Positions 1-64,000 of a stretch of DNA of 64,000 nucleotides are shown in pieces. Source of the DNA: Acidobacteriota bacterium (GTDB lineage: Bacteria; Acidobacteriota; UBA4820); assembly GCA_029559035.1 (NCBI GenBank), contig JAKQCT010000003.1, positions 1 to 64,000 on the forward strand. The letters are read 5' to 3'. A model generated the notes under the pieces. That model was not told where the DNA came from and made no database searches. It saw only the letters and a list, made by a program, of their open reading frames with translations. Numbering within the stretch: position 1 is the stretch's first letter; the number at the start of each line of letters is the position of its first letter. The translations under genes and the position numbers were made by a program.

Positions 1-3000
1 CGTAATCATAGCTTTCATGGATCTCCGCGAATGTGCTCTCATCGGTTGTTTTGGCGAAGGACAATTTCCCGAGGCCCTTGTTGGATGCGCCGTCATAGAT
101 CCATTCGTTCAGTCGCGCAAGAAAATTCCCGCTTGCGTCGATTTTTTCCTTTACTCTTATCCTTCCCTTTGCGTCGTAGGTGTTCTTGATTTTATAACCA
201 CCCGCAACCCCGTTGGCATCCTGATATCGAAGTATGTTGCCCCACACATCGTAGCCGTCATAGGGATCTAACGGGTTATCTATTGTCACCAGTCCGTTTT
301 CAGGGTTTTCAGAAGAGGTCAGGAACCCGAGATTATCGTAGGTGAAGGTCCTAATCTGTCCGTCAAGGTCAACCTTTACAAGCCGATCCTGGCTGTCGTA
401 AAAATATTCCGCGTCGGCGCTTTTGATGTTGTCGTTGTTGGGAGCATCAACAAATACAAGCCTGCCGAAGGCATCCTTTTCGTAGGTTGTTAAGGAGTTT
501 CCCGTAACGCCTTCTATGTTGTGCAGTGCCACGGTGTAATTATAACCGTCATAAGTCGTGTCCGTATAATTGCCATCAGGCTTGATGACTTTCATGACTC
601 TGCCGAGGGGGTCGGGCTGGCCGGATAATGTCAATTGCCCGCTGGTTGCCGAATAAGAGAAGCCTGGATATATGCTGGAGGCTGTCCCGAACAGGAAATC
701 GCCGTTTTTCCGGGGCAACGATGTGAGCGCATAAATCACATTAGCATCATCGAAGCTGACGTAACCTGTACGGCTTACGTCACCCTCTTTAAAGGGCTCT
801 GATACGAAGAATTCCCTTCCGTTCGGATCATATGCCTTTTCTACGACTGAATAGCTGCCGTCGGCCATTATCTCTTTCGATTTGGTAAGCCTTCCAAGGC
901 CGTCAAAATGGAAAACCTTATGGGTTGCAAGATTTCCGAGGGTATGATTTTCTCCCGTTGGATCGGGATTATATCCTCTCCCGTATTCGATTCTCTTGGT
1001 ATAACCGCCCTCAACCGGGTACCAGATGTATTCCGCCGCCTCGCTTTGAGTGGGAGCGATCTTTGTTAGACGCAGAAGGTTGTCGTAGGAATAGCCGGCG
1101 CCGATTCCATTGGCATCATGCTCCGACAAGATCATGCCCGTATTTGGGTCGATGCTTCTTTCTGCTTCCTTGTAACCCATCCCTAAGAATTGCTTTGATT
1201 TGACTACGCCGTATTCGTATTCGTACTTCACACCCTTCGAGGTGTCGCCTTTGTATGCAAGATGGATCTCTTCGATGGTGCCCCTGTATTGCTTGTTCGT
1301 TGCATCTGTCAAATTGTAGGTGCGCGTCTCGACCCAGTCATCGCTGCTTGCCATATAGTTCTGGGCGTTGCCGAAGCCTTCCCAGTAGAGATAATTATAA
1401 TTAGTCGGGGTCGGATCTGATATTTTATTTTTTAAGGAAAAACTTATAGTTGTTGGGATGGCTAAAGCAATCCTCTTATCCGCGCTGCCGGTATTGTTAA
1501 GCTCCGGGTTTTCGTCAATACCGTTATGCAATGCAGTTTCAAGAAACTGGCTTATTCCGGCGGTAACGACTTTTTTAGCAGAAGCATCATCTGCAACACT
1601 TATGTCATAGCTTGGGCTTGGCGAAGGATCATTGCCGCAATCCGCGCAATCATCAGGAAGAATGCCGGCAAATTGTGTCGGCGGAGGTGTTGCAGAATAA
1701 AAAGTAGCTTCAAATTCTTCCCTGTTTCTAAGATTCGCGCTGGCGTGCGGAGGAATATACTGCCTGATCGTGATTTTATATGGGGGTTGACCTGCCTGGA
1801 TATGTGAACCTGTATCCGATGTCAGAAGAAAATGGCCATGACCATCCCAGATGGCATTTCTCACTTCGCTCCATGCAAGAGTACTTCCGGAAGAGGAATT
1901 CTTTTCCTCTGTCTTGCTGTCAATTACCTGCCAATTCTCACTGTAATTTGCATTTGGGATGCCGCTAAAAGCCATCCTCTTCCATGTATTTGAAACGACA
2001 CGCACCGGGTTGACAATGTCACCGGGAGAGCTGTCATAAGAGCATCCGGAGTAGGTATTGTATGCAAAGCGGCGGGCTCTCTCCCAACTAAAAGCACTAT
2101 CATTCGCAAAATAGAGCGTATACAATTCATAGCCTGCACCACCCTGTTTGCTGGTTGGAATTTTATAGAGATGCAGGATTTTTTGTCCGTCTGGCAATGT
2201 TTCCTGCGCAAATCCAAAATCATCGCAGGTGGTACTATTGGGATTGATATACTGCATATCGAATCTTTCCCACTGCCTGACGGTATTATTAGTCCCATCA
2301 TTCTTCTTAACAGTTGTCACGCCAAATCCACCAACCCATTTAACTTTGACTGATTGGCCTGGCTGTTGTGTGTCTGGTTTTGGGTAATACGAAGTATTAA
2401 AATCGTAAATGTACGAGGCATAATCATATTGAGTATATCCACCCGTGGGGTAAGTTATCCTTTGGAGAGCTGATCCTTTTTCATCAAAACCTGGAATGGA
2501 AGGATCATGGCTGTAATAAGAAAACGACATGAACAGATTGTTCGAATCGGTGATCTTCGCCTTCGGAAAATCAATTCTCGAAAGCCTTGCAACACTAGAA
2601 CTGGACTGCCCTTGCAGAGTAGTGAAGTTAAAATAATAATCGGCATATCCGGGATTCCCACCATTTAAATACGGCACTGGAACCGAAATTGAACTAAGCA
2701 GGTTCGTAATATAGCCTGTGGGGGAACTGGAGTAGTCAAAATATATTCCTCTCCCACTGTTGTTATTGGGCGAACTGTCGTAAATGCTTGTTATATTGAA
2801 TCTTTGGACATTCGTCAACATATCAACAAACAGTTGGTTTACGATGGAATAGCTGTTTCCAAAGCGATCAGATACTTTAGTTACTGCCCATGTTTTATCT
2901 GCTGTATAGCCGGGACATCCAGAGCAGGGGACCGTATCTCGTGCCAGAGAATCAGCCAATTCCACGATTTTACCGTCGGGATAGTATAAAATCCATACGC

Positions 3001-3508
3001 CATTGCCATATTCCGCTTTGATATTGGATCCATCCAAGGTAATTCCATTGATCTCATCGGCCATATACAAAGCATGGGGCGTTCCATCAGCGTCATAATA
3101 AGTCAAATTGCACCCACCACAAATCGGGCTGCCACCTGAATTATCATTTGGTGCGTATTGTGGTAATGCAGTCAAAGCGCCATAAAATACGGTCCACCCA
3201 CCGGCGTTGTCAAATCCAAAAGCTTCCCCCGATCCCGGTCCCATATACCTCAGCTTGGCTTGGAAGGAGAGTTCAGGGCCCACAGGTATCGCCGGGCCTA
3301 TCGGGTAAATGACCGTCAAGTTGCCGTTGTAGATGTTCACGTTCTCATTTTCGCTTATCGTCGCAAAGGGCATCTGGGGAACAAATCCCGGCGCCGCTGT
3401 CCACGAGTCTGAGTAAGATGGCCCGGTAGCTTGGGCAAAAGAAGAAGTAAAAGCAAATGCGAAAACCAACACCATCCCCAGAACTTTTAAATAATTCTTT
3501 CCGTGCAT
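1..3508 (-). CDS. Secreted RHS/YD-repeat protein, incomplete (C-terminus lies beyond the left edge)
   Basis: Reverse-complement reading from ATG at 3508 (SD GGAGGAGG upstream) gives MHGKNYLKVLGMVLVFAFAFTSSFAQA (signal peptide). Spot-checked segments remain in the same frame: YDSSPGDIVNPVRVVSNTW near 2040, GISQFLETALHNGIDENPE near 1560, NGLVTIDNPLDPYDGYDVW near 298. YD-type motifs appear toward position 1. Absent from the ORF track because no stop codon is reached in the window. Confidence 0.85.
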   Translation of the reverse strand, partial: MHGKNYLKVLGMVLVFAFAFTSSFAQATGPSYSDSWTAAPGFVPQMPFATISENENVNIYNGNLTVIYPIGPAIPVGPELSFQAKLRYMGPGSGEAFGFDNAGGWTVFYGALTALPQYAPNDNSGGSPICGGCNLTYYDADGTPHALYMADEINGITLDGSNIKAEYGNGVWILYYPDGKIVELADSLARDTVPCSGCPGYTADKTWAVTKVSDRFGNSYSIVNQLFVDMLTNVQRFNITSIYDSSPNNNSGRGIYFDYSSSPTGYITNLLSSISVPVPYLNGGNPGYADYYFNFTTLQGQSSSSVARLSRIDFPKAKITDSNNLFMSFSYYSHDPSIPGFDEKGSALQRITYPTGGYTQYDYASYIYDFNTSYYPKPDTQQPGQSVKVKWVGGFGVTTVKKNDGTNNTVRQWERFDMQYINPNSTTCDDFGFAQETLPDGQKILHLYKIPTSKQGGAGYELYTLYFANDSAFSWERARRFAYNTYSGCSYDSSPGDIVNPVRVVSNTWKRMAFSGIPNANYSENWQVIDSKTEEKNSSSGSTLAWSEVRNAIWDGHGHFLLTSDTGSHIQAGQPPYKITIRQYIPPHASANLRNREEFEATFYSATPPPTQFAGILPDDCADCGNDPSPSPSYDISVADDASAKKVVTAGISQFLETALHNGIDENPELNNTGSADKRIALAIPTTISFSLKNKISDPTPTNYNYLYWEGFGNAQNYMASSDDWVETRTYNLTDATNKQYRGTIEEIHLAYKGDTSKGVKYEYEYGVVKSKQFLGMGYKEAERSIDPNTGMILSEHDANGIGAGYSYDNLLRLTKIAPTQSEAAEYIWYPVEGGYTKRIEYGRGYNPDPTGENHTLGNLATHKVFHFDGLGRLTKSKEIMADGSYSVVEKAYDPNGREFFVSEPFKEGDVSRTGYVSFDDANVIYALTSLPRKNGDFLFGTASSIYPGFSYSATSGQLTLSGQPDPLGRVMKVIKPDGNYTDTTYDGYNYTVALHNIEGVTGNSLTTYEKDAFGRLVFVDAPNNDNIKSADAEYFYDSQDRLVKVDLDGQIRTFTYDNLGFLTSSENPENGLVTIDNPLDPYDGYDVWGNILRYQDANGVAGGYKIKNTYDAKGRIRVKEKIDASGNFLARLNEWIYDGASNKGLGKLSFAKTTDESTFAEIHESYDY

Positions 3509-3539
3509 CCTGTTCCTCCTCCATTACCCGTATGGCTCC

Positions 3540-3567
3540 AATCTACACCGAAAAATATATTTGTCAA
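3540..3567 (-). promoter_or_regulatory. Sigma-70-like promoter for the RHS gene
   Basis: Minus strand TTGACA (3567-3562), 16-nt spacer, TAGATT (3545-3540), then a short leader with GGAGGAGG before ATG 3508. Confidence 0.55.
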
Positions 3568-3781
3568 CGTGCACTGAGTTCCATTTTGTTTCAGGTGATT
3601 AACGCATCTTTGAAAGGGTTTCGGGGTGTCGTTCCAAATGACACGGTGAAGGGGTATTATATTGCTTCGCTAGGCGTGAGCCTTATGGCGGAAGACTGAT
3701 GATCCAGTAGAAAATCGTCATTTATTTTCTTTTTTTTGGTTTGTTGCCTGGATTGCAAAGTGGGATGCTGTTTATAAAGCA

Positions 3782-3807
3782 AGCCCCCGCCGTTGCCGGC
3801 GGGGGCT
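3782..3807 (-). terminator. Stem-loop terminator downstream of the 3826-4584 gene
   Basis: Perfect 10-bp stem AGCCCCCGCC-GTTGCC-GGCGGGGGCT just past the minus-strand stop codon. Confidence 0.6.
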
Positions 3808-3825
3808 GCTGCAACTGTCTCCCGT

Positions 3826-4584
3826 CTAGCTTAACTTCTCAAGGACGGGAGTCTCCTTTTTAGGGAGAACTATTGGCGGGGGCTGGACTGCGGTTTTCCG
3901 CCTCCGGATTGTTGGGATCAGGTCCTTGAACCTGAGGGCGATCACCGGCTCGGTGTCCATGAACTGCAAGTATCCTGCGGTGGCGATCTCTTTGATCGCC
4001 TTCTCGACCCTCAACTGGAGGATGTTCTTCTCTGTCGTGAGGATCTTCTTGTGCTTCATCCCGCTGTCCTGGCTCTCGCGAGCGGCCTTGAGGTCGTCAA
4101 GGATGGCCTGCCCGTTGCTGATGTCGGAATCAAGGACGCCGCACGCCTGAAGGTCGCCGGGCGATTCCGCCGCCACCTTGAGTATCTGCTCGATAGCCGC
4201 GACGACGGCGGCAGAGCGGCTTGAGTAAAGCCTCTCTCCGACACCAACCGCCTTGCAGAGGCCTGGCGCCCCGTCCCGCTTCTTGACGGCTTCCCGTATG
4301 GCGGCAACCCAAAGGGCTCCCATCTTCGAGATGCTTTCTTCGGCGTCTGTCAGGGATTTGACGTCTATCTTGTTGGCTTCCCTTCCGGTGAACAGCCCCT
4401 CAAGGGCGGTTATGTCGCTCGGGAAAGCGTCGAGGAGGCCTTCCGGGAGCCTCGGTTCAAGCTCCCTCCTTCTGCCTTCCAGCAGGGAAACGGTCTCTTT
4501 TGCAAGTTGAAGGGCGTGCGAGATAGTGTATCTGGTATTGATTGACTTGTAGCTCATCGATCTTGGTCCTTTCTCCACAGACAT
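3826..4584 (-). CDS. Hypothetical protein, predicted helical
   Basis: 252-aa ORF, MSVEKGPRSMSYKSINTRYTISHALQLAKETVSLLEGRRRELEPRLPEG..., followed by a terminator. No family recognised. Start could be the internal ATG (MSYKS). Confidence 0.6.
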   Translation of the reverse strand: MSVEKGPRSMSYKSINTRYTISHALQLAKETVSLLEGRRRELEPRLPEGLLDAFPSDITALEGLFTGREANKIDVKSLTDAEESISKMGALWVAAIREAVKKRDGAPGLCKAVGVGERLYSSRSAAVVAAIEQILKVAAESPGDLQACGVLDSDISNGQAILDDLKAARESQDSGMKHKKILTTEKNILQLRVEKAIKEIATAGYLQFMDTEPVIALRFKDLIPTIRRRKTAVQPPPIVLPKKETPVLEKLS

Positions 4585-4802
4585 TTATCGTCTGTGGTGA
4601 ACATATCCTTATTTTTGCCCGCCTGTCACCCATTTCCCCCTGTCGGTTGGTGAGGGCACGAAAGGAAGAGAAATGAAGGAAACAGGCTTCCAGTTGGTCG
4701 ATTTGTTGCCGGATCGGCGCGTTTTATTGCGGCGGGGGGCGCTCGAACAAAACGGCATATTTGAATATGTCCTTTAATATCTTGATGATAAGACTATATT
4801 CA

Positions 4803-5117
4803 GGTTTCCCGGCAACAACCGCCAACCTATTTTTGCAAATGTACAGAGGCCAAATACAAACCGCCAGAGTATTTTTAAAAATGTCCGGGCTTGTTTGAGA
4901 AAGCGCCAACCATTCGGGAAAAATGTCCAATGTATTTTGAGAAATGTCCGGAGTCTCCGGAAAAACCGCCAGGGCTTCAAGCGTAATGTCCACTGTTTCG
5001 GGACAAATGTCCGCCCTTCTAACAGAAATGTCCGGGCTTTCAACAAAAACCGCCGGGGTTCTTTTGAAAACCGGCAGGATCTTCCGTGCAATGTCCCACA
5101 AGCCGGGAAAAATGGCC
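4803..5117. repeat. 15 tandem degenerate 21-nt units (heptapeptide-encoding in several frames)
   Basis: Unit ends (tgtcc or ccgcc, or near variants) fall at 4823, 4844, 4865, 4886, 4907, 4928, 4949, 4970, 4991, 5012, 5033, 5054, 5075, 5096 and 5117, exactly 21 nt apart. Confidence 0.9.
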
Positions 5118-5388
5118 GCAAGAACGGATGAATTGTCGCTATTGTTTTTGAAAGGGGGGATGGGACAGCCTGCCTGTTGCCTTTCTTTCAGACTGCCGGG
5201 GGCGGAACGGGTTGTTTGCGCGCTTCCTTTTCTCAATCTACGGCCCGGACATCACTCTTCCGCTCCTCCTGAGGCGCCAATTGCGCCCGACCCATGCAAC
5301 CGCACCATGCGGCTACACATATATTATACAACCTTACCTGGCACAATCCGTGCTACAGGTACTGATGTTGGGGAAAGACTAAGACAAA

Positions 5389-5413
5389 GGGCGGGTTTCG
5401 AGCCCGCCCCTAC
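5389..5413 (-). repeat. Intergenic palindromic element, GTAGGGGCG...CGCCC type
   Basis: Minus strand GTAGGGGCGGGCTCGAAACCCGCCC; same architecture as 16863-16887. Confidence 0.6.
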
Positions 5414-5478
5414 ATTCATTTTTCAAATTTTCTTTTACAATACAGACGCGCTTGCGCTGACAACATTCAGGAAACATA

Positions 5479-6369
5479 TCAGAGTTTTTTGCTCGGCTTG
5501 AGATATATCTTCTTATTGGCGTAATCAAGGATGAAGTTGAAATGCATGAGGGCGCCGCAGCCGAGGATGGCGTCCGCTTCCTTCTGCTTAGAGCGGCTTT
5601 GGGACGCGACGGCGGCATCCACATCATTCAGCTCGTAGGGGCCTATGATCAGTTTCTTTATGTGACAGCTTTTTCCCTTGACATCCCCGCTCAGCCCCCT
5701 GCCGAGGACGGTTTCTACGGTCTTTTCGGGAGTTTTGAATTTCATCCCCTTCTTCTCGATGAGAACTATCGGCGTTGAGTCGGCGAAGTCGATGTAAACA
5801 GACAACTTTACAGGCTTCTCTCCGGCGACCGAGACGGACGCGTCGATCCAGGGGGTCATGTTCTCCTTGAAATATAGAGGAAGCTCCGTCCAGCTCTTGT
5901 CCGGCTTGAAGCCCTGCCCGTGGAGCAGCATCACGCCCCTGTCGTAGTCGAATTCGGTGACAAAGTGGCCGAACAGGGAATAGCCTATCGCTCCGTTCGA
6001 GGGAAACCCCTTGAAGCCGTCGCCCCTGAGGACTATGACCATCTGTTCCGGCAATTTGACGCTTCCCGCGGTAACATTGGACGACCTTATTACCAAAGCG
6101 TCGCTATCCTTCCCGCTCCCGGCCCCGCCTATCCTGGCGCTCGCCGCTCCTTCGAGGTTCAGTTTTTCCCTGATCTCGGGGTTGTAAACGAGTATCCCGT
6201 CGTATGAAAAGCCGGTGTCGAGGATAATGTCGGGGATGACGATTCCGTCAACTGACAGAGTGATCAAGGTCTTGTCGTGTTTCAAGGCGATGGGTATTTC
6301 AGGCGGCGCCTGGCAGAACGCGGCCGAAAAAAATACTGCCAACAGAAGAAATAACGCCTTTGCTTTCAT
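5479..6369 (-). CDS. Secreted retropepsin-like aspartyl protease family protein
   Basis: Signal peptide MKAKALFLLLAVFFSAAFCQ; catalytic-type motif VIPDIILDTGFSYDGILV; compact two-lobed layout. Confidence 0.7.
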   Translation of the reverse strand: MKAKALFLLLAVFFSAAFCQAPPEIPIALKHDKTLITLSVDGIVIPDIILDTGFSYDGILVYNPEIREKLNLEGAASARIGGAGSGKDSDALVIRSSNVTAGSVKLPEQMVIVLRGDGFKGFPSNGAIGYSLFGHFVTEFDYDRGVMLLHGQGFKPDKSWTELPLYFKENMTPWIDASVSVAGEKPVKLSVYIDFADSTPIVLIEKKGMKFKTPEKTVETVLGRGLSGDVKGKSCHIKKLIIGPYELNDVDAAVASQSRSKQKEADAILGCGALMHFNFILDYANKKIYLKPSKKL

Positions 6370-6475
6370 CAGATGCCTCCCGACGCCATGTTCATTTCAT
6401 CATCGGGTCTCGATTTTGTCAACAAGCACTTGCGGATAGGAGGCAGTGATACTAAAATGGTGCCGGAGGGCTCGC

Positions 6476-7168
6476 ATGATCTCTTCTAACTCATTCCAAT
6501 TCGACCGGCTGAAGTGCCTGAGACAATGGCTTTACCGTGAAGTCAAGATCGCGAAATATTCTTCCGTGCTCGACATCGGAGCGGGGGACCTGAGGATCAG
6601 CGCGGAGATCGCCGACCACATCAAGCACAAGGTCCACGCTCTCGACATGGTGAAGCCTCCCGTTGTCCCGAACAATGTCGTATTCGTGAAGGGCAAGGCG
6701 GAAAAACTGCTCTCCGACAGGGAAAAATTCGATGTGATAACGGCGAGCTTTTTTTATTTCTGGATAAAAGACCTTCCGTCGCTTCTCGGGAAGGCCAAGA
6801 AAGTCCTCAAGAAGGACGGCATCCTCATGTTCCTCTCGGAGCCGCAGTTCTCGGAGAGGGTCGACACGCCGGATTCGGGGCTCAACTCGGAGTTCAAGAA
6901 AGGCCTCAAGAAGATGGGAGCCAACCCCAACATCGAGAAGGCTCTCAAAGAATCCCTGGCCAAGGCGGGCTTCAAGGCGACATTCTTCAGGACCAACGAA
7001 AAGGTCGTCATCGAAAGGAAAGACGAAATAATGGAAGAGATCGAGTTCCTCTTCCGGAACGGGGCGATAAACCAGAAACAGAGGGACCTCATTACGAAGA
7101 AGGAACTGTCGTACGAGAGCAAGGAGGTGTTCGTCCCGATCGTCTACGGGTACGCTACACCGAACTGA
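6476..7168 (+). CDS. Class I SAM-dependent methyltransferase
   Basis: VLDIGAGDLRISAEIADHIKHKVHALDM motif I and FDVITASFFYFW region. ATG 6476 preceded by GGAGGG; the track start at 6446 is a GTG. Confidence 0.75.
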   Translation: MISSNSFQFDRLKCLRQWLYREVKIAKYSSVLDIGAGDLRISAEIADHIKHKVHALDMVKPPVVPNNVVFVKGKAEKLLSDREKFDVITASFFYFWIKDLPSLLGKAKKVLKKDGILMFLSEPQFSERVDTPDSGLNSEFKKGLKKMGANPNIEKALKESLAKAGFKATFFRTNEKVVIERKDEIMEEIEFLFRNGAINQKQRDLITKKELSYESKEVFVPIVYGYATPN

Positions 7169-7201
7169 GCGCGGGGACTCAGGGAACGCGACCCGCCAGC
7201 G

Positions 7202-7353
7202 ACAAGCTACGCTTTCATTTAGAATATTAAAGATTAAATTTCAAATTTTAAAATTGTGGAATCATTTCCTTATTGAACTTCAGTTCTTCAGCCTTCAGCC
7301 CCAGCTTGCGGCGCATTGAAAATTGAAAAATGAAGATTGAAAAGTGAAAAATG
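7202..7353 (+). repeat. Direct repeat copy 1 (non-coding, AT-rich, about 150 bp)
   Basis: ACAAGCTACGCTTTCATTTAGAATATTAAAG...GAAGATTGAAAAGTGAAAAA, nearly identical to 7412-7562. Confidence 0.9.
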
Positions 7354-7411
7354 GTGGAACCCCCTTTAATCCTCCTTTGCAAAGGGGGAGAGCGAAGCCT
7401 GGCGAATTCTA

Positions 7412-7562
7412 ACAAGCTACGCTTTCATTTAGAATATTAAAGATTAAATTTCAAATTTAAAATTGTGGAATCATTTCCTTATTGAACTTCAGTTCTTCAG
7501 CCTTCAGCCCCAGCTTGCGGCGCATTGAAAATTGAAAAATGAAGATTGAAAAGCGAAAAAGT
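7412..7562 (+). repeat. Direct repeat copy 2
   Basis: Nearly identical to 7202-7353 (one T deleted in the TTTT run). A third partial copy, GAGGAATCATTTCCTTATTGAACTTC, follows at about 7563-7588. Confidence 0.9.
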
Positions 7563-7643
7563 GAGGAATCATTTCCTTATTGAACTTCCGCACTGATGCT
7601 CTTCAGCGCTAATGTCAGCCTTCCGTTCTGATAGCCTCCTACC

Positions 7644-7918
7644 TAGAGCCTATCCGTAAATAGGGCATAGTCGCGCGCGTGGCGCCGGGCCAGCAGGTCA
7701 AGGCGGCCGACCGAAGTAAGGCTTTTCTGCCTTTCAAGGGAGGTCAACACAGTCATGCGAAGCCCGCCGCCCGCGCCCTTCGGGACGGGGCTGTCGGAGC
7801 GTCCGGCTTTGTCAGCTCGCTCATCCGATGCGCCAGACATCGGCCTTCGTTCGCTTCCGCGCCATGCATCTCCGACAACTACCGTCGCGGCCATGTCTTA
7901 TTTCCGGATAGGCTCTTA
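7644..7918. mobile_element. MITE-like element, about 275 bp with about 36-bp imperfect terminal inverted repeats
   Basis: Left TAGAGCCTATCCGTAAATAGGGCATAGTCGCG; right (reverse complement) TAAGAGCCTATCCGGAAATAAGACATGGCCGCGACGG. No transposase inside. Confidence 0.6.
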
Positions 7919-8781
7919 GTCCGCCCTCTTTCCGAGATACCCAGGACGACTCCGAACAGAGCCAGGAGCGCTCCGGGGTAAAACGCGGCGGGCGGCTTCT
8001 CCATGAAAATGGCGAAGGCGAGTATGGAAGATACGAGGGGCTCCAGAAGCAGCCCGAGCTGGGCCTTGTAGGCCTCTATGAACCTCACGGAATAGTTGAG
8101 CAGCGAGTGACCGACGGCAGACGGTATGAGCCCCATCAGGAAGAACATCAGCCAGGTGGTTGTCGTGAAGCCGCCCATCGGGGCTTTCGAGATGGCAAGC
8201 GGGATGAAAAGGATCAGGGACGCGCAGAAATAGACGGTGAAGAGCCAGTAAAGGATCGGTATCTTGTCCTTAACGCTCCTGCCCATGACCAGGTAGAGCG
8301 AAGCGAAGATCGCCGCCGCGAGGGCCAGCAGGTCCCCCCGAAGAGAGCCGGCCGAGGCTCCGATGTCCGTCATTGCTATCGCCGCGATCCCCGAAAGGGC
8401 TATGAAAATGGACAGCCATCCCCTTTTCGAGACCTTTTCTTTCAGGAATATCCGTCCCAGGATGGCCGACCAGACCGGCTGCGTGGCCACGATGACCAGC
8501 GACGAGGCGACCGAGGTCATCTTCAAAGAGGCGTTCCATGTCCAGAAATGCAAGGCGAGGAAGCAGGAGGTCGCCAGGACTGGTATCGCCATGTTCCTGA
8601 AATCGGATATCTTGGTTTTATGAAGAAATATCAGGGGGAAAATGAGCCCCGCGGCGATGATATTCCTGTAAAATGAGATGGTTATGGCCGGAGCTTCGGC
8701 GAACCTGACCAGAATGGCAGGGAAAGATGTCGCCAGGAGGCCCAGGAAAAGCAGGTAGATGACCTTCTTCGATCCGTCCAT
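7879..8781 (-). CDS. EamA/DMT-family transporter
   Basis: Ten-helix-type hydrophobic protein; MDGSKKVIYLLFLGLLATSFPAILVRFAEAPAITISFYRNIIAAGLIF is typical of EamA. ATG 8781 preferred over TTG 8817. C-terminus KSLSGNKTWPRR is encoded by the terminal repeat. Confidence 0.8.
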   Translation of the reverse strand: MDGSKKVIYLLFLGLLATSFPAILVRFAEAPAITISFYRNIIAAGLIFPLIFLHKTKISDFRNMAIPVLATSCFLALHFWTWNASLKMTSVASSLVIVATQPVWSAILGRIFLKEKVSKRGWLSIFIALSGIAAIAMTDIGASAGSLRGDLLALAAAIFASLYLVMGRSVKDKIPILYWLFTVYFCASLILFIPLAISKAPMGGFTTTTWLMFFLMGLIPSAVGHSLLNYSVRFIEAYKAQLGLLLEPLVSSILAFAIFMEKPPAAFYPGALLALFGVVLGISERGRTKSLSGNKTWPRR

Positions 8782-8893
8782 CCCGACAATGATGCCAAAA
8801 AATGCCGTGTAACGCAAAAATCAAACCTTTTCGGGGCTTTTTCGTATGAAGTCCTTGCTGCTGACGGAGAATGCCGCTTTGTCCTTGAAATTC

Positions 8894-8922
8894 TTGAAAA
8901 AAGCTGGTTCAGGTGGGATAAT
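8894..8922 (+). promoter_or_regulatory. Sigma-70-like promoter for the M16 peptidase pair
   Basis: TTGAAA (8894-8899), 17-nt spacer, GATAAT (8917-8922), about 50 nt before ATG 8972. Confidence 0.55.
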
Positions 8923-8971
8923 CGGGATTCGTTTTAGTTTGATATAGAAAAAACAGAGAAAGGGGTGTCGA

Positions 8972-10480
8972 ATGATCAAAAAGAAAACCTTGTTACTGGC
9001 ACTGCTAACATTGATCGGATCGGTCCTCGTCTTCGCCGGAGGGTTCGAAGCGCTTGAGAACAGCGTCGTCGAGAAGACCCTTCCGAACGGGATGAAGGTC
9101 CTGATCCTTCCCCGCCACAACGCTCCCGTCTTCACCGGCCTGATCTACGCCGACGTGGGCGGGGCGAACGAACAGCAGAACGCAACCGGGCTCGCCCACA
9201 TTTTCGAGCACATGGCGTTCAAGGGAACGACCACGGTCGGAACAAAGGATTACACGAAGGAAAAAGCCGCGCTCGACAAGATCGAGAAGGCTTTCCTGGC
9301 CTTGAGGGCCGCGAGGGACAGGAAACCCAAAGCCTCCGATGAAGAACTGAAGACCCTGGAAGACGCTTTTCAGAAGGCGCAGGAAGACGCCCAGCCCTTC
9401 GTCGTCCAGAACGAACTGGGCGAGATCCTGGAAAGGGAAGGTTCGCCCGACCTAAACGCCTTCACCAGCTTCGACCAGACCGTCTATCTCTACTCCCTGC
9501 CTTCCAACAAGCTGGAGCTCTGGGCGGCGATCGAGTCCGACAGGTTCGCCAACCCCGTCCTCAGGGAGTTCTACAAGGAAAAGGACGTCATCATGGAAGA
9601 GAAGAGGATGGGCGAGAGCAGCGCTTTCGGCAAGCTCCTCGACGATTTCATGGCCGTCGCGTTCAAGAACCACATGTACAGGTCATGGGTCATCGGAAGC
9701 ATGTCCGACCTCAAGCACATTTCGAGGACCGAGGCCGAGGCGTGGTTCCAGAAATATTACTGCGCCAGGAACCTGACGGCCGTTCTAGTGGGCGACGTCG
9801 ATCCGGCAGCGGCCATGCCGCTCCTGGAGAAATACCTCGGCAAGATCCCCGCGGGGGAAAAGCCGAGCATGTTCGTGTCTGAAGAGCCGCAGCAGAGAGC
9901 CGAAAAACGGATCATCATGGAAGATCCGGCCCAGCCTTTTGTCGTCGTGGCGTATCACAAGCCCGCTTTCGACGATCCCGACAATTCGGTCTATGACGCC
10001 ATCGCCGACATCCTCGGCGGGGGCCCCTCGTCGAGGCTCTCCACCTCCCTCGTGAAAGAGAAGAAGCTGGCCCTGTACGCCGCCACCTACACTGACCTCG
10101 GGAAAAAGTATCCCGGCCTCTTCCTCTTCTTCGCCGTTCCGAACCAGGGAAAGTCCCCCGAAGAATGCGAAAAGGCCCTGTACGAAGAGATCGAGAAGCT
10201 GAAGACGACGCCGGTCACCCCCGAAGAGCTCGAAGGGCTGAAGGCGAGAAGCAAGGCCAATTTCATCAAAGCCATCGACAACAACATGGGCCTCGCACTT
10301 AACCTCGCAAGCTACCAGAACCTTACCGGCAACTGGCGCGACCTCTTCAGGGAACTGGAAAAGATCGACAAGGTCACGGCCGACGACATCATGAGAATCG
10401 CCCGGAAGACCTTCGTCAGCACCAACAAGACGGTTGGCATCATCAAGACGGCGCCCGCGAAAGACGCCGAGGCGAAGTAG
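8972..10480 (+). CDS. M16-family zinc peptidase, catalytic subunit
   Basis: Signal peptide; HIFEHMAFKG (HxxEH) with downstream E; insulinase fold motifs GGGPSSRL. Confidence 0.9.
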   Translation: MIKKKTLLLALLTLIGSVLVFAGGFEALENSVVEKTLPNGMKVLILPRHNAPVFTGLIYADVGGANEQQNATGLAHIFEHMAFKGTTTVGTKDYTKEKAALDKIEKAFLALRAARDRKPKASDEELKTLEDAFQKAQEDAQPFVVQNELGEILEREGSPDLNAFTSFDQTVYLYSLPSNKLELWAAIESDRFANPVLREFYKEKDVIMEEKRMGESSAFGKLLDDFMAVAFKNHMYRSWVIGSMSDLKHISRTEAEAWFQKYYCARNLTAVLVGDVDPAAAMPLLEKYLGKIPAGEKPSMFVSEEPQQRAEKRIIMEDPAQPFVVVAYHKPAFDDPDNSVYDAIADILGGGPSSRLSTSLVKEKKLALYAATYTDLGKKYPGLFLFFAVPNQGKSPEECEKALYEEIEKLKTTPVTPEELEGLKARSKANFIKAIDNNMGLALNLASYQNLTGNWRDLFRELEKIDKVTADDIMRIARKTFVSTNKTVGIIKTAPAKDAEAK

Positions 10481-10489
10481 GAGGGAGAG

Positions 10490-12595
10490 ATGACGAAAAA
10501 ACTGATCTGCTTGCTTCTTATAGTTTTCGCGAGCCTCGGTTTGATGGCGCAGCAGCAGAAACGCGCGGTCGACCAGCTCGTTTATCCCAAACTCAACGAC
10601 ATACAGCCTCCGCAGGTGGTCGAACACCAGCTGTCGAACGGCCTGACGATCCTGATGGTCGAGGACCGCGATTTTCCAAGCGTGAACATGGTCGCTTTGG
10701 TCAGGGGCGGCAAGATCGCCGAGCCGAAGGAAAAGAACGGCCTTTCGGAACTCCTCGGGATAACCCTCAGGACGGGTGGAACGACGAACATGAACGGCGA
10801 CGACGTGGACAAGTACCTCGACCGCATAGGCGCCTCCATCGACAGCTACTCATCCGAAGGCGAAGTGACCCTCCAGTCGGAGTGTCTCAAGGAGAACACC
10901 GACGATGTCATCAAGCTTTTCGCCGACTTCCTCAAGCAGCCCGGGTTCACCGAGGACAAGATCGACCTGGCGAAGACGCAGATGCGCTCGGAGATATCCC
11001 GCAGGAACGACGAACCCTTCGGCGTCGTCCCCAGGGAACTTAACAAGATCCTTTACGGCAAGGATTCGGCGTACGCCAGGCAGCTCGAATACGCCGACCT
11101 CGACAACCTGAAGAGAGAGGACCTTCTCGGCTTCCACAAGACATGGTTCAGGCCCGACATGACCTACCTCGCGGTCTGGGGCGACTTCTCCGCGGCGGAC
11201 ATGAAGGCCAGGCTGGAAAAATACCTCGGCGGATGGACCAACCAGGGTCCGAAGCCGCAGGTGGTCCTTCCCCAGATCCCCCCGACCTCCTATTCCGTCA
11301 ACCAGATCGAAAAAAGCGACGTCGAGCAGACCTTCATCTTCATGGGCGAGCTGGGCCTCCGTTACGACGATCCCGATTACGCTCCCGTTTACATGATGTC
11401 CGAGATCCTCGGCGGCGGCTTCTCTTCGAGGCTGTTCAAGAAGGTCAGGACCGAACTTGGCCTGGCTTACGGCGCCGGGGGCGGCATGTCCCCCGCTTTC
11501 GACCACAAGGGCATGTTCTACTTCTACACTTCGACGAAGCCCTCGACCACGGCGAAGGCCCTCCAGGCGATGCTGGACGAAATTCACAAGATCAGGGGGG
11601 AGCTGGTTACCGACGTTGAGCTGAAGACCGCCAAGGAGGGGTTCCTCAACAGGTTCGCATTCCAGTTCGACTCCACCGCCAAGCTCGTCAACAGAATGCT
11701 CATCTACAAATTCTACGGCTATCCGATGGACTTCAACCAGAAGCTGAGGGCCGCCGTGGAAAAAGTGACCAAGGAAGACATCCAGAAAGCCGCGCAGAAC
11801 TACCTTCTTCCCGACAAGCTCGCGATCGTTGCGATGGGCAAGGTGAAGGAGTTCGACGAGCCTCTCTCCAAGTTCGGCACGGTCAACACGCTGGACATAA
11901 CCATCCCGACGGGCAAAAAGGTGGAGATGGCCGATAATCCGCAGGCCGAGGGAAAAGCACTGGAGCTCGCGAAAAAAGCCGCCAAGTTCATGGGCGAACC
12001 CGCCCTCATGAACCTCAAGGACATCTATCTTGACGGCAAAGTCAGCATGGAAGGGCAGGAGTTCCCCTACAAGATCTACTTCGTATTTCCCGACAAGTAC
12101 GCCCAGGAGCTGATGTTCGGGGAGATGAGCCTGAAGCTGATCATCAACGGCGACAAGGCGATCGTCTCTCAGGGCGGTCAGACCGCCCCTCTGCCGGACT
12201 CGGAAGCCGGGGATGTCAGGAAATCGATGTGGACCGAGGCGAACTGCGTCTTCCTGCTGAAGAGCATCATCGACGGGACGGTCAAGGCGCAGTATCTCAA
12301 AGAAGGCACCTTCGCGGGCCAGCCTCATGAACTGGTCGCGGCGAACACACCCCAGGGGCTGTTCCTCCTCTTCATCGACAAGAAGACGGGCCAGCTTTCC
12401 GCCGTCAGGTACGAGTCCATGGGTGAAAAGGGCAACGAGGACATCGTCGAGATCTACCAGAACGTGAAGGATGTCCAGGGACTGAAGCTTCCCCAGCAGG
12501 TCACGACCAACGTCAACAACGAGCCGAAGGTTTCCAACAAGATCTGGAAGGTGAAGGTCAACTCGGGGATCGCCTCCGCCACCTTCGAGAAGTAA
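10490..12595 (+). CDS. M16-family peptidase homologue lacking HxxEH (non-catalytic partner)
   Basis: Signal peptide; NGLSELLGITLRTGGT at the HxxEH position; LGGGFSSRLFKKVRTELGLAYGAGGG conserved. Confidence 0.85.
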   Translation: MTKKLICLLLIVFASLGLMAQQQKRAVDQLVYPKLNDIQPPQVVEHQLSNGLTILMVEDRDFPSVNMVALVRGGKIAEPKEKNGLSELLGITLRTGGTTNMNGDDVDKYLDRIGASIDSYSSEGEVTLQSECLKENTDDVIKLFADFLKQPGFTEDKIDLAKTQMRSEISRRNDEPFGVVPRELNKILYGKDSAYARQLEYADLDNLKREDLLGFHKTWFRPDMTYLAVWGDFSAADMKARLEKYLGGWTNQGPKPQVVLPQIPPTSYSVNQIEKSDVEQTFIFMGELGLRYDDPDYAPVYMMSEILGGGFSSRLFKKVRTELGLAYGAGGGMSPAFDHKGMFYFYTSTKPSTTAKALQAMLDEIHKIRGELVTDVELKTAKEGFLNRFAFQFDSTAKLVNRMLIYKFYGYPMDFNQKLRAAVEKVTKEDIQKAAQNYLLPDKLAIVAMGKVKEFDEPLSKFGTVNTLDITIPTGKKVEMADNPQAEGKALELAKKAAKFMGEPALMNLKDIYLDGKVSMEGQEFPYKIYFVFPDKYAQELMFGEMSLKLIINGDKAIVSQGGQTAPLPDSEAGDVRKSMWTEANCVFLLKSIIDGTVKAQYLKEGTFAGQPHELVAANTPQGLFLLFIDKKTGQLSAVRYESMGEKGNEDIVEIYQNVKDVQGLKLPQQVTTNVNNEPKVSNKIWKVKVNSGIASATFEK

Positions 12596-12615
12596 AACAA
12601 CCATCAAGGACAAAT

Positions 12616-12646
12616 AAAAAGGGCGGCCCGTGGCCGCCCTTTTTTA
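12616..12646. terminator. Bidirectional terminator between convergent M16 and M14 genes
   Basis: TAAAAAGGGCGGCCCGTGGCCGCCCTTTTTTA: 8-bp GC stem flanked by an A-run and a T-run. Confidence 0.85.
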
Positions 12647-12666
12647 TTTCTCGTGTGATTTTCGTT

Positions 12667-14586
12667 CTACCAGGAGAAGTTGAAGGGAAGAGAGGACCCG
12701 GTCGAGTCCTCGACGGTTATCGAGACCGTGGTGCCCTTGGGAACCATAGACTTGAGAGCGGCCCCCTTCTTTGCCACCAGTCTGGTTGAGCTCTTATGAG
12801 ACACGGCCGGAACTTCGACGCCATTTATCTTAACGGTGCAGTCGTAGTTGAACGAGCTCCCGTCGATTGACAGCCTGAAGGGGCTCTTTAGCGCCTTTAC
12901 CGAAGCGATACCGAACTTGTAGGTGGAGAAGCTCCATAGCTCTCCCGTCGAGCTCCCGCAGCCGCCCTGAGTGTCAACTCTCCAGTAATAGGTCTTGCCG
13001 TATTCGAGGTTGTTCACCGTGTAGCTTGTCGCGGAAGTGTTCCCGAGAAGCACCGGGGCTTGAGTGTCGCCGAAATAGACCGAGTAATTCCCTGCACTGC
13101 CCTGCCAGGAGAGCGTGACGGAGAGGGGCTGGTTCGCCGCTCCCGAAGCGGGCGAAGGGTTGGAAGGAGGAATGTCTCCCGAGGGCGCAAGCGAGACATC
13201 CAGTGTCGAGATGCCTTGTCCTATATTGACCTGCCTTGTCTCGGAGCAGTATCCCGGGTGACTGAAAGTGAGGCTGAACGAACGGTTGCCGGGCAGGGGC
13301 CTCGCGTAGAACCCGTTGGGCGCGGCATGCCTGGGGGTTTCGTTGTGGATAAGCGGGACCTCGGAAACATCGACCTGGGCCTGGATCGGCTGGCTGGTAG
13401 AAGCGTCGCGGACGAATCCCTGGACCCTGGGGGAGTTGAGGGTCTTGTTGAGGAAGAACTTCCACGCCGTCCTCTGCCTCTGCACCGTGGCGTCCCTCCA
13501 CTGCGAATAGGCAGGCTGGAACCCGGTGCTGTTGACCTCTATGCAGATGGAGAAAGCGCCGAACTTGCCGTAGTGGGAATCGTCGCTCGTTCCGTCGGTC
13601 ATGTAGATCGTGTTCCATCCCGGGCCGGTAAGATACTGTCCCGTAACGCCGTTGTCGTTCTCCAGGATAGAGTTGAGCTCGTTGCCGAACTCCCAGTAAG
13701 CGTCGACGTCCGAAGGGTCGTAGCATCCCAGCGGAAAGAGAATGTACTCGCCGTAAGAGTGGTATGTGAGCGCATAGATGGCGGGATTATCCTCCATCAG
13801 GGTCTCCATGGCCACCGTCTCCGGCTCGGAAGCGGGGGCAGTTCCTCTGTATGTCTCGTCGCTGCACCAGCCGCTCGACCCGTTGCAGGCGTCCCAGTTG
13901 AAGGTGTAGTTCCTGTTGAGATCGACCGAGCACCCCGGGTTCCTGTTCTTCCTCCACCACCTGTTGCTCGTCAGGACATGGTTCACTCCGTCGGGGTTGA
14001 CCATCGGGACCACGAGGATGTTGATGTTATCCACCCAGTTGGTGACTTCGGGGTCGGAGCCGTAATTATCTGTGAGATACCGGATCATGTCGATGGCGAT
14101 CTGAGAGGTCATCACTTCCCTGGCGTGGTGCTGGGCGTCGAGAAAGAATGTAGGCCTGTCGTTCTCTTCGTCCACGTTCTTCGTTATCTTCATGGCGTAA
14201 ACATAGTGGCCTTCCCAGAGCTGGTCCGAAGCCACGAAGAGCTTCGCGATCGCGGGATGGGCGGCTTCGACCTCCTGGAGGATGGTCAGGATCTCGTTCG
14301 GCGAGTAATAGGGATCCAGGGCATCGTCCTCGACCCTGCCGGAGCGTTCGCGGACGATTACCTCGTAGCCTTCGCTTTTCAGAAGCTCGATATCCCCCGC
14401 GGAGGCTATTATCCCCACCTGGTTCTCATTGCGGTTCACGCCCGCCACGTCGAGCCCGAGGGTCCTTAATTTGCCCATTTCGCTAAGGTCGGATACTTTA
14501 ACCTCGACGAACGACTTGTCGCCCGAAGCGACAGCGGAAAGGGAGACGATAAGTAGAACTGCGATCATTGAAACCAGTTTTTTCAT
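12667..14586 (-). CDS. Secreted M14 zinc carboxypeptidase with C-terminal carboxypeptidase-regulatory-like and Fn3-like domains
   Basis: MKKLVSMIAVLLIVSLSAVASG signal; DAQHHAREVMTSQ, NPDGVNHV, RNPGCSVDLNRNY, ALTYHSYGEYILFP, CIEVNSTGF. ATG 14586 preceded by AGGAG. Confidence 0.9.
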   Translation of the reverse strand: MKKLVSMIAVLLIVSLSAVASGDKSFVEVKVSDLSEMGKLRTLGLDVAGVNRNENQVGIIASAGDIELLKSEGYEVIVRERSGRVEDDALDPYYSPNEILTILQEVEAAHPAIAKLFVASDQLWEGHYVYAMKITKNVDEENDRPTFFLDAQHHAREVMTSQIAIDMIRYLTDNYGSDPEVTNWVDNINILVVPMVNPDGVNHVLTSNRWWRKNRNPGCSVDLNRNYTFNWDACNGSSGWCSDETYRGTAPASEPETVAMETLMEDNPAIYALTYHSYGEYILFPLGCYDPSDVDAYWEFGNELNSILENDNGVTGQYLTGPGWNTIYMTDGTSDDSHYGKFGAFSICIEVNSTGFQPAYSQWRDATVQRQRTAWKFFLNKTLNSPRVQGFVRDASTSQPIQAQVDVSEVPLIHNETPRHAAPNGFYARPLPGNRSFSLTFSHPGYCSETRQVNIGQGISTLDVSLAPSGDIPPSNPSPASGAANQPLSVTLSWQGSAGNYSVYFGDTQAPVLLGNTSATSYTVNNLEYGKTYYWRVDTQGGCGSSTGELWSFSTYKFGIASVKALKSPFRLSIDGSSFNYDCTVKINGVEVPAVSHKSSTRLVAKKGAALKSMVPKGTTVSITVEDSTGSSLPFNFSW

Positions 14587-14706
14587 GGATACACTCCTAT
14601 TCAAAGAAATATATAATACGCTATTTTCCCTTTTTTGTTCCTGTTTGCGGAAAAAGCCCTTTTCTCGGCGCCGTAAAAGTCTTAGGATATATGCTGGAGA
14701 ATCGGC

Positions 14707-15573
14707 ATGGGAGTTCTGAAAAAGATAGGGCTGACGCTCAGCATGATAAAGTTCCACCACACGGTCTTCGCCCTGCCGTTCGCCCTCATATCGATGTTCT
14801 GGGCGGCAGGGGGACTTCCCTCGATGAGGACGCTTTTCCTCATACTTCTGGCGATGGTGTCGTCGAGGTCGCTCGCCATGACCGCCAACAGGATAGCCGA
14901 CATCGAGTTCGACAAGAGGAACCCCCGCACGATGGACTGGCCCCTCGCCTCGGGAGAGCTCTCCCTCTCCTTCGCATGGCTCTTCCTCTCTCTGAACCTC
15001 GTCCTTTTCGTGCTTTCCGCCTACCTCCTGAACGACCTCTGCTTCTACCTTTCGCCGGTCGCTCTGCTCTTCCTCCTGGGGTATTCCTTCACCAAGCGCT
15101 TCACCTGGCTCTGTCACATCATCCTCGGCTTCACCGACGGCATCGCGCCGATGGGAGCATGGCTCGCCGTGACGGGAAAGTGGGCCCTTCCCCCGATGTG
15201 GCTTTCGCTTGCGGTAACATTCTGGGTGGCGGGCTTCGATGTCTTATATTCGATCCAGGATATCGATATAGACAAGGCTGAGCGGCTTTACAGCATACCG
15301 TCCAGGTTCGGCATAAAGGCTTCGCTCTGGGTCTCGGCTGTCCTCCACCTGCTCACTTTCGTCTGCTACGGACTCGCCGCGTGGAGCTTCGGCGCGGGGA
15401 TGTTCTTCTACGCCGGCCTCCTGCTGATCGCCCCGCTCCTCGTGTACGAGCACCTGATCATCACGCCCGACGACACGACGAGGCTCGACGCCGCGTTCTT
15501 CACCGTCAACGGCTACATATCGATCCTCCTTCTCGTTTTCGCGGCCGCGGACGCCTACTGGAGGCTCAAATGA
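14707..15573 (+). CDS. UbiA-family prenyltransferase (menaquinone/MqnP-like possible)
   Basis: MTANRIADIEFDKRNPRTMDWPLASGELS (Nx3Dx4D-type motif) and DVLYSIQDIDIDKAERLYSIPSRFG; polytopic. Confidence 0.85.
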   Translation: MGVLKKIGLTLSMIKFHHTVFALPFALISMFWAAGGLPSMRTLFLILLAMVSSRSLAMTANRIADIEFDKRNPRTMDWPLASGELSLSFAWLFLSLNLVLFVLSAYLLNDLCFYLSPVALLFLLGYSFTKRFTWLCHIILGFTDGIAPMGAWLAVTGKWALPPMWLSLAVTFWVAGFDVLYSIQDIDIDKAERLYSIPSRFGIKASLWVSAVLHLLTFVCYGLAAWSFGAGMFFYAGLLLIAPLLVYEHLIITPDDTTRLDAAFFTVNGYISILLLVFAAADAYWRLK

Positions 15574-15836
15574 GGCTCGACCTTTTCCTCAGGAACATAC
15601 ACATAGCCAAGAGGCGCAACGAGGCCAAGCGCGAGACGCGCGCGGGTGATGTCCTTCTCAACGGCAGGACTGCGAAGCCCGCGGCGAAGGTCAAGGTCGG
15701 CGACGAGCTTGTCGTCATGTTCGACACCGCCAAAGTCACCTTCAAAGTGCTGGCCGTCCCCGAAAGGCCCATAAAAAGAGGGACGCAGGGCGAATACATC
15801 GAGCTCCTCGGCAAAGAAGGGGTCGATCTCTTTTGA
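15570..15836 (+). CDS. S4-domain RNA-binding protein (Hsp15/RqcP-like)
   Basis: MRLDLFLRNIHIAKRRNEAKRETRAGDVLLNGRTAKPAAKVKVGDEL; ATGA overlap with the UbiA stop. Confidence 0.8.
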   Translation: MRLDLFLRNIHIAKRRNEAKRETRAGDVLLNGRTAKPAAKVKVGDELVVMFDTAKVTFKVLAVPERPIKRGTQGEYIELLGKEGVDLF

Positions 15837-16804
15837 AGGCTCTTCATGTCGGGAACAGGCTGATAGATCCGCCGCTGATATTCGCGCCGATGGCCGGCCT
15901 TTCCGAGGCAGTACTCAGGAAGACCGTTTACAGCCTCGGCTCGCTGGGCCTCACCGTGACGGAGCTGGTGCCGATCGAGGGGCTCCTGAGGGGAAGGCTG
16001 AAGCTCTCCGAGTACCTGTCCAAGGACGACCTCGAATTCACCTCCCTTCAGTTGTCGGGCTCCACCCCTGAAAGGTTCCTAGAGGCGGGACGGATGGCGG
16101 TCGATTACGGCGCGAGGATGATAGACGTCAACATGGGCTGTCCCGTCCCGAAGATTACGAAATCGGGAGGCGGCTCCGCCCTGCTCAGGGAGCCCGCCAA
16201 AGCGAGGCACATCGTCGAGATACTGTCGGCGAACCTGCCCGTCCCCGTGACCGCGAAGATACGGTCGGGGTGGGACGAAGGATCGCTCAACTTCGCCGAT
16301 GTGGGAAAGGCCCTCGAGGACGGCGGCGCTGCGGCCATCACCCTTCACTCGAGAACCCGCAAGGCGATGTACACCGGAAAGGCCGACTGGAAGCAGATCG
16401 CGCTCCTGAAAAAATCGGTCTCCGTCCCCGTGATCGGCAACGGCGACATTACGAGGCCGCAGGAAGCCAAGAGGATGTTCGACGAGACCGGCTGCGACGC
16501 CGTCATGATAGGAAGGGGAGCGGTGAAGAACCCCTTCATCTTCAAGCAGACGATGGAGTTCCTCGAAACCGGCTCCTACGGCGAACCGGGAATGGATGAA
16601 CGGCTGGCCTTCATGAAGCGCCATTTCGAAGACCTGATCTCGTCGCTCGAAGCGGGCAAGGCGCTTCACTACATGAAGCTCTTCGTCGGCAAGTTCACCA
16701 GGGGCATGGACCACGCCGCCTCCCTCAGGCAGAGCCTTTCCGTCGTCAAGACCCCCTTCGAACTCCTCTCGCTCTTCAACGAGTGGGCGGAAGAGCAGAA
16801 CTGA
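15833..16804 (+). CDS. dus: tRNA-dihydrouridine synthase
   Basis: FAPMAGLSEAVLRK, DVNMGCPVPKITKSGGGSALL, TLHSRTRKAMYTGKADW, VIGNGDI, GCDAVMIGRGAVKNP. TTG start overlaps the previous TGA. Confidence 0.9.
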   Translation: MKALHVGNRLIDPPLIFAPMAGLSEAVLRKTVYSLGSLGLTVTELVPIEGLLRGRLKLSEYLSKDDLEFTSLQLSGSTPERFLEAGRMAVDYGARMIDVNMGCPVPKITKSGGGSALLREPAKARHIVEILSANLPVPVTAKIRSGWDEGSLNFADVGKALEDGGAAAITLHSRTRKAMYTGKADWKQIALLKKSVSVPVIGNGDITRPQEAKRMFDETGCDAVMIGRGAVKNPFIFKQTMEFLETGSYGEPGMDERLAFMKRHFEDLISSLEAGKALHYMKLFVGKFTRGMDHAASLRQSLSVVKTPFELLSLFNEWAEEQN

Positions 16805-16862
16805 CATCAGATCTGAAGGCTGAAGGCGTAAGGCTGGAGGTTCAATAGGGAAAGAGTTTTCC

Positions 16863-16887
16863 TGTAGGGGCGATTCACGAATCGCCC
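16863..16887 (+). repeat. Intergenic palindromic element, TGTAGGGGCG...CGCCC type
   Basis: TGTAGGGGCGATTCACGAATCGCCC; stem GGGCGATT/AATCGCCC with CACG loop; partner of 5389-5413. Confidence 0.6.
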
Positions 16888-17048
16888 GGATTGCCCCACA
16901 AAAAAAGTGTCCTTGCTAGAAAACCTTCGAGGGATGCCAAACGGTTGCCGAAGCCGCGAGCGAAAAGTTGCGGAATCTACTTTGTCCCCCATATGCATAA
17001 TGCATGGCCTGACCCCGCGGGCTGGGGCCGGCGACCTATCGTGAGCTT

Positions 17049-17558
17049 CTACTCTTGCTCTACCCAGATCAGTTTTTCGGTCGGGAAGCCTGCGGCTTTC
17101 GCTTTGTCGAGCAGGCGGGCCTTAACACCGTCGCTTATCGTTTTTGTCCTTGAGAGGATCCAGAGGTAATCCCTGGTGGGGCCGCACACGAGAGAATAAT
17201 TGTAGTTTTCCCTGTCCAGATCGATGATGACGTAGGAGCCGTAGAACGGGCCGAAGAAGGAAACCTTGAGGAATCCGGTCTCCGCGTCCTTCACGAAGTA
17301 GGCTCTGCCGACGGCTTCCTTTCCGCGGTTCTCTTTTTCGGAAAAGCCGCTGTTGACGACCTTAACCCCTCCGTCCGGGCGCATGGAATACTCGGCGGAG
17401 ACCCTGGTCAATCCTCTTTCGAAGGAGTGGTCGAGCCTTGCGATCTCGTACCATCTGCCCAGGTACCGGTCAAGCTTAAAGTCTTTGACGGGCGAAACTC
17501 CGTGGGGCACCTTGACGCATCCGACAAGGAGGAACAACATGGCAAGAGCTTTTTTCAT
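17049..17558 (-). CDS. blc: Lipocalin family lipoprotein (Blc-like)
   Basis: Lipobox LLVGC; DRYLGRWYEIARLDHSFERGL; YVIIDLDRENYNYSLVCGPTRDYLWILSRT. Confidence 0.9.
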   Translation of the reverse strand: MKKALAMLFLLVGCVKVPHGVSPVKDFKLDRYLGRWYEIARLDHSFERGLTRVSAEYSMRPDGGVKVVNSGFSEKENRGKEAVGRAYFVKDAETGFLKVSFFGPFYGSYVIIDLDRENYNYSLVCGPTRDYLWILSRTKTISDGVKARLLDKAKAAGFPTEKLIWVEQE

Positions 17559-17668
17559 CTAGGTTACATCCTCCGATATTCATTATCAGTTGACTGCCTT
17601 TCCCGGTCAAGGTCAATCCTTTTCCGTAGACTTTTTCGGAGATAGACAGGCGGATTTGTTCATCGTCA

Positions 17669-18145
17669 TCAATAGGGAAGGTTACCGTGATGATTCAATA
17701 GGGAAAGAACCAGGTTCAAAACCTCTTCACGGTCATTTTTTCCGAGACGGCCTATTGATATTTTTTCAATGTTTCCATCCGTCGTTGTGAACGACAGTAT
17801 ATCTCTGCTTCTGGAATAGAGCGTTACAAGACTTCCTGATTCAATTGTCTTCATGTCGTTCGAATATGGCGGATAGAAGGAGATGCAATTATTACGAATA
17901 ATGATAACTGGCTTGGCGGCATTATTGATAGCAATGACCGATCCCGCGATCGATATGAGAGACAGTATTATTATCACGATGTATCCGCGTTCATTTTTGG
18001 AAAACAACTGACTTGCCGAACCCAGCAATGTGAATACGGAAAATAGAAGTAGAAGTACGATATCTCCTGTGGGCCTGAAATATTCCTTGGACGCCTCTGC
18101 TTGCAGATAACTTTTATCCTGCATGTACTGAATTCCATCCTCCAT
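17669..18145 (-). CDS. Hypothetical membrane protein
   Basis: 158 aa, two predicted TM segments followed by a beta-rich C-terminus; AT-rich relative to neighbours. Confidence 0.6.
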   Translation of the reverse strand: MEDGIQYMQDKSYLQAEASKEYFRPTGDIVLLLLFSVFTLLGSASQLFSKNERGYIVIIILSLISIAGSVIAINNAAKPVIIIRNNCISFYPPYSNDMKTIESGSLVTLYSRSRDILSFTTTDGNIEKISIGRLGKNDREEVLNLVLSLLNHHGNLPY

Positions 18146-18302
18146 GATCCATTATATATCCAAAGAACAATATTATCTTACAGCCGAGTCCAGTTTAGGC
18201 AGGTTCGTTAAAAAACCTTTATTTGCTGTTCTCCGCTCTGTGGCAGACATCTTTTAGCTTTGTCTTTACTGAGGTAAAATATCCTTGTCGGAGGTGATCC
18301 GC

Positions 18303-19538
18303 ATGTTCAAGAGAATAGTGGCCATGACCTTCATCTTCATCTGCACGACCATCGCGTGGATGATCCTCGGCACCATAACTAACGTCCGGACGTACCAGTT
18401 CGACGGAAAGCTCAAGAAGGCCGTCGGCCAGCTCTGGGGCACCGCGCAGCAGCAGCAGGCGCCGCTCCTTTTCCAACAGGTAAAAAGAGAAGTTACTGCA
18501 ACGACAACAAAAGAGGGAAAAGTAATCGAAGAAAAAGTCGTTATGACAGATAACTATCCCGCTATCCTGGGAGGTTCGAGCATCAACGTAAAGATAAAGC
18601 TAGACCAGAGGAAGAAAGGACTACTATGGTACTCCGTGTACAAAGTAGCGTTTGACGGAAAGTACCTTATCAAGAATCCTTCTGCTGAAGAAGCTTATTA
18701 CCTCTTCGAGTATACCTTTCCCGCTTCGGACGGCGTCTACGACAACTTCACGATGAAGATAGGCGGAGTTCCCGTCGAAGACCTGAAACCAGCCGCGGGG
18801 AAAATATCGGAGCTCATCCGTCTTGATCCCGGCGGGGAGAAGAGCGTCGAGATCGCCTACCAGTCGCAGGGGATGGACGAATGGTGGTACAACTTCGGAA
18901 AGGATGTCTCCCAGACGAAGAACTTCTCGCTTGTAATGGAAACCGATTTCAAGAAAATAGATTTTCCCGAGAACAGCATCTCGCCCGTCTCGAAACGCGA
19001 GACACCCCAGGGCTGGACGCTCGAATGGAGCTACACCAACCTTCTTTCGGGGATACAGATCGGGATGAAGATGCCGCAGAAGATCAATCCCGGCCCGTTC
19101 GTCAGCAAGGTGACCTACTTCGCCCCGGTCTCACTCTTTCTTTTCATGTTCCTGATGTTCATCATAACTGCGGTGAAAAAGGTGAACATACATCCGATGA
19201 ACTATTTCTTCATCGCCTGCGCGTTTTTCAGCTTCCACCTGCTGATGGCGTACCTCGCGGACCTCGTCAACCTGACGCTCGCCTTCGTCATATCGTCCGC
19301 GGTCTCGATATTCCTGGTCATTTCCTACATGAGGATCGTCGCGGGAGTGAGGTTCGCCCTCATCGAGACGGGAATATCGCAGTTCGTTTATCTTATCCTT
19401 TTCTCTTACGCCTTCTTCCTCGAGGGCTACACGGGCCTCGCCATAACGATCGCCTGCGTCATCACTCTGTTCATCGTGATGCAGGTGACGGCGAAGATCG
19501 ATTGGGAGAAGCAGTTCTCCGGAGGCGGGGATCGCTAG
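18303..19538 (+). CDS. CreD-like inner membrane protein
   Basis: N-terminal TM, beta-rich domain (YLFEYTFPASDGVYDNFTMKIGGVPVEDL), then a series of TM helices; resembles PF06123. ATG 18303 with GGAGG. Confidence 0.75.
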   Translation: MFKRIVAMTFIFICTTIAWMILGTITNVRTYQFDGKLKKAVGQLWGTAQQQQAPLLFQQVKREVTATTTKEGKVIEEKVVMTDNYPAILGGSSINVKIKLDQRKKGLLWYSVYKVAFDGKYLIKNPSAEEAYYLFEYTFPASDGVYDNFTMKIGGVPVEDLKPAAGKISELIRLDPGGEKSVEIAYQSQGMDEWWYNFGKDVSQTKNFSLVMETDFKKIDFPENSISPVSKRETPQGWTLEWSYTNLLSGIQIGMKMPQKINPGPFVSKVTYFAPVSLFLFMFLMFIITAVKKVNIHPMNYFFIACAFFSFHLLMAYLADLVNLTLAFVISSAVSIFLVISYMRIVAGVRFALIETGISQFVYLILFSYAFFLEGYTGLAITIACVITLFIVMQVTAKIDWEKQFSGGGDR

Positions 19539-20769
19539 GGAGGGATATTTCCTTTCCGTCATAGGGGGCGGCCCGGCGGGGCTCTTCTGCGCGGCTAAGG
19601 CGGCAGTAAAGGGCAGGAGAATTATTCTTTTGGAGAAGAACGACTCTCCGGGGCGGAAACTCCTAATGACCGGAGCGGGCCAGTGCAACATTACCCACGA
19701 GGGAGATGTGGCGGATTTCATCTCCCATTACGGCGACAACGGGAAATTCCTGAAACCGGCCCTCATGAATTTTCAGAACAGGGACCTCGTCAAGTTCTTC
19801 GACGAGAGAGAGCTTCCCGTCACTTCTGAGCCGGGCGGAAGAGTCTTTCCCGCCGTCCGCAACGCGGTGAAGGTGCTCGAGGTCCTACAAAAGGCGTGCG
19901 CCTCGAGCAAGGTCGAAATAAAATTGGGAGACCCGCTCCTGCAAATCTCGCGAAAGGAAAATGGTTTTCACCTTCTCACGAAAAGCGGGGAGCTTTTCTC
20001 TGAGAATGTCGTTGTCGCCACGGGCGGGATGACCTATCCGCAAACCGGTTCGACGGGCGACGGGTACGCTTTTGCTAGAAGCCTCGGCCACAAGGTGACA
20101 GAGACCGGGACGGCCCTCGCGCCAGTCATCGTCAAGGATCACAAAATGGCTTCCCTTTCGGGCATCTCTTTCGCGGAAGCTGTCGTTTCTCTTCATCGCG
20201 GCATGAAAAAACTCGCGGAAAAGAGCGGCGACCTGCTGATCACTCATACCGGCCTATCGGGGCCGGTCATCCTCGACATCTCAAGGTTCATCCGCAAGGG
20301 GGACACGATGAGGGCGTCGTTCGTTAAAGGCATGAGTGAAGCCGAGATGGACGCGCTGCTTCTCTCGAGGTTCAGGGAATCCGGAACACGGCAGGTAAGA
20401 AAAGTCCTCTCCGTGTTCGGCCTGCCGGAGAGGCTTGTCGATAAGATCCTCGAGCTCGCCAAGATCGCACATGACCAGACGGGAGCGCAGCTCTCAAAGG
20501 AATCACGCCTCCTCCTGGTCGAATATCTCACCGGTTTCCCTTTTGTCGTCAGCCGCCTCGGCGGAGTCGAGGAGGCGATGGTGACGAGGGGCGGCGTCGC
20601 GCTCGAGGAGGTGAGTTCCAGAACGATGGAGTCGAGGCTCGTTCCCGGCCTCTATTTTATCGGAGAGGTGCTCGACATGGACGGCGACACGGGAGGCTAC
20701 AACCTCCAGGCCGCATTCTCGACTGCAGCCCTCGCCGCGAGGGCCGTCCATTATTCAAGCCCCGGTTGA
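19531..20769 (+). CDS. HI0933/BaiN-like FAD-dependent oxidoreductase (start codon non-canonical or unresolved)
   Basis: In-frame reading upstream of the track start gives VIGGGPAGLFCAAKAAVKGRRIILLEKNDSPGRKLLMTGAGQCNITH, then TYPQTGSTGDGYAFARSLGH and LDMDGDTGGYNLQAAFSTA. No ATG/GTG/TTG before the GxGxxG motif; ATC 19531 sits 5 nt after GGAGG. Confidence 0.85.
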   Translation: MAREGYFLSVIGGGPAGLFCAAKAAVKGRRIILLEKNDSPGRKLLMTGAGQCNITHEGDVADFISHYGDNGKFLKPALMNFQNRDLVKFFDERELPVTSEPGGRVFPAVRNAVKVLEVLQKACASSKVEIKLGDPLLQISRKENGFHLLTKSGELFSENVVVATGGMTYPQTGSTGDGYAFARSLGHKVTETGTALAPVIVKDHKMASLSGISFAEAVVSLHRGMKKLAEKSGDLLITHTGLSGPVILDISRFIRKGDTMRASFVKGMSEAEMDALLLSRFRESGTRQVRKVLSVFGLPERLVDKILELAKIAHDQTGAQLSKESRLLLVEYLTGFPFVVSRLGGVEEAMVTRGGVALEEVSSRTMESRLVPGLYFIGEVLDMDGDTGGYNLQAAFSTAALAARAVHYSSPG

Positions 20770-20809
20770 CGACCCCGGAACCAAGTTAGCTTTATAATTT
20801 TCTTCGGGT

Positions 20810-20815
20810 TATAAT
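20810..20815 (+). promoter_or_regulatory. Putative -10 element upstream of pckA
   Basis: Perfect TATAAT preceded by TCTTCGGGT; weak -35. Confidence 0.4.
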
Positions 20816-20848
20816 ACGAAGCTAGGATTTTTCCTATAGGAGGGAACA

Positions 20849-22576
20849 ATGTCAACAACGCCTTACGATCCGAAGGTTTACAAGGAGTTCGCGGACGCCC
20901 TTCCCGCGTCGCTGAAGGGACCCAACATCGAGCATCCGACCATGGCGGAGCTCAAGAAGAAAGCTTACGCGACGGCCCGTTTCACCAAGACAGGCTCGCC
21001 GCTCTGGTATTCCAAGATCTCATCGAGGATGGCAGCGAAGACCGTTTATCTCGGAGACGGCCCGGGAATAGTGGTCCCCAAGCCGACCAAGGTTCAGCTG
21101 GAGATCGTCGAAAAAGCTCCCGGCCAGCTGAAGAAGGTCCTCGAGCTCCTCAAGACGATGCCTTTCGTCCATGTCCGCAGGCAAATGTGCGACAACGCCG
21201 AGTACAACCCGAAATGCAACATCTATGTCTCGGTAGCGGACATCAAGAACTACCGCCTAGCTTACCAGTGGGCGATGACGATGAACGACGTCGACGAAAG
21301 CAAGCCCGGCCCCGAGTTCATCATGATCCACATACCCGAGGAGCACATGATGAGGCTCCAGGTGCTCGTCATCCCCGAGCACAACATCAACATCGCCCTT
21401 GGAACAGACTACACCGGAGAGTGCAAGAAAGGTTTCCTCAGGCAGGCGATGTTCCGCGCAGACCAGCAGGGAATGCTGGGCCTCCACGCCGGAACGAAGA
21501 TCGTCAAGGCGAGGGACCACAAGAAGGACAAGCTGAAGAAGTTCGGCGTCTTCATGTTCGGCCTCACCGCTACCGGCAAATCAACCTGGTCGTGCCACCA
21601 GCTCGGCCTCGACCCGTCGAAGAAGGAAGGCACCTTCGTCGCGCAGGACGACATCGTCATGCTCAAGAAGGACGGCTCTGCTTTCGGAACGGAGCAGAAC
21701 TACTACGTGAAAACCGACGTCGACGTGAAGCTCCAGGAGGCGATGTACAACTCCCTCGTTCACAAGACCGCTCTTCTCGAGAACGTGATGGTGGACTACG
21801 AGGGCAACATCAACTTCCTTGACGAGCGGCTAGGCGAGAACGGCAGGGGCGTCCTCAACAGGAAGCACCTCAAGGTAGAAAGGGACGGGAAAAAGGTCTC
21901 GATCTGCGCCGATTCGATCAACATCCCCACGCTTGAAGAGCTCGACGGCCTCGTATTCGCATTCATCACGAGAAGGAACACGATGATGCCCTTCGCGCAG
22001 AGACTCGATTGGAAGCAGGGTGTCCTCGCCTACCTGTGGGGGGAATCGACCCACTCGTTCGCCACCGTCCCCGAGAAGGCCGGCGAGAGCGTCAGGATCG
22101 TCGGTATGGACGACTTCATCATCGGCGACCAGGGAAGGAAGGTCAACGTTTTTCACGACATCATCAAGGGCCTCGTGGAGAAGTACCCCGGCAAGGTCCA
22201 TTTCTTCCAGTACAACACCGGCGGCATGGGAGAGATCATCAACATAGACAAGGAGACCGGCAAGAAGACCCTCGTCAGGAAGGCGAAGAGAGTTCCCATT
22301 GACGTGATGGCCGCCCTGCAGAGAGGGGACCTGAGAGGCTCCAACGGCTACCGCGAGTGCCCGCTCAAGACCGAGGAGGTCTTCGAGTGCGACGGCAAGA
22401 TCCTCTCCGAGTGGGATCCGAAGAACTACTATTCCGAAGAGGAGATCAAGGTATACATCAAGGAACTGGTTGACGGCCGGAGAGCCTTTACCGACCTGAT
22501 CGCGTCGCAGGGTCTCCGGAAGGAGATCGCCGAGATGGCCTACGCCGAGCTCGAAAGGATCGAAGGGGAAAAGTAG
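20849..22576 (+). CDS. pckA: Phosphoenolpyruvate carboxykinase (ATP-type family)
   Basis: P-loop-like GVFMFGLTATGKSTWSCH; HIPEEHMMRLQVLVIPEHNINIALGTDYTGECKKGFL; AGGAGGGA SD. Confidence 0.88.
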   Translation: MSTTPYDPKVYKEFADALPASLKGPNIEHPTMAELKKKAYATARFTKTGSPLWYSKISSRMAAKTVYLGDGPGIVVPKPTKVQLEIVEKAPGQLKKVLELLKTMPFVHVRRQMCDNAEYNPKCNIYVSVADIKNYRLAYQWAMTMNDVDESKPGPEFIMIHIPEEHMMRLQVLVIPEHNINIALGTDYTGECKKGFLRQAMFRADQQGMLGLHAGTKIVKARDHKKDKLKKFGVFMFGLTATGKSTWSCHQLGLDPSKKEGTFVAQDDIVMLKKDGSAFGTEQNYYVKTDVDVKLQEAMYNSLVHKTALLENVMVDYEGNINFLDERLGENGRGVLNRKHLKVERDGKKVSICADSINIPTLEELDGLVFAFITRRNTMMPFAQRLDWKQGVLAYLWGESTHSFATVPEKAGESVRIVGMDDFIIGDQGRKVNVFHDIIKGLVEKYPGKVHFFQYNTGGMGEIINIDKETGKKTLVRKAKRVPIDVMAALQRGDLRGSNGYRECPLKTEEVFECDGKILSEWDPKNYYSEEEIKVYIKELVDGRRAFTDLIASQGLRKEIAEMAYAELERIEGEK

Positions 22577-22611
22577 CCTTAAACGCTCTTTATAGATAAA
22601 CACGACCATGG

Positions 22612-22638
22612 CGCCGCGGGAAACCGCGGCGTTTTTTC
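22612..22638 (+). terminator. Rho-independent terminator after pckA
   Basis: CGCCGCGG-GAAA-CCGCGGCG followed by TTTTTT. Confidence 0.85.
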
Positions 22639-22726
22639 TTCGGACGCTGGACAAGAAGCCGGTTTTTATCCAAAATAATACTGAAACAAAGCGTCCTGAA
22701 GAGGCGTAGCCATTGTTGGAGTTTTA

Positions 22727-25700
22727 GTGGAGAATGCCGGTATGAAGTCCCTGTCCCTGCGCTTTCGCCTGATGATTTTCCTGACGGTTTTTACCTGGCT
22801 GGCCGTTTCCTCCCAGTCCGTTCAGAACGGTGTAACTTTCCGCACGCTGTCGATCGAGCACGGCCTCTCCCAGAGCATCGTAAACGCGATGACCCAGGAC
22901 AGCCGGGGCTTCATGTGGTTCGTTACAGAGGACGGGCTGAACCGCTACGACGGATACACGTTCAAGATATTCAAGCCGGACCCGAAGGACCCGAACAGCC
23001 TGGCCCACAACGAGATAAAATCGATCTCGGAAAGCTCCGACGGAACGCTCTGGATCGGGAGTTTCTATAAAGGCCTCGAGCATTTCGATCCCGCGACCGA
23101 GAAGTTCGCCCATTATCAGCACGACCCTGCCGATCCCGCGAGTCTCGGCAACAACATAGTATGGGCGGTCCTGGAGGACAGGAAGGGCAGGGTCTGGGTG
23201 GGAACCGGCGGCGGAGGCCTGGACCTGCTGGACAGGAAGACGGGGAGTTTCAGACATTTCAGGCGTGACCCTTCAGATCCTTCATCGATATCGGGAGACG
23301 ACGTCAGGGCGCTTTTTGAAGACAGGGCCGGCGCAATCTGGGTGGGAACCTCAGGCGGCGGGCTCTGCAAGCTCGATCCGGAAACAGGGAAATTCACGCG
23401 TTATACTCGTAGCGCGTCAGATCCCGGCTCGCTCAGTCACGACGACGTGAGAGCGATAGCTGGCGACCCGTCGGGGGCTCTGTGGATCGGTACGAACGGC
23501 GGCGGGCTCAACAGGCTCGATCCGAAGACGGGCAGATTCATTATATACAGGCATTCGGAAGAAGATCCGTCGAGCCTCGGCGACGACCATGTCCTCGCCG
23601 TGATCGTCGATCCGGAAGGGACTATCTGGGCCGGAACCGACGGGGGCGGGCTATCAAGGCTCAAGAACCCGGCGTCGGGGATATTCGCGAACTTCAGGAA
23701 CGACTCTCAGGACCCGAGAAGCATCGGCAGCAACAGAGTCTGGTCCCTCTGCCTGGACAGTTCGATGGTGCTCTGGGTGGGTACTTACGGCGGAGGGGCG
23801 AGCAGGTGCGACCTCAGGAAGAAGAATTTCCTTCTGTTCAGGAACGATCCGAAAGACCCGTCGTCGCTCAGCGACAACATCGTCTGGACATTCTGCGAGC
23901 CGGAAAACGGCCGGCTCTGGGTGGGAACCAACGACGGCGGACTCAACCTCATGGACAGGGCCGCGGGGAAATTCAAGCGTTACCTGCACGATCCTTCCGA
24001 CCCAGGTTCGCTCGGCCACAACTCCGTGAGGATGGTCATCCCGGACCCCGACGGGACGCTCTGGGTGGCGACCAACGGAGGCGGGCTCGACAAGTTCGAC
24101 CCGAAAACCGGCAAGTTCAGCCATTTCCGGCACGACCCCTCGGATCCGGGGAGCCTCTCCCACAACGACCTGCGGATGGTTTTCAGGGACAGCCTCGGGA
24201 CCATCTGGGTGGGGACTCACGGCGGAGGCCTCGACAGGTGGGACCCCGCCGCTTCGAAGTTCGTCCACTATCGTTCGGCGGCGGATAATCCGAAAACCAT
24301 ATCAAGCGATTATGTCAGGATCGCCTATGAGGACAGGAGCGGGGTCTTGTGGTTCGGGACCCAGGGCGCGGGGCTCAACCGTTTCGACAGGGCCGCGGGG
24401 ACATTCACCCGCTTCAGGAACGATCCTCTAGATCCCTTGAGCATTTCAAGCGATTACGTTTTCTCCATCCACGAGGACCGGGAAGGGAGGTTCTGGATAG
24501 CCACCTTCGGCGGAGGCCTCAACAGGATGGACCGCGCGACGGGACATTTTACCGTGGTCAGGAAGAGCGACGGGCTACCCGACGACGGCATATACGGGAT
24601 CCTCGAGGATGGCGGCGGTGACCTCTGGCTCAGCACCAACGCCGGGATCGCGAAATACTCCCCCGGAACCGGAACGGTGAGGGTGTTTACCGTCGAGGAC
24701 GGCCTGCAGAGCAACGAGTTCAACGGCGGCGCCTATTACAAGGACGGAAGGGGCGAGATGTTCTTCGGAGGGATCTCCGGCTTCAACGCTTTCGATCCGG
24801 GACAGATTCTCGACGACCCGTTCAGGCCTCCCGTGGTCATCACGGATTTCAAGATCTCGGGGCGGGCCGTTCCCCTGGGGCCGGACAAGGACGGCAGGAC
24901 GATACTGAAGAGCGTGATCACATATACTCCGGAGATCGTTCTGGGCCACGGAGACAGGGTCGTCTCTTTCGAATTCGCGTCGCTCGATTTCGCTGCGCCC
25001 GAGAAGAACCGGTATTCGTATCGCCTGGAAGGCCTCCAGGACGAATGGATGAACATAGGGACCCGAAGGTTCGTCATGTTCACCACCCTGCCCGCGGGCT
25101 CCTACACTCTCAGGGTCAGGGGGACCAACGGCGACGGGGTGTGGAACGAAGAGGGCGTCACCCTCGGGATACTCGTGAAGCCGCCGTGGTGGAAGACCCT
25201 GTGGGCCTACGGGCTCTACATGCTGACGCTTGCGGGCCTGGTCTTCGTGATAGTCCGCTTCGAGAAGGCGAGGGAGCGGCAAAAACACAAGCTCGTGCAG
25301 GCGGAACTCCACGCCCAGGCCGCCGAGCTGGAGTCGAGGATGATGGAGGCGGAATCACGCGCCATCAGGATAGAGAACGAGCGTAAGAGCCAGGAGCTCG
25401 AAGAGGCGAGGGAACTCCAGCTCTCGATGCTGCCCTCTCACATGCCCGACCACCCTCTCTACGCACTGGCGGCGAGGATCCGGACGGCAACGGAAGTGGG
25501 CGGCGATTACTACGACGTGCATGTCGCGGATGACGGGACGATCACCCTGGCCATCGGGGACGCGACTGGCCACGGGACCCGCGCGGGCATCATGGTGTCC
25601 ATCATGAAGGGCCTCTTCGCGAGACTCTGCGGCGAGCCGGAACTCGACATGATTTTCGGCGAATGCAACAAGACCCTTAGAACGATAGGTCTCGGGCAGA

Positions 25701-26116
25701 TATTCATGGCGTTCGGCATCCTGCGGATAAAGGACGGGGAAGCCCGCGCCATGGGAGCCGCGATGCCGCCGTTCTTCATACACCGGGCCGCCACGGGATC
25801 GATAGAACGAAGCCCGCTCAGCGGCATGTTCCTGGGGACCGAGATAGACCTTCCGTATGAAGAGATCAGGTTCCGGATAATGCCTGGCGACACCATCCTG
25901 CTTCTCTCGGACGGTTACCTGGAACAGCCGGGACCCGACGGAGAGCTGCTCGATTACGAGAGGTGCGCGGAGTATTTCAGGAACGCAGTCAACTGCCCGC
26001 CGGAAGTCATCCTCGAGGAACTGTTCGTCCGCTTCGACTCGTGGCGCGGAGCCCTGCCCCAGTTCGACGATGTCACTCTCCTCGCGGTCCGGGCGAAGCC
26101 GCGCGACCAGGAATAG
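22727..26116 (+). CDS. Two-component-regulator-type beta-propeller (14 blades) + Y_Y_Y domain + TM + SpoIIE-type PP2C phosphatase
   Basis: Fourteen [LIMVF][WF]xxT...GGL repeats; RYSYRLEGLQDEWMNIGTRRF; GGDYYDVHVADDGTITLAIGDATGHGTRAGIMVS. Confidence 0.88.
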   Translation: MENAGMKSLSLRFRLMIFLTVFTWLAVSSQSVQNGVTFRTLSIEHGLSQSIVNAMTQDSRGFMWFVTEDGLNRYDGYTFKIFKPDPKDPNSLAHNEIKSISESSDGTLWIGSFYKGLEHFDPATEKFAHYQHDPADPASLGNNIVWAVLEDRKGRVWVGTGGGGLDLLDRKTGSFRHFRRDPSDPSSISGDDVRALFEDRAGAIWVGTSGGGLCKLDPETGKFTRYTRSASDPGSLSHDDVRAIAGDPSGALWIGTNGGGLNRLDPKTGRFIIYRHSEEDPSSLGDDHVLAVIVDPEGTIWAGTDGGGLSRLKNPASGIFANFRNDSQDPRSIGSNRVWSLCLDSSMVLWVGTYGGGASRCDLRKKNFLLFRNDPKDPSSLSDNIVWTFCEPENGRLWVGTNDGGLNLMDRAAGKFKRYLHDPSDPGSLGHNSVRMVIPDPDGTLWVATNGGGLDKFDPKTGKFSHFRHDPSDPGSLSHNDLRMVFRDSLGTIWVGTHGGGLDRWDPAASKFVHYRSAADNPKTISSDYVRIAYEDRSGVLWFGTQGAGLNRFDRAAGTFTRFRNDPLDPLSISSDYVFSIHEDREGRFWIATFGGGLNRMDRATGHFTVVRKSDGLPDDGIYGILEDGGGDLWLSTNAGIAKYSPGTGTVRVFTVEDGLQSNEFNGGAYYKDGRGEMFFGGISGFNAFDPGQILDDPFRPPVVITDFKISGRAVPLGPDKDGRTILKSVITYTPEIVLGHGDRVVSFEFASLDFAAPEKNRYSYRLEGLQDEWMNIGTRRFVMFTTLPAGSYTLRVRGTNGDGVWNEEGVTLGILVKPPWWKTLWAYGLYMLTLAGLVFVIVRFEKARERQKHKLVQAELHAQAAELESRMMEAESRAIRIENERKSQELEEARELQLSMLPSHMPDHPLYALAARIRTATEVGGDYYDVHVADDGTITLAIGDATGHGTRAGIMVSIMKGLFARLCGEPELDMIFGECNKTLRTIGLGQIFMAFGILRIKDGEARAMGAAMPPFFIHRAATGSIERSPLSGMFLGTEIDLPYEEIRFRIMPGDTILLLSDGYLEQPGPDGELLDYERCAEYFRNAVNCPPEVILEELFVRFDSWRGALPQFDDVTLLAVRAKPRDQE

Positions 26117-26267
26117 GCGCGGAAGGGCCCGGGCACAATTCCGGAGGCGTTCTCAGACTTGATTGTGGTTCGTGCCTGAAGCCTGAAAACTCTTTCATAT
26201 CAAGAAGATAGAAGCATGATCAACTCCGGCGCTCCGGGGAGGCCTTCTCCTTTTCCATTTCATCTAC

Positions 26268-26296
26268 TTGACAAATAAGGGTTTTTGGTTCATCAT
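26268..26296 (+). promoter_or_regulatory. Putative sigma-70 promoter upstream of rplU
   Basis: TTGACA (26268-26273), 17-nt spacer, CATCAT. Confidence 0.4.
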
Positions 26297-26319
26297 ATCC
26301 GTTCGCTATGGAGGATCGA

Positions 26320-26622
26320 ATGTACGCCATAATCAAAACCGGTGGAAAGCAGCATAAAGTCAGCGTGGGCGACAAACTCAGGGTCGAAAGACTGAACGTT
26401 CAGCCCGGAGAGGAAGTCAACTTCACCCCCATCCTGGTCTCGGCGGACAACAAGGTGGACTTCAACGAGAACGGAAAGTGGATCGTGAAAGCCACCGCGG
26501 TGAAAGAGCTGAAAGCCAGGAAAGTGCTTGTTTTTCATAAGAAGAAAAGGAAACAGTACAAGAAGCTCAGAGGCCACAGGCAGATCTACACCCTTATCGA
26601 AGTATCCGCTTTGGAAAAGTAG
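26320..26622 (+). CDS. rplU: 50S ribosomal protein L21
   Basis: [23 protein letters not shown]...[31 protein letters not shown] 26320 preceded by GGAGG. Confidence 0.97.
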
Positions 26623-26637
26623 CGAGGAGAAGGACCA

Positions 26638-26889
26638 ATGGCACATAAAAAAGGACAGGGAAGCTCCAGGAACGGAAGAGACAGCAACTCCCAGAGGCTG
26701 GGCGTCAAGAGGTTCGGAGGAGAACAGGTCACAGCTGGGACCATCCTTATCCGTCAGCGGGGAACTCCTCACAAGCCGGGACGCAATGTAGGCATAGGGA
26801 GCGACGACACTCTCTTCGCTCTGACCGACGGAAAGGTCGCCTACAGGCACAGGGGCCGCCTCGGCATCTATGTCGATATCGTTCAATAG
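26638..26889 (+). CDS. rpmA: 50S ribosomal protein L27
   Basis: [48 protein letters not shown]. Confidence 0.98.
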
Positions 26890-26898
26890 CAGAGCTTG

Positions 26899-27897
26899 AT
26901 GTTCGTCGATTCGGCTCGGATCTTCGTCAGATCGGGACGGGGGGGAGCCGGAGCTGTAAGCTTCAGAAGAGAAAAGTATGTTCCCAAGGGCGGACCCGAC
27001 GGCGGTGACGGCGGGCGCGGCGGGAACGTCTATGTGGTCGCAAGACACACCCTGAGGACCCTCCTTTCTTTCAAGTACAAGAGAAGGTTCGAGGCGCAGA
27101 ACGGGACTCCCGGGATGGGCGCGCTTAAAAGCGGACCGGCGGGAAAGGACTGCTTCATCTACGTTCCGATCGGAACGCAGATATTCATCGACGGGAACAG
27201 CGAGCCGGTCGCGGATCTCGTGGAGCACAAACAGAAATTCCTTGTCGCCAAAGGCGGACAGGGCGGAAGGGGGAACGCGCGGTTCAAGAGCGCGACGAAC
27301 CAGGCTCCCAGGAGAGCCGACAGGGGCGGGGACAACGAGGAGAAGTGGCTCAACCTGGAACTCAAGCTTCTCGCCGACGTAGGACTGGTCGGAATGCCGA
27401 ACGCCGGGAAATCCACCCTCCTCGCAGCACTCACGAGGGCCAAGCCGAAGATAGCGGCGTACCCGTTCACCACATTGAGCCCGAACCTCGGAGTCGTAGA
27501 GGGAGAACGGCACAGGTCGTTCGTGATCGCGGACATTCCCGGGCTCATAGAGGGGGCCCACAGCGGGTCGGGCCTCGGGGACGAGTTCCTGAAGCATGTC
27601 GAAAGGACGAGGGTTATCCTGCACCTGGTGGATCTTTCGGACGAGACCTCGACGCCTCTTCAAAGACTGAAACTGATTGAAAACGAGCTTTTCATGTACA
27701 ACCCGAAGTTGATGGAAAAGCCCAGGGTCATCCTTGGCACCAAGATCGACATAACGGAAAATTCGGATAAAGAGGAAGAGCTGAGAAGCTTCTGCGTCGA
27801 CAGGGGCGATTCCTACCTGAGGATCTCCGCCGCGGCGCACAAGGGGCTGAACCCGCTCCTTAAGACAGTATGGAGCTACTTCAGGGACGACCAATGA
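26899..27897 (+). CDS. obgE: GTPase ObgE/CgtA
   Basis: MFVDSARIFVRSGRGGAGAVSFRREKYVPKGGPDGGDGGRGG; GMPNAGKSTLLAAL. Confidence 0.98.
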   Translation: MFVDSARIFVRSGRGGAGAVSFRREKYVPKGGPDGGDGGRGGNVYVVARHTLRTLLSFKYKRRFEAQNGTPGMGALKSGPAGKDCFIYVPIGTQIFIDGNSEPVADLVEHKQKFLVAKGGQGGRGNARFKSATNQAPRRADRGGDNEEKWLNLELKLLADVGLVGMPNAGKSTLLAALTRAKPKIAAYPFTTLSPNLGVVEGERHRSFVIADIPGLIEGAHSGSGLGDEFLKHVERTRVILHLVDLSDETSTPLQRLKLIENELFMYNPKLMEKPRVILGTKIDITENSDKEEELRSFCVDRGDSYLRISAAAHKGLNPLLKTVWSYFRDDQ

Positions 27898-28460
27898 AGA
27901 TAGGCGTTCTCGGGGGAAGCTTCGACCCCCCACACAAGGGCCATCTGAAAATAGCGGCGGCGGCAGAGAAGGAACTCGGGCTGGACCTTGTTCTCTTCGT
28001 TCCCTGCTCCTCGCACAAGCTGAAGGGGCATAAGCCGGTTGCGTCGGGCTTTCACAGAGCCAACATGACCGCGCTGGCGATCAGCGGGAAAAAGAACTGG
28101 CTGATCGATACGGTGGAGCTGGAGAAGGGAGGATATTCCTTCACGGCCGACACCCTCAGATACCTGAGAGGGAAATATCCGAAATCCGGACTTTATTTCA
28201 TCATGGGAGCAGATTCCTACAGGGACCTTCCCCGCTGGAAGGATCCCGCGGAGATAAGAATGCTGGCGAAGCTTGCGGTCTTTCCGAGGAGCGGCGCAAA
28301 AATCGAAAAGGCGGGTCGCGAAGACACGATCATGCGAACGAAAGAGGTCCACATAAGTTCCGACGGGATCAGGATAACGATCGCCTCGGGGAAGGATCCA
28401 TCCCGCTTGCTGTCAAAAAGCGTTTGGGAGTATATTCAGAAGCAATCTGTATATTCGTGA
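27894..28460 (+). CDS. nadD: Nicotinate-nucleotide adenylyltransferase
   Basis: MKIGVLGGSFDPPHKGHLKIA; HISSDGIRITIASGKDPSRLLSKSVWEYI; ATGA overlap with obgE. Confidence 0.95.
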   Translation: MKIGVLGGSFDPPHKGHLKIAAAAEKELGLDLVLFVPCSSHKLKGHKPVASGFHRANMTALAISGKKNWLIDTVELEKGGYSFTADTLRYLRGKYPKSGLYFIMGADSYRDLPRWKDPAEIRMLAKLAVFPRSGAKIEKAGREDTIMRTKEVHISSDGIRITIASGKDPSRLLSKSVWEYIQKQSVYS

Positions 28461-28474
28461 AGGACGGAGGCGCG

Positions 28475-28822
28475 ATGAGAGCGAAGGAGAAAAAGATACT
28501 TAAGAAGGTCGCGGCGGTGATCGGGGACATGAAGGGCGAAGAAACGCTTGTGCTCGACCTGACGAAGCTCACCACGATGACGGATTATTTCGTGCTCGCC
28601 AGCGGAACCAACACGAGGCAGGTCCACGCCATCGCGAAAAGACTTGAAGAAGACCTCAGAGAAGAGTTCGAGATCAAGCCTTACAACGTCGAAGGCATGA
28701 GGAACGCCCAGTGGGTGCTCCTCGATTACGGTTTTTTCATAGCCCACATCTTCCTCGACGAGAAGAGAAAATACTACAACCTTGAAAAGATCTGGCTCGA
28801 CGCCCCGAGAGTGGCGTTGTAG
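28475..28822 (+). CDS. rsfS: Ribosomal silencing factor RsfS
   Basis: LVLDLTKLTTMTDYFVLASGTNTRQVHAIAKRLEEDL...WVLLDYGFFIAHIF. Confidence 0.95.
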   Translation: MRAKEKKILKKVAAVIGDMKGEETLVLDLTKLTTMTDYFVLASGTNTRQVHAIAKRLEEDLREEFEIKPYNVEGMRNAQWVLLDYGFFIAHIFLDEKRKYYNLEKIWLDAPRVAL

Positions 28823-28823
28823 G

Positions 28824-29744
28824 ATGAAGCCGGTCGGCAGGGACCCGGAATTCAGGTACGCCGTCGGCCTAGCGGAAAAGCTCTCCAGGGAAAAAAGGCC
28901 GGTCATCATAGTGGGGGAGACCGGGTCCGGTAAAAGCTACATCGCAAGGTATATCCACGAAAAAAGCGGGACAGAGGGGGAACCTTTCATCGAGTGGCAC
29001 GCCGGCAGCGTCCCGGAAAGCCTCATCGAATCGGAGATACTCGGAGTCGAAAGAGGGGTCGCCACGGGAGTCCTGCCGAGGATCGGGATCCTGGAGGCGG
29101 CCGGAGGCGGGACTCTCGGCATCTCGGGGCTGGAAGAGATTCCGCCTTCCGCGCAGGCCATCTTCCTGAGGCTTGTCGAGTCGGGCGAGTTCGAAAAGAT
29201 CGGAGCAACGAGAAAAACCAGCTTTCGCGGCAGAATGATAGTCTCCTTTCCCGAAGACCCCGGAAAACTGGTCAGGGAAGGAAGGCTGAGAGCCGACCTG
29301 CTATACAGACTGGACGTTTTCCGCATAGACCTTCCGCCTCTCAGGGAGCGTCGCGGGGACATAGCGAGGTTCATCACTGCATTCATGAAACAGGAGTGCA
29401 GGAAAGCGGGAAAAAAGGTTCCTGAGGTGAGCCAAGGCCTAGCGATATGCCTTGAAAGCCACGGATGGCCGGGTAACGTAAGGGAACTGGAGAACGTCGT
29501 CCGCCAGCTCTGCCATTCAGGGAGCGATCCGCTGGAGATCAGCGATCTGCCCCCGAACTTCCTGTTCCCCGGGGACGAACCGGTCTCGGGAGCGGTTTCT
29601 GAAAGGCTCACGCTCGATGAGCTGAAGAGGAGGTACATCGAGGCGGTGCTCAAAAAGACCGGCGGCAGGAGGGGCGAAGCCGCCAGGTGGCTCGGCATAA
29701 GCAGGAAGAGCCTGTGGGAACATTTGAAAGAAGACAAGGAATAG
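28824..29744 (+). CDS. Sigma-54-activator-like AAA+ protein with Fis-type HTH, degenerate GAFTGA and Walker B
   Basis: VGETGSGKSYIARYIHEKS (Walker A); GVERGVATGVLPRIGILEAAGGGTLGISGLEEI; WPGNVRELENVVRQL; C-terminal RRGEAARWLGISRKSLWEHL. Confidence 0.85.
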   Translation: MKPVGRDPEFRYAVGLAEKLSREKRPVIIVGETGSGKSYIARYIHEKSGTEGEPFIEWHAGSVPESLIESEILGVERGVATGVLPRIGILEAAGGGTLGISGLEEIPPSAQAIFLRLVESGEFEKIGATRKTSFRGRMIVSFPEDPGKLVREGRLRADLLYRLDVFRIDLPPLRERRGDIARFITAFMKQECRKAGKKVPEVSQGLAICLESHGWPGNVRELENVVRQLCHSGSDPLEISDLPPNFLFPGDEPVSGAVSERLTLDELKRRYIEAVLKKTGGRRGEAARWLGISRKSLWEHLKEDKE

Positions 29745-29765
29745 GCTATCATTGGCGTTTAAACG

Positions 29766-30227
29766 ATGTGGGAGATAAAGATATTGACCGTAGGCAGGAT
29801 CAGGAACAAAGCTATCGGAGAAGAGGTCGAAAGGCTCGCGCGGAGCGTGAGGGGCGAGTGGAAGATCGAGATCTCGTCCGTCCCCGATTCTCCGGTGAAA
29901 GACCCGGCGGCAAGGAGGAGCAGGGAGACAAAAGACCTGCTCTCGAAGGTCCCGAAGAACTGCGAAGCCGTTCCGCTGACGCCGGAGGGGGCGCAGATGG
30001 ATAGCGCCAAGTTCGCGTCCTTCCTCGCGGGCTTCAAGGACTCGGGAAAGAAGATCTGCTTCCTGATCGGAGGCGCGCACGGGCTGGACAGAAGCCTGCT
30101 CCCGGAACGCGCCGCCCCGCTCTCGCTCTCGAAGATGACCTTCACCCACGAGCTTTCCCTGCTGGTGCTGATGGAACAGGTTTACAGAGGCTACACTCTG
30201 TATAATAATATTCCTTACTCTAAGTAA
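29766..30227 (+). CDS. rlmH: 23S rRNA (pseudouridine1915-N3)-methyltransferase
   Basis: MWEIKILTVGRIRNKA...FLIGGAHGLD...LSLSKMTFTHELSLLVLMEQVYRGYTLYNNIPYSK. Confidence 0.95.
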   Translation: MWEIKILTVGRIRNKAIGEEVERLARSVRGEWKIEISSVPDSPVKDPAARRSRETKDLLSKVPKNCEAVPLTPEGAQMDSAKFASFLAGFKDSGKKICFLIGGAHGLDRSLLPERAAPLSLSKMTFTHELSLLVLMEQVYRGYTLYNNIPYSK

Positions 30228-30243
30228 TGGAGGACCGGGATCA

Positions 30244-30609
30244 ATGGACAAGAAATCAAGAGCCAAATTCGAAGCAGCCCTGAAGAAAAAGAAGGCCGAC
30301 CTTGAAGCAGCCTACGTGGACAAGATCAAGAGAAGCGGCGACGCGGGCGCTGACGGGACTCTGGATTCTGTCGACGAAGCTTCCGTCAATTACAACAAGG
30401 AATACTGGTACTCCCTGTCCGACACCGACCGCAGGCTGCTCCGGTTGATAGACGCGGCCCTGAGAAGGGTCAAGGAGACGGCCTTCGGAGAATGCCAGCA
30501 CTGCGGGGAGAAGATAGAGGCGAGGAGGCTGGAGGCTGTTCCGTGGGCACGCCACTGCGTGGAGTGCCAGGAACTCCAGGACAAGGGCCAGCTCGAAGAA
30601 GAGGAGTGA
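30244..30609 (+). CDS. DksA/TraR-family C4 zinc-finger protein
   Basis: FGECQHCGEKIEARRLEAVPWARHCVECQEL after a helical N-terminus. Confidence 0.85.
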   Translation: MDKKSRAKFEAALKKKKADLEAAYVDKIKRSGDAGADGTLDSVDEASVNYNKEYWYSLSDTDRRLLRLIDAALRRVKETAFGECQHCGEKIEARRLEAVPWARHCVECQELQDKGQLEEEE

Positions 30610-30615
30610 GCCCAA

Positions 30616-32004
30616 ATGCGCCAGAGAACGGCGCTCATCTTCGGTGTCCTTTTTCTTTTCGTCATCGCCATCGTAAGGGCGGCTGAAGAGAACATTGAAC
30701 TTCTGAAAAAACCGTTTTCCATCTTCGGAATCGAGACGACCGTTGCCGCGGCCCTCGTTCTTTCCCTCTCGACAGGTTTCGTAGTCTTTTCATTCATTAC
30801 GCTCACGCTGGGGCTCGGAAAGATCGTTTCCATGTGGCTCGCGAAGTTCCGCGAGCGCGCGGCCAGGGAGGCCGAGACGAAGTACCTCAAAGGCATGGAC
30901 GCCGTACTAGGCGCCAGGCCTCTGGAAGCGATAAAGCATTTCAAGGAGGCGATCGCCCTCAATCCCTCTTCTCTTCCCGCGCTTATCAAACTTGGTGACA
31001 CCCTCAGGAGCATCGGGAAGATAGAAGAGGCGATCTCGTGGCATCTGAAAGCCCTCGTGGTCAACCCCAGACACCTGCAGGCGCTCTACGCGATGGTGGA
31101 GGACCATGTTTCCAAGGGGAGCTTCGAAGAAGGCAAGAAGTGGCTTTCCGAGATAATCTCGATACAGCCCAGGAGAGCCCTTCACGCCCTCAGGCTCATG
31201 AGGAACATCTACATCAAGGAAAAGAACTGGCAGAAAGCCAAGGAGATCCAGGTCAAGATCCTGAAGGCGAACGTTCTCGAGGAAGAAAGAAAGGCCGACG
31301 AGGAGTTCTCTCCCGCGATAGATTACCAGATCTTCAGTTCCCTGCTCGACCGAAAGAGGCTCGATGAAGCCGTCCTGGGCCTGGAATCGATCAAGAAGGA
31401 CTACCCCGCGTTCATGCCCTCCTACATCCGCCTGGCCGAGGCCTACCTCCTTGCGGGAGACGAAGAGGGCGCTATTCAGAATTACAGGGAGTGCTACGCG
31501 AAGAGCGGATCGATCGTCCCTCTTCTGTTCATGGAAAAGCTTCTCATGGAAAAAGGCGAACCCGAGAAGACGATCGGAGAATACGAATCGGCGACGTCGC
31601 TGATGCCGAAAAAGGTCACCCCCAAGTTCCTCCTTGCCAGGCTTCACCTCAAGCTCGGCTCTTTTCAGAAGGCCGAGGCGCTCTTCACCGAGATCGAGTC
31701 GCTCGTTTCCCCCACTCCGACCGTTGAGTTCCACCTGGCGAAGATCAACGAGCGAAGGGAGGAATACCTCCGCGCCTGTTCCCATTACAACGAGATGAGG
31801 AGGCTGATGAAGCCCATGGAGATGGCTTACAAATGCGGTTCATGCGGAGAAGAAAGTCCGTCCTGGAGGGATTACTGCGGCAGATGCGAAAAATGGTCGA
31901 CCTTCCATACCGACATAGAAGAGGAGCTCAACAAGGAAGTCTCGGCTACTGAACCGGCGTGGTACCGCGAATCTGCCTGGCAGGAATCGCCGAGGTCGGT
32001 CTGA
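30616..32004 (+). CDS. LapA-like TM domain fused to LapB-like TPR + rubredoxin-type metal-binding domain
   Basis: Two N-terminal TM helices, TPR array, C-terminal YKCGSCGEESPSWRDYCGRCEKWSTF. Confidence 0.75.
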   Translation: MRQRTALIFGVLFLFVIAIVRAAEENIELLKKPFSIFGIETTVAAALVLSLSTGFVVFSFITLTLGLGKIVSMWLAKFRERAAREAETKYLKGMDAVLGARPLEAIKHFKEAIALNPSSLPALIKLGDTLRSIGKIEEAISWHLKALVVNPRHLQALYAMVEDHVSKGSFEEGKKWLSEIISIQPRRALHALRLMRNIYIKEKNWQKAKEIQVKILKANVLEEERKADEEFSPAIDYQIFSSLLDRKRLDEAVLGLESIKKDYPAFMPSYIRLAEAYLLAGDEEGAIQNYRECYAKSGSIVPLLFMEKLLMEKGEPEKTIGEYESATSLMPKKVTPKFLLARLHLKLGSFQKAEALFTEIESLVSPTPTVEFHLAKINERREEYLRACSHYNEMRRLMKPMEMAYKCGSCGEESPSWRDYCGRCEKWSTFHTDIEEELNKEVSATEPAWYRESAWQESPRSV

Positions 32005-32017
32005 GGGATAGCCGCAG

Positions 32018-32740
32018 ATGGCAGGGATAAAATGTGCCAATTGCGGAGGGGCTGTAGAGCTTCAGGCGGAGCAGGATTTCATCGTCTGCTGTTTTTGCGG
32101 CTCAACGCTTTACACCGGAAGGGCCGCCAGTTTCCGGGAGCTCTGCTTCGATTTCATCATAACGGAGAAAAGGGCGGATTCTCTTTTTTCCGAAGCGATA
32201 GCCAAGACCGGCGCCGGAATGCCCAGGATCCTTTCCCGAAAAAAAGTCCTCCTACCTTTTCTAGTCGGCAAGGTCGAAGGATGTGAAGTTACGCGCGCCG
32301 GATTCACTCCTCATCCTCCATTCTTCGAGGATCTGGAGATCCCGTCGGGCAGCCCTCTCATACTCCCTCCCGAAGCGAAGGAGTGGGGTGAGCTTGTGGT
32401 TCCCGTGGAGGAGTCCTTGCTGTATTTTGAAGCCCGGGGCGGAGATGCGCCGGTCGTTTACCATCTTCCTTTCTACGAGTTCACCTTCGGCATCGAAGGG
32501 AACCCCCTCAAGGCTTACGTGGACGCCGTGGCGGGCAGAACCTATTTCGAGCCTTTTCCACTTCCGACGACCGCCGGCGAGAACCGCCTCCTGCTGGGTC
32601 ACTTTATCGCGTATTTTCTTTTATTCACGGTGATTTCCTTCTTTATCAAGTCCGTTCCCGCCGCTTTCTTCGTAACCCTGGCGCTGGTCCTCGTTACCAC
32701 GCCGTTCATTTCGGATTATGTGATGAGGAGGTTCAGGTGA
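32018..32740 (+). CDS. N-terminal zinc-ribbon membrane protein, paralog 1
   Basis: CANCGGAVELQAEQDFIVCCFCGSTL; VVYHLPFYEFTFGIEG; two C-terminal TM helices. Confidence 0.7.
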   Translation: MAGIKCANCGGAVELQAEQDFIVCCFCGSTLYTGRAASFRELCFDFIITEKRADSLFSEAIAKTGAGMPRILSRKKVLLPFLVGKVEGCEVTRAGFTPHPPFFEDLEIPSGSPLILPPEAKEWGELVVPVEESLLYFEARGGDAPVVYHLPFYEFTFGIEGNPLKAYVDAVAGRTYFEPFPLPTTAGENRLLLGHFIAYFLLFTVISFFIKSVPAAFFVTLALVLVTTPFISDYVMRRFR

Positions 32741-33870
32741 GCCCCCCGGTCAACCTCAATTGCCCGGCCTGCGGAGGAACTCTTCCCGCCCCTATGGGTT
32801 CCAGGAAAATGTCCTGCAGATACTGCGACAAGCCTCTCTATTACAAGGCGGACGATTTTATCCCCAGGTTTGCGATCCCCGCGAGGATGAAAGCGGAGGA
32901 CGTGCGACGGGAGACGGAGGACCTTTTCCGCGCGCCGCTTGTAAAGGAGGGGTTGAAGGAATCGGCTGTCCTCCTGTCGAGAAGGATCAGGTTCGTCCCG
33001 CTTTACATGGTATCAGGCAAACGCGGCGGTGTTATGGAAACAGGCAGGGAGAGAATTATTTACAAGGAGGTTCATGACTTGCCGGAAAACGCGGGGCCTG
33101 GGAACCTATCTTCATACAGGAGGAAAAAGACGGAAATCGTCAGGGAAGAGGACAGCAGGGTGGTCCTCGGCGACTACAGGTACGTGTATGAAGCCGCGAA
33201 GATCCAGGAGGCTGAACTCGCCCAGGACAGGCTGAGGGAGTCGGCGCTCAAGAACCTGCCCAAGATGAAGCCCGTTGTCCTTCATGAGCTTGCGGTCGAG
33301 GGCGAGGTGATCGCTCCCGACATACCGATCGACAGGATCGTCGAGAAGGGGGTAAAGTCCGCAAAAAAAGACCAGGACACGCTTGAGATATTGGAAATGG
33401 ATGTCTCGATCATCTATTACCCGGTCGAAGAACTTTTGTTCAAACTGAAGAACAATTACTTTTCCGTGACATATGACCTCGTTGAAGGAGGATTTCTCTG
33501 GGGGCGGCTGCCTTGCCAGAGGAAGAAGATCGTCATGCTTTCCTTCCTTCTCGCCGGAATGCTCGGCTTCTTCTTTGGAAAATTCCTCGGCTTTGTCCTC
33601 GGGACCTTCTCAATGTCAAAAATAGATGTCACGGGCGTGATATACGCGGGATCCATCTTTTTCATGTTCGCCTCGCTGGTCTTCGGCGGAGGTTTGAACG
33701 CCGCGTATCTCCTTTTCCGGACGCCGTATGTCGTCAAGGTTTCGCCAAAAGGCCCGTCGATAGAGAAGATCGGTGAGACTCCCGAGACCCCGCTGACGCC
33801 GTTTCTCAAGGGCATCCTGTCATTGATCTCGACCGTTTTCGAGGGAGCGCTGGAGAATAGGAGAAGATGA
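32737..33870 (+). CDS. N-terminal zinc-ribbon membrane protein, paralog 2
   Basis: LNCPACGGTLPAPMGSRKMSCRYCDKPLYY; RIRFVPLYMVSGK; SIIYYPVEELLFKL; two TM helices. GTGA overlap with the upstream gene. Confidence 0.7.
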   Translation: MSPPVNLNCPACGGTLPAPMGSRKMSCRYCDKPLYYKADDFIPRFAIPARMKAEDVRRETEDLFRAPLVKEGLKESAVLLSRRIRFVPLYMVSGKRGGVMETGRERIIYKEVHDLPENAGPGNLSSYRRKKTEIVREEDSRVVLGDYRYVYEAAKIQEAELAQDRLRESALKNLPKMKPVVLHELAVEGEVIAPDIPIDRIVEKGVKSAKKDQDTLEILEMDVSIIYYPVEELLFKLKNNYFSVTYDLVEGGFLWGRLPCQRKKIVMLSFLLAGMLGFFFGKFLGFVLGTFSMSKIDVTGVIYAGSIFFMFASLVFGGGLNAAYLLFRTPYVVKVSPKGPSIEKIGETPETPLTPFLKGILSLISTVFEGALENRRR

Positions 33871-34487
33871 GCGGAGAAAGGCTATTCATTTCACTTGTCT
33901 GCCCGGAATGCGGCGCGGAGCTGAAAGGAGGGGCGCCGGCACGCGTATTCCTCTGCATGGCGTGCGCCAAGGCTTTCGTCATGGACCGTTTCCCGGAAAG
34001 CATGCGGCTTATCGTTCTCAAGCCGACGATCGCGCCTCAGGCCAAGATCTTCCATGTGCCGTTCTTCAAGATCGACGGAAGATTCAGATTCTCGGCGCCT
34101 GATGAGCACAAGGTGCGCGCGTGGTCGAACATGAACCCGCTCAGGGTCATTTACTACCCCGCTTTCCCGAACCTCAGGAACCTCTATTCGGAAGACCTTA
34201 CATTCCGTTATGCCATGGGCCTCGACGGCGTTGAGACTGATGACGAGAGAAAAGACATCTCCTTTGTTGACGGAACGAGGGCCCCCGGGAATTTCGACAC
34301 CATAGCGAGACTCGTGTGGCTTGCTCATCTTGACCGGGTCGCCGATGTTACAGGGGCTGAAGCGGAATTCACGGTGTCCGGGGTCGATTACTGCCTTGTG
34401 CCATTCGAGAGGGCGGAGGACGGCCTAAAGGAACTTATGCTCGGCCTTACGCTCAAGGGATTCGCGGAACTTGCCCCGAATGAATGA
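33867..34487 (+). CDS. N-terminal zinc-ribbon protein, paralog 3 (no TM)
   Basis: LVCPECGAELKGGAPARVFLCMACAKAF; KIFHVPFFKIDGRFRF; LRVIYYPAFPNLRNL. ATGA overlap with the upstream gene. Confidence 0.7.
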   Translation: MSGERLFISLVCPECGAELKGGAPARVFLCMACAKAFVMDRFPESMRLIVLKPTIAPQAKIFHVPFFKIDGRFRFSAPDEHKVRAWSNMNPLRVIYYPAFPNLRNLYSEDLTFRYAMGLDGVETDDERKDISFVDGTRAPGNFDTIARLVWLAHLDRVADVTGAEAEFTVSGVDYCLVPFERAEDGLKELMLGLTLKGFAELAPNE

Positions 34488-35469
34488 GTCCCCGATAGAT
34501 CCCATTCGTTTAAAACTGGACAATTTGGAAAAGCGGGGCCGTTTTCTCCGGATCGTGAGGAAGTTCTTTCAGGAGAACGATTTCCTTGAAGTGGACCCGC
34601 CGCTTTTCGTTCCGGCAGCGGGGATGGAGCCGCACCTCGACCCGTTCATCGCGAGAGGAATGGAGACTGGACAGACCTGGTTTCTCCCGACTTCGCCGGA
34701 ATTCTACCTGAAAAAACTGCTTGCCGCGGGAGCGGAAAGAGTGTTCTCCCTCTCACCTTCGTTTAGGGACGAAACACCCTCTAAGAGTCACTCGCCGCAA
34801 TTCCTCATGCTGGAGTGGTATCGGGTTCATGCCGTGCCCAAAGATATTGTGGTTGACTGCGAAAATCTTTTCGCCAGTATTGTCAGGGATTTTTGTGATC
34901 CGGAACTGAAAACTTCACAGGGAAAGCCGATCTTTCTGGATCAAGGCATCGAGGTCATAGAACTGAATCGTCTCTTTAAAGATACAGTTGGGACGAGCCT
35001 GAAAGAGCTTGATTCAATCGAAAAATGGCGCTCGTTGGCGAAAGGGAACGGCGCGTCGGTCTCGTCCGGATGGAGCGAGAACGATTGTTTTTCATACATC
35101 TGCATCGAAAAGATCGAGAAGGAGCTTGCAAAACGCGAAAAGCCCGTCGCGATTTTCGGCTATCCTTCTTTCCAGTCGGCCCTTGCCGAAGTCAGGGAGG
35201 ACGGCCTGATAGACCGCTTCGAGATCTACATCGGAGGCGTCGAGATCGCCAACGCATACAACGAACTGACCGGCAAGCAGAAGAACATAGACCGGTTCCT
35301 ATTTTTCCAGGCGGAGAGGATGAAACTCGGCAAGGAGCCCCATCCGGCCGACGAGCTATTCTTTGAAGCGGCAGGGCTTATGCCTAGATCCGCGGGGATA
35401 GCCCTGGGAGCGGATCGCCTTCTATCGCTGCTCCTCGGATGCGAGATCGCAAAGTGTCAGCACGGATAA
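34480..35469 (+). CDS. epmA: EpmA-like class II lysyl-tRNA synthetase paralog (elongation factor P lysyltransferase)
   Basis: About 330 aa with no anticodon-binding domain; FLPTSPEFYLKKLLAAGAERVFSLSPSFRDE; FLMLEWYR; GIALGADRLLSLLLG. Confidence 0.88.
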   Translation: MNESPIDPIRLKLDNLEKRGRFLRIVRKFFQENDFLEVDPPLFVPAAGMEPHLDPFIARGMETGQTWFLPTSPEFYLKKLLAAGAERVFSLSPSFRDETPSKSHSPQFLMLEWYRVHAVPKDIVVDCENLFASIVRDFCDPELKTSQGKPIFLDQGIEVIELNRLFKDTVGTSLKELDSIEKWRSLAKGNGASVSSGWSENDCFSYICIEKIEKELAKREKPVAIFGYPSFQSALAEVREDGLIDRFEIYIGGVEIANAYNELTGKQKNIDRFLFFQAERMKLGKEPHPADELFFEAAGLMPRSAGIALGADRLLSLLLGCEIAKCQHG

Positions 35470-35503
35470 TTAAGAACTGAAAAACGGAAAGTGAAAGCTC
35501 CGG

Positions 35504-36607
35504 TCAATCCGGATAAAACTCTTTCATTTTGTTATAGATGTCTTCAAGAGTGCCTTCGGCAACCGCACTCCTCAGCTTTTTCATCAGATCCAGGTAAAAA
35601 GTGATGTTGTGGATGGTCGCCATGAGGACATAGGTCGGGTCGTTCACTCTAAACAGATGATTCAAATAGGCTTTAGGCACGCTGCGGCAGGTGTGGCAGG
35701 GGCATTCGGGATCAAGCGGCGTTTCGTCTTCCATGAACTCAGCCCTCTTGATCGTTATCTTCCCCTTGGATGTGAAGAGTTGGCCGTTCCGGGCGTTTCT
35801 CGTCGGAAGGACGCAGTCGAACAAGTCGTATCCCCAGGAAACCGCTTCTACTAAATCAAGTGGTTTTCCGACACCCATCAGGTAGCGCGGTTTTTCGTGC
35901 GGGAGAAGGTCGGCGGTGTAAGATGCTATCTTTCTGAAGGCTTTTTTATTTTCGCCGACGCAGAAGCCGCCCGCGGCGTAACCCGGGAAATCCAATGCCT
36001 TCAATTGAGAGGCGGAAAGCGCCCGAAGCTCCTCGAATATCCCGCCCTGGACGATGGCGAATTGGTTCATCCCCTTTCTTTTCTGCGAGTTAAGGCATCT
36101 TTCGGCCCACCTTGTCGTCCTCTCCACCGCGTGCTTGTGGTCCTTTTCGGGGGCGTCGCCGGCGACAAGCTGGTCAAGGACCATCGCGATATCAACGCCA
36201 AGCTCCTCCTGGATCTGTATCGCCAGTTCCGGCGTCAGGTTGACCTTCGCCCCGTCGATCGGCGAGCTGAATTTGATCCCCTCTTCGGTGATTTTCTTCA
36301 AGGGGGCGAGTGAAAAAGCCTGGAATCCGCCCGAATCGGTCAATATCGGACCTTCCCATCCCATGAACTTGTGAAGGCCGCCGAGCTTCTCGATCCTCTG
36401 CGAGCCTGGTCTCAAGTAAAGATGAAGGGTGTTAGCCAGTATTATCTGCGCGCCGGCTTCCCGGAGGAGAGGCGTGTTGAGCCCTTTCACCGCGCCTTTG
36501 GAGCCGACCGGCATGAAGTTGGGCGTGTCGATCGAGCCACGCTTCAGCTCCAGCTTCCCGAGCCGCGCCCTCCCGCTTTTTTGAAAAACATGGAACTTCA
36601 AAGACAC
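35504..36607 (-). CDS. tgt: tRNA-guanine transglycosylase
   Basis: IDTPNFMPVGSKGAVKGL; GGFQAFSLAPLKKI; PRYLMGVGKPLDLVEAVSWGYDLFDCVLPTRNARNG; zinc site CPCHTCRSVPKAYLNHL. Confidence 0.97.
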   Translation of the reverse strand: MSLKFHVFQKSGRARLGKLELKRGSIDTPNFMPVGSKGAVKGLNTPLLREAGAQIILANTLHLYLRPGSQRIEKLGGLHKFMGWEGPILTDSGGFQAFSLAPLKKITEEGIKFSSPIDGAKVNLTPELAIQIQEELGVDIAMVLDQLVAGDAPEKDHKHAVERTTRWAERCLNSQKRKGMNQFAIVQGGIFEELRALSASQLKALDFPGYAAGGFCVGENKKAFRKIASYTADLLPHEKPRYLMGVGKPLDLVEAVSWGYDLFDCVLPTRNARNGQLFTSKGKITIKRAEFMEDETPLDPECPCHTCRSVPKAYLNHLFRVNDPTYVLMATIHNITFYLDLMKKLRSAVAEGTLEDIYNKMKEFYPD

Positions 36608-36737
36608 ACGAGCCTCCGAAAAGAAATGGTATTATGGCACAAAACTGGCAGCGAATCCGTCATCCTGAACTTGATTCAGCATCTGCAGATTCCGGCTCGG
36701 GGGCCGGAAAGACCTTTTGGGAAAAGGAAGCTCAGTT

Positions 36738-36770
36738 GCGGCCCCCTTCGAAAAAAAGGGGGCCGCCACT
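36738..36770. repeat. GC inverted repeat within a REP-like intergenic segment
   Basis: GCGGCCCCCTTCGAAAAAAAGGGGGCCGC, flanked by GTCATCCTGAACTTGATTCAGCATCTG and CACTGAGCTTGTCGAAG. Confidence 0.5.
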
Positions 36771-36898
36771 GAGCTTGTCGAAGACAGCGCGAAATGGTGT
36801 CGGGAGGAGGTTAGTCTTGCCATTCGCTGTTCAATGAGTGGCTGTGCAAAATTGCGGTAAGGGAGTAAGAGAAGATATAATAATGATGAGGAGAGAGA

Positions 36899-37348
36899 AT
36901 GGAAAGTAAACTAAAAATAATCTTTAAGAACCGCACTCCTTTAACCAGACTTTTAGGGCTTCTACTCCTTTTTACAACGATCGTTGTAAGTTTCAATTAC
37001 CTACTGGCATCACGAGAATTGTTTGCAAAAAATGAAATAGCTGGCATGATTGGCCTGACTCTTCTTGTTTTTCACGCGATCTGTTCGATAGGGTTAGTAT
37101 GCAGGTTGAAATTAGCGTGGTACGTTCTTGTAGTTGTTCATATGTTTCTGTTTGCGGTTATAGCGGTTATGCTATTTGGCGGATATCTTTTTAAAGATTT
37201 TTTTGAAAAAGGCGCTCTTTATAAATATTTCAACTACCTTCTATGGCTCGGTTATGAGGGATTCTACGTTCAACTACTGCTCAATCAAACATTAAGATTA
37301 GAATTCAAAAAGAACAAAACAAAAAGCAAAATAGCGGTCAATCCCTGA
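36899..37348 (+). CDS. Hypothetical membrane protein
   Basis: 149 aa, several hydrophobic segments, AT-rich. Confidence 0.6.
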   Translation: MESKLKIIFKNRTPLTRLLGLLLLFTTIVVSFNYLLASRELFAKNEIAGMIGLTLLVFHAICSIGLVCRLKLAWYVLVVVHMFLFAVIAVMLFGGYLFKDFFEKGALYKYFNYLLWLGYEGFYVQLLLNQTLRLEFKKNKTKSKIAVNP

Positions 37349-37433
37349 GTTGTGAATTACACTTTTTTTCCCAGTTTGCCGATTCGGTTCTTTTCTTTCG
37401 GGTTATAATAAATTTGTAAGGAGTCGATGCATT

Positions 37434-38039
37434 ATGATCACATGCCCGTGGTGCGGAACAAGCTATCTCGAATTCCTGCCGAGCTGTCGTAAATGCGGCG
37501 GGCCGCTTCCGCCCGAACCAAAGGAGGATGAGCGGCAGGAAAGCGTCCCGACACCGCCCCCGCCGCCGCGGACGATTTCGAACAGCTATGGCCTCAAACT
37601 TATGATGACCGACGGCTGGTTCATCGGTGCGGCGATCATCGGTTTTATCGGCGGAGTTTTCACGATCGTGGGGATCGTCCTTACCGTTCTTGTGATAACC
37701 GCCTTCGTCGGAATCCCCTTCCTCCTCCTGGGCCTGGGAATGTTCGGGGGAGGCGTAGGGGTTGTAGCCTGGAGGTACGGAAAGACTCAGAAGATCCTTG
37801 AAGTCATGAGGAACGGTTTTTCAACCGAGGGGAGGATCGTCAGCGTGGAGATGAACACGATGGTGCAGGTGAACGGGCGCAACCCGTGGACGATAACCTA
37901 TGAATTCCCGTCGTCGAACGGCTCCCTGCAGGGTTCGGTTTCAACCCTGAACACGCCCTCCCTGCGTCCCGACCAGCGCGTCTGCGTCTTGTATCTTCCG
38001 CAAACGCCCGAGCACAACGTCCTTTATCCGCATCCGTAG
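37434..38039 (+). CDS. Zinc-ribbon membrane protein (DUF3592-like C-terminus)
   Basis: MITCPWCGTSYLEFLPSCRKCGGPLPPE; TM pair; TEGRIVSVEMNTMVQVNGRNPWTITYEF. Confidence 0.65.
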   Translation: MITCPWCGTSYLEFLPSCRKCGGPLPPEPKEDERQESVPTPPPPPRTISNSYGLKLMMTDGWFIGAAIIGFIGGVFTIVGIVLTVLVITAFVGIPFLLLGLGMFGGGVGVVAWRYGKTQKILEVMRNGFSTEGRIVSVEMNTMVQVNGRNPWTITYEFPSSNGSLQGSVSTLNTPSLRPDQRVCVLYLPQTPEHNVLYPHP

Positions 38040-38051
38040 GAGGGGGGGACC

Positions 38052-38522
38052 ATGTCGGAACAGAAAGCCTACTCTCCCAAAGTCCACCCCGGGCTGACAT
38101 TCGTGATCCTGTTGGGGCTTTGCTACTGGGCGCAGTGGCTTTATCCGCTCTCCTTTCCGGAGAAGGTCCAGGATCATAGGTTTTGGTTCGCGGGAGCTTG
38201 CCTGTCGATCGGCACTATCATAGGCGGACTGGCCTTCATGGCGATGAAAAAATGCGGAACGCCGGTCGAGCCGGGATCGGAAGCTGACAAGCTCGTCACA
38301 TGCGGCCTTTTCAGGTTTTCAAGGAACCCCCTCTACATCGCCCTGCTTTTCTGGTCGCTCGCCTTCGCGGGTTTCTCGGGATCTTTCTGGTTCATCTTCG
38401 GGACCCTTTACCTTTTCTTCGTTCTGAATTTCATGGTGATCCCGCAGGAGGAAAAATACCTTCTCAAGAGGTTCGGCGCGGAATACGAAGAATACAGGAA
38501 GAAAGTCAGGCGTTGGGTTTGA
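38052..38522 (+). CDS. Isoprenylcysteine carboxyl methyltransferase / phospholipid methyltransferase family
   Basis: LVTCGLFRFSRNPLYIALLFWSLAFA...VIPQEEKYLLKRFGAEYEEYRKKVRRWV. Confidence 0.85.
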   Translation: MSEQKAYSPKVHPGLTFVILLGLCYWAQWLYPLSFPEKVQDHRFWFAGACLSIGTIIGGLAFMAMKKCGTPVEPGSEADKLVTCGLFRFSRNPLYIALLFWSLAFAGFSGSFWFIFGTLYLFFVLNFMVIPQEEKYLLKRFGAEYEEYRKKVRRWV

Positions 38523-38864
38523 ACGGCTCGTCGGGCATTTAATCCGCCCGCTCAGCGATCTCAGGTGGTTTCGCAAGAGTCACGCGCATCAAGAATTGAA
38601 AACTGAAGATTAAAAACACTTTAACTGCAGAAGGGTCACAAGTTTTTTTCAATCCTTGCTTTTTACTTTTCAATACGAACAAAAATGTTCGACCTCAAGG
38701 TCGATAATGGCCGCAGAAAAAAGTTCAGGCCTGAAGTTTAACAGGGAAAAGGGTTTCATAACCTTCCGTTTCTCTTTTTTCGAGTCAATTGCAAATCCGG
38801 TGTCCGAAACAAGCGTTCCGTTGTCGTATGTCAGTGAGTTGGGGCGATTTTATTCGGGCAATAA

Positions 38865-38907
38865 TAAGAGCCTATCCGGAAATAAGACAAGGCCGCGACG
38901 GCAGGCG
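38865..38907 (+). repeat. Solitary copy of the MITE-like terminal repeat
   Basis: TAAGAGCCTATCCGGAAATAAGACAAGGCCGCGACGGCAGGCG, matching both ends of 7644-7918. Confidence 0.75.
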
Positions 38908-39684
38908 TCACATTCTGGCGCTTTCGTCCGTGTTGTTCCGTCTCCCTCCCAGCCTCGTCAGCACTTTTCTCATCAGTACCCTGCGTTGCCTTATGGCGAG
39001 GTCGAGAGGCGTGGCGTTGTTGAAGTTCTGCGCGTTTATCTTCGCGCCGCTCTTGACCAGCAGTTCGGCGATGTCCACGTTTCCCTTTACTGCGGCGCAA
39101 TGGAGTGCCGTCGTTCCGTCCTGGGACTTGGCGTTCACGTCAGCCCCCTTTTCTATAAGGAACCGGGCTATCTCGATGTGCTCCGTTTTTTCGTTTGCCA
39201 CCCGCATGATCGGTGTCATGCCTATCTTGTCCCTGTTGTTGATGTCCGCCCCCCTGCCGCAAAGGAATTTCACGCACTCGAGGCGGCCTTCCTGGATCGC
39301 GTAAACGAGAGGCGTGAACCCGAGGTAATTCCTGGCGTCCAGCTTGGCGCCGTTCTTAAGCAGAAGGTCGGCGATCTCGACGGAACCGGCAGTGGCGGCC
39401 GAATGAAGGGGGGTGTCGTCGAATTTGTTGCCCGTTGAGACGCCGGCCCCTCTTTTCAACAAAAGCTGGACTATCTCGAGAGAGCCGGAGCCAGCAGCGT
39501 AGAATAGAGGAGTGTTGTTGTACTTGTCCTTGGAATTCACTCCGGCCTTGTTGGCGAGGGCCGTCTTGACTCCCTCCGAGTCCCCGTTCTTCGCCGATTC
39601 CAGGAGACGGTCGTCCCACTGTCCGGCCAGGCATGCCAACGACAACACCGCGAAAAGCGCCGAAACGAGCAGTTTCCTGATCAC
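38908..39684 (-). CDS. Secreted ankyrin-repeat protein
   Basis: GTG start after GAGAGGG; MIRKLLVSALFAVLSLACLAG signal; repeated GxTPLxxAxxxGxxxxxxxLLxxGAxxxx units. Confidence 0.85.
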   Translation of the reverse strand: MIRKLLVSALFAVLSLACLAGQWDDRLLESAKNGDSEGVKTALANKAGVNSKDKYNNTPLFYAAGSGSLEIVQLLLKRGAGVSTGNKFDDTPLHSAATAGSVEIADLLLKNGAKLDARNYLGFTPLVYAIQEGRLECVKFLCGRGADINNRDKIGMTPIMRVANEKTEHIEIARFLIEKGADVNAKSQDGTTALHCAAVKGNVDIAELLVKSGAKINAQNFNNATPLDLAIRQRRVLMRKVLTRLGGRRNNTDESARM

Positions 39685-40228
39685 CGTGCCCTCTCTTTCT
39701 CGCAACGCTTCCACTATAAGGCAACAATCAGGCATCGTCAATATTTCCTGAAGCACGGGACTCCACCGGGACAAAGAAAATGCCCTGCGGATACTTCGGT
39801 ACGAAATTTGATCACTACTCGAACGCGGTACCTTGAAAACATATCCCTTAATTCCGCAGGGCGACCATACTTATGTATCCCGGAAAGGAATTTGTCAAGG
39901 CGGAAAAAACCCGGGTGGATCGAAAATTGAAAAATCTGAGAATATCAACAGGGATCAACAGGAAAAAAAGATGGCAGACAAAAATTGCATTGAATGTTAT
40001 AAAAAGCAGAAGCTAAAGTTGAGGGTGGAATTTCCTTGTTGATCTTGCTGCCTTCATGACTTCCCAGCTTTATAGCTTCCCCGGCTGCCGTGCGTGCATT
40101 CTTCGCATTCATCTGTTCGACCGGCCCGAATAATAACACGTGACTCCCTTACATCATACAATAGAACACCATTTTCGGACACCGAACTTGACAAATAAGG
40201 CAGAATTAGGCTGATTCCCGTCGGCTGA

Positions 40229-41623
40229 TCAATAGATATCTTCTATGACGCGCATACCTTTCCATTTGCCTCTCGAAAACCTCAGGAGGAAAACGATACC
40301 CAGCAGGCTCGCTTCGACGGTCAGTATGGTCCAGATGGCGTAAAGCCCCGCGCCGAACCACGAGATCGCCGCGGCCACGGGGAGCGCGAGGACGAACACC
40401 GTCATCGCGGCCATCACTTTGATGATGAACCGGGTGTCGCCGGCTCCCTTCAGGGTTCCGGAGAAGACGATGTTCAGGGTGTCGAAAATGGTGTATGCGG
40501 CGATGAACCTTAGAAGGACCACCGCGTGGGAGCGGATCTCGATGAACCCTTCCGGGTCGCCCGCCGTGAAGGGCATGATGAAGAGGTCGGGCATAAGGAC
40601 GTACATCAGGCTGAATACCGAAGCGTACGCCAGCGTGAAATAGAGCCCCGACCAGGTGGCCCGTGACGCGCGGGCGGGGTCTTTTTCGCCGAGAGCCTGC
40701 CCGACAAGCACCGAGACTCCGAGCCCGAAGCCCAGCATCGGCATGAAAGCGAGGTTGTTGATATTGAAGGCGATGGTCGTGGCTGCAAGTTCTTCCGCCC
40801 CCAGTTTGCCGACAAGGAGCAGGAAGATCGCGTAGCCGGCGATCTCCATGAAGGTCTGGGCGCCTGCCGGGAACCCGAACCGCAGGAGTCTCAGAAAAAG
40901 AGCCTTGTCCGGCTTCCAGCGTCCGAAGAACGGGGCCCGTTCACGGTATTCGCGCCTTCCCATCAGCAGAAGGTAGAACAGGCAGGGGACGAGAAGCGAA
41001 ATGTTTGTAGCCACTGCCGCGCCCTTGACGCCCCACCTCGGAAAACCCATGCTCCCGAAGATCAGGCCGTAGTCGAGGTAGAGATGGACGAGGGTCGCGA
41101 GGATGTTCGCCGCGAGGATCGGCCAGGTCCTGCCCTGCCCGGAGAAGTAGCCCGCGAGCGCCGCTCCGGCGATGGCGGGGAAAGCTCCCCAGCAGATCGT
41201 CGTGTAATATTCCGTTTCGTACGTCGAGACCAGTGCCGGATGGCCGATCCACTCGAAAAAGCTTTTTGCGAAAGGCGCGGTGGCCAGAATCAGCAGGGAA
41301 CCCGCGAGGGAGATGTAAAGTCCCTGCCATACGGAAGGGCCTATCGATCCTTCGCGTTTCGCCCCGTAATACTGCGCCACGAAGGTCGAGACATAACCGG
41401 CGGTCCCCACGAAGACGCTCATCAGCGCTATCTGAAGCACCCCCGCGGCCATCGCCGCGGCGATCGCCTCCGGCGCGTACCACGAAAGGAAGAGCCTGTC
41501 GATGAAATGCTGCAGGGAGGCCGAAGACGCTGAGAGGATCAGCGGAAAACTGACGACGATGAACTCTTTCCAGCCGCCCGGCTGGCTCCATTGCCGCTTG
41601 AGTCCCGAGATGGCATCAGCCAT
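40229..41623 (-). CDS. MATE-family efflux transporter
   Basis: Twelve-TM layout; LILSASSASLQHFIDRLFLSWY; GLGVSVLVGQALGEKDPARASR. ATG 41623 preceded by AGGAGGGG. Confidence 0.88.
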   Translation of the reverse strand: MADAISGLKRQWSQPGGWKEFIVVSFPLILSASSASLQHFIDRLFLSWYAPEAIAAAMAAGVLQIALMSVFVGTAGYVSTFVAQYYGAKREGSIGPSVWQGLYISLAGSLLILATAPFAKSFFEWIGHPALVSTYETEYYTTICWGAFPAIAGAALAGYFSGQGRTWPILAANILATLVHLYLDYGLIFGSMGFPRWGVKGAAVATNISLLVPCLFYLLLMGRREYRERAPFFGRWKPDKALFLRLLRFGFPAGAQTFMEIAGYAIFLLLVGKLGAEELAATTIAFNINNLAFMPMLGFGLGVSVLVGQALGEKDPARASRATWSGLYFTLAYASVFSLMYVLMPDLFIMPFTAGDPEGFIEIRSHAVVLLRFIAAYTIFDTLNIVFSGTLKGAGDTRFIIKVMAAMTVFVLALPVAAAISWFGAGLYAIWTILTVEASLLGIVFLLRFSRGKWKGMRVIEDIY

Positions 41624-41870
41624 ACCGCCTACCCCTCCTGCCCCCACGAAAGTGTTCCGCGGGCATGATGAAAGACTAGCATAACATCCGCGCGCCATTT
41701 TACTGAAAAAGTCAGGAGGCGGACCGACCCGGAAGGGATCCTCTTATCATCCGGCCGTGTTGTTTTTCCTTTCCAAAAGCAGGGTAGTGTCCGTGAGGGG
41801 TTTTCATCCGGAGACTGAATCGGGGTATAGTATTATTTTGAACCGTTCTTTTATGAAGGGAGACGATCCG

Positions 41871-42404
41871 ATGCCTGAAAGGTTGGGAAAAAGCTTCGCT
41901 CTGATACTCGTGGTCGTTATGCTCGCGGGCCTTGCCGGCAACATCCCGACGAAGGCCGGGAACAAGCCGATGTCGCTCTCGGACGCCATCGCCAAGGTGA
42001 AATGGTTCCAGGACCTCAAGAGCGAGGAAAAGGAATCCCTGAAGTCCGTCGCCTCGATACGCCGCGCGAAAGCGGGGGAGAAGATCATCGAGCAGGGCAA
42101 GAGCACTAAGAAGATAATCGTCGTCCTTGACGGAAAGGCCCAAGTGCTCGTCGACGGCAAGGAGGTCGCTATCCTGACGGGAGAGTTCATCGTGGGCGAG
42201 ATAGAGTTCCTCGACATGTCTCCTGCGAGCGCGGACGTGATCCTTCAGCAGGACGCGGACATCATCGAGATGGGCAACCTGGCTCTTTATTCATTGATGG
42301 ACAAGGAGCCGCGAATCGGGTACCTGCTGATGGCGGAGCTCGCAAGGCTAGAGGCGGAGCGCCTGCGCCTGACGAACCTGAGGTGGAAGGCCGTAGGGAA
42401 CTGA
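41871..42404 (+). CDS. Signal-peptide/TM-bearing cyclic-nucleotide-binding-like domain protein
   Basis: LGKSFALILVVVMLAGLAGNIP leader, then WFQDLKSEEKESLKSVASIRRAKAGEKIIEQGKSTKKIIVVLDGKAQVLVDGKEVAILTGEFIVGEIEFLD. Confidence 0.7.
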   Translation: MPERLGKSFALILVVVMLAGLAGNIPTKAGNKPMSLSDAIAKVKWFQDLKSEEKESLKSVASIRRAKAGEKIIEQGKSTKKIIVVLDGKAQVLVDGKEVAILTGEFIVGEIEFLDMSPASADVILQQDADIIEMGNLALYSLMDKEPRIGYLLMAELARLEAERLRLTNLRWKAVGN

Positions 42405-42506
42405 GCCCGACGCCGGGGACTATCGGGATTTCGGCGATCCATTTTTAAGATAAGGGGTTGACCGGGCGGTGCATGAGTGGAATTTTGTCCACTAAAAATT
42501 CTTAAT

Positions 42507-43736
42507 TCAAGACCTGACCCCATAGTTTTTATCGATGAACGATTCGATCCTGCGGAACATCTCTCCCGCGAGCCTTTCGAGGCCGCCCCTGACCGCCGCG
42601 ACCTCTTTGCCCTTCTCGAAGATCATGCTCGAGGGGTTCTCGTTCCTGCCGGGAAGAGAGATGCCGATGTCGGCCGCCTTCGATTCTCCGGGGCCGTTCA
42701 CGATGCATCCCATGACGGCGATCTTCAGGTTCTCGACGCCCTTCCTCTTCTTCTGCCATTCCGGCGCCCGTTCCCTGACGAAGGCTTCGATCCTGAAGGC
42801 GAGCTGCCTGTAAAGGTCGCCCGAGGTCCTTCCGCATCCGGGGCACGAGATTATCCTCGGCGAGAAATGCCTGATGTCGAGGGATTCGAGGATCTCCTTC
42901 GCGGCGTAAACCTCGTCCCGCCTGTCCCCTCCGGGAGCGGGTGTGAGAGAGACCCTCACCGTTTCGCCGATCCCTTCCGAGAGAAGGACTCCCGCGGCGA
43001 CCGAAGACCAGACGATCCCCTTCATCCCTCCGCCCGCTTCCGTCAGTCCGAGATGGAAGGGCTGGTCCGTTCTTTCCGCGAGCCTCCTGTAAAGGTATAT
43101 GAGGTCGTTCGGCTCGGTGGTCTTGCAGGAAAGGACGACCTGGTTCTTTTTGAGCCCCGCTTCGAAAGCCATATCGAGCGATGAAAGAACCGAGGCGATC
43201 ATGGCTTCGAGAAGGAGCTTGTCTTCGGGGGTCTTTTTCTTTTTTTTCGCGTTCGATCTTTCGAGCTTCGAGAGAAGCTCTTCATCTACCGAGCCTGAAT
43301 TGACGCCGATCCGGACGGCCTTCTTCAGCTTTTTCGCTATGGCGCAGATTTCGAAGAAATGCTCCCTTCGCGAGTCCCCCTTGCCCGTGTTGCCCGGGTT
43401 GATCCTGAACTTGTCGAGAGCCGCGGCGGCTTCGGGATTGTTCTCGAGAAGAATGTGGCCGTTGTAGTGAAAATCACCGATAAGAGGCGCGCCGCAGCCT
43501 TTTATAAGAAGCTCTCTCTTTATCTTCGGGACGGCCTTAGCCGCTTCGGGGGTGTTGACGGTGATCCTGAGCAGTTCCGACCCGGCATGCCAGAGCGAGA
43601 GCAGTTGTTCGACGGTGGAGCTAACATCCGAAGTGTCGGTGTCGGCCATCGACTGCACGCGGACAGGGTTCCTACCGCCTATGCCGATGTTGCCGACGGG
43701 AACTTCCGTTGTTTTTCGGGACCCGGTGGTTCTCAC
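42507..43736 (-). CDS. ispG: (E)-4-hydroxy-3-methylbut-2-enyl-diphosphate synthase
   Basis: IGGRNPVRVQSMADTDTSDV; FRINPGN; SCPGCGRTSGDL; MGCIVNGPGESKAADIGISLPG. GTG 43736 lies 1 nt after the etfA stop. Confidence 0.95.
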   Translation of the reverse strand: MRTTGSRKTTEVPVGNIGIGGRNPVRVQSMADTDTSDVSSTVEQLLSLWHAGSELLRITVNTPEAAKAVPKIKRELLIKGCGAPLIGDFHYNGHILLENNPEAAAALDKFRINPGNTGKGDSRREHFFEICAIAKKLKKAVRIGVNSGSVDEELLSKLERSNAKKKKKTPEDKLLLEAMIASVLSSLDMAFEAGLKKNQVVLSCKTTEPNDLIYLYRRLAERTDQPFHLGLTEAGGGMKGIVWSSVAAGVLLSEGIGETVRVSLTPAPGGDRRDEVYAAKEILESLDIRHFSPRIISCPGCGRTSGDLYRQLAFRIEAFVRERAPEWQKKRKGVENLKIAVMGCIVNGPGESKAADIGISLPGRNENPSSMIFEKGKEVAAVRGGLERLAGEMFRRIESFIDKNYGVRS

Positions 43737-43737
43737 T

Positions 43738-44715
43738 TCAGCCCTGTTCTTTGAGGGCTTTGATTTCCTTTGTGAGAAGAGGGACCACTTCGAAGAGGTC
43801 TCCGAGGACGCCGTAAGTCGCGACCGAGAAGATCGGCGCGTCCTTGTCCTTGTTGATCGCCACGATAACCTTCGAGGAGGACATCCCCGCAAGGTGCTGG
43901 ATGGCGCCCGAAATGCCGCAGGCGACATAGAGCGACGGCGAAACGACCTTTCCCGTCTGCCCGACCTGGTGGGCATGAGGAACCCAGCCGGCATCGACGG
44001 CGGCCCTCGAAGCCCCCATGGCGCCGCCGAGCGTCTTGGCCAGTTCGGCGATCATCGGGAAGTTCTCGGGGCCTTTCATGCCGCGCCCGCCGGAAACGAT
44101 TATGTCCGCTTCCGCCACGTCGAGAAGTTCTCCCGAGCCTTTTTCAATGCCTTCGACGACCGAGCTATTCAGCCCGTCGACGGCGGGAACGGAAGATTCG
44201 ACTGCGGCTTCCGCGGATTCTTCCGCGAACGGAAAAACGTTTGGCCTTAGAGTCGCGACGAAAGGATGGCCTGCGACGGGTGACACCTTCTGCATCGCCT
44301 TGCCGGAGAAGATCGGCCTGGTGAAAACGGCTGTATCGCCGTCGGCTTCCGCCGCGACCGCGTCGGACACGAGCCCGGCGTCGAGGTAGGCGGCCGTGAG
44401 AGGGGCGATATCCTTCCCCATGGCGGTCGCCGAGAAAAAGACCGCGTCGGCCTTCATGTTCTTTGCCGTTTCAGCCGCCGCCTTGGCGTACAACGAGTTC
44501 GAGATCTTCGCGAAGGCGTCGCCATCCACGGCCACCGCCTTCCTGACCCCCGCCCTGCCCGCGGTTTTCGCGGCATCGGCAATATTCTTTCCTATGAAAA
44601 GCCCGGTGACCTCTCCGCCGGTTTTCTCCGCGAGCTTCTTTGCCGCGGAGGCGGCCTCGAGGGAGGATTTCTTTATCTGTCCGTCGCGCACTTCGAAATA
44701 GACGAGAATGTTCAT
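43738..44715 (-). CDS. etfA: Electron transfer flavoprotein subunit alpha
   Basis: [74 protein letters not shown]. Confidence 0.96.
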
Positions 44716-44724
44716 GGCGGCCTC

Positions 44725-45510
44725 CTAGAAAACCTTCGCTTCTTCGTGGAGAAGCTTGACCAGTTCTTTGGCCTGGGCGGCGGGTTCGCCTTCGATCACT
44801 CGTCCCTGGGGCCTTGGCGGAGGGGCGGCGTAGCCCCTCGATACTACCTTGTTTGCCTTCGGCCCCGCGCTGTTCTCGTCGAATCCGAGGTCTTTCGCGG
44901 TGAGGGTCTTTACCTCTTTCTTCTTGGCGGCCATGATCCCCTTGAGGCTCGGGTATCTCGGTTCGTTGAGCCCCTTCTGGCAGGTGACGAGCGCCGGGAG
45001 AGGGAAGGAAAGGAGCTCAAGCCCGCCCTCGATCTCCCTCTTCGCCTTCGCCGAGTTGTTCTCGATCTCGAGCGAGGTGACGACGGCGGCGACGGGGATG
45101 CCGAGAATGGCGGCAACCATTGAGCCGACGGCCTGGCTGTCTCCTCCCACGCCCTGCTTTCCCGCGAGGACCAGGTCGAACTGCTCCGAGGAGAGCGCCT
45201 TCGCGATCACCTTGGCGGTGGAAAGGGCGTCGAGGTCGCCGAAGAGCGGGTCACTTATGAGGACCGCGCTGTCCGCGCCCATCGCCATCGCCTGCCTCAG
45301 GCTCTTGGTGGAATCTTCTCCGCCCATGGTGAGCGCCACCACTTCGCCGCCGAACTTCTCTTTCAGCTTGAGGCCTTCTTCGACCGCGAACTCGTCGTAT
45401 GGGCTTATCACCCAGTTGTCGCCGAGGAATTCGAGCGAACCGCCGTCGGGACCGATCTTGACCCTAGTCTCGGTATCACGGACATGCTTGATCAGGACGT
45501 AAATTTTCAT
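44725..45510 (-). CDS. etfB: Electron transfer flavoprotein subunit beta
   Basis: MKIYVLIKHVRDTETRVKI; NWVISPYDEFAVEEGLKLKE; LVLAGKQGVGGDSQAVGSMVAAIL. Confidence 0.96.
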   Translation of the reverse strand: MKIYVLIKHVRDTETRVKIGPDGGSLEFLGDNWVISPYDEFAVEEGLKLKEKFGGEVVALTMGGEDSTKSLRQAMAMGADSAVLISDPLFGDLDALSTAKVIAKALSSEQFDLVLAGKQGVGGDSQAVGSMVAAILGIPVAAVVTSLEIENNSAKAKREIEGGLELLSFPLPALVTCQKGLNEPRYPSLKGIMAAKKKEVKTLTAKDLGFDENSAGPKANKVVSRGYAAPPPRPQGRVIEGEPAAQAKELVKLLHEEAKVF

Positions 45511-45531
45511 TTTTTACCTCTGCGGGATGGG

Positions 45532-46767
45532 TTATTCTTCAAAACGGGAGAAAACAAGACAAGCGTTGGTGCCCCCGAACCCGAAGGAATTCGTCAGGAC
45601 ATGGTTGATCCTGTGAGGCCGCGAAATCTTGGGTACATAGTCCAGGTCGCAGTTCGGGTCGGGAGTCTGAATGTTGATGGTGGGAGGCAGAGTGTTGTCC
45701 AGAAGGGAGTGAATGCAGACTATCGACTCCACCGCGCCCGCCGCGCCTAGAAGATGGCCGAACTCGCTCTTTGAGGACGATACGGCAGGAGGATTCTCGC
45801 CGAAGGTCCTCTTGACGGCGAGGGTCTCGACCTTGTCCCCGTGCGGAGTGGCCGTCCCGTGGGCGTTGATGTAATCTATCTGCTCGGGCCTGAGGCCGGA
45901 GTCCTTCAGTACGTTCTTCATGACTCTCATCGGACCGTCACCGTCTTCCGATGGGGCGCTTATGTGGTAGGCATCGCCGGACTGGCCGAACCCGGTCAGC
46001 TCGCAGATGATCTTCGCCCCCCTTTTCCTCGCGTGCTCGAGTTCTTCGAGGATCAGGACGCCCGCTCCTTCGCCCATGACGAAGCCGTCCCTGTTCAGGT
46101 CGTAAGGCCTGGAAGCCGTAGCCGGGTCGTCGTTGCGGGTGGAAAGGGCTCCCATCGAGGAGAATCCGGCGATTGAGAGGGGCGTTATCGCCGCTTCGGC
46201 TCCTCCCGAGATCATGACATCTGCTTCGCCGTACTGGATGGACCTGTAAGACATGCCTATCGAATGGGCGGATGTCGCGCATGCAGTGACCGTGGAGAAG
46301 TTTGGGCCCTTCGCGCCGTATTTGATGGAAACCAGACCGCTGGCCATGTTGATGATGATCCCGGGAATAAAGAAAGGCGTCACCCTGGACGGGCCCTTTT
46401 CGAGGAGCACCCTGAAGACATCCTCGATCATGTTCAGCCCGCCGATGCCAGAGCCAATCGCCACACCGATGTTTTCGGCGTTCTCGGGAGTGATCTGCAG
46501 TCCCGACATTTTCATGGCTTCTTCCGAGGCGACCAAGGCGAACTGGATGAACCTGTCGACCCTCCTTGCCTCTTTCTTGTCCATGTGGTTCAGGGGGTCG
46601 AAGCCTTTGACCTCGGCGGCGATCTTGGCGGGCATGTTGGAGGCGTCGAAAAGCGTTATGGCGCCAACGCCGTTGACGCCGTTCTTCACGCTTTCCCAGG
46701 TCTCGGGGGCTGTCTTTCCCACGGGGGTGATCGCTCCGACCCCCGTCACTACTACTCTTCTTTTCAA
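45532..46767 (-). CDS. fabF: Beta-ketoacyl-ACP synthase II
   Basis: MKRRVVVTGVGAITPVGKTAPETW; TACATSAHSIGMSYRSIQYGEADVMISGG; NAHGTATPHGD; NSFGFGGTNACLV. Confidence 0.97.
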   Translation of the reverse strand: MKRRVVVTGVGAITPVGKTAPETWESVKNGVNGVGAITLFDASNMPAKIAAEVKGFDPLNHMDKKEARRVDRFIQFALVASEEAMKMSGLQITPENAENIGVAIGSGIGGLNMIEDVFRVLLEKGPSRVTPFFIPGIIINMASGLVSIKYGAKGPNFSTVTACATSAHSIGMSYRSIQYGEADVMISGGAEAAITPLSIAGFSSMGALSTRNDDPATASRPYDLNRDGFVMGEGAGVLILEELEHARKRGAKIICELTGFGQSGDAYHISAPSEDGDGPMRVMKNVLKDSGLRPEQIDYINAHGTATPHGDKVETLAVKRTFGENPPAVSSSKSEFGHLLGAAGAVESIVCIHSLLDNTLPPTINIQTPDPNCDLDYVPKISRPHRINHVLTNSFGFGGTNACLVFSRFEE

Positions 46768-46778
46768 TTCAGTACCGC

Positions 46779-47018
46779 TCAGTTCTTTCCGGTATGGGCC
46801 TTGATATAATCGATGGCGGCCTGTACCGTCTGGATCTTCTCGGCCTCTTCGTCCGAGATCTCGATGCCGAACTCCTCTTCAAGCGCCATGATGAGTTCGA
46901 CCGTGTCCAGGGAGTCGGCGCCGAGGTCGTTGATAAAGGAAGCTTCGGTCTTTACCTGGGCTTCTTCCACGCTCAACTGATCCGCGATTATGTGTTTGAC
47001 TTTTTCTTCAATGCTCAT
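46779..47018 (-). CDS. acpP: Acyl carrier protein
   Basis: [54 protein letters not shown]. Confidence 0.98.
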
Positions 47019-47046
47019 ATTATCTCCTTCCTAAAAACGAATGGCT

Positions 47047-47075
47047 ATTCTACAAAACCTTTTCAAAAAATTCAA
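47047..47075 (-). promoter_or_regulatory. Sigma-70-like promoter for acpP-fabF
   Basis: Minus strand TTGAAT (47075-47070), 17-nt spacer, TAGAAT (47052-47047), then SD AGGAAGGAG before ATG. Confidence 0.5.
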
Positions 47076-47147
47076 GTTCTCCGTGCAAGAATGTCCGTTT
47101 CGTTGTAAAATACGCCCTCGGCGCTGAACGCGTTTGAAGGAGTCAAT

Positions 47148-48173
47148 TTGGCAGGCAAGAGAACCCTGTACGTGCTAAAAGACAAGGCGGAGGTCCTTTC
47201 GATAAGGAACGAGATCAACCAAGTCGTGGGCGAGCGGCTCAAGGAGGTCGAGAAGATAATAGCCAAGAGGCTGAGATCCCCGTACATCCCGATAGCTGAA
47301 ATGGGACAGTACCTGGCCGCTTCGGCGGGGAAGAGGCTCCGGCCCACCCTGGTCTTTCTCGCTTCCGAGCTCGTGGGCTACCGGGGCGGCAAGGATGTCA
47401 CCTACGCGGCCATCCTCGAGTTCATTCACACCGCCACGCTGGTTCACGACGACATCGTCGATCAGGCGATCCTCCGCAGGGGAAAGGCGAGCCTCCATAC
47501 GCGCTGGGGAAGCGAGTCGGCCGTCCTGATGGGCGACTACCTCCTGATCTCCGCGGTCCAGATGGCGACCTCGATGGAGTGGAACGAGATACAGCCGATG
47601 ATCGCCGGGACGGCCAAGAGCCTTATCGAAGGCGAACTTCTCCAGAGCCACCGGCTGTACGACCTGACGATCACCGAAGAAGAGTACATGGAGATAATCG
47701 AGCTGAAAACCGCGAGGTTGTTCTCCACATGCGTGACGATACCTCCGATCCTCAAGGCGGCGGACAGGACTGTGGTGGAAGCCATGAGGACTTACGGCCT
47801 TTCAATAGGTATGGCTTTCCAGATCGTGGACGACTGTCTCGATTTCATGTCGGACGAAAAGACACTGGGCAAGCCGGTCGGACAGGACCTGAAGGAGGGA
47901 AAAATCACGCTTCCCCTTATTTTGCTTAGAGATACCGGGAAACCCGAGGACCGGGAATTCCTCGAGGCCATAGTGGCCGGGAGAAGGTTCGATCCCCGCA
48001 CGCTGGAAGAACTGGCAGAGAGAGTTTCGACCGGTGGTTTTGTGGACCGGGCGCTGAACATCGCCCACGATTTCGCGCTGCGGGCCGACGAAAGCCTTTC
48101 ATGTTTTGAAGATTCAAAAACCCTTCAACTCCTCGCGAAGTTGCCCGAGTTCATCCTCAAGCGGAGCTATTGA
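47148..48173 (+). CDS. Polyprenyl diphosphate synthase
   Basis: AASAGKRLRPTLVFLASEL; HTATLVHDDIVDQAILRRGKASLHTRWG; MAFQIVDDCLDFMSDEKTLGKPVGQDLKEGKITLPLIL. TTG start. Confidence 0.94.
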   Translation: MAGKRTLYVLKDKAEVLSIRNEINQVVGERLKEVEKIIAKRLRSPYIPIAEMGQYLAASAGKRLRPTLVFLASELVGYRGGKDVTYAAILEFIHTATLVHDDIVDQAILRRGKASLHTRWGSESAVLMGDYLLISAVQMATSMEWNEIQPMIAGTAKSLIEGELLQSHRLYDLTITEEEYMEIIELKTARLFSTCVTIPPILKAADRTVVEAMRTYGLSIGMAFQIVDDCLDFMSDEKTLGKPVGQDLKEGKITLPLILLRDTGKPEDREFLEAIVAGRRFDPRTLEELAERVSTGGFVDRALNIAHDFALRADESLSCFEDSKTLQLLAKLPEFILKRSY

Positions 48174-48880
48174 TGGGACGGTACAGGTGGCTCTTCTTCG
48201 ACCTGTTCGACACCCTGGTCGTGGTCGACGAGGAGATCTATTATAAAGGCAAGGCGGAATCGGCGGAGGCCGCAGGGCTTGACCCTGACGAGTTCATCGA
48301 GGCCTGGAGATCGACCAGCGAACCTGCTCTCGTCGGAAAGCTGAAGGACCCTTTCGCCAGGGCGACCGAGGCTCTGAAGATCCTGGGCAAGGAAGAGCGG
48401 TCGCTCTCGGCGAAGATCGCGATGTATGATATCGAGGTCCTCCAGAGATGCGTTTCCTTTTATGACGGAGCTACCGAAACTCTGACGGTCCTTAGGGACC
48501 GCGGGTTCAATCTCGCCCTGCTGAGCAACGCGACCGCCACGACCGCTTTCATCGTCTCTACCCTTCACCTCAGGGACCGGCTCGACCATCTTGTCTTCTC
48601 TTATGAGATCGGCTGCAGGAAACCCGATCCCCGCTTCTATCAGATCGCCCTGGAAAGGACCCTGGCGGTCCCTGAAGAATCGCTTTTCATCGCCGACGGG
48701 GCGAACCGGGAACTGGACGCGGCGCGCGACGCCGGGATAGAAACCCTGAAGATCTGTCACCCGGTCAAAGCCCTCACTTTCATGAACCGCGATAATATGA
48801 GTTCCGACGGCCACAGGGAGGTGGGATCTTTTTCCGAACTGCTGGCTCTCGAAGATCTTCAGAATTCCAAAAGCGTATAG
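48173..48880 (+). CDS. HAD-superfamily hydrolase
   Basis: WLFFDLFDTLVVVDEE; LALLSNATATTAF; GCRKPDPRFYQIAL; FIADGANRELDAARDAGI. Confidence 0.85.
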   Translation: MGRYRWLFFDLFDTLVVVDEEIYYKGKAESAEAAGLDPDEFIEAWRSTSEPALVGKLKDPFARATEALKILGKEERSLSAKIAMYDIEVLQRCVSFYDGATETLTVLRDRGFNLALLSNATATTAFIVSTLHLRDRLDHLVFSYEIGCRKPDPRFYQIALERTLAVPEESLFIADGANRELDAARDAGIETLKICHPVKALTFMNRDNMSSDGHREVGSFSELLALEDLQNSKSV

Positions 48881-49003
48881 ATTGGGCTTGATTCTGCGAC
48901 CACTCCAACTAATTGCGGTGGAGTCGAAGACTTTATAAAATTTCAGCATGGCGCTTTTCTGAACGAGCTTTCGGTATTATTTCAAAAGGTAATTTGTAAT
49001 TAC

Positions 49004-49032
49004 TTGACAACAAAGAAGTTTTGTTATAGGAT
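49004..49032 (+). promoter_or_regulatory. Sigma-70-like promoter abutting the lytic transglycosylase start
   Basis: TTGACA (49004-49009), 17-nt spacer, TAGGAT (49027-49032); ATG at 49040. Confidence 0.5.
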
Positions 49033-49039
49033 AGCCCCC

Positions 49040-49732
49040 ATGCCAAGAAAAAGAATCCGAAAGATGTTGAATATTTTCGTAGCCGCCTCGTTGCCCGCCA
49101 TCTTCCTGGTGATGGCTCTCAAGGCTGCCGGCCAGGTGGAGCCCGAGGTGGTGAAGGCTGCGGAGCGGGCAACCGGCCGGACCGCGACGACCCCTGATCT
49201 TCGGCATGCCGCTGCGAACGATGGCGCCAAAGAAGCCGCTGTCAAGGAGCAGTTCGTCCTCGCTTCGGATTTTCGATGGATCGAGACGTCGAGGGATTTG
49301 AACGGGCTTCTGGAAAAGTACAAGACCGAATGGTCCGAAAAGGACAAGACCGACGTGGTCGAGACCCTGCTCGACATCGAATCTGAATACGGCTTCAAAC
49401 CCGACCTTTTCCTGAGGCTCATGGAAGTCGAAAGCAACTTCAGGATCAGGGCCGTTTCAAGGGACGGCGCGAGGGGGCTTTGCCAGATTCAGCCGGAGAC
49501 CGCGAGGCACATATCCAGGAGGCTGGGTCAGCCCCCGATCCCGGAGGAGATGCTTTTCGATCCCGTCCTCAACCTGCGCCTCTCGGCCGCTTACCTGGAT
49601 TACCTCGAGAAGAAATACAAGGCCCTGCCCAAAGCCATCAGCGCTTACAACATGGGGCCGGGAGCCTTCTCCAGGGCCTACGGCGAGGGCGGGATACCCA
49701 AGGGCAGATACCACGACCTCCTTACCCGCTGA
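49040..49732 (+). CDS. Lytic transglycosylase (SLT domain)
   Basis: LFLRLMEVESNFRIRAVSRDGARGLCQIQPETARHISRRLG...LNLRLSAAYLDYLEKKYKALPKAISAYNMGPGAF. Confidence 0.9.
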   Translation: MPRKRIRKMLNIFVAASLPAIFLVMALKAAGQVEPEVVKAAERATGRTATTPDLRHAAANDGAKEAAVKEQFVLASDFRWIETSRDLNGLLEKYKTEWSEKDKTDVVETLLDIESEYGFKPDLFLRLMEVESNFRIRAVSRDGARGLCQIQPETARHISRRLGQPPIPEEMLFDPVLNLRLSAAYLDYLEKKYKALPKAISAYNMGPGAFSRAYGEGGIPKGRYHDLLTR

Positions 49733-49781
49733 AATTTCCCACTTCATCAAAACTGATTTATAATTACAGGCCGGAGGAACG

Positions 49782-50903
49782 ATGGCGTTAAGCGGCGAAC
49801 TGAGGACCATGCTGCTGCCCGATGTCCTGCAGTGGCTTTCGAACGGCGTCAAGACCGGGATACTCCACCTCCGTTCGCCCAAAGGCATAACCAAGAAGGT
49901 TTATTTCAAGGACGGAAGAATCCTTTCCACGGCTTCCTCGGATCCAAGGGAATACTTCGGGCAGTTCCTCATAAGCAGGGGGTTCATAAACGAAAAACAA
50001 CTGAACATGGCCATGGAGACCCAGCTCAAAACGGGTATCAAGATCGGCAAGGTCCTTCTGATGTGCGGTCTTCTGGAGGAATCCGACCTCGTTTCAACCC
50101 TCCAGCTGAAAGCTGAAGAGTGCCTCTACGAACTTTTCTTGTGGGACGAGGGCGAGTTCTCATTCGAAGAATTGCCCGAAATGGCTGAAGAGCTCGTTCC
50201 CATTTCCCTCGACGTGACGCACCTTATACTCGAAGGTATAAGGAGGAAGGACGAGTGGGAGCGCATCAAGAAGGTCTTTCCGTCGAACAGGATGATACTG
50301 GTCAGAAAAGGAAGGCTCTCTGATGTCACCGGAGACCTTTCGAATCTGGCGGTCAGGATCCTGGAGCAGGTCGACGGCGCCAAGAGCCTGGAGGAGATCG
50401 CCCTGGAAGTGCACTCCCCCGAATTCAACATCTGTCACGAATCCTTTCTCCTTCATCAGAAAGGACTTGTCGTTGTTTCCAAGGAAAAAGAGAAGACCGA
50501 AGAAAAGGGGTACAAAGCGGTCCATTCCAAGATAGTCGAAGAAGCGGGAAAACTTCTGGAACAGGACAAAGTGCACGAGGCGATCAACCTGCTGAAGTTC
50601 TACCTGAAAAAGGATAGTTCGGACATAAAAGCCGCCGAACTGCTGAAACAGGCGGAAGAGGTGTTCTCCAGAACTACCCTTAGAGAGACAATTCCAGCAG
50701 ACACGGTCCTCGAGCTGGCCATCCCGCTCGCGGAGCTTGCCAAGCAGAACCTGACGCCCAAAGAGGGATACCTAGTGACCAGGGTGAACGGCAGCTGGGA
50801 CCTCGCTTCAATAATCAAAGTCTCCCCGATACCCGAGCCTGAGGTACTTCTCGCGGTACAGAAATTGCTGGATCTCGGAATAGTGAAGAAAAGGAAGAAA
50901 TAG
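49782..50903 (+). CDS. DUF4388 (PATAN-like) domain protein
   Basis: MALSGELRTMLLPDVLQWLSNGVKTGILHLRSPKGITKKVYFKDGRILSTASSDPREYFGQFLI. Confidence 0.75.
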   Translation: MALSGELRTMLLPDVLQWLSNGVKTGILHLRSPKGITKKVYFKDGRILSTASSDPREYFGQFLISRGFINEKQLNMAMETQLKTGIKIGKVLLMCGLLEESDLVSTLQLKAEECLYELFLWDEGEFSFEELPEMAEELVPISLDVTHLILEGIRRKDEWERIKKVFPSNRMILVRKGRLSDVTGDLSNLAVRILEQVDGAKSLEEIALEVHSPEFNICHESFLLHQKGLVVVSKEKEKTEEKGYKAVHSKIVEEAGKLLEQDKVHEAINLLKFYLKKDSSDIKAAELLKQAEEVFSRTTLRETIPADTVLELAIPLAELAKQNLTPKEGYLVTRVNGSWDLASIIKVSPIPEPEVLLAVQKLLDLGIVKKRKK

Positions 50904-50907
50904 CGGG

Positions 50908-53900
50908 TCAGGAGACCTTGAGCCAGAAGCCGCTGATGTGTTTAAGGTTTCCGCTGTTGTCCCTGATGCACTGGGCCGCGTCTATCACGTTCCAGGACGT
51001 CCCGTTCCCTAACGCGACCGTAACTTTGCGATAGGAAGGCCTCTGGGAGGAAATTATCGAAGACAGGAATTCGGACCTCTCCGGTTCCTTTTCCATCTCT
51101 TCCCTGACCCTCTTCCAGTTCCCTGCCTCTGTTTCGTCCGCCCCGGAGGTTCCGCTTGTTTCCTCCAGGTTGAAGCTGAGGTCGCGCCTGTAGATAGCTC
51201 CGTTCCCGCCCGACAGGATCTCCCGGAAAAGCTTTTCCCACATGACAATCGCCGTTTCATAATGTTTAAGGTGCGTTATGTCGGTTCCTACCGAGAGCAC
51301 TTCGACGACATTGCCGTCCTTGTCCAGGACAGGCCTGTTGGTCCAGGCTATCCATACCCTGGTGCCGTCCTTTTTCATGTTCTCGTTGATGTTCGAGGCG
51401 AACTTGTTGGTTTCCATGATTATAGCGTGGAGAAGGGCGACAAGGTCTCTTCCCGTTGATTCGGTTGGAGGCACGATCGTATCAAAGAGGCTCTTCCCAA
51501 GTATCTCGTCTTCGTGAAAGCCGAAGAACGCGGCGGCGTATTCGTTCCAGTATGTGACGATACCATCTTTGTCGAAGACGAGCAGAATGGCTCTTGCCTG
51601 TTCGACTATGCTTCGGAACTTCTTTTCACTCTTTGCGAGATCAGATAGCCTTCTCTCGAGCTCGACCGCTATCTTTTCCTTCTCGATGTTGGTCTGAAGA
51701 AGCTCTTCTATGGTCCTGTTCGCCTCCTCGTAAAGTCCGGCCGTGACGACGGTCATGGTGGCCGGTTTCGCAAGCGCTTCGAGAGTCTCCATCCTCTCGG
51801 GAGAGAATCCGTCGGGGCTGTCCGAATAGAAATGAAGGGCTCCCCTGACGGCGTCCTCGTGGATGAGGGGTATCGCGCAGGAGAGCTTGAACCCTCTCTT
51901 TTTCGCTTCCGCCCTCCATGGCTCGAAGTCCGGGTCGTCCACGTCCATTATGACGGGCGCCCTGGTGACGATCGCCCTGCCGGTGGGCCCCCTTGCGCGC
52001 ACCGACTCGTCCCACCTCACGTTCACCCTGGTGGTGTATCCGTCGTCGAGTCCCGCGGACGCGAGTATCTTGACCTGGGTCGATTCGGGAACCACCAGTC
52101 CGATCCAGGCCATCTTGAGGGAGAAGGAGTCCACTATAGCCTTGCACAGCGCGTAAGCGGAAGCCTTCAGGTCGGTGAAACTGCCCATCGCCTCCATCGC
52201 CCGGAAGAGGGCCATCAGCTGACGGTTCTTTTCGAGCATTATCTCTTCGGCTTTTTTCTTTTCGGTGATGTCCCTTGCGTGGCTCAGGATCGCCAGCCTG
52301 CCCCTGTAGTTGATGACCGAAGCGTTTATTTCAAGGATCATTTCGGAGCCGTCCTTTTTCAGATGGACCGTGTTGAAATTCTTTAGCTGCCCCTTTCTGA
52401 GGACGTCCTTGATCTTGGTCTTGCCGTAGGCGACGTTCTTGGAGAATTTCTCGAGGGAGTGCCCGACGAATTCATCCCGCCTGAGATCATAAAGCCTGAG
52501 ACACTGGTCATTGGCGTCGAGAACGATCTCGCCTTCCGGATCGAAGACCATGATCGCGTCGTGCGCGCCCTCGAACAGGTTCCTGTAGTACCTCTCTGAT
52601 TCGCGGAGCGCCACCTCCGCCTTTTTCTTCTCCGTCCTGTCCCTGACGATGCCTTCATATCCGACGATGTGGCCGTGTTCGTCCCTGACGGCGTTCGAAC
52701 TTTCGACCACGTCTATGGGGGTGCCGTCCTTTTTCAGCCAGACAGTCTCGAAATTGTTGACCTTCCCGTCCTTTTCCATCAGCTCCTGGAACCGTCTTCT
52801 TTCTGCGGGATCCTGGTAGCCGTTCTTTTCAATGTCCCTCGTCAGCAGCTCCTCGAAACTGTCGTACCCGAGCATCCTGACCAGGGCCGGATTTGAGACG
52901 ACAGGCTTTCCCTCCTTCGAACTTATGAAAATGCCGTGGTCTATCTCGTTGAAAAGATGCCTGTACCTTTCCTCGCTTTTCTTAAGCTCCGAACTGACCT
53001 TTTTCTGCTCGCTTATGTCCTTCATAACGACAATGAGAGCTTTCTCTTCCGCATAGTCCGTCATGGCGACCGACACGTCTATGGGGAACGCAGTGCCGTT
53101 GGATTTGAGGCCATAGGTCTCGTAGTTTTCAGGCACTTCTTTTCCGTCAAGCCTTCGTCTTATCAGGTCCTTCAGCCTGGCTCTCTCCCCCTCGGCTATG
53201 AAGTTCATGATGGAGGCGCCTTCCGGTACCTGGCCTTTCTCATACCCGAACATCCTGTACGCCGTCGCGTTAGCGAACAGAAGCTTTCCCTCTTTGTGCA
53301 TCATGACAGCCATGGGGGAATGTTCGAGCAGTTCCCTGTATTTTTTTTCCGAGAGGATGAGCGTCTTCCTCTTGAGGTTCTCTCTCCTGAGGAGCGCGAG
53401 GAATCCGAGGAAGAGGACGAGCCCTGTAAGCATTATGATGAGCTTCATGAGACGGCCGCCACCGCCGGTCATCATCCCGGGTAACCATCTTTTCCTTATT
53501 CCCTCGAGGATCTTCTCCTTGTCCATCACCCGGAGGCTCGTGTCAAATTCCCCGGCCTTCTCTTCTAGCGCGGGCCTGAAGTAGAATACGAGACTGTTCT
53601 CCTCTATGAAATGGGGCCCGAAAAATTCCTCTGATATTAAGGCGTCGCCGAAATATTTCTCGTGGATCAGGAAATGGCTGCCTATGTAGTCGTCAAGCAG
53701 GGCGTCTATCTCCCCTATTTTCAGGGCTTCGAAGCTTTCCTCGGTGGAGTCGAACGCGAAAGCGCTTATTTCGTAGCCCTTCGAGTTGAGCCTCTTAAGG
53801 CAGGCTTCACCAGTTGCCCCTTTCTTGACCCCCACCTTCTTTTTCTTCATTTCCCTTTCATTGTTGATGGGCCGTGAAGGCGGCGAGATGATGACGAGGC

Positions 53901-54246
53901 CGGTGTCTAAATATGGTTCGGTGGAAATGAATCTCTTGTCTCTTTCAGGAGTCCTGTACAGGGCTCCGATCGCGATGTCGGCCTCACCCTTTTCGAGAAT
54001 CTCGAACAACTTCGAGAACTGCACAAGTTTTATCTCGTAAGTGTAGCCCTTGGCCTTGAGCGCCATGTCGAGGATGTCGATGTCCAGGCCGGTCAGTTTC
54101 CCGTCCTTCATGAAAACGAAGGGTTCGTATTCCGAAGCGACCACCCGGAAATGGGTTCTCTCTTCTCCCAACAGCGGAGACGAGGTCGCCAAAAAGGCGA
54201 GACAAGCGGCAAAAACAAAAACGACGATTTTCCTTGCCATCATCAT
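50908..54246 (-). CDS. Solute-binding-protein-3-like + TM + multi-PAS + GAF sensor protein with no recognisable output domain
   Basis: N-terminal SBP3-type domain (FRVVASEYEPFVFMKDGKLTGLDIDILDMALKAKGY), TM LMKLIIMLTGLVLFLGFLALL, several PAS units (VVMKDISEQKK, EGIVRDRTEKKKAE, SHARDITEKKKAEE, VLSVGTDITHLKHYE), GAF-like region; ends without HisKA/HATPase/GGDEF motifs. Confidence 0.85.
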   Translation of the reverse strand: MMMARKIVVFVFAACLAFLATSSPLLGEERTHFRVVASEYEPFVFMKDGKLTGLDIDILDMALKAKGYTYEIKLVQFSKLFEILEKGEADIAIGALYRTPERDKRFISTEPYLDTGLVIISPPSRPINNEREMKKKKVGVKKGATGEACLKRLNSKGYEISAFAFDSTEESFEALKIGEIDALLDDYIGSHFLIHEKYFGDALISEEFFGPHFIEENSLVFYFRPALEEKAGEFDTSLRVMDKEKILEGIRKRWLPGMMTGGGGRLMKLIIMLTGLVLFLGFLALLRRENLKRKTLILSEKKYRELLEHSPMAVMMHKEGKLLFANATAYRMFGYEKGQVPEGASIMNFIAEGERARLKDLIRRRLDGKEVPENYETYGLKSNGTAFPIDVSVAMTDYAEEKALIVVMKDISEQKKVSSELKKSEERYRHLFNEIDHGIFISSKEGKPVVSNPALVRMLGYDSFEELLTRDIEKNGYQDPAERRRFQELMEKDGKVNNFETVWLKKDGTPIDVVESSNAVRDEHGHIVGYEGIVRDRTEKKKAEVALRESERYYRNLFEGAHDAIMVFDPEGEIVLDANDQCLRLYDLRRDEFVGHSLEKFSKNVAYGKTKIKDVLRKGQLKNFNTVHLKKDGSEMILEINASVINYRGRLAILSHARDITEKKKAEEIMLEKNRQLMALFRAMEAMGSFTDLKASAYALCKAIVDSFSLKMAWIGLVVPESTQVKILASAGLDDGYTTRVNVRWDESVRARGPTGRAIVTRAPVIMDVDDPDFEPWRAEAKKRGFKLSCAIPLIHEDAVRGALHFYSDSPDGFSPERMETLEALAKPATMTVVTAGLYEEANRTIEELLQTNIEKEKIAVELERRLSDLAKSEKKFRSIVEQARAILLVFDKDGIVTYWNEYAAAFFGFHEDEILGKSLFDTIVPPTESTGRDLVALLHAIIMETNKFASNINENMKKDGTRVWIAWTNRPVLDKDGNVVEVLSVGTDITHLKHYETAIVMWEKLFREILSGGNGAIYRRDLSFNLEETSGTSGADETEAGNWKRVREEMEKEPERSEFLSSIISSQRPSYRKVTVALGNGTSWNVIDAAQCIRDNSGNLKHISGFWLKVS

Positions 54247-54352
54247 TAATATCTCTCATGGCGGCCGCAAAGTCAACAAACCCGGGCGCCGTTACGCCGG
54301 AAAGCTTTTATTTTCAACGGATTCGTGGTATATTCCCTTTTAGGGAAAACCA

Positions 54353-54919
54353 ATGCGGGCCTTTGTCGCGATCGAAACCGGTGAAGAGATCAGGAAGGTT
54401 CTTTCGAGCCTTCTGGGAAGACTCGCTCCCGCGGGCGGCGGAATATCATGGGTCCGCCCCGAACAGATGCACCTGACTCTCCATTTCTTCGAAGAACTTC
54501 CGGAGGGCGACCTGGAGAAGATCTCCGACGCGCTCGGGCTCGCCGCATCTTCGACAAAGCCTTTCACCCTTGAGATCAAAGATACCGGATCATTCGGCCC
54601 GGCAGGCAGCCCCCGGGTCTTCTGGTGCGGAGTCGGCGGCGACCTGCACGCACTGAGAGAATTGCAGGCGAAAATAGAAAAAAACCTGGAGGAGGCCGGT
54701 TTCAGGGGTGACGGGAAGGCTTTCAAGCCCCACCTGACGCTGGGAAGGAACAAGACCGGCTCCAGGCAGGACCGGGTCAGAACGCTTCTCGAGGGCCTCC
54801 GGGATTACTCCGTCGGCAGTTTCCGGGTCGAAGGGGTTACGCTTTTCCGCTCCGAACTGAGAAAGGAAGGCGCATTGCACACTCCGCTTGAACATTTCGC
54901 CTTGGAGGAAAGGCCTTGA
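54353..54919 (+). CDS. thpR: RNA 2',3'-cyclic phosphodiesterase
   Basis: HLTLHFFEEL and HLTLGRNKT (paired HxTx motifs). Confidence 0.92.
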   Translation: MRAFVAIETGEEIRKVLSSLLGRLAPAGGGISWVRPEQMHLTLHFFEELPEGDLEKISDALGLAASSTKPFTLEIKDTGSFGPAGSPRVFWCGVGGDLHALRELQAKIEKNLEEAGFRGDGKAFKPHLTLGRNKTGSRQDRVRTLLEGLRDYSVGSFRVEGVTLFRSELRKEGALHTPLEHFALEERP

Positions 54920-55539
54920 ACCCGAAAGAGTTACTGATACTCGTCCTCTCCTATCTGGTCGGCGCGATACCATTCGGCTACATCATCACGCGGCTCAAGA
55001 CCGGGGAAGATATCAGGAAAAGGGGGTCGGGAAACATCGGTGCCACTAACGTTCTGAGGACCCAGGGGGCGGCCGTGGGCGTCCTGACCCTCCTCCTGGA
55101 CGTGGCAAAGGCGGTTATACCTGTGATGGCGGCCAGGCATTTCGGCGTTTCCCCGTGGCTGCCCGCGGCCGCCGGGGCATGCGCCATAGTGGGGCACTGT
55201 TACCCGGTTTACATAGGATTCCGTGGAGGCAAGGGCGCCGCGTCCGGATTCGGGGCTTTCGTCGTCATCGCGCCCTATCCCACCCTTATCGCAATAGCTT
55301 TCTTCATATTGGAGCTTCTGCTGGTAGGTTATGTTTCCGTCGGGTCCATGACCGGCGCCGCAGTTTTCACCGTATCGCTCTGGGCCTTCCATTTCTGGAA
55401 CGCCTCCTACGACCTGGCGACATGCGTTCTCGGAACTCTTCTTTCTCTCCTGCTTATCTGGAGACACAGATCCAACATCAGGAACCTCTTCGAAGGCAGG
55501 GAGAACAAGCTCTGGAGGGGAAATGACAAGAAGGACTGA
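54916..55539 (+). CDS. plsY: Acyl-phosphate glycerol-3-phosphate acyltransferase
   Basis: YLVGAIPFGYIITRLKTGEDIRKRGSGNIGATNVLR; YPVYIGFRGGKGAASGFGAFV. TTG start overlaps the thpR stop. Confidence 0.95.
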   Translation: MNPKELLILVLSYLVGAIPFGYIITRLKTGEDIRKRGSGNIGATNVLRTQGAAVGVLTLLLDVAKAVIPVMAARHFGVSPWLPAAAGACAIVGHCYPVYIGFRGGKGAASGFGAFVVIAPYPTLIAIAFFILELLLVGYVSVGSMTGAAVFTVSLWAFHFWNASYDLATCVLGTLLSLLLIWRHRSNIRNLFEGRENKLWRGNDKKD

Positions 55540-56533
55540 CAAGAGGATCGTGGTCTGGGGCGGCGGCTCGTGGGGGACCGCCCTCGCGGTCCATCTCGCG
55601 AGGAGAGCCGACAGGGTAGCCCTCTGGGTGTACGATCAGGGCCAGTACGAGACGATGGCGTCGGCACGCGGCAACCCCGATTTCCTTCCCGGCGTGGCAC
55701 TTCCCGAGAACATGGACCTTTTTCACCGGCCACCGGAACTTCCGTACCAGGGTGACCTATGGCTTTCGATCACTCCCACCCAGTACCTCAGGGACCTGTG
55801 GAAGGAAATAGCGCCGCGCCTGGAAAAAACCACTATCGTCGTTTCGGCCTCGAAGGGGATCGAGAACGGAACTCTCCTTCTTCCATCGGAAATCATTGAA
55901 TCTTTCACCGGCGCGGGAGACGTTGTCGCGCTTTCAGGCCCGAGCTTCGCCCGGGACTTCGTCAACGGCGACCCGACCGCGGTGGTATTCGCCTCCCCCG
56001 GCGCCGAGAACGCGAGGAAGGCACAGGAGCTCTTTTCCTTCGATAACCTCAGGGGTTACTACTCCGCCGACCGCAAAGGCGTCGAGCTCGGAGGCGCGGT
56101 AAAGAACGTCATCGCCATCGCTTCTGGACTCGCTACAGGCCTGGGGTTCGGCCCCAACGCGGTCGCCGCGATAATTACGAGGGGGGTGAGAGAGATCTCC
56201 CGCCTCGGGGCCACGATGGGGTGCCAGCCGGAAACCTTCGCCGGCCTCTCGGGTCTTGGGGACCTTGTCCTCACGTGTTACGGCACGGAATCAAGGAACA
56301 GGAGCCTCGGGATCAGGCTGGGCAAAGGCGAAAAACTGCAAGACATCCTCGACTCCATGAGGATGGTGGCGGAAGGCGTCCCGACGACGCTCTCCATTCA
56401 CAAGCTCAGAGAATCCCTGGGCATCGAGATGCCGATCTCGATGGCGGTCCACGGGATCATTTACGAAAGCGTCCCGCCTAGGAAAGCCCTTGAAGCGCTT
56501 CTCGCGCGGAGCCTGAAACGGGAGAACGAATAG
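55523..56533 (+). CDS. gpsA: Glycerol-3-phosphate dehydrogenase [NAD(P)+]
   Basis: VVWGGGSWGTALAVHLARR; LSGPSFARDFVNGDPTAVV; ELGGAVKNVIAIASGLATGLGFGPNAVAAIITRG; GLSGLGDLVLTCYGTESRNRSLG. Confidence 0.96.
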   Translation: MTRRTDKRIVVWGGGSWGTALAVHLARRADRVALWVYDQGQYETMASARGNPDFLPGVALPENMDLFHRPPELPYQGDLWLSITPTQYLRDLWKEIAPRLEKTTIVVSASKGIENGTLLLPSEIIESFTGAGDVVALSGPSFARDFVNGDPTAVVFASPGAENARKAQELFSFDNLRGYYSADRKGVELGGAVKNVIAIASGLATGLGFGPNAVAAIITRGVREISRLGATMGCQPETFAGLSGLGDLVLTCYGTESRNRSLGIRLGKGEKLQDILDSMRMVAEGVPTTLSIHKLRESLGIEMPISMAVHGIIYESVPPRKALEALLARSLKRENE

Positions 56534-56548
56534 TTCGGGGAGGTTAAG

Positions 56549-57070
56549 ATGAGATCGCTGATTTTCCTCGCTTTTCTTGCGTGTACTTTGGCGGTTCTTT
56601 CCCGGTCCGGGAAAATGACCCTCAAGAGCGCCGGGTTCATGAACGGCGAAACCATTCCGAAGGTCTATTCCTGCGAAGGCGTGGACCTGTCTCCGGAGCT
56701 GGAATGGACAGGCTTCCCGACGGGAACGAAATCGTTCGCGCTGATCTGCGACGACCCCGACGCTCCGATGGGCACCTGGGTGCACTGGGTGATATACAAC
56801 ATCCCCGTTGACTGCACCTCGCTGCCGAGGGGAGTTCAGAAAAAAGCAAGGCTGGAGAACGGCTCCCTTCAGGGGTTGAACTCCTGGCCAAAGACCGGGT
56901 ACAACGGGCCCTGCCCTCCTCCCGGGAAGCCTCACCGTTATTTTTTCAGGCTTTACGCTCTCGATTCGGTCCTTGATCTGAAAGAGAACGCGACGAAGGA
57001 GGAGCTTCTCAAAGCCGTGAAAGGCCGAATTCTTGCGGAAGCGGAACTGATGGGAACGTACAGAAGGTGA
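56549..57070 (+). CDS. YbhB/YbcL (PEBP) family protein, secreted
   Basis: IPKVYSCEGVDLSPELEWTGFPTGTKSFALICDDPDAPMGTWVHWVIYNIP; YNGPCPPPGKPHRYFFRLYALD. Confidence 0.92.
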   Translation: MRSLIFLAFLACTLAVLSRSGKMTLKSAGFMNGETIPKVYSCEGVDLSPELEWTGFPTGTKSFALICDDPDAPMGTWVHWVIYNIPVDCTSLPRGVQKKARLENGSLQGLNSWPKTGYNGPCPPPGKPHRYFFRLYALDSVLDLKENATKEELLKAVKGRILAEAELMGTYRR

Positions 57071-57635
57071 TCTCCATCAGATCCGATTCCGTCAGGCGCC
57101 CCATCAGTTTGAGGTAGATCTCCCTGGAAATGTGGGCATCCGCGGCCGCGTACCTTATCTGCGCCGGTGTCAGATCCTTTCGTTCCCAGTTCGTCAGTCT
57201 CGCCCTCTTGGATAGCTTCAGCCCGAAAAGTTCCCGGGTCAGGAATGCCAGGCCGGTCTTCGTGTAGCCGAGTTTCTGCGCTAGGACCCCTATTTCCATG
57301 AAGGCTCCGGGGGAGAACTCCAAAAGCGTGGCAAGCTTTCTCGCGTCGTCCCTGATGCCCACCCCCGCCTTGACGACTCTTTCAGATTCAAGGAACGGTA
57401 CCAGGGGGGTCCGGTCCTTTATTTCGAGAAGCTTGACTAGAATCACCTCCCGCGCGGTGGCGAGCTGAAGGAGCGAGGGGTAATTGAACTCCCCTTTTTT
57501 GAAGCAGGGTTTGGATTCGATGTCGAAGCCGACGACCGGCTCTTCGAGCAGGCGGGGGACAGCCCGACCGAGAGCCTCTTCGGTGTCGACGACCGTTATC
57601 GGACCGTCGAACCCGGCAGTGTCCGAACCGTTAAT
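57009..57635 (-). CDS. RNase D-like 3'-5' exonuclease (start codon non-canonical or unresolved)
   Basis: Codon-by-codon reading upstream of the track GTG (57446) in the same open frame gives INGSDTAGFDGPITVVDTEEALGRAVPRLLEEPVVGFDIESKPCFKKGEFNYPSLLQLATAREVILVKL. GFDIE is the exo I motif; LTNWERKDLTPAQIRYAAADAHISREIYLKL is exo III. No ATG/GTG/TTG before GFDIE; ATT 57635 overlaps the pnp stop. Confidence 0.8.
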   Translation of the reverse strand: MNGSDTAGFDGPITVVDTEEALGRAVPRLLEEPVVGFDIESKPCFKKGEFNYPSLLQLATAREVILVKLLEIKDRTPLVPFLESERVVKAGVGIRDDARKLATLLEFSPGAFMEIGVLAQKLGYTKTGLAFLTRELFGLKLSKRARLTNWERKDLTPAQIRYAAADAHISREIYLKLMGRLTESDLMEITFCTFPSVPLPQEFGLSRL

Positions 57636-59832
57636 CGTGTTTCGGCCTTCTCGGCTTGAAGCCGCGGTCTCCCCCGTCCCTGGATGACGGCCTGCGCGGC
57701 CTGTCGCCCTTGTCGAACTTCCTTTCGGGTTTTTCGACGTAGCCTTCGGGTTTCGGTATCAGCGGTTTCCTTGAAAGCCTCATCTTGCCGTTGTTCTCGT
57801 ACTCCAGGACCTGGACGTCGACGGCGTCGCCGATCTTCATGTAATCCTCGACCTTCTCTACGCGTTTCCAGTCGATCTCGGAAACGTGGAGAAGCCCGTC
57901 CTGGCCCGGAAGTATCTCTATGAAGGCGCCGTACGCTTCGATCCTCTTGACGATGCCGTGATAGACCTTGCCGACCTCCGGTACTTCCATCTGGCCGCGG
58001 ATCATCTCGAGGGCTCTTTCGGCGGCAGCCGCATCGTTGCTGGCGACCATGACCCTTCCGTCGTCCTCGATGTTGATCTCGACGCCCGTCTTTTCCTGTA
58101 TCATCCTGACGTTCTTTCCGCCGGGGCCGATCAGTTCTCCGATCCTGTCCCTCGGTATCTCGATGGTGAAGATCCTCGGTGCCAGCGGGCTGATGTCCGG
58201 CCTCGGCGCTTCCAGGGTCTTCGCCATCTCGTCGAGAAGGTGCAGCCTCCCCTTTCTCGCCTGTTCGAGAGCCTCTCTCATGATGTCGAAAGAGATGCCC
58301 GAGACCTTGATGTCCATCTGGAGCGCGGTGATGCCCTCCCGGGTTCCGGCGACCTTGAAATCCATGTCGCCGTAATGGTCTTCGAGTCCGGCTATGTCGG
58401 AAAGGATCGAGTACTTACCGTTCTCCATGATCAGCCCCATGGCCACACCGGCCACCGGAGCCTTGATGGGAACTCCCGCGTCCATCAGCGCGAGCGACCC
58501 GCCGCATATCGTCGCCTGCGACGAAGAACCGTTGGATTCCATGATATCCGAGACGACCCTGATCACATACGGAAAATCCTTGTCATCCGGCACTACGGCC
58601 GACAGAGCCCTTTCAGCCAGCGCTCCGTGGCCAACCTCTCTTCTGCCCGGCCCCCTGATAGGCTTTACTTCTCCTACGCTGAAGGGCGGGAAGTTGTAAT
58701 GCAGGAGGAAGTGTTTCTCCGTCCCTTCGAGAAGGCCTGAGAGCCTCTGAACGTCTGCCGTTGTGCCGAGGGTGCAGTTGGCGAGGGCCATGGTCTCTCC
58801 CCTCTGGAACAATGCCGATCCGTGGGTCCTCGGAAGCACGCCCACCTCGCTCCAGACGGGCCTGATCTCGTCGAAGAGCCTTCCGTCGGCGCGCCTGCCG
58901 TCCTCGATGACCATTTTCCTGAAGACGTTAACGAGCACGTCTTCCGCTATCGCCTCGGCCCTGGCTATCCTATCCTCGTCGGCCTCGTCTATTCCCGCGA
59001 CCGCGAGGGCGAGGGCCTCGTCGATGGCCTTGTACATTTCCTTCTTGCCCCTGACCTCCATCGCCTGCCGTATCGGCCCCGCGACTTTAGCCTCGATCTC
59101 CTTGAACTCGGCGGAGTCGTGCTCGATCGGCGCGAAAGGCTCCTTTACCACGCCCAGCTGGGCATAGACCTCTTCCTGCGCCTGGACAAGCTTCTTGATC
59201 TCCGCGTGGGCGATCTCGAGGGCTTTCACGATGGCGGCTTCGGAGACCTCTTTCGCCCCCGATTCCACCATGCAGATGGCGTCCCTGGTGCCGGCCACTA
59301 TTATGTTAAGGGTAAGATCTCCGAATACCGCCAGCGATGGGTTCACCACGTATTCGCCGTTGTGTATCCCGACCCTGACAGCCCCCACGGGGGTATTGAA
59401 GGGTATTCGGGAGCAATACAGGGCGAAGGAAGCGCCGTTGATCGCCATTACATCGGGAGAGTTCTCGAAATCGGTCGAGAGGACCATCGCGATGACCTGA
59501 GTCTCGTTCCTGAAGCCTTCTGGAAAGAGCGGCCTCATGGGCCTGTCGATCAGCCTGCAGACGAGGGTCTCGCTGTCGGTAGGCCTGCCTTCCCTCTTGA
59601 AGAATCCTCCAGGTATCTTCCCTCCGGCGAATGTGTATTCGCGGTAGTCAACCGTGAAGGGAAGAAAGTCGACCCCCTCCCGCCGCTTGTTGTCCATGCA
59701 GGCGGTCACTAGCACGACCGAATCGCCGTAGCGGACCCAGAACGCGCCGTCCGCCTGTTTTGCCACTTTTTTCGTGGAGAAAGAAATGTCTCTTCCTCCG
59801 ATCTGCAGAGTTACACTTTTCTCATCTATCAT
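57631..59832 (-). CDS. pnp: Polyribonucleotide nucleotidyltransferase
   Basis: Two RNase PH domains, KH (GPGGKNVRMIQEKTGVEINIEDDG) and S1 (GKVYHGIVKRIEAYGAFIEILPGQDGLLHVSEI). Confidence 0.98.
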   Translation of the reverse strand: MIDEKSVTLQIGGRDISFSTKKVAKQADGAFWVRYGDSVVLVTACMDNKRREGVDFLPFTVDYREYTFAGGKIPGGFFKREGRPTDSETLVCRLIDRPMRPLFPEGFRNETQVIAMVLSTDFENSPDVMAINGASFALYCSRIPFNTPVGAVRVGIHNGEYVVNPSLAVFGDLTLNIIVAGTRDAICMVESGAKEVSEAAIVKALEIAHAEIKKLVQAQEEVYAQLGVVKEPFAPIEHDSAEFKEIEAKVAGPIRQAMEVRGKKEMYKAIDEALALAVAGIDEADEDRIARAEAIAEDVLVNVFRKMVIEDGRRADGRLFDEIRPVWSEVGVLPRTHGSALFQRGETMALANCTLGTTADVQRLSGLLEGTEKHFLLHYNFPPFSVGEVKPIRGPGRREVGHGALAERALSAVVPDDKDFPYVIRVVSDIMESNGSSSQATICGGSLALMDAGVPIKAPVAGVAMGLIMENGKYSILSDIAGLEDHYGDMDFKVAGTREGITALQMDIKVSGISFDIMREALEQARKGRLHLLDEMAKTLEAPRPDISPLAPRIFTIEIPRDRIGELIGPGGKNVRMIQEKTGVEINIEDDGRVMVASNDAAAAERALEMIRGQMEVPEVGKVYHGIVKRIEAYGAFIEILPGQDGLLHVSEIDWKRVEKVEDYMKIGDAVDVQVLEYENNGKMRLSRKPLIPKPEGYVEKPERKFDKGDRPRRPSSRDGGDRGFKPRRPKHD

Positions 59833-59881
59833 TTTTTCCTCGATTAATTCAATTTGTCGGTGCGGAAGAAAGAGGCGTAGC

Positions 59882-60145
59882 CTACTTCCTTAAGCCCAGC
59901 TTCGATACGAGTTCGCGGTACCTTGCGATGTCTTTTTCCTTGAGGTAGTTGAGAAGTCTCCTTCTCTGTCCGACAAGCATGAGCAATCCTCTCCTGCAGT
60001 GGAAGTCCTTCTGGTGTGTCTTGAGGTGCTCCGTAAGGTCGTTCACCCTCTTGGTCAAAAGGGCTACCTGAACATCTGCCGAGCCACAATCCTGCGGGTG
60101 TCTCTGGTAGTTCTGAATGATGGCTTTTCTTTCCGTTGATTCCAT
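59882..60145 (-). CDS. rpsO: 30S ribosomal protein S15
   Basis: [67 protein letters not shown]. Confidence 0.98.
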
Positions 60146-60314
60146 TTACACTTTTCTCCTATCTTCCATAAAGCGAACAAGATAGCATATTTTTCCCGGA
60201 ATGTAAAGGCGGGTTCCCCAAGCCAACGGATTTTTTGTCCTTCTCTTGTGGTAACTTTTGACCAGGGACTGGCGTACCATTGATTTGTGACAGGGATGGT
60301 GAAAGGATACCGAT

Positions 60315-61418
60315 ATGAAAAGACTTTTCCTCTTCCTGACAGTTTTCATTTTCGCCTGTCAGCACCTTGACCTGAAAGACCCCTTTTCGGAGGTCGACAG
60401 GTCGGTCAGGCTGGCCTCAGAAAACGGGCTGGTCCTACCGAACCCCTTCGCGCTCGACGACAGGATAAAGAACGACCTGGACAAGCTGATCAGGCCGGAG
60501 GACATGCCTCACGTAAGGCTCAGGAAGGTCCTCAAATATTTGCATGACAACGGGTTCCTCAATTTCGAATACGACATGAGCGCCACCTTGACCGCCCAGG
60601 AAGCTTTCGAAAAGAAACGCGGGAACTGCCTCAGCCACACCGGCCTCTTCGTCGCCCTTTCGCGCCAGCTGAAGGTTCCGACCTATTTCGTCTATGTCAG
60701 CGAAGCCCTGGATTTTGAGGAGCGGGACGGCTCTTATGTCGTCTCCTCGCACATCGCCACGGGCTTCGAGGACGGCCCGAAGACCACCGTCGTTGATTTC
60801 AACAACGAGCGGGAGAATTTCAGGATCTATGAAAAGATAGACGACCGTTCCGCCTACTGCCTTTTCTACAACAACGTCGCCGTCGATAAGATTCTGAAAG
60901 GCGAGTACGACGAAGCCCGCAGGATACTGAGTTTTCTTGTCGAGCTGAAACCGGAGCTCAAGGAGGTCAGGAACAACCTCGGCGTCCTTCTGATGAAGAC
61001 TGGTAAATACGAGGACGCCCTGAGCCTCTACCAGGAGATGCGTGCCTCCAACCAGCATTACCAGCCCGCGCTTCACAACGGGCTCCTCGCCGCCCAGAGA
61101 CTGCGGCGGAAGGCGGCTGAAGAAGCGTTCAGGACAAGCCTGAAGGAGATCTCGGACAAAGACCCGCTTCTTCTCTACCAGAAGGCACTCGACCTGGAGA
61201 AGAACGGAAAATACGACGAATCGGTCTTCTTCATCCGCAAGGCTCTCGGATACCAGCCCAGGAACGCTTTTCTTTATGCCGTCATGGCCAGGGTTCACAT
61301 GGAGAACGACGACCTTCCGCGAGCGAAGGCCGCCTACCAGAGAGCCCGGACGCTCGCGCCCCATCTTGCGATACTTGAAGACCTTTCAGCTGAGTATCCG
61401 CAGATGGTCGCCCCATGA
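60315..61418 (+). CDS. Lipoprotein with transglutaminase-like domain and TPR repeats
   Basis: Lipobox FIFAC; KKRGNCLSHTGLFVALSRQLKVPTYFVYV with downstream SSHI and VVDFNN (Cys-His-Asp); C-terminal TPR units. Confidence 0.8.
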   Translation: MKRLFLFLTVFIFACQHLDLKDPFSEVDRSVRLASENGLVLPNPFALDDRIKNDLDKLIRPEDMPHVRLRKVLKYLHDNGFLNFEYDMSATLTAQEAFEKKRGNCLSHTGLFVALSRQLKVPTYFVYVSEALDFEERDGSYVVSSHIATGFEDGPKTTVVDFNNERENFRIYEKIDDRSAYCLFYNNVAVDKILKGEYDEARRILSFLVELKPELKEVRNNLGVLLMKTGKYEDALSLYQEMRASNQHYQPALHNGLLAAQRLRRKAAEEAFRTSLKEISDKDPLLLYQKALDLEKNGKYDESVFFIRKALGYQPRNAFLYAVMARVHMENDDLPRAKAAYQRARTLAPHLAILEDLSAEYPQMVAP

Positions 61419-61548
61419 CAGGTTTCGTCGGACGGGGTTAAAAGAGCTGGAGCCTCTCAATATTTCAACTTCTTCTTGACATTCCACGCCAAAACATGTT
61501 GACAGCAATCCATCTTTCGCCTATCTTTAAATATGGGAGCGGAGGCAC

Positions 61549-62250
61549 ATGGACCTGGCCGGAAGGATAGCCGCGATAACCGATAAGATCAGGACCGCCG
61601 AACGGAAGCGCGGCTCGCTGGAGAACTCCACCCGGCTGATGGCTGCCGTAAAAGAGCGGGAAACCTCCGAGATCGACGCGGCCGTCTCCGCCGGGATAAG
61701 GTTTGTAGGGGAGAACAAGGTACAGGAAGGGGAAAGGCATTTCTCGGCGATGGCTCCTGCGTCGCTCTCTTCCGTCAGGCGTCATTTCATCGGAAGGCTC
61801 CAGTCCAACAAAGCGAAAAAGGCGGCCCGGCTTTTCGACTCGGTCGATTCGGTGGACTCGCCCGAGATTGCCGCGAAGCTTCAAAAGGCCTCGGAAGAGT
61901 TGGGCGTTTTCAGGGAGTGCATGGTCGAGGTCAACATGGGGGAGGAACATAAGGGCGGCACGGCGCCCGGTGCGCTGGCAAGGCTCTGCGAAGAGATCCA
62001 CAGGTCCCACCACCTGACCCTGACGGGACTCATGTGCGTGCCGCCTTTCTTCGACGACCCGGAGCGCGCCAGGCCTTACTTCAGGAAAATGAGGAAATTG
62101 TTCGAGGAGGTAAGGAAAGACCATCCCGAACCTGAAAAGTTCATTTATCTTTCCATGGGTATGTCTGGCGATTTCGAAGCCGCCATAGAAGAAGGATCGA
62201 ACATGGTCAGGATAGGAACTCTTATTTTTGGACCCAGGAGGCCGAGATGA
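61549..62250 (+). CDS. yggS: YggS-family pyridoxal phosphate homeostasis protein
   Basis: TRLMAAVKERETSEIDAAVSAGIRFVGENKVQEG; RRHFIGRLQSNKAKKAARLFDSVDSVDS; YLSMGMSGDFEAAIEEGSNMVRIGTLIFG. Confidence 0.93.
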   Translation: MDLAGRIAAITDKIRTAERKRGSLENSTRLMAAVKERETSEIDAAVSAGIRFVGENKVQEGERHFSAMAPASLSSVRRHFIGRLQSNKAKKAARLFDSVDSVDSPEIAAKLQKASEELGVFRECMVEVNMGEEHKGGTAPGALARLCEEIHRSHHLTLTGLMCVPPFFDDPERARPYFRKMRKLFEEVRKDHPEPEKFIYLSMGMSGDFEAAIEEGSNMVRIGTLIFGPRRPR

Positions 62251-62753
62251 CAAGGAAAAAGACGCTTTCCCCTATCGATATCCAGTCGCACAACTTTAGG
62301 ACCAGGCTGAAGGGTTACGACAAGGACGACGTCAAGCTCTTTCTGAACGCCATCGCAGAATCCTACCAGGAGCTGGCGCTCGAGAACGCCAGGCTCTCGA
62401 GGGAAGTGGAGCGGCTGGACGCTTCTCTCGATGAGTTCCGGTCAAGGGAAAACCTTCTGAAGGACGCCCTTTATACAGCCCAGAAGAGCGCGGACGACCT
62501 CAGGGCCCAGGCTTCAAGGGAAGCCCAGTCGATCGTTAAAGAGGCGGAGCTCAAGGGCGAGCAGTCCGTCAGGGAGGCGATGGTCCGCGCGCACCTCGTA
62601 GAGCGGCAGATCATGGACCTCAAGATCGAGAGGGAGACGCTTGTCTCCTCGCTTAGGGACCTCATCAACAGGCTGAGCCACCTTCTTTCTGCGATAGAGG
62701 AGAACAGGGAAAAGGAGAACATCCAGACATTCACCCGGGGGGCCTCTGAATGA
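62247..62753 (+). CDS. DivIVA-domain protein
   Basis: LSPIDIQSHNFRTRLKGYDKDDVKLFLNAIAESYQEL followed by coiled coil. Confidence 0.9.
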   Translation: MTRKKTLSPIDIQSHNFRTRLKGYDKDDVKLFLNAIAESYQELALENARLSREVERLDASLDEFRSRENLLKDALYTAQKSADDLRAQASREAQSIVKEAELKGEQSVREAMVRAHLVERQIMDLKIERETLVSSLRDLINRLSHLLSAIEENREKENIQTFTRGASE

Positions 62754-63997
62754 AAAAATTCGATCTGCTTGTCGGCCCGGTAGGAGCCCTGGCGACATGC
62801 TCCTCGGGCTCGCCGAGACGCGGCGGCGAGATGCGGGAACTCCCGCTTATAGCCGGAGGAGCGGTGGGTATAAACGACGGGAAGATCTCGTTCGCCGGAA
62901 AATGGGAAGATGTGTCGGACGCCCAGGCGAAAGAGCGGATAGACGCTTCCAGCCAGACCGTCCTTCCGGGATTCGTTGACGCGCACACGCACATTCCGTT
63001 TATCGGCGACCGGTCCCATGAACTCATCATGCGTTTCGAGGGAAAAACCTACATGGAGATCGGGCAGGCGGGCGGAGGCATCCTCAGCACCATGAGGAAC
63101 GTCAGGGTTACCTCCGAAGACGACCTCCTGAAAAGCGCGAGGAAAAGCGCGGCAAGGGTCCTCCGGCACGGCGTGACGACCTTCGAAGGCAAGAGCGGCT
63201 ACGGACTCGACATGGACAACGAACTGAAACAGCTGAGGGTCCTCAGGGCTCTCGGCGAGGAAGGGCCCCAGAATGTAGTCCCCACATGCATGAGCGCCCA
63301 TTTCGTCCCGCCGGAATTCAAGTCGAAAAGAGAAAAATTCATTGAACTGATCACCGGGGAGATTCTTCCCGCGGCGGCCCGCGACGGCCTGGCCGCCTTC
63401 GTGGACGTTTTCTGCGAGAAAGGCGCTTTCACTATCGATGAGTCGAGAGAAATCCTTTCCCGGGGGAAAGACCTCGGACTGAAGACGAAGATCCACGCAG
63501 ACGAGATTGAGGACTGCGGCGGGGCTCTTCTGGCGGCCGAGCTTTCCTGCCACTCCGCCGAGCATCTTCTAAGGGCCGGGGACGAGGGCATCGAGATGAT
63601 GGCAGAGAGGAACGTGGTCGCGACTCTGCTTCCCGCAACGGCTTTCTTCCTCAGGAAACCCTTCGCACCCGCCAGGAAATTCATCGAAAAGGGATGCACG
63701 GTAGCGGTCGCGAGCGACCTCAACCCCGGATCCTCCTTCACGTTCAACATGCTCGAGGTGCTCACGCTTGCGGTCTTCGGCATGGGACTTTTTCCCGAAG
63801 AGGCGATCTGGGCGGCCACCCTCAACGCGGCCTACGCTCTCGGGCTGGAAAAAGAGTGCGGCTCCGTCGAGGTCGGAAAGCATGCGGACCTGACGGTCTG
63901 GGACATCCCCGACCCCCTGCACCTCTTCTATCCGTTCGGAGAGGATCCGCTTAGGACGGTGATCTGTTCCGGAACCGTCGCCTGGAGCAGGGCTTGA
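62750..63997 (+). CDS. hutI: Imidazolonepropionase
   Basis: VLPGFVDAHTHIPFIGDRSHEL; GVTTFEGKSGYGLD; KIHADEIEDCGGALLAAEL; VASDLNPGSSFTFNM. Confidence 0.95.
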   Translation: MKKFDLLVGPVGALATCSSGSPRRGGEMRELPLIAGGAVGINDGKISFAGKWEDVSDAQAKERIDASSQTVLPGFVDAHTHIPFIGDRSHELIMRFEGKTYMEIGQAGGGILSTMRNVRVTSEDDLLKSARKSAARVLRHGVTTFEGKSGYGLDMDNELKQLRVLRALGEEGPQNVVPTCMSAHFVPPEFKSKREKFIELITGEILPAAARDGLAAFVDVFCEKGAFTIDESREILSRGKDLGLKTKIHADEIEDCGGALLAAELSCHSAEHLLRAGDEGIEMMAERNVVATLLPATAFFLRKPFAPARKFIEKGCTVAVASDLNPGSSFTFNMLEVLTLAVFGMGLFPEEAIWAATLNAAYALGLEKECGSVEVGKHADLTVWDIPDPLHLFYPFGEDPLRTVICSGTVAWSRA

Positions 63998-64000
63998 GCC

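Follow-up and report, generated by a model that had tools for sequence, protein, structure and literature searches.

A 21-bp repeat array upstream of a gene for a helical protein

The window analysed here (a single stretch of DNA, 64 kb in length) carries at 4803..5117 an array of 15 direct repeats of 21 bp, which lies 5' (upstream) of its neighbour gene and is read on the minus strand in that gene's orientation, where the unit includes GGACATTT or GGCGGTTT. Mean identity between the units is ~50%. The preliminary description had called the array free of indels, and its units do end exactly at 4823, 4844 and so on to 5117. The array block contains 259 bits of period-21 information, as compared to a mean of 46 and a maximum of 86 in 2,000 Markov shuffles, and is the top period-21 block of the whole window. 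The further claim that each unit ends in one of two forms holds exactly for 11 of the 15 units, with AATGTCC in seven and AACCGCC in four, but fails for the other four, which end in AATGTAC, AAGCGCC, AACCGGC and AATGGCC. Nor is the existence of two linked unit forms unique to the window, as related arrays at L194, L202 and L158 alternate two unit types strictly. No DNA match to the array was found in the 59 other genomes of our phylum sample. Elsewhere in the window, at 7315-7350, the 7-nt sequence ATTGAAA is repeated in five copies.

The neighbour gene (3826..4584, minus strand), the decisive context that the preliminary description overlooked, is a 252-aa ORF from ATG 4584, although the true start is more likely ATG 4557 (243 aa), which is preceded by AGAAAGGACC. 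Its product belongs to no Pfam, PHROG or PADLOC family (the best PADLOC match of its protein family has an E-value of 0.04, and none points convincingly to a known defence protein beside the array), and searches for a known DNA-binding domain or a confident fold match returned none. The gap between array and gene holds a weak sigma70-like promoter match on the minus strand (GTGACA-18-TATGTT, 9/12, 4600..4629); two promoter-like matches were found in the region against 0.8 expected from shuffles. Between this match and the start at 4557 lies an inverted repeat (4571..4601) with a 7-nt loop and 12-nt arms, TTCTCCACAGAC/GTCTGTGGTGAA, also given as CCACAGAC/GTCTGTGG; located directly upstream of the gene's ribosome site and near the predicted transcription start, it is a possible operator or leader hairpin. 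A terminator-like hairpin of 11 pairs (3782..3807, minus strand) directly past the gene end indicates that the gene is probably transcribed alone. Apart from a sub-threshold match at this hairpin, Rfam gave no match in 3400-6500, the array included.

Period-21 arrays beside two families of helical proteins

The window protein has four paralogs in its own genome and further relatives within its order, and a period-21 scan around these homologs located an array beside nearly each one, mostly with a unit of its own. Likeness between units is clear only among closer paralogs (0.58 for the window versus C88, 0.89 for C39 versus C87), and the gap from array to ATG is 82-251 nt in this family. Other genes separate the array from the family gene in C39 and C87: the order in C39 is array, a gene for a 1026-aa secreted protein, a 357-aa gene and the family gene, and it is the same in C87 except that the first gene encodes 1034 aa. 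The paralogous secreted proteins between array and family gene are encoded at L203 (5646-8750, 1034 aa) and L204 (6264-9344, 1026 aa), where the flanks are ~86% identical and the array units are reshuffled. Two weak profile matches, L171/L172, are arrayless and were judged to be due to chance.

One homolog, L160, matches the PQLLE family (NCBIfam NF052641) weakly, scoring 22 bits where the cut-off is 80; the window protein itself gave no match to the PQLLE model at E ≤ 1, and so none at the curated 80-bit cut-off. We found PQLLE genes, which encode all-helical proteins of ~220-260 aa, in one genome of the window's order (the host genome has three members) and in an Aquimarina MAG, and then in more genomes of that MAG's order. 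A period-21 array lies directly 5' of 14 of the 15 full-length PQLLE genes in the latter order, with 6.9-13 bits per column versus ~4 at other periods. In a prospective test on six more above-cut-off PQLLE genes of the window's order, all six had the array, bringing PQLLE overall to 22 of 23 full-length members examined with an array directly 5'. For both families together the count is 29/32 full-length genes; two of the remaining three have an array 5' of their own gene cluster and one (L176/L180) is arrayless. The array is also present at L255, a sub-threshold relative (30 bits) from another family of the phylum; the period-21 scan found none at L251, L252 and L195. The NCBIfam entry for PQLLE is silent on arrays, and our literature search found no paper naming PQLLE. 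The linkage of gene and array recurs in two distant groups, the unit mostly changing from locus to locus, and suggests an undescribed kind of locus that pairs a protein with phased docking sites of its own.

A blind scan with a period-21 score cut of 6.5 covered 798.5 kb of the host genome, chosen by position, and yielded only two further arrays above the cut; no runner-up reached 5.9, and at the control periods of 19, 20, 22 and 23 the highest scores were 4.5-6.2. One of these arrays is 5' of a previously unknown PQLLE gene (179 bits): a period-21 scan can thus locate the genes, as it did blindly in this instance. The other is on the 3' side of a helical gene weakly similar to both families, ~95 nt away. 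At L228 (14217-14510) and L182 (312-494) the arrays follow the genes of other short helical proteins on their 3' side, which hints at another family whose array has the opposite placement.

Both families are predicted to be all-helical with no strand, and the order and lengths of the helices are alike in the two models: short, short, ~55, short, ~17, short, ~56 and short (in aa). The PQLLE protein is internally duplicated, its halves aligning at 98.8% probability (E 1e-16); in the window family the halves align at 2.0% probability, with the duplication not detectable by sequence. The two families match each other in the C-terminal half only (hhalign 67%, E 5e-5), and no structural relative with E < 0.001 was found in PDB or among viral models. 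Array similarity tracks protein identity across 23 loci (Mantel r = 0.68, p = 0.0002), with r = 0.76 within the flavobacterial loci, while the co-divergence disappears in the more diverged family of the window itself (r = 0.04). Units are common to close orthologs and mostly different among paralogs of one genome. The co-divergence of unit and protein may be plain co-inheritance.

Arrays of period 21 also occur in other settings. In 43 arrays elsewhere AAATGTCC is repeated at 21-nt spacing; no locus among them encodes the window's family, some fall inside genes for AlbA_2-like proteins, and outside the window's genome a degenerate pattern of this type is hardly commoner in the phylum than a reversed control, for which reasons we consider the octamer common to the window and these arrays to be probably due to chance and rejected kinship. 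We also rejected IS21/IS481-type transposon ends, as the rve genes of the 43-array genomes are not at the arrays. A Bacillus MAG, G297 (L065, L071, L082, L092, L101, L104), has at least 10 intergenic 21-nt arrays of GACTTTN7AAATGTCC, three of them with a common conserved left flank, and the window-family gene is absent beside them; these are possibly a separate array family.

A candidate operator and its alternatives

The units have a tendency towards dyad symmetry: similarity of a unit to its own reverse complement is 0.449 over 17 independent arrays, as compared to 0.370 ± 0.021 when 21-mers of identical column profile are drawn at random from the genome. Five PQLLE arrays of the window's order consist of two oppositely oriented halves, each in 21-nt register, and the spacings on the inverted side are mostly multiples of 21. 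Mirrored units of these inverted half-arrays are hardly more complementary than other units, which argues against a hairpin, and we rejected an RNA hairpin or cruciform on this ground. An inverted unit lies near the promoter at L188 and L190, and the longest phased arrays reach 28 units. Among the flavobacterial loci, a terminator hairpin stands ahead of the array in L185, L186, L189 and L193 (further off in L190 and L202), and a full predicted promoter, TTG-N18-23-TAnnTTTG, separates array and ATG in L188, L190, L191 and L200, TAnnTTTG being the -7 box of flavobacterial sigmaA (PMC9723704). This placement, after a terminator and before a promoter, counts for action as DNA over leader RNA.

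On balance, we favour reading the array as a non-coding, helically phased element of operator or iteron type that is probably bound by the encoded protein, because of its two-turn spacing, the dyad tendency of its units, the pseudo-dimeric protein and its place before a promoter. The preliminary description had offered a phase constraint of about two DNA turns, and this proposal is supported, being the best explanation left for a fixed spacing of 21 nt: a 21-bp repeat corresponds to two helical turns, and all sites are therefore on the same face of the helix. The array would consist of weakly dyad-symmetric sites in tandem, one per 21 bp, and would belong to the adjacent minus-strand gene. The encoded protein (~240 aa) would have two long helices (~55 aa) with short helices before and after each, and the duplication evident in PQLLE would make it a pseudo-dimer, one of which would occupy each unit, binding its own array cooperatively. 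Such binding would control the adjacent promoter (autoregulation), and the bound protein may perhaps build a larger nucleoprotein body. That the encoded protein is the array's ligand, and what its binding does, we infer. With a net charge of -3 to +3, several PQLLE proteins from the flavobacterial loci are neutral or slightly acidic, which is unusual for a DNA binder and counts against binding, as does the lack of a recognised DNA-binding domain; the arrays located 3' of a helical gene (L228, L182), the genes that intervene in C39 and C87 and the weak promoter match in the window count against the operator or iteron reading as a whole.

Plasmid-encoded ParRC systems and plasmid iterons are the nearest in function. 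Iterons of the R6K, RK2 and P1 type are helix-phased direct repeats of 17-22 bp beside the gene for their binding protein, with an inverted copy near the promoter, and the inverted units at L188 and L190 resemble this arrangement. The neighbouring protein, however, has no Rep domain, there is no replicon, and several different copies are chromosomal. In ParMRC, parC is a direct-repeat array with units of 10-20 bp upstream of the genes and is recognised exclusively by ParR of the cognate family (PMC9426499). Loci of the window type likewise have a direct-repeat array upstream of a gene, but they are chromosomal, with a fixed 21-bp spacing and a different, all-helical fold, and no ribbon-helix-helix protein was found beside the array (by Pfam, and by a prediction that is all helical with no strand). 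The protein families, the fixed 21-bp phase and the many locus-specific units fit neither ParRC nor plasmid iterons. The window protein also resembles PQLLE, with the same order of helix lengths and a 21-nt array directly 5'. No relative was present in 72,556 plasmid records, and we found no sign of phage or plasmid carriage. Our literature search, for which most subscription journals were beyond reach, found no description of such arrays.

With somewhat less than even confidence, we propose that this is an undescribed two-part locus of distant bacteria, in which a pseudo-dimeric helical protein of new fold is paired with a cognate, two-turn-phased 21-bp array, duplicated into several orthogonal pairs per genome, and that it represents a new class of sequence-specific DNA-binding or DNA-organising system. 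Taken together, array and gene point to a function for two protein families to which none is assigned, the array being the likely ligand; if confirmed, this would add a new DNA-binding fold and many natural cognate pairs of protein and site suited to deciphering a recognition code.

The main alternative is centromere-like: the array would be bound by the encoded or a host protein mainly as a chromosome anchor, with gene control secondary or absent. We consider this unlikely. Up to 28 phased units is long for a simple operator, plasmid parC offers a precedent of direct-repeat arrays upstream of par genes (PMC9426499), and both the inverted half-arrays and the several different arrays per genome would suit such a role. 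Among the ORFs that flank the arrays in the window and in L203, L204, L228 and L231, however, we noticed no ParM, ParA or TubZ-like motor gene on reading by eye, and the loci lie on chromosomes, with a patchy distribution among relatives.

Less probable again is an RNA role, in which transcription would yield the array as a leader or a separate RNA and the encoded protein or a host factor would recognise the 21-nt motif in that form. Only 34-38 nt separate the array from the ATG in L198 and L202, no promoter was found in this gap, and a promoter-like match lies ahead of the array, which may therefore be transcribed at these two loci; in the window family, with its longer gaps, the promoters are uncertain. 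Against this stand the flavobacterial loci with a terminator before the array and a predicted promoter after it, the inverted half-arrays without mirrored pairing, the lack of an Rfam match for the array and the strict two-turn spacing, which is unexpected for an RNA leader. Very improbable is a functionless satellite made by neutral slippage: while unit order and number do differ in close loci (C39 versus C87, L185 versus L186), as from unequal exchange, the arrays accompany genes of two families in two groups that are far apart, the period is conserved despite different units, diverged units keep register, and just two other arrays occur in 0.8 Mb of the host genome.

Open reading frames within the arrays

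The other option of the preliminary description, that the array is a gene for a heptapeptide-repeat protein under selection for its reading frame, is already disfavoured and, in our judgement, highly improbable. The ORFs it named are present (a minus-strand ORF of 170 aa from TTG, 4724-5236, and a plus-strand one from TTG 4895), and Asn recurs in 14 of the 15 units of the plus frame, very near what had been reported. The window locus has three open frames, open sense frames exceed column-shuffled controls in two of the seven window-family arrays (p = 0.024 for the window, p = 0.008 for L153), and a short IIKDIYRF-like stretch past the array is alike in three paralogs. When bases were permuted within unit columns and then translated, with positions 17-19 moved as a block, the array nevertheless showed no excess amino-acid similarity (p > 0.08 in every frame; z = 0.05 for the Asn frame) and no significant shortage of stops. 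An apparent coding signal in two frames is produced by the linked TGT/CCG change alone. The open frames of the window array are what its column composition permits.

No start codon with a ribosome site was found for any array frame, and the translated ORFs are without a family match, in agreement with the preliminary description on both points. Frames are not conserved across homologous loci: in our set of 23 related arrays (246 units), six lack an open frame on the strand of the gene, and the L196 and L198 arrays, as well as the Aquimarina array L183, have none in all six frames. The inverted half-arrays also speak against coding, as do one-base register shifts; a few of these, in L193, L197 and L188, mean that freedom from indels holds at the window itself and not throughout the related arrays. 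Short intergenic 'heptad-repeat ORFs' can therefore be translations of phased DNA arrays. In-frame 21-nt repeats inside coding sequence were observed in gammaproteobacterial AlbA_2-like genes (judged by eye; L062, L069, L076, L078 and L094), where they encode SSGHLxx heptads and contain GGACATTT.
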